From contig CADACC010000008.1 in the NCBI GenBank assembly GCA_902786275.1, positions 1 to 52,171 of the forward strand: a stretch of 52,171 bases of DNA, read 5' to 3'. Below the pieces are notes generated by a model, which had not been told where the DNA came from, made no database searches, and saw nothing but the letters and a program-made list of their open reading frames with translations. This document shows, piece by piece, positions 1 through 52,171 of this stretch. A program made the position numbers and the translations under genes. Origin of the DNA: an uncultured Erysipelotrichaceae bacterium (GTDB lineage Bacteria > Bacillota_I > Bacilli_A > RF39 > UBA660). Numbering within the stretch: position 1 is the first letter of the stretch; every line of letters begins with the position of its first letter.

Positions 1-317
1 CAGGTAATATTGTAACTGGTATTTGTTATGAAATAGCTAACGATGATGAATCTAAAGCATTAACTGGTGAATACATTTCTAAAAAAGATTCAGCATATTC
101 TGGTATCGTAATAATTAAGAAAAAATCATCTACTTCAAATCAATTTGAAAAATTTGCTTATGTAACTAACGGTAAATATTACTATAATTCATCTACAACT
201 ACTACATTACCAAGTGAAGGTGTTGGAAAAATCAATACTAAAACTGAAGTTAAAGATGGTGGTTCATCTAATTTAACATTCAAAAAATGTTGTGAATTCT
301 ACGATAATTGTAACTAG
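1..317 (+). CDS. C-terminal end of an unidentified, probably secreted protein (partial)
   Basis: The reading frame is open from the window edge and stops with TAG at 315-317; about 104 residues are visible. The tail is rich in Ser, Thr, Lys and Tyr, has a run of four Thr (SSTTTTLPSEG), and ends with a pair of adjacent cysteines and a final Cys (KKCCEFYDNCN). That composition is typical of an extracytoplasmic protein such as a pseudopilin-like or other surface protein, but I do not recognise the family. The start lies outside the window. A strong hairpin terminator follows directly. Confidence 0.6.
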   Translation, partial: GNIVTGICYEIANDDESKALTGEYISKKDSAYSGIVIIKKKSSTSNQFEKFAYVTNGKYYYNSSTTTTLPSEGVGKINTKTEVKDGGSSNLTFKKCCEFYDNCN

Positions 318-324
318 TATCTTT

Positions 325-357
325 TAAAAAATAAGGTTTATAAAACCTTATTTTTTT
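325..357 (+). terminator. Rho-independent terminator
   Basis: The inverted repeat AATAAGGTTT / AAACCTTATT around a short loop is followed by a run of T. It closes the transcript of the upstream partial gene, before nfo. Confidence 0.85.
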
Positions 358-386
358 ATGTTATAATAATTTCAGGTGATTAAGTT

Positions 387-1274
387 ATGATTATAGGTTC
401 ACATGTATCATTTGGTGAAAAACAATTGCTAGGTTCTTTAGAAGAAGCTATAAGTTATAATGCAAACGCATTAATGTTTTATACTGGTGCTCCGCAAAAT
501 ACTATTAGAAAACCAATAAGTGATAAATTATTAGATGATGCAATAAATTATGCTAAAGAAAATAATTTTGATTTTAATAATATAGTGTGTCATGCACCAT
601 ATATTATAAATCTAGCTAATAAATCACAAGCTGATAAATGGGATTTTAGTATAAATTTTTTAATTAATGAGATTAAAAGATGTGAAAAATTAGGAGTTAA
701 CAAAATAGTTCTTCACCCAGGATCAAGTGTTGGAATCACTCAAGAAGAAGGCTTAGATAATATTATTGAAGCTTTAAAAATAATTTTAGAAAATGATACA
801 AGCGTTAATATTTTACTTGAAACCATGGCAGGTAAAGGAAATGAATGTGGAAGAACCATAGATCAAATTGCTTATATTATAAATAATGTAAATAGCAATT
901 TACTTAAAGTATGTGTTGATACATGTCATATTAATGATGCTGGATATAACGTTAATGAATTTGATCAATACCTAGAAGAGTTTGATCAAAAAATAGGTAT
1001 TGATAAAATATATTGTATTCATTTAAATGACAGTAAAAATATATTAGGTTCTCATAAAGATAGACATGAAAATATTGGCTTTGGTGAAATAGGATTTGAA
1101 GCCTTATATAAAGTTCTAACTAATAAAAAATTAGAAAATATTCCTAAAATACTTGAAACTCCTTATTTAGCAGTAACTGATAAAATAAAAAAAGCTCCTT
1201 ATAAAGAGGAAATAGCTATGTTAAGAAAAGGAACTTTTGATAAAGATGTCTTTAAAGATATTTTGAATATTTAG
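387..1274 (+). CDS. nfo: Endonuclease IV (AP endonuclease)
   Basis: This is deoxyribonuclease IV of base-excision repair, which cuts DNA 5' of abasic sites using a three-metal centre. The 295-residue length is normal. Family motifs are visible in order: GSHVSF at the N-terminus, CHAPYIINLAN, LHPGS, LLETMAGKG, CVDTCHINDAGY, HLNDSKN and HKDRHENIGFGEIG, then ILETP. They supply the conserved metal-binding His, Glu and Asp residues. The ATG follows AGGTGAT with a 6-base gap. A TATAAT at 362-367 may be its -10 box. B. subtilis has nfo (yqfS) in the same neighbourhood as yqfT and the other yqf/yqg genes found here. Confidence 0.95.
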   Translation: MIIGSHVSFGEKQLLGSLEEAISYNANALMFYTGAPQNTIRKPISDKLLDDAINYAKENNFDFNNIVCHAPYIINLANKSQADKWDFSINFLINEIKRCEKLGVNKIVLHPGSSVGITQEEGLDNIIEALKIILENDTSVNILLETMAGKGNECGRTIDQIAYIINNVNSNLLKVCVDTCHINDAGYNVNEFDQYLEEFDQKIGIDKIYCIHLNDSKNILGSHKDRHENIGFGEIGFEALYKVLTNKKLENIPKILETPYLAVTDKIKKAPYKEEIAMLRKGTFDKDVFKDILNI

Positions 1275-1512
1275 CTCTATATTCGTTTATTAAATTATTT
1301 AATTTATTATAGTTTATAGAGGTATATACATTCTTATAATTTTCAAAATTAAAACTATTGGGATCAGATAATATCTGATTCCAATTTTTCTTTATATAAT
1401 TATAAGTGAATTCTAACTCTTGTCCGTTTAAATTAATATTATTTTTATTTAAAAATAAATTAACATCTCCTATAGATAAATTATCTATATATTTTTCAAT
1501 TAAATGTTTCAT
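1252..1512 (-). CDS. DUF2624-like small protein (YqfT position)
   Basis: A protein of 86 residues, mostly helical and rich in Asn, Lys and Ile. Its pattern (start MKHLIEKYIDNLSIGDV, then LNGQELEFTYNYIKKNW and a C-terminal helix) resembles DUF2624. In B. subtilis the DUF2624 gene yqfT lies beside nfo, so position supports the call, although here the gene is convergent and overlaps the end of nfo by 23 bases. I chose the ATG at 1512, which follows GGGTG by 6 bases. A GTG three codons upstream overlaps that ribosome site. Function unknown. Confidence 0.6.
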   Translation of the reverse strand: MKHLIEKYIDNLSIGDVNLFLNKNNINLNGQELEFTYNYIKKNWNQILSDPNSFNFENYKNVYTSINYNKLNNLINEYRAKYSKYL

Positions 1513-1563
1513 AAATAACACCCATTATATAGTATGAATTAAACTATAAATCAAATACTAATA

Positions 1564-3462
1564 ATGGTGATTTATATTAAAAATAATAAGCTGATATTTA
1601 TAATATTTTTGATTATTACATCAAGAATATTATATTTGTGTTTATATAAAAAAGACGATTATAGTAAATTACTTGATGAAAAAACCAAATACTATACATA
1701 TGGTCTTTCATCACCTAGAGGAAGAATACTTGATATAAATGGTAATGTGCTTGTAGATAACATAAAAAAAAGAGTAATTGTTTACGAAAAGAATAAAAAT
1801 ATATCAAATAAACAAGAATTTATAATTGCTAAAAAATTAAGTAATTATTTAAATAATAATAACTATAGATTATCTGATGCTGATAAAGCAAATTATATTT
1901 TTAATAAAGAAAATAATATAGAAAAGTATTTATCTAAAGATGATTACAATAAACTTCTTAATGGTATTATTACATATAGCGATGCTAAAAAAATAGCAAT
2001 CAATAATATCATTAAAAATGATATTAATAGCTTATCAAATGATATGTTAAAAGAAATATATATTTATACTCTTATGAATAAAGATTATTCATATGATAAA
2101 AAAATAATTTTTAAAGATATAAGTGATAATGTTTATTTTAAAATATTAAATGAAAATATTCCCGGTATATCAGGCGAATATTTATATGAAAGAGTATATC
2201 CATACGGATATAAATCTATTTATGGATCAGTTGGTAAGATTGATGAAACTGATTTAAAAGAGTTCTTAAATAAAGGATATTTTATATCTGATATTGTAGG
2301 TAAAAGTTATTTAGAAAAAGAATATGAAAACATATTAAAGGGAGGTAAAGCTAAATATAAACTAGAAAAAGATGGAACCTTAAAACTAGTTGAAAAAGAA
2401 ATAAAAGGTGAGGATATCACTTTAAATATTGATATAAATATTAATAATCAAGCTGATGAAATATTAAAAAAATATATAACAGAAACAAAAGGTAAAGTAA
2501 ATACAGAGTATTATAATGGTTCATATTTAATTATTGGAAAACCAACTGGTGAAATAGTTTCTGTAAGTGCATTCAAGTTAGATAAAAATAATAATTTAAT
2601 TGAAACATCTAAAGATATAGTAAACTCATCATTTACTGTGGGATCTGTTGTTAAAGCAGCATCTAATACAGTTGGTTATAAAGAAAATGTTATAACTAAA
2701 GGAAAGAAAATAAATGACTCATGTGTAAAGCTTTATATGAATACAGAAAAGTGTTCATATAAAAGATTGGGTTTAGTTGATGATGTAACTGCTATAGAAA
2801 AATCTTCAAATTATTATCAGTATATAAATGCATTAAAAGTAATGGGTTATAATAATTATTCATATAATATGAAAGTAAAAGCTAAAAAGGAAGATTTTGA
2901 TAAATATAGAAATATTTATATGCAGTATGGTTTAGGTGATAAGACTTACATTGATTTACCAAGTGAATCAACTGGAATTAAAGGAAATATCATAGCACCT
3001 GACTTATTATTAAATTTATCAATTGGCCAGTATGATTCATATACACCAGTTCAGCTTTTATCATATATTAATACTTTAGCAACACATGGGAAAAGATATA
3101 ATCTATCAATAAAAAATCAAGAAATGAATATTGTAAAAGAAGTTGATATTACGCCTGAAAATATAGGTAGAATAAATAATGCATTAAATGGTGTTGTGAC
3201 TAAAGGAACAGGAAGAGGATATATATATAAAAATGATGGAGCAGGTAAAACAGGTACAAGTGAAACTTTAATTGATATAGATAATGATGGTTTATATGAA
3301 ACAGAAACGATTACAACATACTATCCATATAATGAGCCCAAATACACATTTATTATAATTAGCCCGAATATATCTTCAAATAAACATCAAAATAACTATA
3401 AAGTGCCAATAAATCGTTATATTATTCATGATTTAACTAAGATTTTATTTGAAAATACGTAA
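1564..3462 (+). CDS. Class B penicillin-binding protein (PBP2/FtsI family transpeptidase)
   Basis: A cell-wall D,D-transpeptidase anchored by one N-terminal membrane helix (about residues 8-25), with the dimerisation-domain signature SSPRGRILDINGNVL next and the transpeptidase domain at the C-terminus. All three active-site motifs are present: SVVK (Ser361, Lys364), SSN (414-416) and KTG (562-564). The length of 632 is normal. It could be the elongation enzyme (PbpA/MrdA), the division enzyme (FtsI) or SpoVD; position near nfo, rpmG and efp slightly favours PbpA. The ATG at 1564 has no ribosome site, whereas GGTGA at 1566-1570 is well placed for an ATT start at 1576, so the true N-terminus is uncertain. 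Confidence 0.88.
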   Translation: MVIYIKNNKLIFIIFLIITSRILYLCLYKKDDYSKLLDEKTKYYTYGLSSPRGRILDINGNVLVDNIKKRVIVYEKNKNISNKQEFIIAKKLSNYLNNNNYRLSDADKANYIFNKENNIEKYLSKDDYNKLLNGIITYSDAKKIAINNIIKNDINSLSNDMLKEIYIYTLMNKDYSYDKKIIFKDISDNVYFKILNENIPGISGEYLYERVYPYGYKSIYGSVGKIDETDLKEFLNKGYFISDIVGKSYLEKEYENILKGGKAKYKLEKDGTLKLVEKEIKGEDITLNIDININNQADEILKKYITETKGKVNTEYYNGSYLIIGKPTGEIVSVSAFKLDKNNNLIETSKDIVNSSFTVGSVVKAASNTVGYKENVITKGKKINDSCVKLYMNTEKCSYKRLGLVDDVTAIEKSSNYYQYINALKVMGYNNYSYNMKVKAKKEDFDKYRNIYMQYGLGDKTYIDLPSESTGIKGNIIAPDLLLNLSIGQYDSYTPVQLLSYINTLATHGKRYNLSIKNQEMNIVKEVDITPENIGRINNALNGVVTKGTGRGYIYKNDGAGKTGTSETLIDIDNDGLYETETITTYYPYNEPKYTFIIISPNISSNKHQNNYKVPINRYIIHDLTKILFENT

Positions 3463-3476
3463 TTCTTTGATATAAT
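3449..3476 (+). promoter_or_regulatory. Sigma-A-type promoter of rpmG-efp
   Basis: TTGAAA at 3449-3454, a 16-base spacer, and TATAAT at 3471-3476. The -35 box overlaps the last codons of the penicillin-binding protein gene, so rpmG and efp appear to form a separate transcription unit. Confidence 0.75.
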
Positions 3477-3508
3477 ACATGTGGACCTGAAAAAAGGAGG
3501 TATTTATT

Positions 3509-3673
3509 ATGGCTAAAAATGAAAATCGTGTTTACGTTACTATGAAATGTACAGAATGCGGAAATCAATTACGTCCTACAGTAAAAAACAAAAAGAACAC
3601 TACTGAAAGATTAGAAATCAAAAAGTATTGTCCAAAATGTAAAAAATCTGTAGTAGTAAAAGAAGCTAAATAA
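3509..3673 (+). CDS. rpmG: 50S ribosomal protein L33 (zinc-binding form)
   Basis: A 54-residue ribosomal protein of the large subunit. It starts MAKNENRVYVTMKCTECGNQ and keeps both zinc-binding pairs, Cys14-x2-Cys17 and Cys41-x2-Cys44, so it is the C+ (zinc-dependent) version. The ATG follows a strong AAAGGAGG ribosome site. It is transcribed with efp, 22 bases downstream. Confidence 0.95.
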   Translation: MAKNENRVYVTMKCTECGNQLRPTVKNKKNTTERLEIKKYCPKCKKSVVVKEAK

Positions 3674-3695
3674 TTTATAGTAAGGAGAAGTAAAT

Positions 3696-4256
3696 ATGAA
3701 TATTAATATTAATGATATCAAAAATGGTATGACAATAATCATGGATGGAAATCTATCTCAAATTATTGAATTCCAACATGTTAAACCTGGTAAAGGACCT
3801 GCTTTTGTACGTATCAAACTTAAAAATTTAAGAACAGGTGCTATTGTTGAAGATACATATAACACTAACCTTAAAGTAGAAAAAGCACATATTGATAAAA
3901 TGCCAATGCAATATCTATACCAAGATGGAAATAGATATGTATTTATGAATACACAAACATATGATCAAATTGAAATTCCTGAAGAAAAATTAGTTGAAGA
4001 AAAGAAATTCTTAAAAGAAGGAATGGAAATTACTATTGATTTTTATGAAGGTGAAATTATTGGTATAACACTTCCTGAAAAAATAGAATTTGAAGTTATC
4101 GAAACTGAACCTGCAGTTAAAGGTAATACTACAAATAATGCAATGAAAGATGCAACTATTGAAACAGGATATACTGTTAAAGTACCTTTATTTATTAATC
4201 AAGGAGAAAGAATTATCATCTCAACTAAAGATGGTAAGTATTCATCAAGAGCTTAA
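3696..4256 (+). CDS. efp: Translation elongation factor P
   Basis: EF-P relieves ribosome stalling at runs of proline. The 186 residues show the usual three beta-barrel domains: the KOW-like N-domain with the conserved tip loop KPGKGPAF, the middle domain (YVFMNTQTYDQIEI) and the C-terminal domain ending NQGERIIISTKDGKY. The tip residue is Lys33 in the PGKGPA context, like the 5-aminopentanol-modified Lys32 of B. subtilis. AAGGAG precedes the ATG, and a strong terminator follows the stop codon. Confidence 0.96.
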   Translation: MNININDIKNGMTIIMDGNLSQIIEFQHVKPGKGPAFVRIKLKNLRTGAIVEDTYNTNLKVEKAHIDKMPMQYLYQDGNRYVFMNTQTYDQIEIPEEKLVEEKKFLKEGMEITIDFYEGEIIGITLPEKIEFEVIETEPAVKGNTTNNAMKDATIETGYTVKVPLFINQGERIIISTKDGKYSSRA

Positions 4257-4286
4257 AATAATTGATTAACATCAATTATTTTTTTT
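4257..4286 (+). terminator. Rho-independent terminator after efp
   Basis: A 10-bp perfect stem AATAATTGAT / ATCAATTATT, loop TAAC, then at least six T. Confidence 0.88.
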
Positions 4287-4376
4287 ATGTATTATCCCTT
4301 GTCAAAGTATAACATTTACTACTTTAAAAAAAGTATAAAATGTGTTATATTTATGACTATAGAATGGAGTGAAATT

Positions 4377-5792
4377 ATGGCTGAAAAGTTTAAAGACGAA
4401 GCCGTTACTGAAGAAGTAACAAAGACTGAAGAAAAAGCTTGCAAAAAAAATGGCAAAAAGGTTCTTATTGCAGTTATTGCCTGTGTTGCTGTTGCTGTAC
4501 TTGCTGTAGGTGGATTCTTCGTTTACAGAATATTTAGAAATAATGATCCAGTAAAAGTTACATCTGATGCTATTAGAGGATTAAAAGATAATATTAAAGA
4601 TGCTAAAGATGAAAATCCTGGATTAACTAAATTACTTGAAGGAAAAGACCCATACGAAGTAAATACTTCAATTAAAGTTACACTTCCTCAAAAAATGGGT
4701 ACTCTTGGTGCAAATATCTTAGCTCAAATTGATGCTAAAAACGAAATGTTTAGAGCTGATGTTAATGCTAAATTTGATAAAGAATTATTATTTGATATGA
4801 GTGCAATTCTTGATAGTAAAAACTTAGCATTCAAATTCCCAGATACAATGAAAAATTACTATAGCGTTGATATTTCAGAAGCTATGAGTGAATTTAAAGA
4901 AAGTATGAAGGAAATTGATACTAAAGCTTTTGAAAAAGCTATGAAGTATGATTATACTAAGTTAATTGATTATCTTGCTGATGCTATTGAAGATGCATTA
5001 GATAAAGGTGATTTCAAGAAAACTAATGATGAAATTTCTGTTGATGGAAAAGACATCAAAGTAAATAAATATACTGCTAAAATAACTGCGAAAGAAGCAA
5101 CTAAAATTGCATCTAGTTTCTTAACTAAAGTATCTAAAGATAGTGAATTAATTGATGTTTTTGCAACATTAACTGATACTGATAAAAAAGATATTAAAGA
5201 ATTCTTAAATGATACAATTAAAGAACTTAAAGATGTTGATGTTGATGGCGATGAATATATTTTATATTCAGTATATGTATCTAAAACTGGTAAAGTTGTA
5301 GGTTACGGATTTGAATTCGAAGGTGTTGAAATTACAATTGCAACTAGAAATGATGTAACTGAAATTAAAGCAACAGCTAGTGGAGTTACTATTAGTTTAA
5401 CTATTGAAGAAAAATCAGATGATCATGTTGTAATTATTTTAAGTACAGTTGGTATATCTGCAACACTTGACATTAAAGATGAAGTTAAAACTGTTAAAAA
5501 GAATAGTGAATATAAAGAAGAATTAACAATTGAGTTAAAATTAAGTGTAATGGGACAAGAAGACATTACTGCTAAAATAGAAGCTGAAAGTACAATTAAA
5601 AAGATTGATTCTGTATCTAAAGCAAAAGACGCTAAAGATATTGAAAAATTAACTGCTGCTGAACAAGCTACACTTCAAAAAGAAGTTGAAGGATCAGCTG
5701 CTTATAAAACAATAATGGCTTTAACTAAGTCTATGGAAAAAAATCCTTATTTAACTCAAGCGTCTAAGGAAGTTCCTTATTATAATTATTAA
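4377..5792 (+). CDS. Membrane-anchored extracytoplasmic protein of unknown function
   Basis: 471 residues. A short Lys/Glu-rich cytoplasmic N-terminus is followed by one membrane helix (about residues 27-49, VLIAVIACVAVAVLAVGGFF) and then a long, charged, outward-facing region dominated by Lys, Asp, Glu and Thr with alternating beta-strand patterns. It has no lipobox and no catalytic motif that I recognise. I chose the ATG at 4377 because GGAGTGA sits just upstream; the frame is open further upstream but lacks a ribosome site there. Probably a surface or envelope protein specific to the lineage. Confidence 0.8.
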   Translation: MAEKFKDEAVTEEVTKTEEKACKKNGKKVLIAVIACVAVAVLAVGGFFVYRIFRNNDPVKVTSDAIRGLKDNIKDAKDENPGLTKLLEGKDPYEVNTSIKVTLPQKMGTLGANILAQIDAKNEMFRADVNAKFDKELLFDMSAILDSKNLAFKFPDTMKNYYSVDISEAMSEFKESMKEIDTKAFEKAMKYDYTKLIDYLADAIEDALDKGDFKKTNDEISVDGKDIKVNKYTAKITAKEATKIASSFLTKVSKDSELIDVFATLTDTDKKDIKEFLNDTIKELKDVDVDGDEYILYSVYVSKTGKVVGYGFEFEGVEITIATRNDVTEIKATASGVTISLTIEEKSDDHVVIILSTVGISATLDIKDEVKTVKKNSEYKEELTIELKLSVMGQEDITAKIEAESTIKKIDSVSKAKDAKDIEKLTAAEQATLQKEVEGSAAYKTIMALTKSMEKNPYLTQASKEVPYYNY

Positions 5793-5796
5793 TATT

Positions 5797-5828
5797 AAAA
5801 AACAAAGCCTTTAAAGCTTTGTTTTTTA
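5797..5828. terminator. Bidirectional terminator between the membrane protein gene and tRNA-Arg
   Basis: AAAAAACAAAGC and GCTTTGTTTTTT flank a 7-base loop. The stem has T-runs in both orientations, so it can end the plus-strand gene and the minus-strand tRNA transcript. Confidence 0.85.
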
Positions 5829-5840
5829 TTGCATAAAAAA

Positions 5841-5917
5841 TGGTGTCCCCGGAGTGATTCGAACACTCGACCGTACGCTTAGAAGGCGTATGCTCTATCC
5901 AGCTGAGCTACGGAGAC
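5841..5917 (-). tRNA. tRNA-Arg, anticodon TCT
   Basis: A complete 77-base cloverleaf on the minus strand. The acceptor stem GTCTCCG pairs with CGGGGAC (one G-T wobble), with discriminator A and an encoded CCA at 5841-5843. The anticodon stem TACGC/GCGTA holds the loop CTTCTAA with anticodon TCT, reading AGA, the favoured Arg codon here. The T-arm has GTTCGAATC. Confidence 0.97.
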
Positions 5918-5990
5918 ATCAGCTAATAATGATTATATACCATTATTCATTTATTTTCAAGAACTAATTCTATCATACGCCTTCTTTTTT

Positions 5991-6893
5991 TTATTTAACA
6001 TTAAAGTTAACTGATTTTACATTATAAGTATCCATAATAGATAATTTAATGCCATATTTTACTTCTTCATCAATTTTATTAAACTGATTTAAAATATTAT
6101 TATTAAATTCAAGGTTAACTTCATTTTCTTTTAGTTCATAATTCTTTAGAAGAGTAGATGCTGATAAATATGTTTTTAAGCTTGAATCTATATTTTCACT
6201 TGATTTTAACTCTTTAATAATTATTTCAACTTTTTCCCCCTCATCATCTGTTGTAAAGGTAACAGGAATAAAGTATGACTCATCATTATTATTAGCTAAA
6301 AAATAAGTAGTAACTTCCTTAGAATTTTTAATACTGGTAATTTTACTTTTTCTATTTATTCCTATACTTCGGTTAAGGGGAAATGGAAGAGTTCTTCCTG
6401 ATTGGGGAAGGGTAGTAAGTTCTTTGTCATTAATAAATATCTTAACATTATTGATCCCATCAATTTCTGTTAGAGTATATACAATTGATTCAATCATTTT
6501 TTCTTCATCATTTTTTCTAACGTTTAGAATATTTTCATCAAAATAAAGTGATATCGTATCACCATCAATTGTTATATTTAAAACTTTAGTATTTTCTGGA
6601 ATTAAAGATATAAAACCATCAGGTAGGTATTTATTCTTATTTGTTCCATTTATTAATGCATCAACAAGTTCTTTTGCTAATTTAAGTTTATCAGAATTAT
6701 CCACGTAAATATTTGTTCGAGCAACATAATGATTTTTATCAACTAGATATATTGAACTTGTTGATGCTTCTTTATAATATGTTTTCGTTTTAATTTTAAC
6801 ATCTTTTACTGGAAATAAATTTATTGCGAGTACAGTAATTATTAACGCAAATGTTGCAAGCATTATTCTACGTATAGAACTTCTTTTTAACAT
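5991..6893 (-). CDS. gerM: GerMN-domain sporulation protein (GerM-like)
   Basis: 300 residues with an N-terminal membrane segment (about 11-27) and two GerMN-type domains outside. The first (about 45-160) has LAKELVDALINGT, then a beta-rich part ending FINDKEL; the second covers about 190-300. The segment TLPFPLNRSIGIN joins them. In B. subtilis GerM is a sigma-E protein needed to assemble the SpoIIIAH-SpoIIQ channel platform. Here it lies two genes below spoIIIAH, which supports that role. The Cys-less N-terminus indicates a membrane anchor rather than a lipoprotein. AGGTGAT precedes the ATG by 3 bases. Confidence 0.85.
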   Translation of the reverse strand: MLKRSSIRRIMLATFALIITVLAINLFPVKDVKIKTKTYYKEASTSSIYLVDKNHYVARTNIYVDNSDKLKLAKELVDALINGTNKNKYLPDGFISLIPENTKVLNITIDGDTISLYFDENILNVRKNDEEKMIESIVYTLTEIDGINNVKIFINDKELTTLPQSGRTLPFPLNRSIGINRKSKITSIKNSKEVTTYFLANNNDESYFIPVTFTTDDEGEKVEIIIKELKSSENIDSSLKTYLSASTLLKNYELKENEVNLEFNNNILNQFNKIDEEVKYGIKLSIMDTYNVKSVNFNVK

Positions 6894-6909
6894 ATTATCA
6901 CCTAATAGA

Positions 6910-6938
6910 AATCTATGAAATTAAATAAAAAAATATAA
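6910..6938 (-). promoter_or_regulatory. Candidate sigma-E promoter of the gerM-like gene
   Basis: On the minus strand TTATATT (6938-6932), a 14-base spacer and CATAGATT (6917-6910). The B. subtilis sigma-E consensus is KMATATT, N14-15, CATACAnT, so each box has one mismatch. The -35 box sits inside the gerE terminator stem, and the predicted transcript start lies very close to the ribosome site. Confidence 0.45.
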
Positions 6939-6957
6939 CTGATTAGTTATATTTTTA
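6924..6957. terminator. Terminator after gerE
   Basis: AAATATAACT and AGTTATATTT form a 10-bp stem with loop GATT, flanked by A/T runs on both sides. Read from the minus strand it ends with a T-run and overlaps the gerE stop codon. Confidence 0.75.
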
Positions 6958-7153
6958 TACTTCCAATTTTAATAAGTTCAACTAAAGCTTGACTTCTACC
7001 TTTAGCTCCAAGTTTTTGTATGGTGTTTGATATATGATTTCTAACGGTTTTTTCACTAATACCTAGTTTACTAGAAATGTCCTTAGTTGAATAGTTTTTA
7101 ACAAGGAGTTCAAATATTTCTTTTTCTCTTTTTGTTAAAATTGTATCCTTCAA
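6947..7153 (-). CDS. gerE: Late sporulation transcription factor GerE (LuxR-type HTH)
   Basis: A small DNA-binding protein consisting almost only of a LuxR/FixJ helix-turn-helix. LTKREKEIFELLVKNYSTKD and GISEKTVRNHISNTIQKLGA, then KGRSQALVELIKIG, match B. subtilis GerE nearly residue for residue. GerE acts last in the mother-cell cascade, turning coat genes on or off after sigma-K. I chose TTG at 7153: AAAGGAAGG lies 6 bases upstream, and the candidate sigma-K promoter would start the transcript near 7180. An ATG at 7171 would give 74 residues, the B. subtilis length, but with almost no leader. Confidence 0.93.
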   Translation of the reverse strand: MKDTILTKREKEIFELLVKNYSTKDISSKLGISEKTVRNHISNTIQKLGAKGRSQALVELIKIGSIKI

Positions 7154-7187
7154 AATCATCCTTCCTTTCATTAATAAAAAGCTATAA

Positions 7188-7216
7188 TATAATATGTCGG
7201 ATGATTTTTTAATGTG
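7188..7216 (-). promoter_or_regulatory. Candidate sigma-K promoter of gerE
   Basis: On the minus strand CAC (7216-7214), a 17-base spacer and CATATTATA (7196-7188). This is an exact fit to the B. subtilis sigma-K consensus mAC, N16-17, CATAnnnTA. In B. subtilis gerE is transcribed by sigma-K, and sigK is in this window. Confidence 0.65.
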
Positions 7217-7219
7217 TAG

Positions 7220-7711
7220 TTATTTTTCCTCAAACTTAACAGTAATATATTTATTTTCTTTAATATTTTCTTTAATCTTTCTTAAAACACTATTGGCTAT
7301 TTCGTTGTTATGAGTATTATTTAGTATTGTAACGTTTATATCTTTATCATTTATTTTAACAAGGTTATTATAATTAAATTCTTTTTTAATAATATTTGAT
7401 AGTTCAATTTCTTTAGCTTTATTTTGGCTTATAACTTCAAGTGAGTCATATGCGTTATTCTTTTCTTCTAAAGTAGCCTCACTATCAAGTAAGATGTCTT
7501 GAAGTTCATTTATTTTTGTGACAGTCACCTCATCATTAGAAATTTTTAAAACATCTAAGCTATTGTTATCATTGTTGCTAGCTTTAATGGTTTCACTCGA
7601 TGCAAAAGTTTTCATCATTAAAGAAGTTTCATCACTTTTAAAGTAATATATACTTAAAATGATAATAAGTGAGAAAAGTGTAATAAACCACAAGCTTTGT
7701 TTGTTAATCAT
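7220..7711 (-). CDS. spoIIIAH: Stage III sporulation protein AH
   Basis: A mother-cell membrane protein that pairs with forespore SpoIIQ across the two membranes and forms a ring of the SpoIIIA-SpoIIQ channel. 163 residues: an N-terminal helix (about 7-25) with the family start NKQSLWFITLFSLIIILSIY, a linker, then a YscJ/FliF-like domain (about 70-160) containing DSEATLEEKNNAYDSLEVIS and ending ITVKFEEK. B. subtilis SpoIIIAH is longer, mainly in the linker. Here the gene stands apart from any spoIIIAA-AG genes visible in the window and lies upstream of gerE and gerM. AAGGAGG precedes the ATG. Confidence 0.9.
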   Translation of the reverse strand: MINKQSLWFITLFSLIIILSIYYFKSDETSLMMKTFASSETIKASNNDNNSLDVLKISNDEVTVTKINELQDILLDSEATLEEKNNAYDSLEVISQNKAKEIELSNIIKKEFNYNNLVKINDKDINVTILNNTHNNEIANSVLRKIKENIKENKYITVKFEEK

Positions 7712-7734
7712 GTTATCCTCCTTTTTTCTCTATA

Positions 7735-7762
7735 AATTTATGTTTTTTATAAAAAAATATGA
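7735..7762 (-). promoter_or_regulatory. Candidate sigma-E promoter of spoIIIAH
   Basis: On the minus strand TCATATT (7762-7756), a 13-base spacer and CATAAATT (7742-7735). The -35 box fits KMATATT exactly and the -10 box has one mismatch to CATACAnT; the spacer is one base short. The B. subtilis spoIIIA operon is sigma-E dependent. Confidence 0.55.
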
Positions 7763-7787
7763 AAATTTATAATAAAAAAAAGGAAAT

Positions 7788-7800
7788 CGAAAACTTTTCG
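7788..7800. repeat. Short perfect palindrome before the bacteriocin exporter
   Basis: CGAAAA-C-TTTTCG is a perfect 6-bp inverted repeat about 30 bases upstream of the exporter start, between divergent genes. It could be an operator, but it is short and AT-rich enough to be chance. Confidence 0.3.
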
Positions 7801-7831
7801 GTAAGAATAATAGTGAAGGGAGAATAATAAA

Positions 7832-8074
7832 TTGAAAAAAGTGATTGTGGTAAGACAACATGACTTAGCCGATTGTGGACCAGCTTGTTTATCATCAATT
7901 TTGCAACATTATGGGGGTTTTGTTCCTATAGAGATGATTAGATTAAACGCAAAAACAAATCAAAACGGTACAAGCGCATATAATCTTGTTAAGACAGCTG
8001 AAAAATACGGTTTAACAACAAAGTCACTAAAACTTGGTAATTTTAAAGACATAAAAAATTATCTTTTCCATTAA
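7832..8074 (+). pseudogene. C39 peptidase half of a frameshifted bacteriocin exporter
   Basis: N-terminal fragment of a peptidase-containing ABC transporter of the LagD/ComA type, which cleaves double-glycine leaders during export. Catalytic Cys15 sits in DLADCGPACLSSILQHYGG, with the oxyanion Gln9 before it. The frame ends at 8072-8074, just before the rest of the peptidase domain. The sequence continues in the next frame from 8068 (PLIAHVRL, then NHFIVIYGV with the catalytic His and MDPSRG with the Asp). One base is missing, in A6 at 8053-8058 or T4 at 8064-8067. The start is TTG after AGGGAG. Alone, this fragment cannot be an active peptidase. Confidence 0.88.
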
Positions 8075-8151
8075 TAGCACATGTTAGATTAACCAATAAT
8101 CTAAATCATTTTATAGTTATATATGGAGTTAAAAAAGATAAGCTACTAGCG

Positions 8152-9873
8152 ATGGATCCATCAAGAGGATTAGTTAAACTAAGTGAAGATTATTTTCACA
8201 AAATATCTACAAACATCTTTCTTATGTTCCATCCAGAAAGTAAATTACCACAGTATGAAAGACCAACAAAGATCGTAAAAATGCTTAAAAAATATCTAAA
8301 ATTAAATAAGAAACAAATAACAAAAATAATTATATTAAGTATATTTACAACTGTTTTGGGTATTTTGATTGGTTATTACATAAAGATAGTGTTTGCTATA
8401 TTAGATAAATATAAAACATTTAAATATGTAATAATTTTACTTATTCTTTATTTACTTTTTATTATTATAAAAAACTTATTTGAACAAATAAAACTAAAGT
8501 TATTAATTATATTTAATAGAAATGTAAGTGAAGATTTATACCATTTCTTCATTAATAAAATTTATAATTTCCCTTTAAATTTTATTAAATCAAAAACTAC
8601 TGGAGAGGTAATGACACGGTTTGATGAGTTAAATATGATTAATGAAATTATATCTAGCATTATTATCTGCTTTATTATTGATTTAATAACAGTTTTGATT
8701 GCATTAGTAGTATCTTGCTTAATCTCAATCAAATTAACGCTTCTTGTTTTATTATTTATGCTATTATATGTCATTATTTCTGTTCTTTTTAATAATCCGA
8801 CATTAGAAAAGATTAATGATAACATTAATGCAGCAACAAACTTTAATGATAAAATTGTTGATAGCATTAATACTATTATTAGCACTAAATATATAAATAA
8901 TGAGCATAACATGATTAAAAGATTAAACACCTCGCTTGATAATTACCTTAATAATTATGTAATATTTGAAAGATTTTTAAATCATATAAACATTATTAAA
9001 AATGTAGTAACTGAAATATGTATGTTATTAATTTATACATTCGGTGCATATATGTGCTATATAAATAAGTTTAATATATATGATTTATTTATCTATATAG
9101 TTATTATTGAAAATATAATTAATCCCATAAAAGAAATTGTTGACTTTGTTCCCAAGTTACTATTTATTAAATCGTCCGTATATAGAATCAATGAGTTTTC
9201 TTTAATTAAGGAAGAAAACATAAATGGATGTGAATTTATAAATAATGACATATTTGTGGATAATCTTTCGTTTGCTTATAATGATATAGATTACGTAATA
9301 AGAAATTTATCTCTTAATATAAAAAAAGGAGAAAAGATACTTATTCAAGGATCATCAGGTTCAGGTAAAAGTACACTGTGTAATATTTTATCTAGACAAC
9401 TTGAATATACGAAAGGAAATATCAAAATAGGTAATGTTGAAATAAATAGCATTAAACTTGATGATTATCGTAAAAACATTACGTATATTGGTCAGAAAGA
9501 TTCTCTTCTTACAGATACTATTCTAAATAACATTAATTTTGAAAGGAAGGTATCGGATAAAGAATTCTTAGATATATATAAATTATGTGAGATTGATAAA
9601 ATAGTTAAGAAAAAATACAATGATTTAAGTACTGTAATTAATGAATCTTCGAGTAATATATCAGGTGGAGAAAAGCAAAGAATAATTTTAGCTAGAGGAT
9701 TAATTAATAGTGGTTCTATCATAATCTTGGATGAAGCTTTAAGCGAAGTTAATCTAGATATGGAAGAAAGAATATTGAAAAGAATATTTAAACATTTCAG
9801 TGATAAAACTATTATATTTGTATCACATAAAAATTATGGAAACTTATTTAAACGAGTAATTAATATTAACTAA
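8152..9873 (+). CDS. ABC exporter part (membrane and ATPase domains) of the frameshifted bacteriocin transporter
   Basis: The same gene as the C39 fragment, continued in another frame; homologous reading resumes at 8068, before this ATG. It has five or six membrane helices (about residues 45-330) and a full ATPase domain: Walker A GSSGSGKST, signature NISGGEKQR, Walker B IIILDEALSEV and H-loop VSHKN. Intact, the whole protein would be about 680 residues, normal for a bacteriocin-processing exporter. The ATPase part shows no decay, so the break is recent, an assembly error, or bypassed during expression. The double-glycine peptide gene follows 41 bases after the stop. Confidence 0.88.
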   Translation: MDPSRGLVKLSEDYFHKISTNIFLMFHPESKLPQYERPTKIVKMLKKYLKLNKKQITKIIILSIFTTVLGILIGYYIKIVFAILDKYKTFKYVIILLILYLLFIIIKNLFEQIKLKLLIIFNRNVSEDLYHFFINKIYNFPLNFIKSKTTGEVMTRFDELNMINEIISSIIICFIIDLITVLIALVVSCLISIKLTLLVLLFMLLYVIISVLFNNPTLEKINDNINAATNFNDKIVDSINTIISTKYINNEHNMIKRLNTSLDNYLNNYVIFERFLNHINIIKNVVTEICMLLIYTFGAYMCYINKFNIYDLFIYIVIIENIINPIKEIVDFVPKLLFIKSSVYRINEFSLIKEENINGCEFINNDIFVDNLSFAYNDIDYVIRNLSLNIKKGEKILIQGSSGSGKSTLCNILSRQLEYTKGNIKIGNVEINSIKLDDYRKNITYIGQKDSLLTDTILNNINFERKVSDKEFLDIYKLCEIDKIVKKKYNDLSTVINESSSNISGGEKQRIILARGLINSGSIIILDEALSEVNLDMEERILKRIFKHFSDKTIIFVSHKNYGNLFKRVININ

Positions 9874-9914
9874 TGCAATAAAGTTTAATATTTAAGCAGA
9901 AAGGAGAAGTCATC

Positions 9915-10187
9915 ATGAAAATATTAAATGAAAAAGAATTAAAAGATATCTACGGAGGAGGTGTATTATTTAAGATTGCTATGGGTATTATTACTGCTGG
10001 TTCCTTTATTGTGGGAATAGTAGATGGATTAATGAAAAATAGTGAACTAAAAGAAATCTATGGTGGAGCGTTTAGTTTTACAACAACATTTTTTAATTCT
10101 ATCTCTAGATATATAACGACAATAAAAGGTATTGGTGAATCTATTGGTAGTTCGATTAAAAGACTAATTAAACGTAGATACTGTTAA
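9915..10187 (+). CDS. Bacteriocin-like precursor with two double-glycine motifs
   Basis: A 90-residue peptide starting MKILNEKELKDIYGG, a classic leader ending in Gly14-Gly15. A second copy, NSELKEIYGG, ends at Gly50-Gly51. Between them lies a hydrophobic, glycine-rich segment with GIVDG (34-38). After the second lies a 39-residue cationic segment with GESIG (74-78), ending RRYC. GxxxG motifs and cationic tails are typical of class IIb two-peptide bacteriocins. It looks like two precursors fused in one frame; Met40 could also start the second separately. AAGGAG precedes the ATG. No immunity gene is recognisable nearby. Confidence 0.8.
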   Translation: MKILNEKELKDIYGGGVLFKIAMGIITAGSFIVGIVDGLMKNSELKEIYGGAFSFTTTFFNSISRYITTIKGIGESIGSSIKRLIKRRYC

Positions 10188-10189
10188 TA

Positions 10190-10220
10190 AAAAAAGTTGA
10201 TACATTTGTATCAACTTTTC
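10190..10220. terminator. Bidirectional terminator after the bacteriocin gene
   Basis: AAAAGTTGATACA and TGTATCAACTTTT form a 13-bp inverted repeat between convergent genes. Confidence 0.85.
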
Positions 10221-10660
10221 TATTTTCTATTAGGTCTTCTATTTCTTGAAGACCCTTTATTTTGAAAACGTTTTATATGTTCTTCCAGTAATTCTGCTGC
10301 TTCTTTATCTGTAATATTGGGATTACTTTTCATTAACTTTTTGTATGCATCAGTAACACTTGAAGGCTGCTCTTTAACATCAAGATAGTATTGAGTTGTT
10401 TCACCATTAACTATACCAACTATTTTTTCTCCAAGTGATTGTATAGAACCGCACTTAGCACAAGTATATTCATACAATTCTTCACTTGGAACACTATAAT
10501 GATCGATTTTTGAGATGAACCAAATATGGTTACATCTATATTTTTCAGAAATTAAATCCATGTGTTTTTTCATTTTAAGAACATCATTTAATAGCTCTTT
10601 CGATTCTTTTTGAATTTTCTTAGCTGGAATAGGAATATCATTATAATTTACATGACTCAT
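10220..10660 (-). CDS. Small protein with a Cys/His cluster, function unknown
   Basis: 146 residues. An N-terminal helical part is followed by RCNHIWF and, about 35 residues later, CAKCGS, which together could bind zinc (Cys, His, Cys-x2-Cys). The C-terminus is basic (SSRNRRPNRK). No membrane helix. I chose the ATG at 10660 because GGGTG lies 6 bases upstream; the GTG at 10669 overlaps that site. I do not recognise the family. Confidence 0.72.
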   Translation of the reverse strand: MSHVNYNDIPIPAKKIQKESKELLNDVLKMKKHMDLISEKYRCNHIWFISKIDHYSVPSEELYEYTCAKCGSIQSLGEKIVGIVNGETTQYYLDVKEQPSSVTDAYKKLMKSNPNITDKEAAELLEEHIKRFQNKGSSRNRRPNRK

Positions 10661-10757
10661 TTTAAACACCCTTTGTTTGATTTGTTATTCTATCATTTGA
10701 ATATTGATAAATCAATGTTATTTGTAGATATATTAGGTAAAAAACGTAAAAATAAAC

Positions 10758-10786
10758 TTGTATAATTATAACATATTTGTTATAAT
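10758..10786 (+). promoter_or_regulatory. Sigma-A-type promoter of rpsU
   Basis: TTGTAT at 10758-10763, a 17-base spacer, and TATAAT at 10781-10786. The start of rpsU is 34 bases further on, with GGAGGG before the ATG. Confidence 0.75.
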
Positions 10787-10819
10787 AACCTGTAGTTAAA
10801 GGCGAAGGGAGGGAAAATA

Positions 10820-11011
10820 ATGACAAAAGTATTAGTTAAAGACGGAAACGTTGACGGAGCTATTAAAAAGTTTAAAGCAAAATTCGCTAAAAGTGGTGTC
10901 CCTTCTAAGTTAAAACAAAAAAAATACTATGACAAACCAGGAGTTAAGAAAAGAAAAGCTAAAGAAGAAATGATTCGTAACTCTCGTAAGTCAAGTCATA
11001 AAGGATTTTAA
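10820..11011 (+). CDS. rpsU: 30S ribosomal protein S21
   Basis: A 63-residue, strongly basic small-subunit protein. MTKVLVKDGNVDGAIKKFKA and the Lys/Arg-rich tail GVKKRKAKEEMIRNSRKSSH are typical. In B. subtilis rpsU also heads the region containing yqfC, yqfD, ybeY, dgkA, era and recO, as here. It has its own promoter and terminator. Confidence 0.95.
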   Translation: MTKVLVKDGNVDGAIKKFKAKFAKSGVPSKLKQKKYYDKPGVKKRKAKEEMIRNSRKSSHKGF

Positions 11012-11039
11012 TTAAGCACTTTTATATAGTGCTTTTTTT
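11012..11039 (+). terminator. Rho-independent terminator after rpsU
   Basis: AAGCACT and AGTGCTT pair across a 7-base loop, followed by T-rich sequence. Confidence 0.85.
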
Positions 11040-11067
11040 AATGATAAGATTTTACATTGCATATAAT
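11039..11067 (+). promoter_or_regulatory. Candidate promoter of yqfC-yqfD, sigma-E-like
   Basis: TAATGAT (11039-11045), a 14-base spacer and CATATAAT (11060-11067). The -10 box has one mismatch to the sigma-E consensus and the -35 box two. The same place contains TATAAT (11062-11067), so a sigma-A promoter is also possible. In B. subtilis yqfC and yqfD belong to the sigma-E regulon. Confidence 0.4.
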
Positions 11068-11083
11068 TTTCTAGGTGATAACC

Positions 11084-11329
11084 ATGAAAATTATTGATAG
11101 ATTAAAAAACGGATACCATAATAAATCTTATTTTATATCAGCATATGATAATAGCATCTATCTTATAAATTATAAAGAAATTTTAAACATAAGTGATACC
11201 ACTATTATGGTTAGATTCAATAACTTTAAACTTATAATAAAAGGGAAAGATTTTAGAATTATTAGAAAAAGTAATACTGATGTTGAAATAAAGGGAATCG
11301 TAAGTAATATGGAGATGATTCATGAGTAG
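11084..11329 (+). CDS. yqfC: YabP/YqfC family sporulation protein
   Basis: 81 residues. The pattern YDNSIYLINYKEILNISDTT followed by a beta-rich stretch (LIIKGKDFRIIRKSNTDVEIKG) is that of the YabP/YqfC family, small proteins made during sporulation. The ATG at 11084 follows AGGTGAT by 4 bases; a GTG three codons upstream overlaps that site. Its end overlaps yqfD by 8 bases, so the two are translationally coupled, the order found throughout spore-forming Firmicutes. Confidence 0.88.
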   Translation: MKIIDRLKNGYHNKSYFISAYDNSIYLINYKEILNISDTTIMVRFNNFKLIIKGKDFRIIRKSNTDVEIKGIVSNMEMIHE

Positions 11330-12437
11330 AATTATCTTTAAAGTATCTGATATAAATTACGATTATATATTAAAAAAATTACTTAATTATAATATATCAT
11401 TTAAAGAATTAACTAACAAAAATAATTATTATTACATTTGCATATTAGAAAAAGACTATGAATTATTAAAAAAAATTGATTATAAAAAAGCAGTTATCTT
11501 TAAAAGACATACAGGTTTAAAACATCTTATTAAATTTTTAAACATAAATATAGAAAAATCTATAGTAGCATTTATTGTATTTTTTAACGTTTTTATTTTA
11601 TCGTTATTTATATATAGTGTTGATATAAAAATAAATGATGAAGACTTAAAAACACAAATAAAATATACATTAATAGATTTTGATATTAAACCATATAAAA
11701 GAATTAAACTTTATAATTATATTAATAAGGTAAAGGAAAAAATATTAAATAAATATAAGGATAAGATTGAATGGATTGAAATAGAACAAATAGGTTCAAA
11801 ATATAATATATATGTTATAAAAAAGGTAAATAATAAAAAACAAGTACATAATGATAGATGCAACTATGTCGCAAAAAAAAGTGGAGTTATTAAAAGTGTA
11901 TATGCAAGTAAAGGAGTTTTACTTGTTCAAGAAAATAACTATGTTAAAAAAGGAGATATATTAATTAGTGGAAGTGTAATATATAATGATGAACTAAAAA
12001 ATGAAGTATGTGCAGCTGGTAAGATTACAGGTGAAGTTTGGTATAAAGTTAATATCGAGTATCCTTTCAGTAAAACAAGGTCATATAATAAATATTCAAA
12101 CTTTCATAATATTGAAATAATTCTATTTGGAAAAAAATACAAAATTTTTAAAAATAATAATAAACATGAAATGATTAAAAATAAAATAGGTAATAATACT
12201 ATTGGATTAAATATCTACCAAGGATACAATATAAAAGAAAAAAATGAGAAATACACTGAAAAAGAAGTACTTAATAAATCTCTTAAAAAAGCAAAAGATT
12301 CCTTATTAAAAAAACTACCTAGAAATTCAAGAATAACTGACCAAAAAGTTTTGAAGAAATACATAAATAATGGTAAAATGTATCTAGAGGTTTTACTAAC
12401 CGCAGAAGAGGAAATAGGGGTTGTCGAAAATTACTAG
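11322..12437 (+). CDS. yqfD: Sporulation protein YqfD
   Basis: 371 residues (B. subtilis YqfD is about 398). A cytoplasmic N-terminal part is followed by one membrane helix (about 80-98, IVAFIVFFNVFILSLFIYSV) and a larger outer part containing VAKKSGVIKSVYASKGVLLV and VKKGDILISGSVI, hallmarks of the family. Required for normal sporulation in B. subtilis, where it follows yqfC. Here phoH and yqfF, which normally come next, are absent, and a vanZ-like gene takes their place. Confidence 0.92.
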   Translation: MSRIIFKVSDINYDYILKKLLNYNISFKELTNKNNYYYICILEKDYELLKKIDYKKAVIFKRHTGLKHLIKFLNINIEKSIVAFIVFFNVFILSLFIYSVDIKINDEDLKTQIKYTLIDFDIKPYKRIKLYNYINKVKEKILNKYKDKIEWIEIEQIGSKYNIYVIKKVNNKKQVHNDRCNYVAKKSGVIKSVYASKGVLLVQENNYVKKGDILISGSVIYNDELKNEVCAAGKITGEVWYKVNIEYPFSKTRSYNKYSNFHNIEIILFGKKYKIFKNNNKHEMIKNKIGNNTIGLNIYQGYNIKEKNEKYTEKEVLNKSLKKAKDSLLKKLPRNSRITDQKVLKKYINNGKMYLEVLLTAEEEIGVVENY

Positions 12438-12454
12438 TAAAGGTGGAGATACTT

Positions 12455-13066
12455 ATGGTACTTGATATATTTACAAAGGCATTAAATAGAGTTTGGCCAA
12501 TGATTGCAATATTCCTATGTGTTGTTATCGTAGTTCGAATAGCGTATATAATAACTAACCATAAAAAAATAACTTTATATAAGGAAGTTTTCGGCTTAAT
12601 ATTTATTATATATATTCTTTTACTATTCCAAATGCTAATAGCAACAGATACTAATAATTTTCATGGCGTTAATTTAAAACTTTTTAATGAAATTACTAGA
12701 TATAAGTTTGGAACACGTTTATTTAATATTAATGTTTTTGGTAATATCTTAATATTTGTTCCTTTTGGTTTATTTATATCTGAATATTTAAGTGCAAAAA
12801 AAGTATATTCAGTATTTATTGTATCAATGCTAACTAGTGCATCTGTTGAACTAGTACAATTAAGAATTGGTAGATCATTTGATATCGATGATATTATATT
12901 AAATGTAATCGGATCTATTCTTGGTTATATGCTTTATAAATTACTTAAACATATTAAAACAAAATTACCAGGATTCTTAAAAAGTGATCTATTTTATAAT
13001 ATTATAAGTATTATATTGTTTGCTGGTATTATCTATTGGCTTGCAACTAGAATAGGAATTATTTAG
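12455..13066 (+). CDS. VanZ-like membrane protein
   Basis: 203 residues with about five membrane helices. The family signatures are NVFGNILIFVPFGLFISEYL and SASVELVQLRIGRSFDIDDI, then LNVIGSILGYMLY. VanZ proteins give low-level teicoplanin resistance in enterococci, but most chromosomal homologues have no known role. The ATG at 12455 follows GGTGGAGAT. It sits between yqfD and ybeY, where B. subtilis has phoH and yqfF, and runs in the same operon (2 bases to ybeY). Confidence 0.85.
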   Translation: MVLDIFTKALNRVWPMIAIFLCVVIVVRIAYIITNHKKITLYKEVFGLIFIIYILLLFQMLIATDTNNFHGVNLKLFNEITRYKFGTRLFNINVFGNILIFVPFGLFISEYLSAKKVYSVFIVSMLTSASVELVQLRIGRSFDIDDIILNVIGSILGYMLYKLLKHIKTKLPGFLKSDLFYNIISIILFAGIIYWLATRIGII

Positions 13067-13067
13067 T

Positions 13068-13508
13068 ATGAATAAATTTACAATTGATAACGAATATGGA
13101 TATAAGAATTATAGTTATTTAAGAAAAGTATTAAATGGTGCATTAAAGCATGAAAAAGTAACTAATGCAATGTTCTCAGTAATCTTTGTTGATGAAGAAA
13201 CAATTAAGAATATCAATAGAGATTATAGAGGTTTAGATAGAGTTACTGATGTTATATCTTTTGCATTTGAAGATAACGGTAAAATGGTGTATAATAATGT
13301 TCGATTGCTTGGGGAAATTTACATATGTATCCCAAGAATGATAGAACAATCAAAAGAATATGGACATAGTGAAAAAAGAGAATTATCTTTTTTAGCTGTT
13401 CATGGACTTTTACATCTTCTAGGTTACGACCATATGAAAAAGGAAGATGAAGAAGTTATGTTTGCTAAGCAGGAGTTGATTTTAGATGAGCAAAATATCA
13501 AGAGATGA
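13068..13508 (+). CDS. ybeY: Endoribonuclease YbeY (rRNA maturation factor)
   Basis: A metal-dependent single-strand endoribonuclease for 16S rRNA 3' processing and ribosome quality control. 146 residues. The zinc site H-x3-H-x5-H is intact in HGLLHLLGYDH, and RGLDRVTDVISFAFED is the usual conserved core. Stops with TGA, which supports the standard code. Its end overlaps dgkA by 23 bases. Confidence 0.95.
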   Translation: MNKFTIDNEYGYKNYSYLRKVLNGALKHEKVTNAMFSVIFVDEETIKNINRDYRGLDRVTDVISFAFEDNGKMVYNNVRLLGEIYICIPRMIEQSKEYGHSEKRELSFLAVHGLLHLLGYDHMKKEDEEVMFAKQELILDEQNIKR

Positions 13509-13875
13509 CATTAAAAAGAAAGGTATAAAAAGAACATTAAGAACATTTAAGTATTCATTAGCAGGTTTAGCTTATGCTTATAAGAATGAACAAAGTATGT
13601 GGATTCATGCTATTGGTTCTTTATTTACTATAGTACTTGGATTTATTTATCATTTATCATTATCTGAGTGGGCTATAATATTTATTGCTCTTGGAGTAAT
13701 TCTTGCAAGTGAATTAATTAATACTGCAATCGAAGCTGCAGTTGACCTATGTACACTTGAGATTCATCCTCTTGCTAAAATTGCAAAGGATTGTGGATCT
13801 GCAGCTACATTTGTTTTAACACTTGTATCAATTGTAATTTGTTTATTTGTATTTGTACCATATTTTATAGGGTAG
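13486..13875 (+). CDS. dgkA: Undecaprenol/diacylglycerol kinase
   Basis: A small membrane kinase that in Gram-positives phosphorylates undecaprenol to feed cell-wall synthesis. 129 residues with three membrane helices. The signature ASELINTAIEAAVDL carries the catalytic Glu and Asn. The start lies inside the end of ybeY, after AGGAG at a rather long 10-base spacing. The order ybeY-dgkA-era is conserved in Firmicutes. Confidence 0.93.
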   Translation: MSKISRDDIKKKGIKRTLRTFKYSLAGLAYAYKNEQSMWIHAIGSLFTIVLGFIYHLSLSEWAIIFIALGVILASELINTAIEAAVDLCTLEIHPLAKIAKDCGSAATFVLTLVSIVICLFVFVPYFIG

Positions 13876-13893
13876 TTAAAGGAAGTGAGTTTT

Positions 13894-14778
13894 ATGCGTA
13901 GTGGTTTTGTTAGTATTATTGGAAGACCAAATGTTGGAAAATCTACACTCTTAAATGCTCTAATAAATGCTAAAGTTGCCATTACATCAAATAAAGCTCA
14001 AACAACAAGAAACATTATACAAGGTATATATAATGAACCAGATGTTCAAATAGTATTTGTTGATACACCTGGTATACATAAACCTGTATCAAAACTTGGA
14101 AAAGTTTTAAATAAGCAATCATACTCTTTAACAAAAGATGTTGATGCTATTCTTTTAGTAGTTGATGCTAAAGATGGACTAGGTAAAGGAGATAAGTTTA
14201 TCATTGATTCACTTGAAAAAAGTAAATCTCCTGTTATTTTGGTTTTAAATAAAATTGATCGTATGACAACAGCGGATTTAATGCAGAGAATTAACGAGTA
14301 TAAAGATTTATTTGCTTTTGCTGATATAGTTCCTGTATCAGCTCTAAAAAGAGATAACATTAATAGATTAATAAGTGTTGTTAAAAATTATTTAACTGAT
14401 AACGTTAAATATTTTAGTGATGATATTTATACTAGTAGTAGCGTTAAGTTTATGGTAAGTGAAATTGTAAGGGAAAAACTTCTTAATGTAACTGAAGAAG
14501 AAGTTCCTCATAGTTTAACTTGTTATACCACATCATATAATGATAAAGGATCAATTGTAGATATTAGTGTTGATATAATAGTTGACCGTGATTCAATTAA
14601 AAAAATTGTTATTGGTAAAAAAGGCGATAGATTAAAAGAAATTGGAACTATTGCTCGTTTAGAAATTGAAAAACTAATTGGAAAAAAAGTATATTTAGAT
14701 TTATACGTTAAGACAGTTAAAAACTGGAAAGAAAAAGAAAAATACTTAAGTGAATTAGGTTTCATGGATTTTGAATAA
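13894..14778 (+). CDS. era: GTPase Era
   Basis: A ribosome-assembly GTPase that binds 16S rRNA near its 3' end. About 295 residues. N-terminal G domain: G1 GRPNVGKST, G2 region TTRNIIQG, G3 DTPG, G4 NKID. C-terminal KH domain with VIGKKGDRLKEIG. The ATG at 13894 follows AAGGAAGTGAG; the GTG at 13885 is part of that site. Confidence 0.96.
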   Translation: MRSGFVSIIGRPNVGKSTLLNALINAKVAITSNKAQTTRNIIQGIYNEPDVQIVFVDTPGIHKPVSKLGKVLNKQSYSLTKDVDAILLVVDAKDGLGKGDKFIIDSLEKSKSPVILVLNKIDRMTTADLMQRINEYKDLFAFADIVPVSALKRDNINRLISVVKNYLTDNVKYFSDDIYTSSSVKFMVSEIVREKLLNVTEEEVPHSLTCYTTSYNDKGSIVDISVDIIVDRDSIKKIVIGKKGDRLKEIGTIARLEIEKLIGKKVYLDLYVKTVKNWKEKEKYLSELGFMDFE

Positions 14779-14819
14779 AATATAAAATATTTTCCCATTA
14801 TATTATTAGGTGATAAATA

Positions 14820-14912
14820 TTGAAAAAATCTAAAATAGCGTGGGAAAAATTTAAATTTACTGGAAAAATAGAAGACTATTTATATTATAAAGAAATAAAA
14901 AAGAAGGAATAA
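14820..14912 (+). CDS. yqzL: YqzL family mini-protein
   Basis: A 30-residue ORF starting with TTG five bases after AGGTGAT and ending one base before recO. The sequence AWEKFKFTGKIEDYLYYKE matches the YqzL pattern (W..F..TG....YL..KE). B. subtilis yqzL also lies between era and recO. Function unknown. Easily missed because of its length and TTG start. Confidence 0.82.
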   Translation: MKKSKIAWEKFKFTGKIEDYLYYKEIKKKE

Positions 14913-14913
14913 A

Positions 14914-15639
14914 ATGCAAACTTTACTTGAAGGAATTGTTTTAAAAGAAACTCTTTATAGTGAAACATCTAAAGTGCTGCAAATATTAACCAAAGAACAT
15001 GGCTTAATAAGTGTAATTGCTAAAGGTGCCTTAAATCCTAAAAGTAACTTAAGAATGCTAACTATTCCTTTTTTATATGGAGAATTTGATATTTCTTATA
15101 AAGAAAACAAATTATCTCCCTTAAAAAGTGGAAAAGTAATTAAACTATATGGTTTAAATAAGCATGATTTAAAGTTATATGCTTATTTATCTTATATATC
15201 TGAAATAACATATAGTGTATTAAAAGAAAATAATGATAGAGAAATATTTGATATTTATAAATCTGGTTTAGATAAGATGGAAGAAGGACTTAACTATGAT
15301 GTAATTAAGAACATCATTCTATTTAAATATTTAAATTATTTAGGTATATCTCCTAATTTAGAAGTATGTTCTAAATGTAATCAAAATACTGATTTCGTGG
15401 CAATCGATGGTAAAAGAGGCGGATTTATCTGTTCGTCTTGCTACCATAATGAAAGAAAAGTTCCTAGTAACTTTTATAAAATAGTTAAAAGATTTATTGA
15501 TGTAGATATAAATGAAATTAAAGATATTAAGTTAAGTAGCGAAGATTCTCTGATAATAGATGAATTTTTAAATGAGTACTATGAAACATTTTCTGCTGTA
15601 TATTTAAATAGCACTAAGTTTTTATCAATGTTTAAATAG
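14914..15639 (+). CDS. recO: DNA repair protein RecO
   Basis: A RecF-pathway protein that loads RecA onto SSB-coated DNA and anneals strands. 241 residues: an N-terminal OB fold (EGIVLKETLYSETSKVLQIL, then HGLISVIAKGA), a helical domain, and a zinc finger with two Cys pairs (CSKCNQ and CSSCYH). AAGAAGGA before the ATG lies inside the end of yqzL. Confidence 0.95.
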   Translation: MQTLLEGIVLKETLYSETSKVLQILTKEHGLISVIAKGALNPKSNLRMLTIPFLYGEFDISYKENKLSPLKSGKVIKLYGLNKHDLKLYAYLSYISEITYSVLKENNDREIFDIYKSGLDKMEEGLNYDVIKNIILFKYLNYLGISPNLEVCSKCNQNTDFVAIDGKRGGFICSSCYHNERKVPSNFYKIVKRFIDVDINEIKDIKLSSEDSLIIDEFLNEYYETFSAVYLNSTKFLSMFK

Positions 15640-15680
15640 TATTCTTGATTTAGATAATAAAACGTGATAATATTTACACA

Positions 15681-15802
15681 TACAAGTGATGACGAGACCT
15701 GGAAATCTCCGAGCTATATAACAAAGAGTGATTCTTCTAAGAATAAGTAGGGTGGAACCGCGGATTATACATTCGTCCCTATAGTATTTTTAGAAGTTTT
15801 TT
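15681..15802 (+). promoter_or_regulatory. T-box riboswitch upstream of glyS, unusually short
   Basis: The T-box core AGGGTGGAACCGCG lies at 15749-15762. TAGGG (15748-15752) pairs with CCCTA (15777-15781) to form the antiterminator. TGGA in the bulge fits tRNA-Gly with discriminator U. Upstream, GAGA/TCTC (15694-15709) closes an 8-base loop holding GGA (15701-15703), a possible Gly specifier. Stem III is ATTCTT/AAGAAT (15731-15744). A 12-bp helix CTTCTAAGAATA (15734-15745) / TATTTTTAGAAG (15785-15796) followed by six T could be the terminator, enclosing the T-box instead of competing with its 3' arm. Confidence 0.85.
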
Positions 15803-15826
15803 CTTTATATGAAAGGAATTGATATT

Positions 15827-17206
15827 ATGAATAATTTAACAATGGAAGAAATCGTAAATTATGCAAAACAATATGGATTTATATTTCAAGGAAGTGAAAT
15901 CTATGGTGGCTTAGCTAATTCATGGGATTACGGACCTTTAGGAACACTTTTAAAAGAGAATATAAGAAATGCTTGGAAGCAAAAATTTGTTCAAGAAAAT
16001 AAATATAATTATGGACTAGATGCTGCAATTATAATGAATCCAAAAGTATGGGTTGCATCAGGACATGTTGCATCTTTTGCAGATCCGCTAATTGATTGTA
16101 AAAAATGTAAAGCAAGACATCGTGCTGATAAATTAATTGAAGATTTTACTAAAGGTGAAGTTACAGCTGATGGATGGAGCAATGAAGAAATTGAAAATTA
16201 TATTTCAAAGAATAATATTGTTTGTCCTGTATGTGGTAAACTTGACTATACTCCAATTAGAAAATTTAATCTTTTATTTGAAACAAGTATTGGTGTAACA
16301 GATGATACTAAAAATACAGTTTACTTAAGAGGTGAAACAGCTCAAGGTATTTTTACAAACTTTAAAAATGTTGAAAGAAGTATGAGAGCTAAAGTTCCTT
16401 TTGGTATAGCACAAACTGGTAAAGCATTTAGAAATGAAATTACTCCAGGAAACTTTATTTTTAGGACAAGAGAATTCGAACAAATGGAACTTGAATTCTT
16501 CTGTAAACCTGGAACTGACCTAGAGTGGTTTGGATACTGGAAAAATTATTGTATGGACTTTTTAAGAACATTAGGTCTTGATAGTGAAAAACTAAGAATG
16601 AGAGATCATTCAAAAGAAGAACTTGCTTTTTATAGTAAAGCAACAACAGACATCGAATATTTATTCCCAATGGGTTGGGGTGAATTATGGGGTATTGCTG
16701 ATAGAACTGATTATGATTTAGGCGTACATCAAGAAGCATCAAGTCAAGATTTAAGATATCTAGATCCTGAAACTAATGAAAAATACTTACCATATGTTAT
16801 TGAACCATCTGTTGGTCTTGATAGACTTCTTCTAGCTATTTTATCTAATTCTTATACTTTAGAAGAAGTAGGAGAAAATGATACACGTGTTGTACTTAAA
16901 ATTAATCCTGCACTAGCTCCAGTTAAAGTAACAATTCTACCATTAATTAAAAAAGTTCATGGTGAAAAAGCAACAGAAATATATTCAGAATTATGCCGTA
17001 AATTTAGTGCATCTTATGACGAAGCAGGATCTATTGGTAAAAGATACAGAAGAGCAGATGCTGTTGGAACTCCGCTTTGTGTAACAGTAGATGATAACAC
17101 TATTAATAATGGAACAGTCACTATAAGAAATAGAGACACAATGGAACAAGAAACAATCAAAATAGAAGAACTTGAAGACTATATTGTAAAGATTACTACA
17201 TTATAG
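15827..17206 (+). CDS. glyS: Glycyl-tRNA synthetase (single-chain, dimeric type)
   Basis: A class II synthetase charging tRNA-Gly. 459 residues from the ATG at 15827, chosen because GAAAGGA lies just upstream. GSEIYGGLANSWDYGPLG marks the eukaryote/archaeal-like alpha2 form rather than the bacterial alpha2beta2 (GlyQ/GlyS) form used by B. subtilis at this locus. Motif 2 is FRNEITPGNFIFRTREFEQM; motif 3 is PYVIEPSVGLDRLLLAIL; the C-terminal anticodon-binding domain runs from about 365. Zinc-type CxxC pairs (CKKCKA, CPVCGK) are present. Controlled by the upstream T-box. Confidence 0.96.
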   Translation: MNNLTMEEIVNYAKQYGFIFQGSEIYGGLANSWDYGPLGTLLKENIRNAWKQKFVQENKYNYGLDAAIIMNPKVWVASGHVASFADPLIDCKKCKARHRADKLIEDFTKGEVTADGWSNEEIENYISKNNIVCPVCGKLDYTPIRKFNLLFETSIGVTDDTKNTVYLRGETAQGIFTNFKNVERSMRAKVPFGIAQTGKAFRNEITPGNFIFRTREFEQMELEFFCKPGTDLEWFGYWKNYCMDFLRTLGLDSEKLRMRDHSKEELAFYSKATTDIEYLFPMGWGELWGIADRTDYDLGVHQEASSQDLRYLDPETNEKYLPYVIEPSVGLDRLLLAILSNSYTLEEVGENDTRVVLKINPALAPVKVTILPLIKKVHGEKATEIYSELCRKFSASYDEAGSIGKRYRRADAVGTPLCVTVDDNTINNGTVTIRNRDTMEQETIKIEELEDYIVKITTL

Positions 17207-17216
17207 TCTTTTTTTT
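17175..17216 (+). terminator. Terminator overlapping the 3' end of glyS
   Basis: AAGACTATA (17175-17183) pairs with TATAGTCTT (17202-17210), then a T-run. The left arm lies within the last codons of glyS. Confidence 0.75.
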
Positions 17217-17228
17217 ATATTTAATATG

Positions 17229-17257
17229 TTGAAAAGTTCATTTTTCTTTGATAAAAT
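17229..17257 (+). promoter_or_regulatory. Sigma-A-type promoter of sepF-divIVA
   Basis: TTGAAA at 17229-17234, a 17-base spacer, and TAAAAT at 17252-17257. Confidence 0.65.
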
Positions 17258-17289
17258 TATTTGTAGTATAGCATAGGAGGAATGCGATT

Positions 17290-17709
17290 ATGGCATTAAA
17301 GAAATTTAAAAAATTATTCGTTGCAGATGATGAAGAAGATATAAATGATAATGGAGAAGACGATTTTTATTCAGTTTCTAAAGAAGATGCAGTAAAAGAA
17401 GCTGATAAAACTGGTAATAAAATGATTCTACTAGAACCACGTGCTTATTCTGAAAGTCAACAAATTGCTGATCATTTAAAATCAAGAAATAGTGTTGTAG
17501 TTAACCTAAAAAGAGTAACATCCGATCAAGCAAAAAGAATTATTGACTTCTTAAGTGGTTGTATTTATGCAATTGGTGGTACAATGCAAAAAATAGGTGT
17601 TGGTATTTATCTATGTACACCTAAAAACGTTAATGTTCAAGGTAAAATATCTGATGATTCTGAAAAAGCAAAATCAAAAGATGACGATTATGAATGGGAA
17701 AATAATTAA
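17290..17709 (+). CDS. sepF: Cell division protein SepF
   Basis: An FtsZ-bundling protein that also tethers the Z-ring to the membrane. 139 residues: a short amphipathic N-terminus, an acidic linker, then the SepF core (about 50-125) with LLEPRAYSESQQIADHLKSR, NLKRVTSDQAKRIIDFLSG and IGGTMQKIGVGIYLCTP. AGGAGG lies upstream of the ATG. The order sepF-divIVA is conserved in Firmicutes. Confidence 0.94.
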   Translation: MALKKFKKLFVADDEEDINDNGEDDFYSVSKEDAVKEADKTGNKMILLEPRAYSESQQIADHLKSRNSVVVNLKRVTSDQAKRIIDFLSGCIYAIGGTMQKIGVGIYLCTPKNVNVQGKISDDSEKAKSKDDDYEWENN

Positions 17710-17741
17710 TATTTAATAAATTTATAAATTAAGGAAGCTTG

Positions 17742-18176
17742 GTGATAAGCGTGGAAAAGTTTAATAATTCGCTTATGGGATACGACAAAGCTCAAGTAAA
17801 TGCATTTGTTAGTGAAGTAACAAAAGAATATGAAAATATGCTTAATAAATTAAAAGAAAAAGATGCAAATATACAAGAGCTACAAAAACAATTATCCAAA
17901 TATGAAAATCTAGAATCAACTTTAAATAAAACAATTCTTGCTGCAGAAGAAGTATCAAATAATATGAGAAGTGTTGCAAGAAGTGAATCTAAAAGTATTT
18001 TAGATGAAGCAAGAAAAAATGCATCAAGAATATTAAATGATGCATTAATGAAAGCAGAAAAAGCACAAAGTGATGCTGACATGCTTAAAAGAAGAATTAT
18101 TAATTTTAAACGTCGTTTCCGTCAAGCCGTTGAAAGTGAACTTGATGTAATTGATAGTATTGATGAAAACTATTAA
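17742..18176 (+). CDS. divIVA: DivIVA family septum-site/polar protein
   Basis: About 144 residues. The N-terminal membrane-curvature domain (FNNSLMGYDKAQVNAFVSEV) is followed by a long coiled coil (about 25-135) rich in Lys, Glu and Ala. DivIVA proteins mark poles and septa and help orient division and forespore chromosomes. Start uncertain: GTG at 17742 has AAGGA 6 bases upstream, and GTG at 17751 has GGTGAT 4 bases upstream. The end is convergent with sigK, directly abutting its stop. Confidence 0.88.
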   Translation: MISVEKFNNSLMGYDKAQVNAFVSEVTKEYENMLNKLKEKDANIQELQKQLSKYENLESTLNKTILAAEEVSNNMRSVARSESKSILDEARKNASRILNDALMKAEKAQSDADMLKRRIINFKRRFRQAVESELDVIDSIDENY

Positions 18177-18872
18177 TTAAAGCACTGATTTATTGTTAAG
18201 AAAAGAGCGAAGAATTTTAGTAAGCGCTCTTTTTTCTATTCTTGAAACATAACTTCGTGAAATACCTAATTCCTTTGCAATACTTTTTTGGGTTTGTTCT
18301 TTTTGATTAAATAAACCATATCTCTTTATAATTATTTGTTTTTCTCGAAAACTTAAATCAACCAAGTATTTCTTTAAATCTTTTATGTTGTCCTTTTCAT
18401 GAAGTATTTCAATGATATCACGATTCTTATCAGGCATTATATCAATTAGATTTACTTCATTACCATCTTTATCAAATCCAATTGCATCATTTAAACTAAC
18501 TACGTTATTATTCTTTTTATTAGATCTAAAATACATCAAGATTTCGTTTTCTATGCATCTAGCCGCATATGTTGTAATTTTAGTATCTTTACTTAAATTA
18601 TAACTATCTATAGCTTTAATTAAACCTATAGTACCAATAGAAATTAAATCATCTTGTATATCATCATCATTTGTATATTTTTTTACAATATGAGCAACAA
18701 GCCTAAGATTTCTTTCAATTAATGTATTTCTAGCATTTTTATCACCTTGAAGCATTGCATCAATTGCTTTTTTCTCATCCTCGGGTGAAAGAGGTGATAG
18801 AAATGAAGTGTTTGAATAACTACCAACTGTAAGCAAAATATCCTTGATTATATTAATTAAATTTAACAGCAA
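18177..18872 (-). CDS. sigK: Sporulation sigma factor SigK
   Basis: The late mother-cell sigma factor. 231 residues with a hydrophobic pro-region at the N-terminus (LLNLINIIKDILLTVGSYSN), which must be cut off for activity in known SigK proteins. LSPLSPEDEKKAIDAMLQGD, LVAHIVKKY, DLISIGTIGLIKAIDSYN, TYAARCIENEILMYFRS (region 2) and GISRSYVSRIEKRAL (region 4) match SigK better than SigE. The gene is continuous, with no skin-like element splitting it. The start is TTG at 18872 with GGAG 10 bases upstream. Confidence 0.93.
   Translation of the reverse strand: MLLNLINIIKDILLTVGSYSNTSFLSPLSPEDEKKAIDAMLQGDKNARNTLIERNLRLVAHIVKKYTNDDDIQDDLISIGTIGLIKAIDSYNLSKDTKITTYAARCIENEILMYFRSNKKNNNVVSLNDAIGFDKDGNEVNLIDIMPDKNRDIIEILHEKDNIKDLKKYLVDLSFREKQIIIKRYGLFNQKEQTQKSIAKELGISRSYVSRIEKRALTKILRSFLNNKSVL
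18201..18235 (+). terminator. Terminator for sepF-divIVA lying inside the 3' end of sigK
   Basis: AAAAGAGCG (18201-18209) pairs with CGCTCTTTTTT (18225-18235) and continues into T, so it works on the plus strand. The bases also encode the C-terminus of SigK on the minus strand. Confidence 0.7.
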
Positions 18873-18900
18873 ATTATTTCAACTCCTATATTAAAATCTA

Positions 18901-18928
18901 TTTTTATGATTATATAAATATGATATAA
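18901..18928 (-). promoter_or_regulatory. Weak candidate sigma-E promoter of sigK
   Basis: On the minus strand TTATATC (18928-18922), a 13-base spacer and CATAAAAA (18908-18901). The -35 box has two mismatches and the -10 box two to the sigma-E consensus. In B. subtilis sigK is transcribed by sigma-E with SpoIIID. The region also carries a plus-strand TATAAT (18924-18929) that may serve yqeG. Confidence 0.3.
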
Positions 18929-18945
18929 TTAAGTAGGTGATTGAA

Positions 18946-19464
18946 ATGGATATTTTCGTTCCGGATGTATATCAAAAAAGTATCTTTGATATAAATTATA
19001 AAAAATTAAAAAAATCAGGTATTAAGTGTCTTTTATTTGATTTAGATAACACATTAGTTCCATATACAACAAAGGAACCAACTAAAAAAATTAAGGATTT
19101 ATTTGCTGAATTAGGTGAGGATTTTAAGGTTATTATAATGTCTAATAGTGGAAAAAATCGTCTTCGTCCATTTAAGGAAAAATTAAATGTTGATGTTGCA
19201 TATAATTCTCATAAACCTTTAAAGGGAAAATACAAAAAAATCCTTGAAATATATAAATATAAACCCGAAGAGATTGCTTGTATTGGAGATCAGTTAATGA
19301 CTGATGTTTTTGGTGGGAACCGTATGGGTCTTACAACTATTTTTGTAAATAGAATAGGACCAATTGAGCCAATAACTACTAGGTTTAATCGTATATGGGA
19401 AAGAAAACTAATCAAGCATTTTAATAAAAAAGGTTTTTTAATAGCAGGGGAATACTATGATTAA
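18946..19464 (+). CDS. yqeG: YqeG family HAD-type phosphatase
   Basis: 172 residues, HAD superfamily subclass IIIA. Motif I is LLFDLDNTLVPY (nucleophile Asp and acid Asp), motif II IIMSNSG, motif III with Lys in HKPLKGK, motif IV IGDQLMTDVFGGNRMG. Some homologues act as phosphatidylglycerophosphatases; the substrate here is not shown. The ATG at 18946 follows AGGTGAT. It overlaps yqeH by 8 bases, the conserved yqeG-yqeH order. Confidence 0.92.
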   Translation: MDIFVPDVYQKSIFDINYKKLKKSGIKCLLFDLDNTLVPYTTKEPTKKIKDLFAELGEDFKVIIMSNSGKNRLRPFKEKLNVDVAYNSHKPLKGKYKKILEIYKYKPEEIACIGDQLMTDVFGGNRMGLTTIFVNRIGPIEPITTRFNRIWERKLIKHFNKKGFLIAGEYYD

Positions 19465-20401
19465 AAAGTGTTTAGGTTGTGGATCAACTCTTCAATATAG
19501 TGATGAATCTCTTCCTGGATACACTCCAAAAAAAGATTCCAAGATTTGTCAAAGATGTTTTAAACTAAAAAACTATAATGAAAAAGTTATGACTAAGCTT
19601 AGTTATGATAATGATGACATTATTAATATTTTAAATGAAAAAGCTGATAGAGTTTTCTTTATTACGGATTTTATAAGTTTATCTAAAAAAGTAATAGATT
19701 TATTTAATAAAATAAATAAAGAAAAATATCTTGTTATTAATAAAACAGACTTTATTCCTAAAAGCATAAATAAAGAAAAATATGTGGCATGGATTAAAGA
19801 CGAATACCAAGTAAAAGAAAATATTATCTTATTAAGTGCTATAAAAAAATATAATTTAAATGAATTAAATAATAGGGTAAAAGAATGTAAAAACAGTTAC
19901 ATTTGTGGATATACAAATTCAGGTAAAAGCACAATTATTAATGAACTTTGTAATCTTAATGGTAAAACAAGTAATATTTTATCAAGTCTTATGCCAAATA
20001 CTACTCTAGATGTAATTAAAGTAAGTTTGGATAAGGAAAACTGGATATATGATACACCTGGATTTATAATTGAAACAGATTTTAATGAAGATTGTTATCC
20101 AAAAAATTATTTAAAACCAATAACAATTCAAACAAAAGAAAATGACATAATAAATATAAATAATATGTTTTATATTGAAACAGATGAAATAGTTAATAGT
20201 TTTACTTTTTATGTCAGTGATAAATTAAATATTAAAAAAGAATATAAATATAATCGATCTGATGATTATAAAGAATATAGCGTTAATGATAATTCTGAAC
20301 TATATTTAGAAAACATTGGCTTTATAAATATAAAAAAGAAGGCAAAAATTAAAATATACTTATTTAATGGTTATACAGAAGTACGCCATTCAAGTTTTTA
20401 G
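19457..20401 (+). CDS. yqeH: YqeH, circularly permuted GTPase for 30S assembly
   Basis: 314 residues. An N-terminal zinc finger (CLGCGSTLQY, then ICQRCFKL) precedes a GTPase domain whose motifs come in permuted order: G4 NKTDFIP, G5-like LLSAIKK, then G1 GYTNSGKST and G3 DTPG. The C-terminal RNA-binding domain is shorter than in B. subtilis YqeH (about 366 residues). Followed 12 bases later by mutL. Confidence 0.93.
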   Translation: MIKKCLGCGSTLQYSDESLPGYTPKKDSKICQRCFKLKNYNEKVMTKLSYDNDDIINILNEKADRVFFITDFISLSKKVIDLFNKINKEKYLVINKTDFIPKSINKEKYVAWIKDEYQVKENIILLSAIKKYNLNELNNRVKECKNSYICGYTNSGKSTIINELCNLNGKTSNILSSLMPNTTLDVIKVSLDKENWIYDTPGFIIETDFNEDCYPKNYLKPITIQTKENDIININNMFYIETDEIVNSFTFYVSDKLNIKKEYKYNRSDDYKEYSVNDNSELYLENIGFINIKKKAKIKIYLFNGYTEVRHSSF

Positions 20402-20413
20402 AAAGGATTAATT

Positions 20414-22186
20414 ATGAGCAGTATCAAAGTTATGAGTGAAAACCTAGCTAATAAAATAGCTGCAGGAGAAGTTATTGAAAAATGTGCATCAATTGTAAAA
20501 GAATTAGTTGAAAACTCAATTGATGCTGCATCTACTAAGATTATTATTAATCTATATGATGGTGGACTTAACAAAATAAAAGTTACCGATAATGGTAAAG
20601 GAATGGATAAAGATGATGCTCTTCTTTGTTTTCAAAGACATGCAACTAGCAAACTTTACCGAGATGATGATTTGTTTTTTATAAGTACACTTGGTTTTAG
20701 AGGTGAAGCACTTCCATCAATTGCTAGTGTATCTGAAGTTGTACTTAGAACAACTCATAACGATGAGGGATATTTAGTTCATATTAAAGGTGGAGAAATA
20801 TTAGAAAAGAAAAGCTGTGAAGCAACTCCTGGTACATCAATAGAAGTATCAAATATTTTCTATAATACTCCTGCCAGATTAAAGTATCTAAAAAGTGAAT
20901 CTACTGAGCTTTCAAATTGTACTAATTATATTGAACGTCTATCACTATCTATGCCTAAAATTTCTTTTGAACTATACAACAATGATAAGAATATTATTAG
21001 AACTAGTGGAAGCGGTAATTTAGCAAAAGTTATTCATGAACTATATGGCTCGACTATATCATCAAGACTTTTACCATTTAATGTATCATCTGATGATTTT
21101 GATATAAATGGATTTATTTGTAAACCTGATATATTAAAAGCAACAAGATCACACATGATAACATTCGTAAATAATAGAATGGTAAAAAATAATGATTTAA
21201 ATAGAGCAATTAATGATGGATATTTTTTACATAAACCTGATAATAAATATCCAGTTGTATTTTTAAATATTTATACAGATCCAACTCTTGTTGATGTTAA
21301 TATTCATCCAACTAAACAAGATATAAAAATAAGTAAAATTTTTGAATTATGTGATTTAATTTCTACTAACATAAAAGCAGTGTTAGAAAAGAGTTTATTA
21401 GTTCCTGAAATAAACCTTGAAACTCATGAAGAAGAGGGAACGGTTGTAGTAAATAGTGACTTTATAAATACTAGAAATAATTTTGAAGTAGTTAGTGATT
21501 CAAGTAACGAAGAAGAATCTAGTGTTGATCAAATTACTTTTGATTTTGCAAATAATGATTCTTCTGAAGTTGAAGAAATTCAAAAGAATGATGAGTTAAA
21601 AAAACTTCATCTAGAACCAATAGGTTCAATTCATGGCACATTTATTGTCGCCCAAAATGAAGAGGGAATGTACTTAATTGATCAGCATGCTGCTCATGAA
21701 AGAATAAATTATGAAAAGGTTAAAAAAGCTCTTGCTGATAATAAAATAACTACAATGTCAATGTTATTTCCAATTTCAATAGAACTATCACCAAGTGAAT
21801 TTATTTCACTTAAAGATAATATAGAGTTAATTACTAATCTTGGATTTATTGTTGAGGATTTTGGTATTAATACAATAATATTTAAAGAAACTCCAACATG
21901 GCTTGGAGAAGGTCATGAAGAAGAAGTAATTCGCAAAATGGTGGATTTAATAATAGGTGAAAAAAAGATAATTGATAAAGTTAAATTTAATGAAAATTTA
22001 ATTAGAACTATTGCATGTAAAATGAGTATTAAAGGTAACACATATATTACTCTTGAACAGATGAACGCTTTAATAGAAGAATTATTTGAAACAGATAATC
22101 CATATAATTGTGCTCATGGAAGACCAACCATAATTAAATTTTCATCTTATGATTTAGACAAAATGTTTAAAAGGGCAATGACATAA
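20414..22186 (+). CDS. mutL: DNA mismatch repair protein MutL
   Basis: 590 residues. N-terminal GHKL ATPase: IAAGEVIEKCASIVKELVEN (catalytic Glu), then DNGKGM and GFRGEALPSIASV. After an acidic linker (about 345-395) the C-terminal dimerisation/endonuclease domain holds the metal motif DQHAAHERINYE and CAHGRPTI, so this MutL should nick DNA, as expected where MutH is absent. mutS is not in the window. AAAGGATT precedes the ATG. Confidence 0.96.
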   Translation: MSSIKVMSENLANKIAAGEVIEKCASIVKELVENSIDAASTKIIINLYDGGLNKIKVTDNGKGMDKDDALLCFQRHATSKLYRDDDLFFISTLGFRGEALPSIASVSEVVLRTTHNDEGYLVHIKGGEILEKKSCEATPGTSIEVSNIFYNTPARLKYLKSESTELSNCTNYIERLSLSMPKISFELYNNDKNIIRTSGSGNLAKVIHELYGSTISSRLLPFNVSSDDFDINGFICKPDILKATRSHMITFVNNRMVKNNDLNRAINDGYFLHKPDNKYPVVFLNIYTDPTLVDVNIHPTKQDIKISKIFELCDLISTNIKAVLEKSLLVPEINLETHEEEGTVVVNSDFINTRNNFEVVSDSSNEEESSVDQITFDFANNDSSEVEEIQKNDELKKLHLEPIGSIHGTFIVAQNEEGMYLIDQHAAHERINYEKVKKALADNKITTMSMLFPISIELSPSEFISLKDNIELITNLGFIVEDFGINTIIFKETPTWLGEGHEEEVIRKMVDLIIGEKKIIDKVKFNENLIRTIACKMSIKGNTYITLEQMNALIEELFETDNPYNCAHGRPTIIKFSSYDLDKMFKRAMT

Positions 22187-22216
22187 AAAAATCAACCAGA
22201 TTATGGTTGATTTTTT
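22186..22216. terminator. Bidirectional terminator between mutL and the ABC exporter gene
   Basis: AAAAATCAACC and GGTTGATTTTT form an 11-bp stem around AGATTAT, with A/T runs on both sides. Confidence 0.87.
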
Positions 22217-23931
22217 AATTCAAGTTCGTATAACTCTTTATAGTTTTTATTTCTTTGAAGAAGTTCTTCATGTGTACCTTCATCTTTGATAACTCCATCT
22301 TCCATAAATAATATTTTGTCACTATTAATTACGGTAGAGAATCGATGAGCAATAATTAATATTGTGTATTCACGTTTCATATTATCGATTGCTTTTTGTA
22401 TTTCATCTTGTGTTTCATTATCAAGAGCACTTGTTGCTTCATCAAATAATATAATCTCAGTTTTTTGAATTAAAGCTCTTGCAATAGCAAGTCTTTGTCT
22501 TTGACCACCAGAAAGTGTAATGCCACCTTCACCAACAATAGTATTATATTTATCTGGAAGGCTCATAATAAAGTCATGTAGATTTGCCATCTTGCAAGCA
22601 TTTATCATATCTTGTTTTGTTGCTTTAGGAGCAACAATTTTTAAATTATCATAAATACTTAAATTAAATATATATGGACTTTGATTAATAATTGTCATGT
22701 TACCACGAATTGATTTTTCAGTTAATTCATTAATGTTTATTCCGTCAATTAATATTTCACCTTTATCAATATCATAAAGTTTAGCAAGTAGGTTAAAGAT
22801 TGTTGTTTTACCAGAACCAGATTTACCCACAAAAGCAACAGTTGTATTAGCTTTAACTTTAAATGATACATCTTTTAATACAGGTATATTCTTTTTATAA
22901 GAAAATTTAACATGTTTAAATTCAAAATCTCCATGTGCTTTTTTTAGAACTTTATTACCAAATGATTCACGTTCATATTTATCTCCTTCAATAATATCAA
23001 GAACTCTTGTTGATGATAATTCAAAGTCTTTTAATACCTCCTGTAAAGATGAATATGCATTAAATAAGTTATAGATTCTATCTTTATATAGATAGATAGT
23101 AACAAATGCTGTTATAGATATTAAATTATTTTTAAGTAAATATACACCTGATAATAGTAAAAATAGATTAAGTAAATCATGAATAGTTCCAGTGATTAAA
23201 TCATATTTTCTTAAAACTTTACGGCCATCATAATTAACTTTATTTTTATATTTTAATCTTTTATCAGCTTCATCTAAAAATGATTTATTAGCATTTAGAA
23301 CTTTAATGTCTCTGATTCCTCGAATCATTTCACAAATAAAACTTGTGCTTTTTTCATTTGCTTTTCTTCTTTTTTTATCAAATTCAAACCATTTTTTAAT
23401 TCTAATGTTTTTAAATATGAAGATTATTACTGCTCCGAATAATAAATATAAGAATAATAGTTTATTCAAAAAGAATATTGTGATAATTACACCAAAGTTA
23501 GAAATGATTTCTGATAAATGTTCAACTACAATTGGAATGCAGTCGGCAATTTTTCCACAGTCATTATTAACTCTTTCAATTATTACACCACTTGGTAAAT
23601 TGTCTAAGTTTTTATTCTTTATATTAAGCAGGGAAGATAATGACTTAAGTTGTAATACTTTAAGTGATTCTCTAAAATAAACACCTAATGAAATATTTGA
23701 TACATACTTAGTAATATTTCTCATTACTTCAAAGAAAAGTATTATAAATGATGCATTAATAAGTTCATTAAATAATGAGTTATTAATATATACGATTTGT
23801 TTTGCTGTAAATAGTGGAACCACAACACTTATTAGTGTTACAAATGGAATACATATAATGTAAAAGAATAAATATCTATTATATTCTTTTGCATATTTGT
23901 ATATTTTTTTTATATTTTGTAGTGTTTTAAT
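22201..23931 (-). CDS. ABC exporter (membrane-ATPase fusion), probable ATT start
   Basis: A half-transporter of the MsbA/MdlB/BmrA type: six membrane helices (about residues 20-330) and an ATPase domain with Walker A GKSGSGKTT, signature LSGGQRQRLAIARAL, Walker B LFDEATSALD and H-loop AHRFST. Substrate unknown. The first standard start codon (GTG at 23823) would cut off helix 1. The frame is open to 23959, and the missing N-terminus reads IKTLQNIKKIYKYAKEYNRY plus a hydrophobic helix. A strong GGGAGGG ribosome site lies 7 bases before an ATT at 23931-23929, the likely start, giving about 576 residues. Confidence 0.88.
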   Translation of the reverse strand: MKTLQNIKKIYKYAKEYNRYLFFYIICIPFVTLISVVVPLFTAKQIVYINNSLFNELINASFIILFFEVMRNITKYVSNISLGVYFRESLKVLQLKSLSSLLNIKNKNLDNLPSGVIIERVNNDCGKIADCIPIVVEHLSEIISNFGVIITIFFLNKLLFLYLLFGAVIIFIFKNIRIKKWFEFDKKRRKANEKSTSFICEMIRGIRDIKVLNANKSFLDEADKRLKYKNKVNYDGRKVLRKYDLITGTIHDLLNLFLLLSGVYLLKNNLISITAFVTIYLYKDRIYNLFNAYSSLQEVLKDFELSSTRVLDIIEGDKYERESFGNKVLKKAHGDFEFKHVKFSYKKNIPVLKDVSFKVKANTTVAFVGKSGSGKTTIFNLLAKLYDIDKGEILIDGININELTEKSIRGNMTIINQSPYIFNLSIYDNLKIVAPKATKQDMINACKMANLHDFIMSLPDKYNTIVGEGGITLSGGQRQRLAIARALIQKTEIILFDEATSALDNETQDEIQKAIDNMKREYTILIIAHRFSTVINSDKILFMEDGVIKDEGTHEELLQRNKNYKELYELELKNQP

Positions 23932-24040
23932 TCTAAATCCCTCCCTTTTTGCAAATTAAAACATAATGTTTTGACTAGTATTTAAAGTAAAAATAATTTT
24001 GCATATTAAATATATAATATAAGTATATATATTGCAAGTC

Positions 24041-24069
24041 TTGTTTTTAGCGATTTAGTATGTTATAAT
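24041..24069 (+). promoter_or_regulatory. Sigma-A-type promoter upstream of miaA
   Basis: TTGTTT at 24041-24046, a 17-base spacer, and TATAAT at 24064-24069. The predicted transcript start is near 24076, giving a short leader. Confidence 0.65.
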
Positions 24070-24091
24070 TTAGATGTAAATTGAAAAAGAT

Positions 24092-24116
24092 GACTAGTTA
24101 AATCTAGTCTTTTTTT
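24092..24116 (+). promoter_or_regulatory. Leader hairpin with T-run (possible attenuator) before miaA
   Basis: GACTAG (24092-24097) and CTAGTC (24104-24109) form a stem followed by seven T. The hairpin lies between the promoter and miaA, about 20 bases into the predicted transcript, so it would end transcription before the gene unless bypassed. A tiny frame, ATG ACT AGT TAA, overlaps the left arm. Confidence 0.55.
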
Positions 24117-24132
24117 ATAGGATGTGACTTTT

Positions 24133-24996
24133 ATGATTATCGTAGTATGTGGACCAACAGCAGTAGGTAAAACAAAATTAAGTGTTATGCTTGCAAAAAA
24201 ATATAATGGAATTATTATAAATAGTGATGCAGTTCAAGTATATAGAAAGATGGATATTGCATCAGCAAAGGTTACTGAAGAAGAAAAAGAAGGAGTAAAG
24301 CATTATCTTTTAGATATTAAAGACTATGATGAGGATTACTCAATATATGATTATCAAAAAGATGCAAGAAAAATAATAGATGAAAATAAAGACAAAACTA
24401 TAATTATGGTTGGAGGATCTGGTTTATACCAAAAAGCAGCTTTGTATGACTATAAACTTGATGAAGAAAGTGAAGAACTAAACACCTTTGATGAACTTTC
24501 AAATGATGAACTATATGAATTAGTTTTGAAAAAATATCCAGAAACAGACGTTCATAAAAATAATAGAAAAAGATTAATTAGACTTTTAAATAAAAAAAGT
24601 ACAAATAATGAAAAATCAAAATTATTATATGATGATGTGGTATTTATTGGCTTAACAACAAATAGAGAAAAACTTTATGATTTAATTAATAGAAGAGTAG
24701 ACAAAATGGTTTCAGATGGTTTAATTGATGAAGCAAAATATTTTTATAATTTAAATCGAAATTGCAAATCTCTCAAAACAACAATTGGTTATAAAGAGTT
24801 GTTTAAATATTTTGATGGAGATTTAACTTTAGATGAAGCTTTAGAGTTAATTAAAAAGAATTCAAGACATTATGCAAAAAGACAATATACTTGGTTTAAC
24901 CATCAAGTGCCAACTATTTGGGTTGAAACAGATTACAATAATTTTAATAATACATTTAATAGTGTTTTAAAAATAATTGAAAATAAAAAGAACTAA
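24133..24996 (+). CDS. miaA: tRNA dimethylallyltransferase MiaA
   Basis: Adds the isopentenyl group to A37 of tRNAs reading UNN codons. 287 residues with P-loop GPTAVGKT at the N-terminus, INSDAVQVYRKMDIASAK, GGSGLYQKA and the C-terminal RHYAKRQYTWFNHQ. The ATG at 24133 follows AGGATGTGA; the upstream GTG at 24124 overlaps that site. B. subtilis also has miaA after mutSL. Confidence 0.95.
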   Translation: MIIVVCGPTAVGKTKLSVMLAKKYNGIIINSDAVQVYRKMDIASAKVTEEEKEGVKHYLLDIKDYDEDYSIYDYQKDARKIIDENKDKTIIMVGGSGLYQKAALYDYKLDEESEELNTFDELSNDELYELVLKKYPETDVHKNNRKRLIRLLNKKSTNNEKSKLLYDDVVFIGLTTNREKLYDLINRRVDKMVSDGLIDEAKYFYNLNRNCKSLKTTIGYKELFKYFDGDLTLDEALELIKKNSRHYAKRQYTWFNHQVPTIWVETDYNNFNNTFNSVLKIIENKKN

Positions 24997-25018
24997 TCTT
25001 TATAGATTAGTTCTTTTA
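24986..25018. terminator. Bidirectional terminator overlapping the ends of miaA and the transglutaminase-like gene
   Basis: AAAAGAACTAATC and GATTAGTTCTTTT pair around TTTATA; both flanking stop codons lie in or beside the stem. Confidence 0.82.
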
Positions 25019-25954
25019 ATATTCCTGATAAATATATTTATCATAATTATGCTCTGTAACTTGAACCTCACCAGCATCAGCTTCCATCATTTCATCAGTA
25101 GTTACAAGAAAATATTTGTGATATAAATAGTTTTGTCCATCTCCAACTGGATCATCCCATGTTAGATCAAGATGTAACCATTTGTTATCTAAATATACTG
25201 CATTCCAAACATGTCCTTCTTCATTAGTATCTCCAACAGGATTATAAGCAATTTTATAATTATTAATATTAAGTTTACTTAATATAATTGCCATTAAATC
25301 AGTATAGCCATTACATGTTGCTAAATGATACTTAAGAGCACCATAAGCTGTGTAAGTATATTTATCTTTATTCTTTTTATAATCAACATCGTATGATGTA
25401 TTATTTACAATATAATCATGTATACTTTCAAGATTTTCTTTAGTACTTTTAGTGCTATCATATGTTTCAGATAGTATTTTATCTATTTCGCTATTGATAT
25501 ATGATATTTGTTCCTTACTGTATAAGTAAGATACTTTAACAATAACCTCACCACGAGAATCAATACTTGTTTTTATATTAGTAAAACTATTATAAGGATG
25601 AACAAAGTTATTTATATTAGATAGGGTAACAGATGATTTACTTAACTCTGCTATATCTTTTTCACAAGATTTATATTCATTAGGGCAGTAGAATGTAAAT
25701 GTTTCCCAGTGATTATCAATAATGCTATAAAATATATTTAAGACATCTTGATAACTAAGTGGTGTATAATCTTTACTTCGTTGAACAAATTTATAATCAG
25801 TATTTTTAGTATATTCATTTCCAGATAAAATAATTAGATCTTGTTTGTTTGTAAAAAAGTTAGTAGCGTATGTAACAATTTTATTATGGTTTATTGCAAC
25901 AAATGTTATAAGGCCTAAACAGATAATTGGTACGATTAATTTTTTCACATTCAT
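25016..25954 (-). CDS. Secreted or membrane-anchored transglutaminase-like protein
   Basis: 312 residues. An N-terminal membrane segment (about 5-22) is followed by an extracytoplasmic part. The transglutaminase-like (cysteine protease fold) core covers about 165-290: ENLESIHDYIVNNTSYD, catalytic Cys in ATCNGYTDLMAIIL, His in EGHVWNAVYLD and Asp in WLHLDLTWDDP. Such proteins act as peptidases or cross-linkers at the cell surface; the substrate is unknown. The ATG at 25954 lies just after AGGATGTG. Confidence 0.88.
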   Translation of the reverse strand: MNVKKLIVPIICLGLITFVAINHNKIVTYATNFFTNKQDLIILSGNEYTKNTDYKFVQRSKDYTPLSYQDVLNIFYSIIDNHWETFTFYCPNEYKSCEKDIAELSKSSVTLSNINNFVHPYNSFTNIKTSIDSRGEVIVKVSYLYSKEQISYINSEIDKILSETYDSTKSTKENLESIHDYIVNNTSYDVDYKKNKDKYTYTAYGALKYHLATCNGYTDLMAIILSKLNINNYKIAYNPVGDTNEEGHVWNAVYLDNKWLHLDLTWDDPVGDGQNYLYHKYFLVTTDEMMEADAGEVQVTEHNYDKYIYQEY

Positions 25955-25969
25955 CACATCCTATAAATC

Positions 25970-25998
25970 ATTTTAACATTAAAAAATGAAGTAAACAA
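25970..25998 (-). promoter_or_regulatory. Sigma-A-type promoter of the transglutaminase-like gene
   Basis: On the minus strand TTGTTT (25998-25993), a 17-base spacer and TAAAAT (25975-25970). It overlaps the rpsT terminator. Confidence 0.5.
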
Positions 25999-26015
25999 TT
26001 GTTACTTCATATTTT
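25981..26015 (-). terminator. Terminator after rpsT
   Basis: ATGAAGTAA and TTACTTCAT pair around the AACAATTG region, followed on the minus strand by a T-run. The stem includes the rpsT stop codon. Confidence 0.75.
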
Positions 26016-26265
26016 TAACTTTTTCATTTAATCTTGATTTTTCTCTAGCAGCAGTATTAGATTTAACTAATCCTTTACTAACAGCTTTATCGATAGTTTT
26101 TTGAACTTCGTTTAATTTTTCAGTAGCTGCTTTTTTATCACCAGCTGCTATAGCTTTGTCACAGTTTCTAATACAATTTTTAACTGTAGCTTTAAGTTCA
26201 TGATTGTTATCAGTCTTTTTAGCTATAGTCTTTACAGCTTTTTTTGAACTCTTAATATTTGGCAT
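26002..26265 (-). CDS. rpsT: 30S ribosomal protein S20
   Basis: 87 residues, helical and Lys-rich. MPNIKSSKKAVKTIAKKTDN and VQKTIDKAVSKGLVKSNTAA, then REKSRLNEKV, are typical. AGGAAGGAG precedes the ATG. In B. subtilis rpsT is also divergent from the gpr-spoIIP-yqxA-lepA-hemW-hrcA series, as here, though no gpr is present. Confidence 0.96.
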   Translation of the reverse strand: MPNIKSSKKAVKTIAKKTDNNHELKATVKNCIRNCDKAIAAGDKKAATEKLNEVQKTIDKAVSKGLVKSNTAAREKSRLNEKVKNMK

Positions 26266-26295
26266 GTCTAGACTCCTTCCTGTAATTCAGTAATA

Positions 26296-26324
26296 ATTCT
26301 ATCAAATTTGTTATTAATTTGCAA
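26296..26324 (-). promoter_or_regulatory. Sigma-A-type promoter of rpsT
   Basis: On the minus strand TTGCAA (26324-26319), a 17-base spacer and TAGAAT (26301-26296). Confidence 0.75.
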
Positions 26325-26415
26325 CTTAAAGTAGAAAAACTTCTATTATTTTTTAAATTCGACAAATATTACATATATGTTGAATTATATTGTATTTGAA
26401 AAGGATAGATTAATT

Positions 26416-27285
26416 ATGAATCATCATAAATTTAAGAAAAAAGTAAAACTTAGAAAAAAATATAAATATTTACTTTATATATTATTAATATTCTTGTTTT
26501 ATTCATATATTAATAAAAACAATAAAATTAATAAATCATTTAAGAAGACATCAAAGGAATATGTGTTTAAAAATATCCTAAATATCAAATCATTAAAAAA
26601 TATAAGTGAAGAAGATAGTCACAAGAGTGTTGAAACTTTTACTATAAAGGAAGATAAAACTGAAAGCCCACTTGTTTATTTATATAACACACATGATACC
26701 GAAAAATATCAAGAAATAAATGGTTTAAACTTTAAACCAAGTATTGTTAATGCAACTGATTACTTAAATGAAAAATTAAATAATGCTGGTATAAGTTCAA
26801 TTCATGAAAAAAGAAGTATGGCAAGTTACTTAGTAGAAAATAATTTAAATTATTCATCATCTTATAAAGCATCAAGATTCTATTTAAGTGATGCAACATC
26901 TAATAATCCTTCCATAAAATATTTGTTTGATATACATAGAGATTCAGGAAAAAAAGAATATACAACTTATTGTAGTGAAAATAAGTGTTATGCAAAATTT
27001 ATATTTTTAATTGGGCTTGAAAATGAAAACTATCAAGATAATGAGAATTTTGCTCTTATTCTAAGCAAAAAATTAAATGAAAAAGTTCCAGGAATATCAA
27101 AGGGAATACTGCAAAAGAAAGGCCCTAAGGTAAATGGGGTATATAATGAAGATTTTTCAAATCGAACACTTCTAATTGAAGTTGGTGGTGAAAATAACAC
27201 AATAGAAGAGGTATATAATAGTTTGGATGTATTATCAGAGGTTTTAATTTCGTTTATAAAGGAGGAAATAAAAAATGGAAGATAA
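26416..27285 (+). CDS. spoIIP: Stage II sporulation protein P (engulfment peptidoglycan hydrolase)
   Basis: SpoIIP is an amidase/endopeptidase that works with SpoIID and SpoIIM in septal thinning and engulfment. 289 residues: one N-terminal membrane helix (about 19-35), a linker, and the hydrolase domain (about 95-289) with VYLYNTHDTEKYQEI, FDIHRDSGKK, FLIGLENENYQDNENFALIL, KVPGISKGI, GVYNEDFSNRTLLIEVGGEN and NTIEEV. It is shorter than B. subtilis SpoIIP (401 residues), mainly before the catalytic domain. I chose the ATG at 26416, after AAAGGAT. Overlaps the next gene by 11 bases. Confidence 0.92.
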   Translation: MNHHKFKKKVKLRKKYKYLLYILLIFLFYSYINKNNKINKSFKKTSKEYVFKNILNIKSLKNISEEDSHKSVETFTIKEDKTESPLVYLYNTHDTEKYQEINGLNFKPSIVNATDYLNEKLNNAGISSIHEKRSMASYLVENNLNYSSSYKASRFYLSDATSNNPSIKYLFDIHRDSGKKEYTTYCSENKCYAKFIFLIGLENENYQDNENFALILSKKLNEKVPGISKGILQKKGPKVNGVYNEDFSNRTLLIEVGGENNTIEEVYNSLDVLSEVLISFIKEEIKNGR

Positions 27286-27607
27286 AAAAGAAAAAATGCA
27301 TCCATTTTTTAAATTATTAATCATTTTATTTTTTATATTTTTTGCTTTTTATATAGCTTTAGTTAGTGGATATTATCCATCTAGAGTTCAAAAAAAGGCA
27401 TTAGTAACTAATGAAAAACTACAAGCTTTTGAAAATGATTTAAATAAGGATGATAACGTTATAAAGAAAACGGGTTATATTGAAGAAGATGTAAATTATT
27501 CAAACTTTGTAACAAAAACAGGAAGTGCACTAACAAATACATTAGGTAAGATAATTGATAAAACATCAAAAGGGATAAAAGATGTTTTTAAATTATTATT
27601 CTGGTAA
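27275..27607 (+). CDS. YqxA-like small membrane protein
   Basis: 110 residues. A Lys-rich start, one membrane helix (about 11-30, FKLLIILFFIFFAFYIALVS) and a C-terminal part with an amphipathic segment TKTGSALTNTLGKIIDKTSK. B. subtilis has yqxA (DUF3679) between spoIIP and lepA, with the same size, single helix and similar C-terminal pattern, so this is probably its counterpart; similarity is otherwise weak. AGGAGG lies within spoIIP, whose end it overlaps, so translation is coupled. Likely a sporulation-related protein. Confidence 0.68.
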   Translation: MEDKKEKMHPFFKLLIILFFIFFAFYIALVSGYYPSRVQKKALVTNEKLQAFENDLNKDDNVIKKTGYIEEDVNYSNFVTKTGSALTNTLGKIIDKTSKGIKDVFKLLFW

Positions 27608-27655
27608 AACTTTTAAAAAAGTCATATTTAAGGTATAATTATCTTGGTGTTAAAT

Positions 27656-29449
27656 ATGAAAAAAGATTTAATCAGAAATTTTTGTATTATTGCTCATATA
27701 GATCATGGTAAATCAACTTTAGCTGATAGAATACTTGAAATTACTAATGCTGTAAGTAAACATGATATGAAAGATCAACTTTTAGACAATATGGATCTTG
27801 AAAGAGAAAGAGGAATAACAATTAAACTTAATGCTGTTTCTCTTAAATACAAATATAATAATGAAGAATATTTACTTAATTTAATTGATACTCCAGGTCA
27901 TGTCGATTTTTCTTATGAAGTATCAAGAAGTTTAGCAGCTTGTGAAGGTGCTATTTTAGTTGTGGATGCAGCTCAAGGAATTGAAGCTCAAACACTAGCA
28001 AACTTATATTTAGCTTTAAGTAATGATTTAAAAATAATTCCTGTTATAAATAAAATAGACTTACCAAATGCTAATGTACCTAAGGTAAAAGAAGAGTTAA
28101 AAAGAGTACTTGGATTCAAAGATGAAGAAATACTTCTATGTAGTGGAAAAACTGGTGAAGGTGTAAAAGAACTGCTTGATGCCGTAGTTGAACGTATTGA
28201 ACCTCCAATTGCTGATGATAATAAAAAAACAAGAGCACTAGTATTTGATAGCTATTTTGACCCATATCGTGGAGTAATTTTATTAGTTAAGGTTGTCGAT
28301 GGTGTTATAAAGGTAAAAGATAACATAACAATGATGGCTAATAAAAGTAATTTTGAAATAATAGAGTTAGGTATTAGAACACCAAATGAAGTAAAACAAA
28401 ATGCTCTTTATTCTGGCGAAGTTGGATGGATTTGCGCAAGCATAAAAGATATATCAAAAGTAAATGTTGGTGATACGATAACATTAACAGATAATCAAGC
28501 AACAGAAGCTTTAGCTGGATATAAACCTATGAAACCAATGGTTTATTCAGGTATATTTCCAATAGAACCAAATCTATTTGAAGATTTAAAAGAAGCACTT
28601 AATAAACTTAAGCTTAATGATGCCGCTTTAACATTTGAACCTGAAACATCTGATGCTTTAGGTTTTGGATTTAGAACAGGTTTCCTTGGTTTACTTCATA
28701 TGGAAATAATTATGAGTAGAATCGAAAGAGAATTTGGAATAGGTATTATTGCAACAAGCCCATCAGTTATATATAAAGTTACAAAAACTGATGGAGAAAT
28801 TTTAGAAATTGATTCTCCAAATAAGATGCCGGATAGAACATATATAAATAAAATAGAAGAACCTTATATATATACAAACATAATTGTTCCATCCGAATAT
28901 ATTGGCCCAATTATGGAACTTTGTCAAAATAAACGAGGAATCTATAAGTCACTTGAATATATTGATGAAGAAAGAGTAAATATTCACTATGAAATACCTT
29001 TATCAGAAATAGTATATGATTTCTTTGATAAACTAAAATCATCAACAAAAGGATATGCATCATTTGATTATGAAGTGTGTGGATATAAAGAATCAGATCT
29101 TGTTAAGATGGATATCTTACTTAATGGAGAAAAAGTTGATGCTTTAAGTTTAATTGTTCATAAAGATTTTGCATATTCAAGAGGAAAAACAATTGTTGAA
29201 AAATTAAGAGAATTAATTCCAAGACAAATGTTCCAAGTCCCAATACAAGCAAGTGTTGGTAGTAAGATTATTGCAAGAGAAAATATATCTGCAATGAAGA
29301 AAAACGTTTTAGCTAAATGTTATGGTGGAGACGTATCAAGAAAAAGAAAACTTCTTGAAAAACAAAAAGAAGGTAAAAAGAGAATGAAAATGGTAGGATC
29401 AGTTGAAGTACCACAAGAAGCCTTCTTATCTGTGTTAAGTGGTGATTAA
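27656..29449 (+). CDS. lepA: Elongation factor 4 (LepA)
   Basis: A translational GTPase that back-translocates or remodels stalled ribosomes. 597 residues. [20 protein letters not shown] (G1), RGITIK (G2), DTPGHVDF (G3) and NKIDLP (G4) are intact, and the LepA-specific C-terminus has [31 protein letters not shown] and [17 protein letters not shown]. The ATG at 27656 follows GGTGTT. TATAAT at 27634-27639 may give it its own promoter. Confidence 0.96.
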
Positions 29450-29451
29450 AA

Positions 29452-30537
29452 GTGGCAAAGTCAGTATATATACATATTCCTTTTTGCAAATCAATTTGTT
29501 CATATTGTGATTTTTGTAAGATGTTTTATGTCAAAAAATGGGTTGATAAATATTTAGATAAATTATATGAAGAAGTTGAAAGCATGTATGAAGGTGAGGA
29601 GTTAAGAACTATTTATATAGGTGGAGGATCACCCTCAGCTCTTAATCCTAAAGAATTAGAAAAACTTGGCAAAATAATTCAATTATTTAATTTATCTAAG
29701 AATTGTGAAGTAACTTTTGAGGCTAATATAAATGATTTAAATGATATATATCTAACACACTTAAAAAATATTGGAATTAATAGATTAAGTATTGGTGTTG
29801 AATCATTTGATGAATCAAATTTAAAGCTAATGGGTAGAGAAGCTAGTTTTGATAGTGCAAGCAAAATCATAAAAATGGCTCGAAGTAAAGGGTTCAACAA
29901 TATTAATATAGATTTAATATATGCATTACCTAAAGAAGAATTAAATACATTAAAAGAAGATATTAAAAAAATATTAAAATTAGATCCAGATCATATTAGT
30001 TGCTACTCACTTATACTTGAACCAAATACAAGGATGTTTCTTCATTATAAAAAGACAGTTGATGAAGATTTAGAATATGAAATGTATAAATATATTCAAA
30101 AGAAACTAAGCAAATCAGGTTATGTACATTACGAAGTAAGCAATTATGCTAAACCTAATAAATATGCTAAACATAATTTAGTTTATTGGTTAAATGGAGA
30201 GTACTATGGTTTTGGTCTCGGAGCTTCGGGATATTTGCATCAAGTTAGATATGAAAATACAAGAAGCATGACTAAATATCTAGATGGAAAGTTTATTTAT
30301 AAAAAAGAACTAGTTTCTACTGAAGATGAAAAGAAAAACAGATTAATGTTAAACTTAAGACTATTAAAAGGAATTAACCTTAATGATTGGTTCTTAAAGT
30401 ATAATGAAAATCTTGAAACTAGGGAAGAAATAAAAAAATTAATTAAAGAAAAACTACTAATAGTAGAGAATAATTTTTTATTTATAAACCCCAAAAAACT
30501 ATATATAATGAACGAAATATTACTTCGAATTATGTAA
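29452..30537 (+). CDS. hemW: HemW, radical SAM heme chaperone (HemN-like)
   Basis: 361 residues. N-terminal radical-SAM cluster motif CKSICSYCDFC, then YIGGGSPSAL, IGVESFDESNLKLMGR, NIDLIYALP and SYEVSNYA-like HYEVSNYAKP. This family was long annotated as oxygen-independent coproporphyrinogen oxidase but works as a heme chaperone; no heme genes are near. Starts with GTG two bases after lepA, and the order lepA-hemW-hrcA is conserved, though here about 5 kb of other genes separates hemW and hrcA. Confidence 0.93.
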   Translation: MAKSVYIHIPFCKSICSYCDFCKMFYVKKWVDKYLDKLYEEVESMYEGEELRTIYIGGGSPSALNPKELEKLGKIIQLFNLSKNCEVTFEANINDLNDIYLTHLKNIGINRLSIGVESFDESNLKLMGREASFDSASKIIKMARSKGFNNINIDLIYALPKEELNTLKEDIKKILKLDPDHISCYSLILEPNTRMFLHYKKTVDEDLEYEMYKYIQKKLSKSGYVHYEVSNYAKPNKYAKHNLVYWLNGEYYGFGLGASGYLHQVRYENTRSMTKYLDGKFIYKKELVSTEDEKKNRLMLNLRLLKGINLNDWFLKYNENLETREEIKKLIKEKLLIVENNFLFINPKKLYIMNEILLRIM

Positions 30538-30540
30538 TAA

Positions 30541-30567
30541 AAAATGAACCTTTAGGTTCTTTTTTTA
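30541..30567 (+). terminator. Rho-independent terminator after hemW
   Basis: GAACC and GGTTC pair around TTTA, flanked by A and T runs, ending in seven or more T. Confidence 0.8.
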
Positions 30568-30569
30568 TG

Positions 30570-30599
30570 TTGATTATAAAAGCTTTATTATGTTATAAT
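30570..30599 (+). promoter_or_regulatory. Sigma-A-type promoter of the repeat-protein operon
   Basis: TTGATT at 30570-30575, an 18-base spacer, and TATAAT at 30594-30599; the GTG start is 27 bases downstream. Confidence 0.65.
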
Positions 30600-30625
30600 G
30601 CTATTGATAATAGGAGTGGTTCATT

Positions 30626-32797
30626 GTGGGACAAAAAAAGATTGAAGAAGTAGACAATTTAGAAGATACAATGGTCTTTGATGTAAAAGACTTATCTACT
30701 AAAGAATTAAATGTAATTAAGGAAAAAAATGAAGTAGTTGATTTCACATCTCCTGTTGAAGTGCTTTCAGATATAGATGAGAATAAAAAGGTTAAAAAAG
30801 TAAAAAAAGATAAATCTTCTTCTCCTAAAAAGGATAAAAAGAAAATAAATATATTTTCTAAATTAATTACTTGGTGGACAGGTTTATCATTAATAAAAAG
30901 AATTATTAGTATATTAATTCCTTTATTAGTTTTATCTTTAATACTAGTTTTAGTGTTTAAAAAAGATAAAAGAGATACTAAACCAAAAAGTGAAGATGTT
31001 ATTTTTGAAGCTGATAATTACAGATATAAAAATGGTACTCTTGTATTCTTAGGTGATGGTAATAAAGAATTAGGTAAGTATACATGTAATAATAAAGATG
31101 AAAAGAAATGTTTCGTTGCATACTTAAATAATGAAGATGATTTTACTGGAACTAAATATTTAAATCAAGCTGGAGAAAAAATTAAATTCAGATCAAAAAT
31201 AATCGATGAAAACTATGTATTTGTTGTAGATAATAAAAAAGGTTCTGAAGATGATACAATTTTATATAGTATTAAATCAAAGAGTAATGTTGATGAATAT
31301 AAACTTGTTAAACAAGTTAATTCAAATAAGAATGTTGTTGTTCTTAAAGATAAAGATAATAAATATGGTGTTATAGATTTATCTGAAGCAACACCTAAAG
31401 TATTAATTAATTTTGTATATAATTATGCAGGAATAATTGATAATGAAATGGGCAGTAAATATATTGTCTTAGAGAAAAATGATAAATACTATGTTGCAGA
31501 TTATACAGAAAAACTTCTAAGTGGAGGCCTTAATAATAAAATTGTTGAATATAATGATAACTTCATCGTTACAAAAGATTCAGAAAATAAATATAAAATA
31601 TATAATTATGATGGTAACGAACTTAAAGATGGTTCATTCTTATTTATTAAATTAATCGATATATACTATGCTGTTTTACAAGATAATGGCCTTTATGTAT
31701 TTGATAAAGAAGGGCTTAAATATAATGAAACTCCAATTCCATTATCATCAACAAATTATAATAAAACTAATGTTTATGATGCTAATAATCAGTTAATATC
31801 AAGTGATGTAGCATTTGAAGCCGTATCTGAAGATGATTATGTTTCTATAACTCGTGGTAAAGCAATAGATGCTCTTTCAATTAAAGAAGCACAGGCTAAT
31901 AAAATGCATCCAATATTTAGTTATTATAATGGTATATTATATTTTTACAAAGACACAACAAAGACAAGCGTTTTAGGTAAATATACTTGTAAGAACAAAA
32001 ATACACCAGGTCAATTTGATCACTGTACTATTGCTGCATCAACATCATTTTCTAAAAATGATATGACTAGTGGTTCTAAAACAGGATTTATTAGTTTAAT
32101 TAATAATAGATATGTATTTGTAAGAGATACATTATCATCTGGTGGAATTTACTTATATGATTTAAGTCAAAGCAAAAAACTTGGTCCATATAATGATGTA
32201 GAAGCTATTGATTTAGTTTCTGACAATGAATCTTATAAAAATATTAACGGAGCATATGTAATAGCTAAAAATAATAAAAATCTATATGGATTACTTAGAA
32301 TAAATAATTCAAGTGTAGATGTTGCTCTTGGATTTGATTATTCTGAAATGGAAAAGGAAGGAGATTACTTCTTAGTTAAAAAATCAAATGGTAAATACTC
32401 ACTTTATAATAATAGTATTAATGAAGTAGTTAAAGATATAGATAGTAAGATAGTTGCTTACAATGATAACTATATTACAGCTAAATCTAATCAAGGATAT
32501 AATATCTATAAACATAATGGAACTAAGTTAGACGAAAAAACATATTCTTACATTAAGCTTGAAAGTAACTATTATGTTGGAATATCTTCAAATAATTTAG
32601 GAATATATAAATATAATAATCCTGGAGTAAACCTATTAAAGGTTAATATACCTATTAAGAGTTCTGAAGGAACAAAATATAATAGTTTATTTAAAATTAA
32701 TGCATCATCACTTGGATATGAAGTATCTATAACAGATGGTGAAAATAATAAAACTTATTTATTTGATTCTGAAGGAAATGAAGTTATAGTTCCATAG
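30626..32797 (+). CDS. Membrane-anchored WG-repeat-like protein with a duplicated module
   Basis: 723 residues. A Lys-rich cytoplasmic part (1-90), one membrane helix (about 92-110) and a long outer region of two tandem copies of a roughly 300-residue module. Each copy starts GKYTC, has a second Cys 9-13 residues later, and continues through WG-like beta units (DKDNKYGVIDL, KNNKNLYGLLRI), an EYNDNFIVTKDS/AYNDNYITAKSN segment, YKIYNYDGNEL/YNIYKHNGTKL and a closing YYAVLQDNGLYVF/YYVGISSNNLGIY. Probably a beta-propeller-like surface protein of unknown function. Starts with GTG after GGAGTGG. In an operon with the next gene. Confidence 0.8.
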   Translation: MGQKKIEEVDNLEDTMVFDVKDLSTKELNVIKEKNEVVDFTSPVEVLSDIDENKKVKKVKKDKSSSPKKDKKKINIFSKLITWWTGLSLIKRIISILIPLLVLSLILVLVFKKDKRDTKPKSEDVIFEADNYRYKNGTLVFLGDGNKELGKYTCNNKDEKKCFVAYLNNEDDFTGTKYLNQAGEKIKFRSKIIDENYVFVVDNKKGSEDDTILYSIKSKSNVDEYKLVKQVNSNKNVVVLKDKDNKYGVIDLSEATPKVLINFVYNYAGIIDNEMGSKYIVLEKNDKYYVADYTEKLLSGGLNNKIVEYNDNFIVTKDSENKYKIYNYDGNELKDGSFLFIKLIDIYYAVLQDNGLYVFDKEGLKYNETPIPLSSTNYNKTNVYDANNQLISSDVAFEAVSEDDYVSITRGKAIDALSIKEAQANKMHPIFSYYNGILYFYKDTTKTSVLGKYTCKNKNTPGQFDHCTIAASTSFSKNDMTSGSKTGFISLINNRYVFVRDTLSSGGIYLYDLSQSKKLGPYNDVEAIDLVSDNESYKNINGAYVIAKNNKNLYGLLRINNSSVDVALGFDYSEMEKEGDYFLVKKSNGKYSLYNNSINEVVKDIDSKIVAYNDNYITAKSNQGYNIYKHNGTKLDEKTYSYIKLESNYYVGISSNNLGIYKYNNPGVNLLKVNIPIKSSEGTKYNSLFKINASSLGYEVSITDGENNKTYLFDSEGNEVIVP

Positions 32798-32819
32798 AAA
32801 AGGGGATGAACTAGATAAT

Positions 32820-33725
32820 ATGAAAAAAGCATACTTTTATGGCATGATTTCTTTAATTGTTATATTTGGTTTGTGTGCACTTTTTGGTATGTCAAATCAC
32901 TTCTTAAAGTTTTATAAGCCTGAAAAATTATCTAATTATAAGGCAAAAGAAGAAAAAAAACCTACTAAAAAGGATCCAACACCAGCACCAACTCCTGCAC
33001 CTGATCCTGATCCAGACCCAACTCCAACACCATCAGGTAAAACAGAAGTTGAAGGTTACCAATGTAAAACTAAATCATGTGACATTTTAAAAGATACAAC
33101 AATTATCAATAATAAATACGTATTTATTCAAGATGGTACTGATAATATAGTTTTATGGGATATTCCAGAAAAGAAAGAATATGCAACTTATAAAAAAGTT
33201 ACAAAAGCTGGTCAATCATTTATAACTCAAGATAAAACTGACATGTATGGAGCAATAAAAGTAACAGATAAAGTAGAAAACGTTATTGAACCTAAGTTCT
33301 TATATGTTGAATATAATGAAACTGATAGTCAGTATATGGTAACAACGCAAAGCCATTCATCATATATTGCTGATGTTAATGGTAAACAAATATCTGCAAC
33401 TTACGTAGCACAAATAATGCAATATAACGATAAATATATTGTAACTAGAACAAGTGCTAACCAATATCACGTATTTAACTTTAATAATCAAGAATTCTTA
33501 ACAGAATATGTTAATTCAAAAAGATTATTTATTGAACTTGTTGGTGATTATGTAGGCGTTATAACAGGTGATTATAAGTATATTATTTATGACTTTAGAG
33601 AAAACCAAAAGATAATTGGTGATTTCCAATTAGATGAAGGTGTATCTGATGCAAGAGCTAGAATTAGTGGTAGAAAGATTGAAATCTATCGTGCTAATAA
33701 TGTGCTTAAAACAATAAATTTATAA
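32820..33725 (+). CDS. Membrane-anchored protein with a proline-rich linker and a third copy of the same module
   Basis: 301 residues. N-terminal membrane helix (about 5-24), a Pro/Asp/Thr linker (about 50-74, PTPAPTPAPDPDPDPTPTPS), then a module related to the two in the preceding protein: GYQCKTKSCDIL, KYVFIQDGTDNI, DMYGAIKVTDKV, QYNDKYIVTRTS, YHVFNFNNQEF and YVGVITGDYKYIIYDF. The linker suggests that the module is held away from the membrane in or through the cell wall. Function unknown. Lies 22 bases after its partner. Confidence 0.8.
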   Translation: MKKAYFYGMISLIVIFGLCALFGMSNHFLKFYKPEKLSNYKAKEEKKPTKKDPTPAPTPAPDPDPDPTPTPSGKTEVEGYQCKTKSCDILKDTTIINNKYVFIQDGTDNIVLWDIPEKKEYATYKKVTKAGQSFITQDKTDMYGAIKVTDKVENVIEPKFLYVEYNETDSQYMVTTQSHSSYIADVNGKQISATYVAQIMQYNDKYIVTRTSANQYHVFNFNNQEFLTEYVNSKRLFIELVGDYVGVITGDYKYIIYDFRENQKIIGDFQLDEGVSDARARISGRKIEIYRANNVLKTINL

Positions 33726-33726
33726 T

Positions 33727-33762
33727 AAAAAAGTATTAGCAGTTATTGCTAATACTTTTTTT
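33727..33762. terminator. Bidirectional terminator
   Basis: AAAAAGTATTAGCA and TGCTAATACTTTTT pair around GTTAT, between convergent genes. Confidence 0.88.
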
Positions 33763-34612
33763 ATACTTCTATGTAAGGAATATTTAATTTTCTATCATGT
33801 TTTCCTTTATTATAGTAGTGTTCAAACCCTTTTTCATTCAAATTATTATAATAAGAACTTACAGTATTTACCCAGTGTTCTGATCCACCGGCATATCTTT
33901 TAGACATTGATATAATTTTATCTTTACCGCTAGTTTCTGTTACTTTATAACCAGAGTGGAGCATAAGAATAAATTTATATATACCATAAGCTTCATTTTT
34001 ATAACTTACAAAACCTTTGCTACCTCTAATACCACCTATATTATGTTTATGTACAAATAAATAACTATTTAATTTGTAACCACATTCACAGTATGCTATA
34101 GATAAAGCAATATATGGGTTAACATCTAAAACTGATGCAAACTTATATATTAATTCTTCAGGTTTAAAGTTATTAAGTTCATATTTTGTAGTATTAATGT
34201 CTTTTTTATTTAAATTATATTTTGCTGGATTTTTATATATATTAGCAATTGTTTTTAATATTGCTTCTTCTTTAGATAAATATTTAACATTATTTAATAT
34301 ATAATCATTGTTCCAAGCTTTTTTATCTATATCTATAAGTTCATTAATTTTATTATTAATTATATCCTCTTTAAGCATAAATACTTTAGAATAAAATGAT
34401 ATCATTTCATCTTCCGTATTAAAAATTAAAGGGTTATCACTAGTTTTAACTTTTTCTAAAGGTTTTTCCTTCATAGCAAGTAAAACATTTTTGCTTATAT
34501 TTTCTGATTTAATTACAGTTTTATTATTATGATTCTTCGCAGCAATAATCATAAAACTTGCTAAAACTGCAACAAAAACGACTATAAGCATTTTTTTATT
34601 AAAATACTTCAA
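33761..34612 (-). CDS. Membrane-anchored glucosaminidase/lysozyme-like protein
   Basis: 283 residues. An N-terminal membrane segment (about 8-24), a helical middle part and a C-terminal domain (about 165-275) with the lysozyme-like pattern ALSIAYCECGYKLNSYLF, HNIGGIRGSKGFVSYKNEAY and GGSEHWVNTVSSYY. The Glu in YCECGYK sits where glucosaminidases of the GH73 type have their catalytic Glu, so peptidoglycan cleavage is likely but not shown. I chose TTG at 34612, which follows AAGGTGAT; the longer ORF start at 34642 lacks a ribosome site. Confidence 0.75.
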   Translation of the reverse strand: MKYFNKKMLIVVFVAVLASFMIIAAKNHNNKTVIKSENISKNVLLAMKEKPLEKVKTSDNPLIFNTEDEMISFYSKVFMLKEDIINNKINELIDIDKKAWNNDYILNNVKYLSKEEAILKTIANIYKNPAKYNLNKKDINTTKYELNNFKPEELIYKFASVLDVNPYIALSIAYCECGYKLNSYLFVHKHNIGGIRGSKGFVSYKNEAYGIYKFILMLHSGYKVTETSGKDKIISMSKRYAGGSEHWVNTVSSYYNNLNEKGFEHYYNKGKHDRKLNIPYIEV

Positions 34613-34718
34613 TTTATCACCTTTTTTTCGCCGCGCAAGCAATATTCTATCAAAAATATATTAAAAAATCAAATCAGAGATAGGTTAGTAGAATATATAT
34701 GCTTTATATCTAAAACAT

Positions 34719-34747
34719 TTGACATAATCGAACAAATGTGCTAAATT
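34719..34747 (+). promoter_or_regulatory. Sigma-A-type promoter
   Basis: TTGACA at 34719-34724, a 17-base spacer, and TAAATT at 34742-34747, upstream of the hypothetical gene at 34783. Confidence 0.7.
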
Positions 34748-34782
34748 ATTGCTTGTTGTTCAAAAAAAGGGAGGAATGACTA

Positions 34783-35409
34783 ATGAGTATACAACCAATA
34801 ACTATTAATGATATACATAAAAAGTATTATGCTCATGGTTGCATATCAGAACAAGACTATAACAATATTTTGTTACTTCATGATGATCTAGATAATAAAA
34901 ATCAATTAGAAGTTATGAAATTAGAAAATTCACGATTTAATAAAATTGGTTTTAGAACTAAAACAAGTAAGTTATTACATGAACTAGTTGAACTAAAAAA
35001 AGGATTAAAAGAATATGTGGAAAGTTTTAAAGAAAAGAAAGCTCCATCTAATTATGTATATGAGTTTGATTTAAAACGTTACTATAAAGAAATGGACAAG
35101 GCATTATTTGCAACTTTATATATTGATTATTTTGATAACATGATTAAAGCTGTAAAAAAGGATAAAGCTTCATTTGGATTAATACTAGATGATCCCGAAA
35201 AGTATGAAGCTATTGTAAGCTGGCTTGTAAAAGTAGCTTTAAACTATAACATAATACTTAATTTCATGACATATAATAAAGAATACTATGATCAAGTACT
35301 AGCCGACGCTGAAATGCTTAGAATACAACAAGAAGAACGTGATAGCGATTACATGGATAAAAATCCATATCATATTAACGGAACACAAAGAGTTAGTAAA
35401 GCTGAGTAA
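34783..35409 (+). CDS. Hypothetical cytoplasmic helical protein
   Basis: 208 residues, predicted mostly helical, with no membrane helix or signal peptide. It starts MSIQPITINDIHKKYYAHGC and is rich in charged residues; the last 20 residues look disordered (NPYHINGTQRVSKAE). I do not recognise a family. A strong GGGAGG ribosome site lies 9 bases before the ATG, and it has its own promoter and terminator, so it looks like a single-gene unit inserted before the heat-shock operon. Confidence 0.75.
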   Translation: MSIQPITINDIHKKYYAHGCISEQDYNNILLLHDDLDNKNQLEVMKLENSRFNKIGFRTKTSKLLHELVELKKGLKEYVESFKEKKAPSNYVYEFDLKRYYKEMDKALFATLYIDYFDNMIKAVKKDKASFGLILDDPEKYEAIVSWLVKVALNYNIILNFMTYNKEYYDQVLADAEMLRIQQEERDSDYMDKNPYHINGTQRVSKAE

Positions 35410-35439
35410 TTTATTATAAATTATCTACATAATATTTAA

Positions 35440-35475
35440 TAACAATTATATTAATTTATAGTTGTTATTTTTATT
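35440..35475 (+). terminator. Probable terminator before hrcA
   Basis: AATAACAATTATA pairs with TATAGTTGTTATT with a small mismatch, followed by T-rich sequence. Confidence 0.6.
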
Positions 35476-35498
35476 TGTAAAAGAATTAGCAGAAGGTA

Positions 35499-35526
35499 TT
35501 GACAAGTGCTAAAATTGTGATAAAAT
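35499..35526 (+). promoter_or_regulatory. Sigma-A promoter of the hrcA-dnaJ heat-shock operon
   Basis: TTGACA at 35499-35504, a 16-base spacer, and TAAAAT at 35521-35526 with an extended TG before it. The spacer contains AAGTGCTAA (35504-35512), an HrcA half-site. Confidence 0.85.
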
Positions 35527-35530
35527 GATA

Positions 35531-35557
35531 TTAGCACTTAGGAAAGTATAGTGCTAA
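35531..35557 (+). promoter_or_regulatory. CIRCE operator (HrcA binding site)
   Basis: TTAGCACTT (35531-35539), 9 bases, TAGTGCTAA (35549-35557). The consensus is TTAGCACTC-N9-GAGTGCTAA, so each arm differs only at its innermost base. It lies right after the -10 box and before hrcA, so HrcA represses its own operon. Confidence 0.97.
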
Positions 35558-35569
35558 CGAGGTGATGAT

Positions 35570-36592
35570 GTGGAAGAACGTCAAAACAAATTATTAAAAG
35601 AAATTGTTGAGTCTTATATTAAGACTGCAAGGCCTGTTAGTAGTAATGCTTTATGCGAGAAGCTTAAATGTTCATCTGCAACTGTAAGAAATGAAATGGC
35701 ACTTCTTGAAGGTTTAGGTTATATTGAAAAGAACCATATATCTTCAGGTAGAATACCATCTGAAAAAGGTTACAAATATTACGTAGATAATCTAATGAAA
35801 CCAAAAGAATTATCTGGTGAAGATATTTTAAATCTTCAAACAATATTTTCTAACAAAGAATTAGAGTTATCTGATGCAATAAATAAATGTATGGACATGA
35901 TAAGTGATCTAACTAATTATACAAGTATTGTTCTTGGTAAAAGTTCCAAAGAAAACTTTTTACAACAAGTAAGTATTATTCCACTTGGTAATAATAAAGT
36001 TATTGCTTTAGTTTGTACCGATAAAGGTATGGTTGAAAGCAAACAATTTAATATTGATCAAACAATTGATATAGCTGAAGTTGTAAAGGTTAGTGAAATA
36101 ATTAATAAAATGTTATTTGGAACTCCAATTGATGAAGTAAATGAAAGATTAGAGTTTGAAATTAAACCAATTATTTCTAAACAAATAGAACAATATGAAA
36201 CAGTATATAATATTTTCTATAATGCATTTGATGATTTTGTTAAAAACACATCGAATGTACATATATCTGGTAAATCAAAAATATTTAATCAACCAGAATA
36301 TCAAAATGCTAACGACATTAAACAATTAGTTAATAAATTTGAAGATGAAACTCTAATTAAAAAAATTGATGATTCATCAGAAAGTAAAGATATAAAAATA
36401 TATATTGGTGATGAAAACGAATTTGATGATAATGTAACAATTATTAAATCAAAATATAAAGTTAATGGTGAGGAAGGAACAATTGCAATTGTAGGTCCAA
36501 AAAGAATGGAATATGATCGTGTGGTTGGTCTTCTTGATTACATCAATAAATACATTGAAGATATAGAAAGCGGTGGTTCAAAAAATGAGTAA
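35570..36592 (+). CDS. hrcA: Heat-inducible transcription repressor HrcA
   Basis: 340 residues. N-terminal winged helix (about 1-75) with RQNKLLKEIVESYIKTARPV and SSATVRNEMALLEGLGYIEK; C-terminal GAF-like domain with GTIAIVGPKRMEYDRVVGLL. Binds the CIRCE site just upstream; GroEL normally keeps it active. Starts with GTG after GAGGTGATGAT. Overlaps grpE by 8 bases. Confidence 0.96.
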   Translation: MEERQNKLLKEIVESYIKTARPVSSNALCEKLKCSSATVRNEMALLEGLGYIEKNHISSGRIPSEKGYKYYVDNLMKPKELSGEDILNLQTIFSNKELELSDAINKCMDMISDLTNYTSIVLGKSSKENFLQQVSIIPLGNNKVIALVCTDKGMVESKQFNIDQTIDIAEVVKVSEIINKMLFGTPIDEVNERLEFEIKPIISKQIEQYETVYNIFYNAFDDFVKNTSNVHISGKSKIFNQPEYQNANDIKQLVNKFEDETLIKKIDDSSESKDIKIYIGDENEFDDNVTIIKSKYKVNGEEGTIAIVGPKRMEYDRVVGLLDYINKYIEDIESGGSKNE

Positions 36593-37115
36593 TGAAACTA
36601 ACAAGAATGTTAATGTAGAAGTTAAGGAAGACAAAAAACATAAGAAGAAAGATAAGAAAAATGAGGAACTTGAACTTCTGCAAAATCAAAATGCTATTCT
36701 TAATGAAAAATTATTAAGAATTACTGCAGACTATCAAAACATGAAAAGAAGAAGTGAAGAAGAATTATCAAGAGCTTATAAATATGATGGCGAAGAAATA
36801 ATTAAAGAACTTCTTAATATAGTAGATAATTTTGAAAGAGCAATTAAGTTAGATGATACAAATCTATCTGATGAGCTTTCTAAATTCTTAGAAGGATTTA
36901 AAATGATTTATACAAATTTAATAAACATTTTAAATAGTAAAAATGTTCGTGAAATAGTGTGTTTAAATGAAGATTTTAATCCTGTTTCAATGAACGCAGT
37001 GTTAACTGAAAAAGTAGAAGGTATGGAACCTGGTAAAGTAGTAGAAGTGCTACAAAAAGGTTACGTATATAATGATAAAGTTATAAGACCTGCCATGGTC
37101 AAAGTAAGTGAATAA
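36585..37115 (+). CDS. grpE: Nucleotide exchange factor GrpE
   Basis: Exchanges ADP on DnaK. About 176 residues: a charged N-terminus, a long coiled coil (about 25-80, with LLRITADYQNMKRRSEEELS) and the beta-wing domain with FNPVSMNAVLTEKVEGMEPG and VLQKGYVYNDKVIRPAMVKV. The ATG at 36585 lies inside the end of hrcA; GGTGG lies upstream. Confidence 0.95.
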   Translation: MSNETNKNVNVEVKEDKKHKKKDKKNEELELLQNQNAILNEKLLRITADYQNMKRRSEEELSRAYKYDGEEIIKELLNIVDNFERAIKLDDTNLSDELSKFLEGFKMIYTNLINILNSKNVREIVCLNEDFNPVSMNAVLTEKVEGMEPGKVVEVLQKGYVYNDKVIRPAMVKVSE

Positions 37116-37132
37116 TTGAAAGGAATGATTAA

Positions 37133-38956
<1,824 letters not shown>

Positions 38957-38972
38957 TGATATAATAAATTAC

Positions 38973-39002
38973 AGGTTCTAGATAACTAGAACCTTAATTT
39001 TG
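38973..39002 (+). terminator. Hairpin between dnaK and tldD, possible partial terminator
   Basis: AGGTTCTAG and CTAGAACCT form a 9-bp stem with loop ATAA, followed by TAATTTTG, a weak T-tract. It may lower read-through into tldD-tldE-dnaJ or protect the 3' end of a dnaK mRNA. Confidence 0.5.
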
Positions 39003-39023
39003 ATTTAAAATGAAAGGGTTATC

Positions 39024-40406
39024 ATGAATAAAGAATACTGTGAAAATTTGTTAAATAAACTATTATCAACTGGTGCTGATTATGCTGAAATATATGAAGA
39101 ATCATGTGATAGTAGAACTTTTAGTTACTTAGATTCTAAACTTGATAGAATTAATGAATATCATGCAAACGGTGTTGGCTTAAGAATTGCTAAGGGAACA
39201 GAAGTTTACTATGCATCAATTAATTATGATGATATTAGTGAAGTAGAAAAACTAGCTGATGAACTTATTAAAAATATTTCATCAAAAGTTATATACAAAG
39301 ATATAAAACTTGATAATTTAGAAACAATTGATGCTAAGTGGGATAAACCATTTGATTCATGCAGCGATGATATAGTTAAAAACTATATGGTTAATTTAGA
39401 TAAAGAGATAAGAAGTAGAGATAAAAGAATTACTCAAGTTGGACTAACTTTATCTGAAAGATTAAAAAACATAACTGTATCAAATAGTAAAGGTGTTTAC
39501 AAAAAAGAGATTAGGCCTAATTCAAGATTTTATATAAATGTTATGTTTAAAGATAATGATTTATTATCTAAATCAACATACAACTGGGGTGGAAGCATAG
39601 GTGCAGAAATCCTTGATAAAGATATATCAGCTGGTATTGATAATTTAATTAAGTATGGTACTGATAAGCTTTATGCTAAAAATTGTATAGGAAAAAATAT
39701 GCCAGTTATTTTAGGACCAGGATTTGGTGCTGTAATATTCCATGAAGCATGTGGTCATGCCATGGAAGCAGCAGCAACAGCAAATAATCAAAGTGTTTTA
39801 TCTGGTAAAATAGGAGAAAAAATTGCATCTGATAAAGTAACTATCATTGATGATGGCTCTATAGAAAAACTATGGGGAACAACAGTTATAGATGACGAAG
39901 GCGAAAAAACAAGAAAGAATATCTTAATTGAAGATGGCGTTTTAAAAAACTATTTAAACGATGAAATAAATAATCGTAAATTGAAAATGGATTTAACTGG
40001 TTCATCAAGAAGAGAAAGCTATCGTTTCGCACCTGTATCAAGAATGAATAATACTTATTTAAAACCAGGTAACGATAAAATAGAAGACATGATCAAAAGC
40101 ATTGACTTTGGTTTATACGCGGTTGAACTTGGCGGAGGATCAGTAGATCCAGAAACTGGAGAATTTAACTTTGCTTGTGACACAGCATATATGATAAGAG
40201 ACGGTAAAATAGCAGAGTGTGTTAAAGGAGCAACCCTTATCGGAAACACACTTGAAATATTAAGTAATGTTGAAATGGTTGGAAGTAATCTTGAATATGG
40301 TGTAGGAAACTGCGGAGCATCAAGTGGATGGGTTCCAGTTACTATTGGTCAACCAACAATAAAAGTTTCAAGTATTTTAGTTGGAGGTGTAAGTGATGAT
40401 AACTAA
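39024..40406 (+). CDS. tldD: TldD family metallopeptidase subunit
   Basis: 460 residues. The zinc protease motif HEACGHAMEA (HExxxH) marks this as the catalytic subunit of the TldD-TldE heterodimer, which trims peptides in a central cavity. GVGNCGASSGWVPVTIGQPT at the C-terminus is conserved. In E. coli the pair processes microcin B17 and degrades CcdA. Here it sits between dnaK and dnaJ. AAAGGG precedes the ATG, and it overlaps tldE by 11 bases. Confidence 0.93.
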   Translation: MNKEYCENLLNKLLSTGADYAEIYEESCDSRTFSYLDSKLDRINEYHANGVGLRIAKGTEVYYASINYDDISEVEKLADELIKNISSKVIYKDIKLDNLETIDAKWDKPFDSCSDDIVKNYMVNLDKEIRSRDKRITQVGLTLSERLKNITVSNSKGVYKKEIRPNSRFYINVMFKDNDLLSKSTYNWGGSIGAEILDKDISAGIDNLIKYGTDKLYAKNCIGKNMPVILGPGFGAVIFHEACGHAMEAAATANNQSVLSGKIGEKIASDKVTIIDDGSIEKLWGTTVIDDEGEKTRKNILIEDGVLKNYLNDEINNRKLKMDLTGSSRRESYRFAPVSRMNNTYLKPGNDKIEDMIKSIDFGLYAVELGGGSVDPETGEFNFACDTAYMIRDGKIAECVKGATLIGNTLEILSNVEMVGSNLEYGVGNCGASSGWVPVTIGQPTIKVSSILVGGVSDDN

Positions 40407-41667
40407 TCTAATAAATCTTGCAAAAGAAAAAGATATAGATTTAGAAGTATGTACATTCTCTGAAAATGATTATTCTGTTGAAACACTTAATGATGAACTT
40501 ATTAAATTTAATATAACTAAACAAAATGAATACACAATTAAAGCATTATATAATGATAAAGTAATAAGTATTGTTACTGAAAAAATTGATAACCCAGAAG
40601 AAATAATAAATAAAATCATTAATAATGCTAAGTTAATTGATAATGATAATAAAAATAGATTATGTGAAAATGATTTTGAAGTTGAATCTAGAGAATATAA
40701 AGAAATAGATTTTAATAATATTAAAGAAGAATTATTTAAACTTAATAAAGAATATCATGATAAATATCCATTTATTATAAATATTGACATGGGTGTTGAT
40801 TATGATGTTATTGAAAGAACAATTGATAATGATAAACATCATATGAAGGATAAATATGCAAGTTTATATATGTTCGCATCAATAAGTGGTAAGAAAAATG
40901 ATGTTGTTAAATCACAAGTTGTTAGTATATATGACAAAGAATTTAACCTTAATAGAGTTAAAGATGAGTTTGATAAAGCAATAAAAAAATTAGAAGATTT
41001 ATTTAATGCAACATCAATTAAAACTGATAAATATAAAGTATTAATCGATAACTATGTAATTAATAAAATTATTTATACTTTTGCTAATTCATTTTATGAA
41101 AAATCATTAGATATGAAAGTATCTCCATTTGCAGGTAAACTTGGTGAAAAGATTTTTTCTGATAAGATTACTATAATGGAAGAACCGGTTAACGAAAAAT
41201 TTGTAGTTAATAAGCACTTCGATCAAGAAGGAAGTTTAACATATAATAAAGAGATTATTAAAGATGGTATATTTAAAACAGCTTTTAATACTTTGGAGTA
41301 CGCAATAAAAAATAATACTAAGCCAACAGGTAATGCTAATATGATATGTAATTTAAACATTAAACCTGGAAACTTATCTTATGATGAATTAGTTAAATCA
41401 ATGGATAATGGCGTTATTATAAATAATGTTGAAGGATTACATGCAGGTATTAATACATCAACTGGAGATATATCACTTCAATCAACTGGTTATTTAGTTG
41501 AAAAAGGTAAAATAGTTAAAGCACTTGATATGATTATTCTTCAAACTAATATTTTTGAACTTTTATCAAATGTTATCGAAGTTGGAAATGATTTTAAAGA
41601 ATTTAGTATGAACTGTGCTGCTGTATCTCTTTTAATAAGTGATATAACAATTTCTGGAAACCTATAA
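40396..41667 (+). CDS. pmbA: TldE/PmbA family subunit
   Basis: 423 residues. TldE (PmbA) is the non-catalytic partner of TldD; as expected there is no HExxxH motif. Recognisable parts are SPFAGKLGEKIFSDKITIME, GNANMICNLNIKPGNLSYDE and VEGLHAGINTSTGDISLQST. The ATG at 40396 follows GGAGG within the end of tldD, so the two are coupled and made in equal amounts. Confidence 0.92.
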   Translation: MITNLINLAKEKDIDLEVCTFSENDYSVETLNDELIKFNITKQNEYTIKALYNDKVISIVTEKIDNPEEIINKIINNAKLIDNDNKNRLCENDFEVESREYKEIDFNNIKEELFKLNKEYHDKYPFIINIDMGVDYDVIERTIDNDKHHMKDKYASLYMFASISGKKNDVVKSQVVSIYDKEFNLNRVKDEFDKAIKKLEDLFNATSIKTDKYKVLIDNYVINKIIYTFANSFYEKSLDMKVSPFAGKLGEKIFSDKITIMEEPVNEKFVVNKHFDQEGSLTYNKEIIKDGIFKTAFNTLEYAIKNNTKPTGNANMICNLNIKPGNLSYDELVKSMDNGVIINNVEGLHAGINTSTGDISLQSTGYLVEKGKIVKALDMIILQTNIFELLSNVIEVGNDFKEFSMNCAAVSLLISDITISGNL

Positions 41668-41681
41668 AGGAGTAACAAAAT

Positions 41682-42800
41682 ATGAATAAGAAAGACTACT
41701 ATGAAGTACTAGGCGTAAAAAAAGATGCTTCAGACGAAGAAATAAAAAGAGCTTTTAGAAAGCTTGCAAAACAATACCATCCAGATGTAAATAAAGAACC
41801 TGGAGCTGACGAAAAATTTAAAGAAATAGGTGAAGCATACTCTGTTTTATCTGATCCAAATAAACGTAGCCAGTATGACCAATTTGGTCATGCAGCATTC
41901 CAAGGTGCATCAGGTGGAGCACAAGGTGCTGGTGGCTTTGGTGGATTTGATTTTAACGACTTTGACTTTGGAGATATTTTTGATGATTTATTTGGTGGTG
42001 GATTTGGTTTTGGAAGAGGTAAAACTAAAAATCGTCCTCAAAAAGGTCCAGATACTTTACTTCGCATCAATTTAGATTTTATGGAAGCCATAAAAGGCTG
42101 CAAAAAAACAATTAAGATAGAGTTAAATGATACTTGCCCTAAATGTGATGGTAAAGGTGGATTTAAAGATCACAAATGCCAAACATGTGGTGGAAGAGGA
42201 AGAGTTGTAGTTCAACAAAATTCTTTATTTGGTGTTTTTCAAACAGAAACAATATGTAAAGATTGTGGTGGAGTTGGAACTACTTATGAAGAAAAATGCC
42301 CTAAATGTAACGGAAAAGGTATAATCAAAGAGGTAAAAGAAATTGAAGTTGATGTACCTGCCGGAGTCGACACAGGTAATAAACTTAGAATATCAGGTAA
42401 AGGCGAAGCTGGAAGAAACGGTGGAGAAAATGGTGATATTTATATTGAATTCAAAGTAAGTGATCATCCATTATTTGAAAGAGAAGATGATGACATCTAT
42501 TTGGAAGTACCAATCACAATTACTGATGCTATCTTAGGCTGTAAAAAAGAAATTCCAACACTTGATAATAATGTAATACTTGATATTAAACCAGGAACAC
42601 AAAACTTAACAAAACTTAAACTTAAAGGTAAAGGAGTTAAATCAGTTAACAGCCGCTTTACAGGTGATATGTATGCTGTTATTAATGTTGTAATCCCAAC
42701 TAAATTATCTCGCGAACAAAAGGAATTAATTAAGGATTTAGCGGATACTGACCTTGAAAGTGAAAGCGATATAAAGAGATTTAAGAAATATTTAGATTAA
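41682..42800 (+). CDS. dnaJ: Chaperone DnaJ (Hsp40)
   Basis: 372 residues. J domain (about 1-70) with the HPD triad in KQYHPDVNK, a Gly/Phe-rich region (about 73-115), four zinc repeats ([32 protein letters not shown]) and the C-terminal substrate domain. AAAGGAG precedes the ATG. Separated from dnaK by tldD-tldE, unlike the usual direct dnaK-dnaJ order. Confidence 0.97.
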
Positions 42801-42819
42801 TTCTAAATATTTTTTTTGT
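42786..42819 (+). terminator. Rho-independent terminator of the heat-shock operon
   Basis: AAATATTTAGA and TCTAAATATTT pair across TTAAT, followed by T. The left arm covers the last codons of dnaJ. Confidence 0.8.
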
Positions 42820-42828
42820 GTCTACAAA

Positions 42829-42858
42829 TTGACACAACATTTGTTTTAATTGTATACT
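42829..42858 (+). promoter_or_regulatory. Sigma-A-type promoter with an overlapping inverted repeat
   Basis: TTGACA at 42829-42834, an 18-base spacer, TATACT at 42853-42858. GTGTC (42818-42822) and GACAC (42831-42835) form an inverted repeat over the -35 box, a possible operator. Confidence 0.6.
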
Positions 42859-42885
42859 TAATATAGAGGAAAAGGGTTGATAATA

Positions 42886-44124
42886 ATGACAAAAAAGAAA
42901 AAAATCATCATCATTATTTTATCAGCTTTTTTATGTTTACTTGCTGCATTTACTGTATATAAAGTATTTTTTAGTAAACCAAAAGATAAAGTGCTTGTTA
43001 CCGTTAAAAACGGATTATCAGTAAATTTTCTAAATGGAAATACTCTTGAACTTGGTGCTAAAGAAAAAGAATATAAATTTTCTATAACAAATGACTCAGA
43101 CTCAGAAAAATATTATCAGATAAGAATTAATAATTTTAAAAAGCCATCAAAAGCGAGGTATTCTCTTAAATCTGAAGAGTCTAAAGTTGATTTAACTGAT
43201 CAAAGAATAAATGATGAGATAGTTCTTGAATATGCTGTTATAAATCCTGGTGATACACATAACTATGTACTTAAACTTGATAAAGCATTACGTAATTTTA
43301 CAATCGGTGAATTAGCAGTTGAAAACTACATATTTGAAGAAGAATATTTTGCTCAAACTATAATTAAAAATAGTACAGTTTCACAGAATCCAAAAACTGT
43401 TGTAGGTATGGAAGTAGCAACTGAAGATGAAGGTTTAATCCAAGATATTGATGATCGTGGGGTAACATATTATTTTAGAGGTAATGTTTTAAACAATTAT
43501 GTTAATTTTGCAAATCTTAAATGGAGAATTGTAAGGATTAATGGAGATAATACAGTTAAACTAATTTTAGATGAAAATACTGATGAATTAACTGAATATT
43601 ATACAAGTACTGATAATAACTACTTTGCTTATGTTAATACAAATATAAAATCATATTTATCTAACTGGTATCAAAGTAACTTAACATCATATGAAAAATT
43701 TATTGCAAGTGGTAAAGCTTGTGATAATTCTCAGTATACTGGTACTGATTCATATATTTTTCAAGCTAGTCAAAGACTACTTATTGATCATAATCCAACT
43801 TTTAATTGTTTAGGCTCATCTATTAGTACTAAAATATCAGTTATAACAGCTGATGAAGTAGAGTATGCTGGTGGACTTGTTGGAGTGTCAAACACAAATT
43901 ATTACTTATATAATCAAGATATATATAATCCATCATGGACCATTACTCCATCAAAGGGAAGTAGTGCAGAATTTTATCCATTTACACTATCTGTTAATGG
44001 CGCTTTAGAAGAAAATAATATAGGCTCCGTAAAAAGAGGTGTAAGACCAGTAATAAACATTGTTAAAGATGTTCCAGTTACTGGTAAAGGCACAAAAGAT
44101 GAACCATATGAGATTCTTGTATAG
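42886..44124 (+). CDS. Membrane-anchored surface protein with a DUF6273-like C-terminal domain
   Basis: 412 residues. N-terminal Lys-rich start and membrane helix (about 6-24), a beta-sandwich-like region (about 35-150) and a C-terminal domain (about 190-412) with VLNNYVNFANLKWRIVRING, ISVITADEVEYAGGLVG and RGVRPVINIVKDV. The last two patterns resemble DUF6273-type domains of Firmicutes surface proteins. Function unknown. I chose the ATG at 42886; a TTG at 42877 also has a plausible ribosome site (AGGA, 6 bases upstream). Confidence 0.75.
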   Translation: MTKKKKIIIIILSAFLCLLAAFTVYKVFFSKPKDKVLVTVKNGLSVNFLNGNTLELGAKEKEYKFSITNDSDSEKYYQIRINNFKKPSKARYSLKSEESKVDLTDQRINDEIVLEYAVINPGDTHNYVLKLDKALRNFTIGELAVENYIFEEEYFAQTIIKNSTVSQNPKTVVGMEVATEDEGLIQDIDDRGVTYYFRGNVLNNYVNFANLKWRIVRINGDNTVKLILDENTDELTEYYTSTDNNYFAYVNTNIKSYLSNWYQSNLTSYEKFIASGKACDNSQYTGTDSYIFQASQRLLIDHNPTFNCLGSSISTKISVITADEVEYAGGLVGVSNTNYYLYNQDIYNPSWTITPSKGSSAEFYPFTLSVNGALEENNIGSVKRGVRPVINIVKDVPVTGKGTKDEPYEILV

Positions 44125-44139
44125 AAAGGAAAGATTTAT

Positions 44140-44589
44140 ATGAGTATTTTAAAAAATAAAAAAGGTTTTATAGCAATATCAATTATATATTCATTTTTTA
44201 TTCTTTTTATAATGGTTATGCTTTTAATTATTTATTCATATGTATCTGATAGAAAAGCAACTAATAGAATAAAAACTGACATTAAAAATGAATTTAAAAT
44301 TAATGCCCCAACCATAACAATAAATCCAACTGGTGGAGATTATCAAAAACAAGCATCATATACAGTTAATATATCTGTTAAAGATGAAGGAAATGGAATA
44401 AGTAGTATTGGATATACTTGGTCAACAACGCCTAAATATTTATCAAGTATGAGTCTTACAACAACAGCTAATAATTCAAGTGTAACAACACCATCTGCCG
44501 CAGGTAATTACTATTTAATAGTAAAAGCATGCGATCCAGATAACAATTGTCAAACATTAATATCAAGAAGATTTATAGTTGGTTCGTAA
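44140..44589 (+). CDS. Pilin-like or type-I-anchored surface protein with an Ig-like domain
   Basis: 149 residues. The N-terminus KNKKGFIAISIIYSFFILFI looks like a type III/IV prepilin signal (basic residues, Gly, Phe, then a hydrophobic helix), but the Glu at position +5 of true pilins is Ser. The rest (about 50-149) is an Ig-like beta domain with YTVNISVKDEGNGISSIGYT and a Cys pair near the end (CDPDNNCQ). It follows the DUF6273-like protein by 15 bases, so they are one operon and may be displayed together. No pilus assembly genes are in the window. Confidence 0.7.
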   Translation: MSILKNKKGFIAISIIYSFFILFIMVMLLIIYSYVSDRKATNRIKTDIKNEFKINAPTITINPTGGDYQKQASYTVNISVKDEGNGISSIGYTWSTTPKYLSSMSLTTTANNSSVTTPSAAGNYYLIVKACDPDNNCQTLISRRFIVGS

Positions 44590-44594
44590 TAAGT

Positions 44595-44632
44595 AAACGT
44601 AAAGTATTTTGTAAATATTTTACGTTTTATTT
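44595..44632 (+). terminator. Terminator after the pilin-like gene
   Basis: AAACGTAAAGTATTT and AAATATTTTACGTTT form a 15-bp stem (one G-T pair) with a 3-base loop, followed by TATTT. Confidence 0.75.
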
Positions 44633-44697
44633 ATGTTTAAGTTATTTAATATATAAATTAAAAAATATTATGATAAAATATATATGTGGTGACTAAT

Positions 44698-45315
44698 ATG
44701 ACATATAGTAATATTGTTTTAACAAGTAACGTTAATATTATCAAAAATTTAAGTGATTTTTTATCAAGCTTAACATTAATTGATGTTATATTTTTCTTTT
44801 CTATAATTTTACTTATGGTTTTAGTAACTGTTCTTTTATACTTTATAAAAGTTAATGAAGATGTTGTAGAAGTAGAAGAAGAAACAAATGATAATACTCC
44901 TAAAACTGAAGGAGTACTAAATATTACTAAAGAATATATAGATGAACCTAAAGAAGAAGTATCATATTATGATGATGAAGAAGGAGAACTAATTGATTTA
45001 AAAAGTATCTCTGAAGCATTAGATAATGGTGAAAAAAATATCGAACTAACTAAGTTTGAAGAAGAACAAGAAAAAGATGCTATTATTAGTTATGATGAGT
45101 TATTAAGAAAAACTCAAAATACTGGTATTAATTATAAAAACGAAGTAATGATGGATGATTTATCCGTTAAAGAAGTAGATTTAGAAAACTTCATAAATGA
45201 AAATAAAGAAGAAATAAATAATACAGTTACTAAACCTAATGTTCAAGTAATTAGTTATTATCAAGAAGAAGCTTTCTTAGAATCATTAAAAAAGCTAGAA
45301 CAACAATTAAACTAA
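44698..45315 (+). CDS. Membrane protein with a long acidic cytoplasmic tail, function unknown
   Basis: 205 residues. One N-terminal membrane helix (about 29-52, LIDVIFFFSIILLMVLVTVL) and then a very acidic tail (VVEVEEETND, YYDDEEGELIDL, KFEEEQEKD) ending with a helical segment. I chose the ATG at 44698 after GGTGA; GTG codons at 44686 and 44689 are alternatives. It precedes mtaB by 13 bases. The topology resembles division or scaffold proteins such as EzrA or ZipA in general form only. Confidence 0.75.
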   Translation: MTYSNIVLTSNVNIIKNLSDFLSSLTLIDVIFFFSIILLMVLVTVLLYFIKVNEDVVEVEEETNDNTPKTEGVLNITKEYIDEPKEEVSYYDDEEGELIDLKSISEALDNGEKNIELTKFEEEQEKDAIISYDELLRKTQNTGINYKNEVMMDDLSVKEVDLENFINENKEEINNTVTKPNVQVISYYQEEAFLESLKKLEQQLN

Positions 45316-45328
45316 ATCAGGTGGTTTT

Positions 45329-46618
45329 ATGAAATTTAAAGTTATTAATTTTGGATGTAAAGTTAATACTTATGAAAGTACATACATAGAAGAAGTATTT
45401 ATAAATGATGGTTTAACTGAAGCAAAAGATATAAGTGAAGCTGATGTTATTGTTATAAATACATGTTCTGTTACAAATATAGCTGATAATAAATGTAAAA
45501 AGTTTATTAGAAGAATTAAAAGAGAAAATAATAAAGCTACAGTTATAGCTTGTGGATGTAGCGTACAAAATAATTTTGAAGATTACAAGACCTACGGTCT
45601 TGATATTTTAGTTGGAACAAATAATAAAAAAGATATACCAAATCTTTATAAGGAATTTTTAAAAGATAAAAAACCAATATATATCTTTAACGAAAATAGA
45701 AAAAAACCATTTGAAAATATGCATTTAGATAAATTTACAAAGCATACTAGAGCATTTATTAAAATTCAAGATGGTTGTGACAACTTCTGCTCATATTGCT
45801 GCATTCCATTGGTTAGGGGAAGTCAAAGAAGTAAAGATTACAATGAAGTTATAAGTGAAACAAAAGAACTAGTAAAAAATGGACATAAAGAAATAGTATT
45901 TGTGGGAATACATACAGGTAGTTATTTAGATCAAGGAAAAGATTTATTCGATTTAATCGAAGATGTATCAAAAATTGACGGGTTAGAAAGAATAAGAATA
46001 TCATCAATTGAAATAACTGAACTTAATGATAAGTTTATGAATCTTTTAAAAAATAATCCTAAAGTAGTAAGTCATATGCATATTCCGCTACAAGCTGGAA
46101 GTGATAATGTACTAAAACTAATGAACCGTAAATATGATCTAAAATATTTTGAGGATAAAATAAACTTAATAAGAAGTATAAGACCAGATATTAATATAAC
46201 AACCGATGTAATAGTAGGCCATCCAGGTGAAACAAGTAAAGATTTTGATAATACTCTTGAGTTTTGTGAAAAGATTGGTTTTGGAAAAATACATGTATTC
46301 CCTTACTCAAAGAGAAATAATACTAAAGCTGCTTTAATGGATAATCACGTTAGTGAAGAAGTAAAAAAAGATAGAGCAAACAAATTAATTCGTTTATCAG
46401 ATATTCTTGAATCAAAATATGAGAATAAGTTTATTGGAAAAACTTATAGAATAATAACTGAAGAAAATCACCAAAATGAAATAGTAGGTTTTACAGATAA
46501 CTATATAAAGGTGAAAGTAATAAGTGATGAAAAGCTAAAACCTAATATGATGATTAATGTACTTTTAGACCATAAAGATGGTGAATATGTTTATGGTATT
46601 TATAAAAAGGAGAGATAA
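45329..46618 (+). CDS. mtaB: tRNA (t6A37) methylthiotransferase MtaB
   Basis: A radical SAM enzyme that adds a methylthio group to t6A37 in tRNAs reading ANN codons. 429 residues. N-terminal domain with cluster cysteines in NFGCKVNTYES, NTCSVTN and ACGCSV; radical SAM motif CDNFCSYCCIPLVRG; C-terminal TRAM domain. GCKVNTYE identifies MtaB rather than MiaB. In B. subtilis mtaB (yqeV) also lies downstream of dnaJ. Confidence 0.95.
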   Translation: MKFKVINFGCKVNTYESTYIEEVFINDGLTEAKDISEADVIVINTCSVTNIADNKCKKFIRRIKRENNKATVIACGCSVQNNFEDYKTYGLDILVGTNNKKDIPNLYKEFLKDKKPIYIFNENRKKPFENMHLDKFTKHTRAFIKIQDGCDNFCSYCCIPLVRGSQRSKDYNEVISETKELVKNGHKEIVFVGIHTGSYLDQGKDLFDLIEDVSKIDGLERIRISSIEITELNDKFMNLLKNNPKVVSHMHIPLQAGSDNVLKLMNRKYDLKYFEDKINLIRSIRPDINITTDVIVGHPGETSKDFDNTLEFCEKIGFGKIHVFPYSKRNNTKAALMDNHVSEEVKKDRANKLIRLSDILESKYENKFIGKTYRIITEENHQNEIVGFTDNYIKVKVISDEKLKPNMMINVLLDHKDGEYVYGIYKKER

Positions 46619-46621
46619 TTA

Positions 46622-46906
46622 ATGGATTCATATAGTAATAGTTTCAATGATGTTGAAAAAGCAGGTAAAGATTTAGAGCTAATAAGGACACGATATAATG
46701 AGATTGTTAGTGGAGAAACCTTATCTAAACCAAAAACAGTAGCTGAAATTAATGATTTATCATTAATGGTTTCAAGACTTGAAGTCATATATAAATTTTT
46801 CGAAAGAGCAGCTAAAACAGGAAGAGACACAAATGTTGTTTCAAGCGAGTTTTATAAACAAAAAAGTGTGATAGATGAAATAATTTCAGAAGGAAGAACA
46901 ATGTAG
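46622..46906 (+). CDS. Small helical protein of unknown function
   Basis: 94 residues, predicted as two helices (about 8-30 and 42-64) plus a short C-terminal helix; no membrane segment or Cys. AAGGAGAG lies just before the ATG, inside the end of mtaB, so it is co-transcribed. I do not recognise the family. Confidence 0.75.
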   Translation: MDSYSNSFNDVEKAGKDLELIRTRYNEIVSGETLSKPKTVAEINDLSLMVSRLEVIYKFFERAAKTGRDTNVVSSEFYKQKSVIDEIISEGRTM

Positions 46907-46945
46907 TTTTTCCTTTTTTTATTGTATAATATATGTAGGTGGTAA

Positions 46946-49144
46946 ATGGTGAGCACTATTGAAGGAAAAATTAGAAATATAATCTATTCAGGAAGTAACG
47001 GATATACTGTTGCTCTTTTTAGAGTTAAAAAAACTTCTTCTGAAGATATGACTGATTTTTTAAATAGAACAATTACAATAAGCGGGTCTTTTATTAATCC
47101 AAATCAAGAAGACACTTATGTTTTAACAGGTGCTTATGTTGATCATCCAAGATATGGTTTTCAATTTAGAGTTGATTCTTATGATAAATCAACTCCATCA
47201 GATGAAGATTCATTAATAGAGTTTTTATCATCATCACTAGTTAAAGGTTGTGGCGAAAAAACTGCTAAACTTATTGTTGAAAACTTAGGTTTAGATGCCA
47301 TAAATATTATAAAAAATAACCCAGAAAGATTATATGAAATTAAAGGCATTAGAGAAAGCACATTAAATAAAATTTATTTATCAATATGTAGTTACACTAA
47401 TGCAGATGATACTTTAACATATTTAAAAAAACTTGGATTTCAAGTTAGCGATGCATCAGCTCTATATAATAAATATGGGGACGGTATAAAAGAAATAATT
47501 AAGGATAGTTTTTATTCATTAATTGATTTGATTAGTTTTAATAAATTAGATCAAATATATCAAAATAATTTTGATTCAAATAGTGACGTTAGAATATATG
47601 CTTGCATACTTGAGTCAGTTAAAGAACTTGATATTCAAACTGGCAATACTTTTCATAGTAAAATAGCAATTTATGAGTATTTTCTTAAAAGATTTAATAT
47701 AAATATTCCATTTGATAAATTTACAAAATATATTAATGTATTAATTAAAAAAGAAGAACTTATAAATGATGATGAAGATATATATTATAAAGATTCATAT
47801 GAAGATGAAAATATTATCTCAAATAAACTTTATCGAATAAGTAAAAATGGTATTCAAGATAAAATACCATTTTCAAGAATTGAAGATGATATTAAATTTG
47901 ATAATATCATTTATAATGGTGAACAAAGAGAAGCTATTAAAACAGCTTTAAATAATCCTATAACAATAATAAGTGGTGGGCCAGGAGTTGGAAAGACAAC
48001 AATTATTAAAGCAATTGTTAATGCATTTATGTCTTTTTATCATTTAACAAAGATGGATGCTTTATCAAAAATAGCTTTGTTAGCTCCAACTGGTAGAGCA
48101 GCTAAAAAATTAGCAACATCTACACTAATGCCTGCTCAAACTATTCATAGATTTTTAAAATGGAATAAAGAAACTGATAATTTCCAAATAAATGAATATA
48201 ATCCGAGTATGCAATCTTTAGTAATTGTTGATGAAGTAAGTATGCTTGATAATCATTTATTTGCATCACTTCTTAGTGGATTAACATCTCATATAAAATT
48301 AGTCTTAGTTGGAGATGTTTTCCAGCTTCCATCAGTTGGATCTGGCCAAATACTAAATGATTTAATTGAAACCAATAAGTTTCCATATATATTCCTGAAA
48401 CAAATTTATCGTCAAAGTGAAAATTCTTATATTCCATATCTTGCAAGAGATATTAAAAATATAGATATTAATGATAATCTTTTTGAAAGAAAAGATGACT
48501 ATTCATTTATTGATGTACCAATCCAAAATATTAAATCAACAATCAAAAAGATATGTGAAAGAAGTAAAGAAAAGAATATTAGCGAAAATGATATTCAAAT
48601 ACTTGCGCCTATGTATAAGGGTGAAAATGGTATAGATAATTTAAATATTATAATGCAGGACTTTTTTAATCCTAAAGATGAATCAAAAAAAGAAATTACT
48701 TATGGTTATGTAACATACAGGGAAAACGATAAAGTATTACAACAAATTAATAATCCTGATTGTAATGTTTTTAATGGAGATATTGGTTATATAAGGAAAA
48801 TAGAAAAGAAAAAAGAGAAGATTGTAAAAGATGTTATTACCATAGACTTTGATGGTAATATGGTTGAATATAGCAAAGAAGATTTATCAATGATTAAACA
48901 TGCTTATGCAATAACTATTCATAAATCTCAAGGAAGTGAGTTTCCTCACGTAATCATGCCTGTGTGTCATAGTTATAATAAAATGCTTTATAATAAACTA
49001 ATATATACTGGAGTATCAAGAGCAAAAAAGAGTTTAATAGTTCTTGGAGAAAAATCATCTTTTATTCATGCAATTGAAAATGATTATTCAACTAATAGAA
49101 AAACCGGTTTAAAGAAAAAAATATTGAATAATTTTTATAATTAA
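46946..49144 (+). CDS. recD2: RecD2-type DNA helicase
   Basis: A 5'-3' SF1B helicase of the RecD/TraA family, acting without RecBC in DNA repair. 732 residues: N-terminal OB-like part, helix-hairpin-helix region (ETLVKGCGEKTAKLIVENLG type, about 88-115), Walker A GGPGVGKTT, Walker B VIVDEVSML, and C-terminal UvrD-like motif AITIHKSQGSEFPHV. The start is ATG after TAGGTGG; a GTG next to it is possible. B. subtilis recD2 (yrrC) lies near yrrI and alaS, as here. Confidence 0.94.
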   Translation: MVSTIEGKIRNIIYSGSNGYTVALFRVKKTSSEDMTDFLNRTITISGSFINPNQEDTYVLTGAYVDHPRYGFQFRVDSYDKSTPSDEDSLIEFLSSSLVKGCGEKTAKLIVENLGLDAINIIKNNPERLYEIKGIRESTLNKIYLSICSYTNADDTLTYLKKLGFQVSDASALYNKYGDGIKEIIKDSFYSLIDLISFNKLDQIYQNNFDSNSDVRIYACILESVKELDIQTGNTFHSKIAIYEYFLKRFNINIPFDKFTKYINVLIKKEELINDDEDIYYKDSYEDENIISNKLYRISKNGIQDKIPFSRIEDDIKFDNIIYNGEQREAIKTALNNPITIISGGPGVGKTTIIKAIVNAFMSFYHLTKMDALSKIALLAPTGRAAKKLATSTLMPAQTIHRFLKWNKETDNFQINEYNPSMQSLVIVDEVSMLDNHLFASLLSGLTSHIKLVLVGDVFQLPSVGSGQILNDLIETNKFPYIFLKQIYRQSENSYIPYLARDIKNIDINDNLFERKDDYSFIDVPIQNIKSTIKKICERSKEKNISENDIQILAPMYKGENGIDNLNIIMQDFFNPKDESKKEITYGYVTYRENDKVLQQINNPDCNVFNGDIGYIRKIEKKKEKIVKDVITIDFDGNMVEYSKEDLSMIKHAYAITIHKSQGSEFPHVIMPVCHSYNKMLYNKLIYTGVSRAKKSLIVLGEKSSFIHAIENDYSTNRKTGLKKKILNNFYN

Positions 49145-49172
49145 TCGCAAAATATTACTAGGATGTGATTAA

Positions 49173-49322
49173 ATGAAAACTGCTATGAAAATTATGGGTG
49201 GAGTATTAATAGCAACATCTGCAGGATTAGTTTGTTATACAATGCTTAATAAAAAAACAAGAAAAAAAGCATCAGAACTTGCAGATGCCATGATTGAAGA
49301 AGCAAAAGCTATGATGAAATAG
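49173..49322 (+). CDS. 49-residue membrane-anchored mini-protein
   Basis: The ATG follows AGGATGTGAT. MKTAMKIMGGVLIATSAGLV forms one membrane helix (about 7-24) followed by a charged helix rich in Lys, Ala and Glu (NKKTRKKASELADAMIEEAK). The layout is like the small YtxH-type proteins of Firmicutes, but the sequence is too short for a firm family call. A strong terminator follows. Confidence 0.72.
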   Translation: MKTAMKIMGGVLIATSAGLVCYTMLNKKTRKKASELADAMIEEAKAMMK

Positions 49323-49324
49323 CA

Positions 49325-49363
49325 TAAAAATAATAATAATATGAAAATATTATTATTTTTTTA
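49325..49363 (+). terminator. Rho-independent terminator
   Basis: AAAAATAATAATAATAT and ATATTATTATTTTTTT form a long AT-only stem with loop GAAA. Confidence 0.75.
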
Positions 49364-49420
49364 TTATTTTGTGATATTATTTATATAGTAGGAAGAATAT
49401 AAAAAGAAGGTGATACTATT

Positions 49421-50551
49421 ATGAAAGATAAATTAAAAAATATTGATATCGAAGATAAGAAAGTATCAAATCTTATTCAAAGAACTAATAAATTAGTTAA
49501 ACTATTATATTTTTTACTTATTATAGGTATTATCTTAGCAAGTATTGTTATTGCTAAAGAGTTAAGAATAGTAAACTTTTTAATAAGTATTTTAAAAGTA
49601 TTATCCCCATTGTTTATAGGGTTTGTTATTGCATGGTTATTTAATCCTATTATTAAAAAAATAAACGATGCAGGAATACCTAAAATATTAAGTACTTTAA
49701 TTGTATATTTTATTTTTATAACATTTATAGTTGTATTTGTTCGAATATTTATTCCCGTTTTATACAAACAGCTAAATGATTTAGTTGTATCTCTTCCAAA
49801 CATTTTAGATAAAATAAGTTTAGCTTTTGAAAGAATAATGAATAAATTTTCAATGGACGGTATTGATTTATCTAACGTTGTTAAGAATATTTCTGTAAGT
49901 CTTAAAGATTATACATTAAATATTACATCATCAATGCCTAAACATTTAGTTAATTTTATTATTTCATTCTTTAGTGGACTTGGAACAATTATGTTAAGCT
50001 TAGTTGTTGGAATATATATGTCATTCGATTTTGATAATATCTCAATTCAATTTTTAAAACTTATTCCAGAAAAGCATCGTGAAGAAATAAAAGAACTTTT
50101 AACAAATATAGGTACTGAGGTAAGAAAAACAGTTAATGGAACACTTCTTGTTGCTTTAATGGTTTTAGTTTGTGATACAGTTGCTTTCACAGCAATTGGA
50201 TTAGAATCACCTCTATTATTTGGTGTATTATGTGGTTTAACAGATTTAATACCTTATATAGGCCCATATATTGGTGGAGCTGCTGCTGTTATTGTTGGAT
50301 TTAGTATGTCAACACCAATTGGTATAGCAACGCTTATTGCTTGCATCACAGTTCAGTTAGTTGAAAATTATATTCTTCAACCTGTTGTTATGAGTAAAGC
50401 AATTGAACTTAATCCAGTAATTATTATTGTTGGTTTATTAATATTTGGACATTTCTTTGGTGTTATTGGTATGGTTCTAGCAACGCCAATACTAGCACTT
50501 CTTAAAGTTATATATGAGTTTGTTAAAAAGAAATTTAATTTATTTGCATAA
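49421..50551 (+). CDS. AI-2E family transporter (YrrI-like)
   Basis: 376 residues with about seven or eight membrane helices in the arrangement of the AI-2E (UPF0118/PerM) family. The C-terminal signature region DLIPYIGPYIGGAAAVIVGF, VENYILQPVVMSKAIELNPV and IVGLLIFGHFFGVIGMVLAT is characteristic. Some members export autoinducer-2; others are sodium/proton antiporters, so the substrate is open. Starts with ATG after AAGGTGAT. B. subtilis yrrI lies just upstream of alaS, the same context as here. Confidence 0.9.
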   Translation: MKDKLKNIDIEDKKVSNLIQRTNKLVKLLYFLLIIGIILASIVIAKELRIVNFLISILKVLSPLFIGFVIAWLFNPIIKKINDAGIPKILSTLIVYFIFITFIVVFVRIFIPVLYKQLNDLVVSLPNILDKISLAFERIMNKFSMDGIDLSNVVKNISVSLKDYTLNITSSMPKHLVNFIISFFSGLGTIMLSLVVGIYMSFDFDNISIQFLKLIPEKHREEIKELLTNIGTEVRKTVNGTLLVALMVLVCDTVAFTAIGLESPLLFGVLCGLTDLIPYIGPYIGGAAAVIVGFSMSTPIGIATLIACITVQLVENYILQPVVMSKAIELNPVIIIVGLLIFGHFFGVIGMVLATPILALLKVIYEFVKKKFNLFA

Positions 50552-50564
50552 AACTAAATACCTA

Positions 50565-50593
50565 TTGATAAATTTATAATATTTTGTTAAAAT
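50565..50593 (+). promoter_or_regulatory. Sigma-A-type promoter of the T-box operon
   Basis: TTGATA at 50565-50570, a 17-base spacer, TAAAAT at 50588-50593, directly before the alanine T-box leader. Confidence 0.75.
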
Positions 50594-50599
50594 ATCCCA

Positions 50600-50810
50600 T
50601 GTAATCGATGAATTAAGAAGTAATAAAAGTTGTTTTATTAGAGAACTTACATTTGGTGAAAGTAAGTAAATAGTTTTTATTATCTGCTGCTTAAGGAGAT
50701 TAATCGGAGCATTCCTTTAAATATATGCTTCGTTATCAAATAAATTAAGTTAAAATAAGGATGGTACCGCATTAATTGCTCCTTTAAGGAATAATTAATG
50801 TGGTTTTTTT
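50600..50810 (+). promoter_or_regulatory. T-box riboswitch (alanine) controlling the kinase-alaS operon
   Basis: A full-length T-box leader. Stem I covers about 50605-50705, with GCT Ala codons in the specifier region (50686-50691). The T-box core is AGGATGGTACCGC (50758-50770). Antiterminator: AAGGA (50757-50761) with TCCTT (50780-50784). Competing terminator: CCGCATTAATT (50767-50777) with AATTAATGTGG (50793-50803), then seven T. TGGT fits the tRNA-Ala acceptor end with discriminator A. Uncharged tRNA-Ala should favour read-through. Confidence 0.93.
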
Positions 50811-50835
50811 ATTTTATATAAAAAGGAGAATGATT

Positions 50836-51369
50836 ATGAAAGTATATGTTATTGGTGGTAAAGCAGGATCAGGTAAAAGTGAAGTAGCTTTATATATTAA
50901 AAACTATTACGAAGCCAAAGGTAAAAAAGCGTGCATAACTGAAATATCAAAATATATTAAGATTTATGCAAAGGAACTACTAAATTGGAATGGTGATAGA
51001 GAAACCAAACCAAGGGAGTTTTTACAAAGTGTTGGTTACATTATGAGACATGAACTATTTGGTGATGACTTTATAATTAATCGAACTATCGAAGACACTA
51101 AAGTTTATGAAAGATTTGTTGATGTATTAATTATATCAGATGCAAGACTTCCAATTGAAATAGATACATTTAAAGAAAAACTAAATGCTGTTTCTATTAA
51201 AGTTATAAATAATTTTGAAGAATCAAAATTAAGTGTAGAAGAACAAAAACATGAAACAGAAGTCGCGTTTGATAACTACGATAATTTTGATTATGTTATT
51301 AAAAATGATGACATAAATTCACTTAAATCTAAGGTTGAAAAAATAATAGAAAAGGAAGATGTAAAATGA
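50836..51369 (+). CDS. P-loop (deoxy)nucleotide-kinase-like protein
   Basis: 177 residues. N-terminal Walker A GGKAGSGKSEVA, then ISKYIKIYAKELLNW, RETKPREFLQSVGYIMRHEL and a second acidic strand VLIISDARLP. The layout is that of adenylate-kinase-like and phage-type deoxynucleotide monophosphate kinases, but I cannot fix the substrate. AAAGGAGAATGATT precedes the ATG at 50836. It is the first gene after the alanine T-box and overlaps alaS by 4 bases (ATGA), so it is co-regulated with alanine charging. Confidence 0.8.
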   Translation: MKVYVIGGKAGSGKSEVALYIKNYYEAKGKKACITEISKYIKIYAKELLNWNGDRETKPREFLQSVGYIMRHELFGDDFIINRTIEDTKVYERFVDVLIISDARLPIEIDTFKEKLNAVSIKVINNFEESKLSVEEQKHETEVAFDNYDNFDYVIKNDDINSLKSKVEKIIEKEDVK

Positions 51370-52171
51370 ATTTAAAAGATTTATATATTAATTATTTTGT
51401 AAGCAAAGGACATAAACAAATTCCATCAGCACCAGTTGTTCCTGAAAATGATCCATCAGTACTATTTAATACTGCTGGAATGCAACCATTAATACCTTAT
51501 TTAATGGGTCAAAAGCATCCATATGGAACAAGACTTTGCGACTATCAAAAATGTATTAGAACAAATGATTTGGAAGCTATAGGTGACAGTTATCATCATA
51601 CATTTTTTGAAATGCTTGGTAACTGGTCTTTAGGAGATTACTTTAAAGAAGAATCAATCAAAATGAGTTTTGAATTTTTAACTAAAGTATTAAATATTCC
51701 TCTAGAAAGACTTGCTGTAACTGTATTTGCTGGAAATGATATCTTACCATTTGATGAAGAATCATTTAACTTATGGAAAAGTTTAGGAATACCAGAAGAA
51801 AGAATAGCTAGAACAGTTGAAGATAATTTCTGGATTGCTGGAGAAACTGGACCTTGCGGACCTGATACAGAAATATTCTATTTTAGAAGTAATGATGAAA
51901 TTCCATCTAAATTTGATACAGAAGATGAAAGATGGGTTGAAATTTGGAACAATGTATTTATGGGTTATGAAAAACATGAAGATGGATCTATTAGTGAACT
52001 TCCTAATAAAAATGTTGATACTGGAATGGGATTTGAAAGAACAACAGCTATATTAGAAGGTAAAACTGATAACTATGAATCATCAGCTTGGACTCCTGTT
52101 ATAAATATTATTGAAGAAGTTTCAAAACTTCCTTACAAAGGAAATGAAAAATCAATGAGAATTATTGCTGA
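51366..52171 (+). CDS. alaS: Alanyl-tRNA synthetase, N-terminal part (runs off the window)
   Basis: At least 268 residues of a class II synthetase are visible, with no stop before the window edge. Conserved catalytic segments: VPENDPSVLFNTAGMQPLIP, CIRTNDLEAIGDSYHHTFFE, MLGNWSLGDYFKEESI (motif 2 region), WIAGETGPCGPDTEIFYFR, EIWNNVFMGY and NVDTGMGFERT. FNTAGMQPL, QKCIRTNDLEAIGD and the tight N-terminus resemble a branch of AlaRS distinct from the B. subtilis type. Starts with ATG inside the stop of the kinase gene. Regulated by the alanine T-box. Confidence 0.95.
   Translation, partial: MNLKDLYINYFVSKGHKQIPSAPVVPENDPSVLFNTAGMQPLIPYLMGQKHPYGTRLCDYQKCIRTNDLEAIGDSYHHTFFEMLGNWSLGDYFKEESIKMSFEFLTKVLNIPLERLAVTVFAGNDILPFDEESFNLWKSLGIPEERIARTVEDNFWIAGETGPCGPDTEIFYFRSNDEIPSKFDTEDERWVEIWNNVFMGYEKHEDGSISELPNKNVDTGMGFERTTAILEGKTDNYESSAWTPVINIIEEVSKLPYKGNEKSMRIIA

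Follow-up and report, generated by a model that had tools for sequence, protein, structure and literature searches.

A fused double-leader peptide gene of an uncultured RF39 bacterium as a probable degenerate copy of a conserved two-gene bacteriocin-like locus

The window analysed here, that is, the whole stretch of 52,171 nt of contig CADACC010000008.1 (genome G000), contains an open reading frame (ORF) at 9915-10187 on the + strand, encoding a 90-aa peptide in which two bacteriocin-like precursors are read as one. We consider it highly probable that this is a degenerate, recently broken copy of a bacteriocin-like locus of class IIb type with two genes, and no designed double precursor. The fused precursor is most plausibly a deletion allele and should therefore not be quoted as a novel bacteriocin architecture. 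The intact pair of genes, here called A and B, is near-universal in an uncultured order and apparently undescribed, being unmentioned in the open-licence PMC papers that were searched.

The fused reading frame and its separate counterparts

The original prediction of two double-glycine leaders and two GxxxG cores within one ORF was borne out, and both elements are conserved in the family. In particular, the leader motifs are KELKDIYGG (residues 7-15) and SELKEIYGG (residues 43-51), the GxxxG motifs are GIVDG (34-38) and GESIG (74-78), and Met40 corresponds to the ATG at 10032. The elements of the locus are as follows.

9902..9906, +, strong Shine-Dalgarno sequence (AGGAG) of the fused gene, from the sequence aligned with congeners
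9915..9959, +, peptide A leader, 15 aa, ending in YGG (TIGR01847 bacteriocin_sig match)
9960..10031, +, peptide A core, truncated to 24 aa, with GIVDG kept and (F/Y)LRPLKCRN(Y/R) missing (alignments with congener A peptides)
10030..10032, +, deletion/fusion junction (DNA alignment columns 193-226)
10032..10067, +, peptide B leader, 12 aa, Met40-Gly51, corresponding to the start and leader of gene B, which stands alone in G001, G002 and G004
10068..10184, +, peptide B core, 39 aa, with GESIG and a C-terminal Cys (congener B alignment)
10192..10219, +, intrinsic terminator, 12-bp stem followed by a T-rich tail, from the sequence

The 90-aa ORF and both of its double-glycine leaders are real and do not represent a chance frame, since they are accompanied by a ribosome-binding site, a terminator, an upstream C39 locus, matches to the A and B profiles and family-wide conservation of the GG sites and GxxxG motifs. 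In the NCBIfam scan, the fused ORF scored 24.3 bits against TIGR01847 bacteriocin_sig (cut-off 15.7) and 21.6 against the class IIb family TIGR03949 lactobin A/cerein 7B, just at the cut-off of 21.5. Its halves matched the A and B gene profiles, which have four rows each with the window halves among them, at E=8e-21 and E=8e-34, respectively. A protein search of the genome contigs and viral contigs with the 90-aa protein returned no relatives, and a PDB sequence search gave no match; a weak match in its own genome (C2:39730, E=0.053) spans neither leader and was set aside. The single-sequence AlphaFold2 model, of moderate confidence (pLDDT 74, pTM 0.50), places helices at residues 15-39 and 43-88; it would be consistent with helical peptides, is not decisive and says nothing on their pairing. 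A mixed A and B alignment was dropped as folding input, as the A peptides had landed on the B half.

In three of the four other genomes of the genus (G001, G002 and G004), the named congeners being metagenome-assembled genomes and two of them originating from water buffalo rumen and omasum, the two halves are adjacent separate genes, spaced by -4 to +1 nt. Gene A encodes 48-50 aa with the C terminus ...GLxDG(F/Y)LRPLKCRN(Y/R), and gene B encodes 51-52 aa, 67-75% identical to the window B over the full precursor. Its start corresponds to Met40, in agreement with the suggestion that this residue opens a second peptide. The fourth genome, G003 (83% complete), is without both peptides and without a full-length exporter match. 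DNA alignment revealed that 26, 34 and 31 nt are missing in the window with respect to G001, G002 and G004, respectively, between GGATT (10030) and AATG. The missing stretch comprises the C-terminal tail of A, its stop codon and the spacer, and as a result A and B are read as one frame.

Conservation and surroundings of the intact pair

The B and A profiles matched in 350 and 349, respectively, of the 386 family genomes at a loose threshold (E<=0.1). With a wider B profile at E<=1e-4, matches were found in 270/288 genomes of the order sample, which comprised this family only, covering 97/102 genera and 231 of the 245 good-quality genomes, usually with one B match per genome. Outside the family, the A profile retrieved in the class sample only three other genomes, at query positions 1-29, which are mostly leader.

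From the fetched loci we extracted 60 distinct A-B pairs, drawn from the best-scoring matches and not as a random sample. A and B are separate genes in all 60; in 14 of these they share the same frame, always with an intervening stop. Thus the homologues of the two halves are separate genes, in the congeners as in the wider family, and the second YGG is indeed conserved in them, yet as the leader of a gene of its own. Both leaders carry GG, the tail of A retains P and C of the [RN]PxxC motif lost in the window, and a Cys occurs within the last 8 residues of B, each in 60/60 pairs. A GxxxG-type motif is found in 58/60 A and 59/60 B peptides, and the mature peptides contain exactly one Cys in 58/60 (A) and 57/60 (B) cases, the family consensus being GxxDGxxRPxxC for A and GRSxGSSIRR..C for B. 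Gene B is under strong constraint; dN between congeners is 0.15-0.24 for B versus 0.43-0.46 for yqfD.

The single-ORF layout, detected as one 101-aa frame holding A and B, was found in the window's genome only, among the matches listed for the A, B and wider B profiles. Other fusions had been suspected from long open frames that surround A or B (G026, G079, G141, G248, G289, G382 and G008), where the coordinates place A and B in different frames.

A C39 ABC exporter lies upstream of A in 26/26 wide loci, which comprise one set of 6 and one of 20. The rpsU gene follows the pair in 11 loci of the set of 20, and a SpoIIIAH-like gene, a small GerE/LuxR-type HTH gene and a Germane-domain gene occur upstream in several. 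An ORF of 126-158 aa whose N terminus apparently forms a membrane segment (for example, L010:2937-3317 and L011:2858-3238) separates the exporter from A in 13 loci of the set of 20 (L078-L097) as well as in G002 and G004, and is absent in G000 and G001. It gave no Pfam match above cut-off in the three examples scanned, and we regard it as a candidate immunity or export-accessory protein. In the window, a 149-aa ORF (10220-10669, - strand) with a possible zinc ribbon (weak, E=0.22) lies between the peptide gene and rpsU, and was not seen there in G001, G002 or G004.

The operon in the window is flanked by sporulation-type genes at 5991-7711 (- strand) and 11075-12437 (+ strand), comprising Germane-domain, GerE/LuxR-type HTH and SpoIIIAH-like genes and then yqfC-like and yqfD genes, and a capacity for sporulation has been predicted for the RF39 order (PMC10868615). 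It is possible to hypothesize, tentatively and as the less probable option, that this whole order of uncultured gut Bacilli has, in the intact A-B pair and its C39 exporter, a vertically inherited core system of two peptides and not a dispensable bacteriocin, the pair possibly forming a Cys-Cys covalent heterodimer and possibly being tied to sporulation, given that yqfC/yqfD, spoIIIAH-like and Germane-domain genes flank the pair in this genus.

The exporter lesion and the explanations for the fused gene

The prediction of a class IIb-type pair served by a C39 exporter was supported. The exporter locus lies directly upstream and in the window is divided as follows.

7832..8074, +, N-terminal fragment of the C39 peptidase/ABC exporter, 80 aa, TTG start, with the catalytic-Cys half (DCGPAC) (Pfam Peptidase_C39, 1.4e-17)
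8059..8065, +, site of a one-base frameshift near a T run (frames end and resume at 8059 and 8062, with 2 nt between)
8152..9873, +, rest of the exporter, with the end of the C39 domain and the ABC membrane and ATPase domains (Pfam ABC_membrane 8e-26, ABC_tran 1.2e-27)

When compared with the intact 679-aa exporter of G001, residues 1-76 are encoded in one frame and residues 78-679 in another, one base being missing. The C39 His motif (NHFIV) falls 3' of the frameshift, between the two exporter ORFs, so that neither of them has a complete C39 catalytic site as assembled. Programmed frameshifting was thought unlikely, as the congener exporters are single ORFs. No C39 domain other than the split one was found elsewhere in the G000 assembly, a draft of 68 contigs and 89.6% completeness from which another exporter could be missing.

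These features would be accounted for by a locus with the order C39 ABC exporter, peptide A and peptide B. In the intact copies each peptide has its own GG leader, and the exporter, by analogy with class IIb systems, would cleave the two precursors and release the peptides as a GxxxG helix pair. In the window, the loss of roughly 30 nt would have taken away the C-terminal tail and stop codon of A together with the spacer, so that A and B became fused in frame, and an independent one-base frameshift would have split the C39 domain of the exporter. Since the A tail is deleted and the C39 domain is split, the fused protein probably does not give rise to a functional pair by processing. The two lesions lie within 2.3 kb in a single operon, and one of them deletes residues kept in every other pair examined. 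This fits a recent loss of function, and we infer that the lesions are real in the organism and abolish function.

A different and unlikely explanation is that the draft assembly is wrong at the deletion, at the frameshift or at both, and that the real strain has the usual two genes and an unbroken exporter. The fragmentation of the assembly is compatible with this view, and losing one base close to a run of T is a common type of sequence error, which also counts against decay, as does the in-frame state of the fusion, for which the chance was one in three. Furthermore, no relaxed constraint in G000 was apparent from the pairwise dN/dS values for A, B and the exporter, which implies that the lesions are young, or are assembly errors, or that B still works. 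However, a clean deletion of 26-34 nt is atypical of short-read error, and two lesions would have to fall so close together in one operon. A check for general sequence error against the genes of G001 and G004 also argues against it: of the 44 G001 genes that could be matched, over about 41 kb of the window, none but the exporter is split, and the G004 comparison agrees.

It is very improbable that the fusion is functional, with the 90-aa peptide being exported and cleaved behind Gly15 and Gly51 into a short A with the B leader as its tail plus B, or with B alone made from Met40: the frame is open, both GG leaders, the ribosome-binding site and the terminator are intact and the modelled helices fit helical peptides, but the P and C of A conserved in 60/60 pairs are gone, the assembly yielded no intact C39 exporter, the layout is in no other genome examined, and no strong ribosome-binding site precedes Met40 in the window sequence. 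Thus the original proposal of a purposeful single precursor of new layout was not upheld, considering that all 60 other pairs are two genes, that the invariant A tail is lost and that the assembly has a single C39 exporter, which is frameshifted.

Relation to known two-peptide bacteriocins

Two-component unmodified bacteriocin clusters have already been reported in rumen isolates of the Hungate1000 collection; they resemble the present loci in that two core peptides follow each other and carry GG and GxxxG-type motifs, and differ in that the study concerned cultured isolates, with RF39 unmentioned (PMC13289728).

The GxxxG motif in both cores is a feature of class IIb bacteriocins (PMC8538875). 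The intact relatives share with this class two short, adjacent GG-leader precursors, GxxxG in both cores and an adjacent C39 exporter, and by analogy their pair may act in a class IIb-like manner. Against TIGR03949 lactobin A/cerein 7B (cut-off 21.5), the A peptide of G052 reaches 32.3 bits, and a match to NF038034 lactococcin G-beta stays below cut-off. Different from class IIb, the B peptide of G052 barely passes the TIGR01847 leader model (16.2 versus 15.7), and neither of the two B peptides scanned passes a class IIb model. The window departs further from the class, its two precursors being fused, with A truncated by the deletion of its tail, and its C39 exporter being frameshifted as assembled. 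The family as a whole is distinguished by the usually single conserved Cys near the C terminus of each mature peptide, and by a near-universal, usually single-copy constancy of the pair in the order (270/288) that is unusual for a bacteriocin, the distribution of class IIb systems being patchy.
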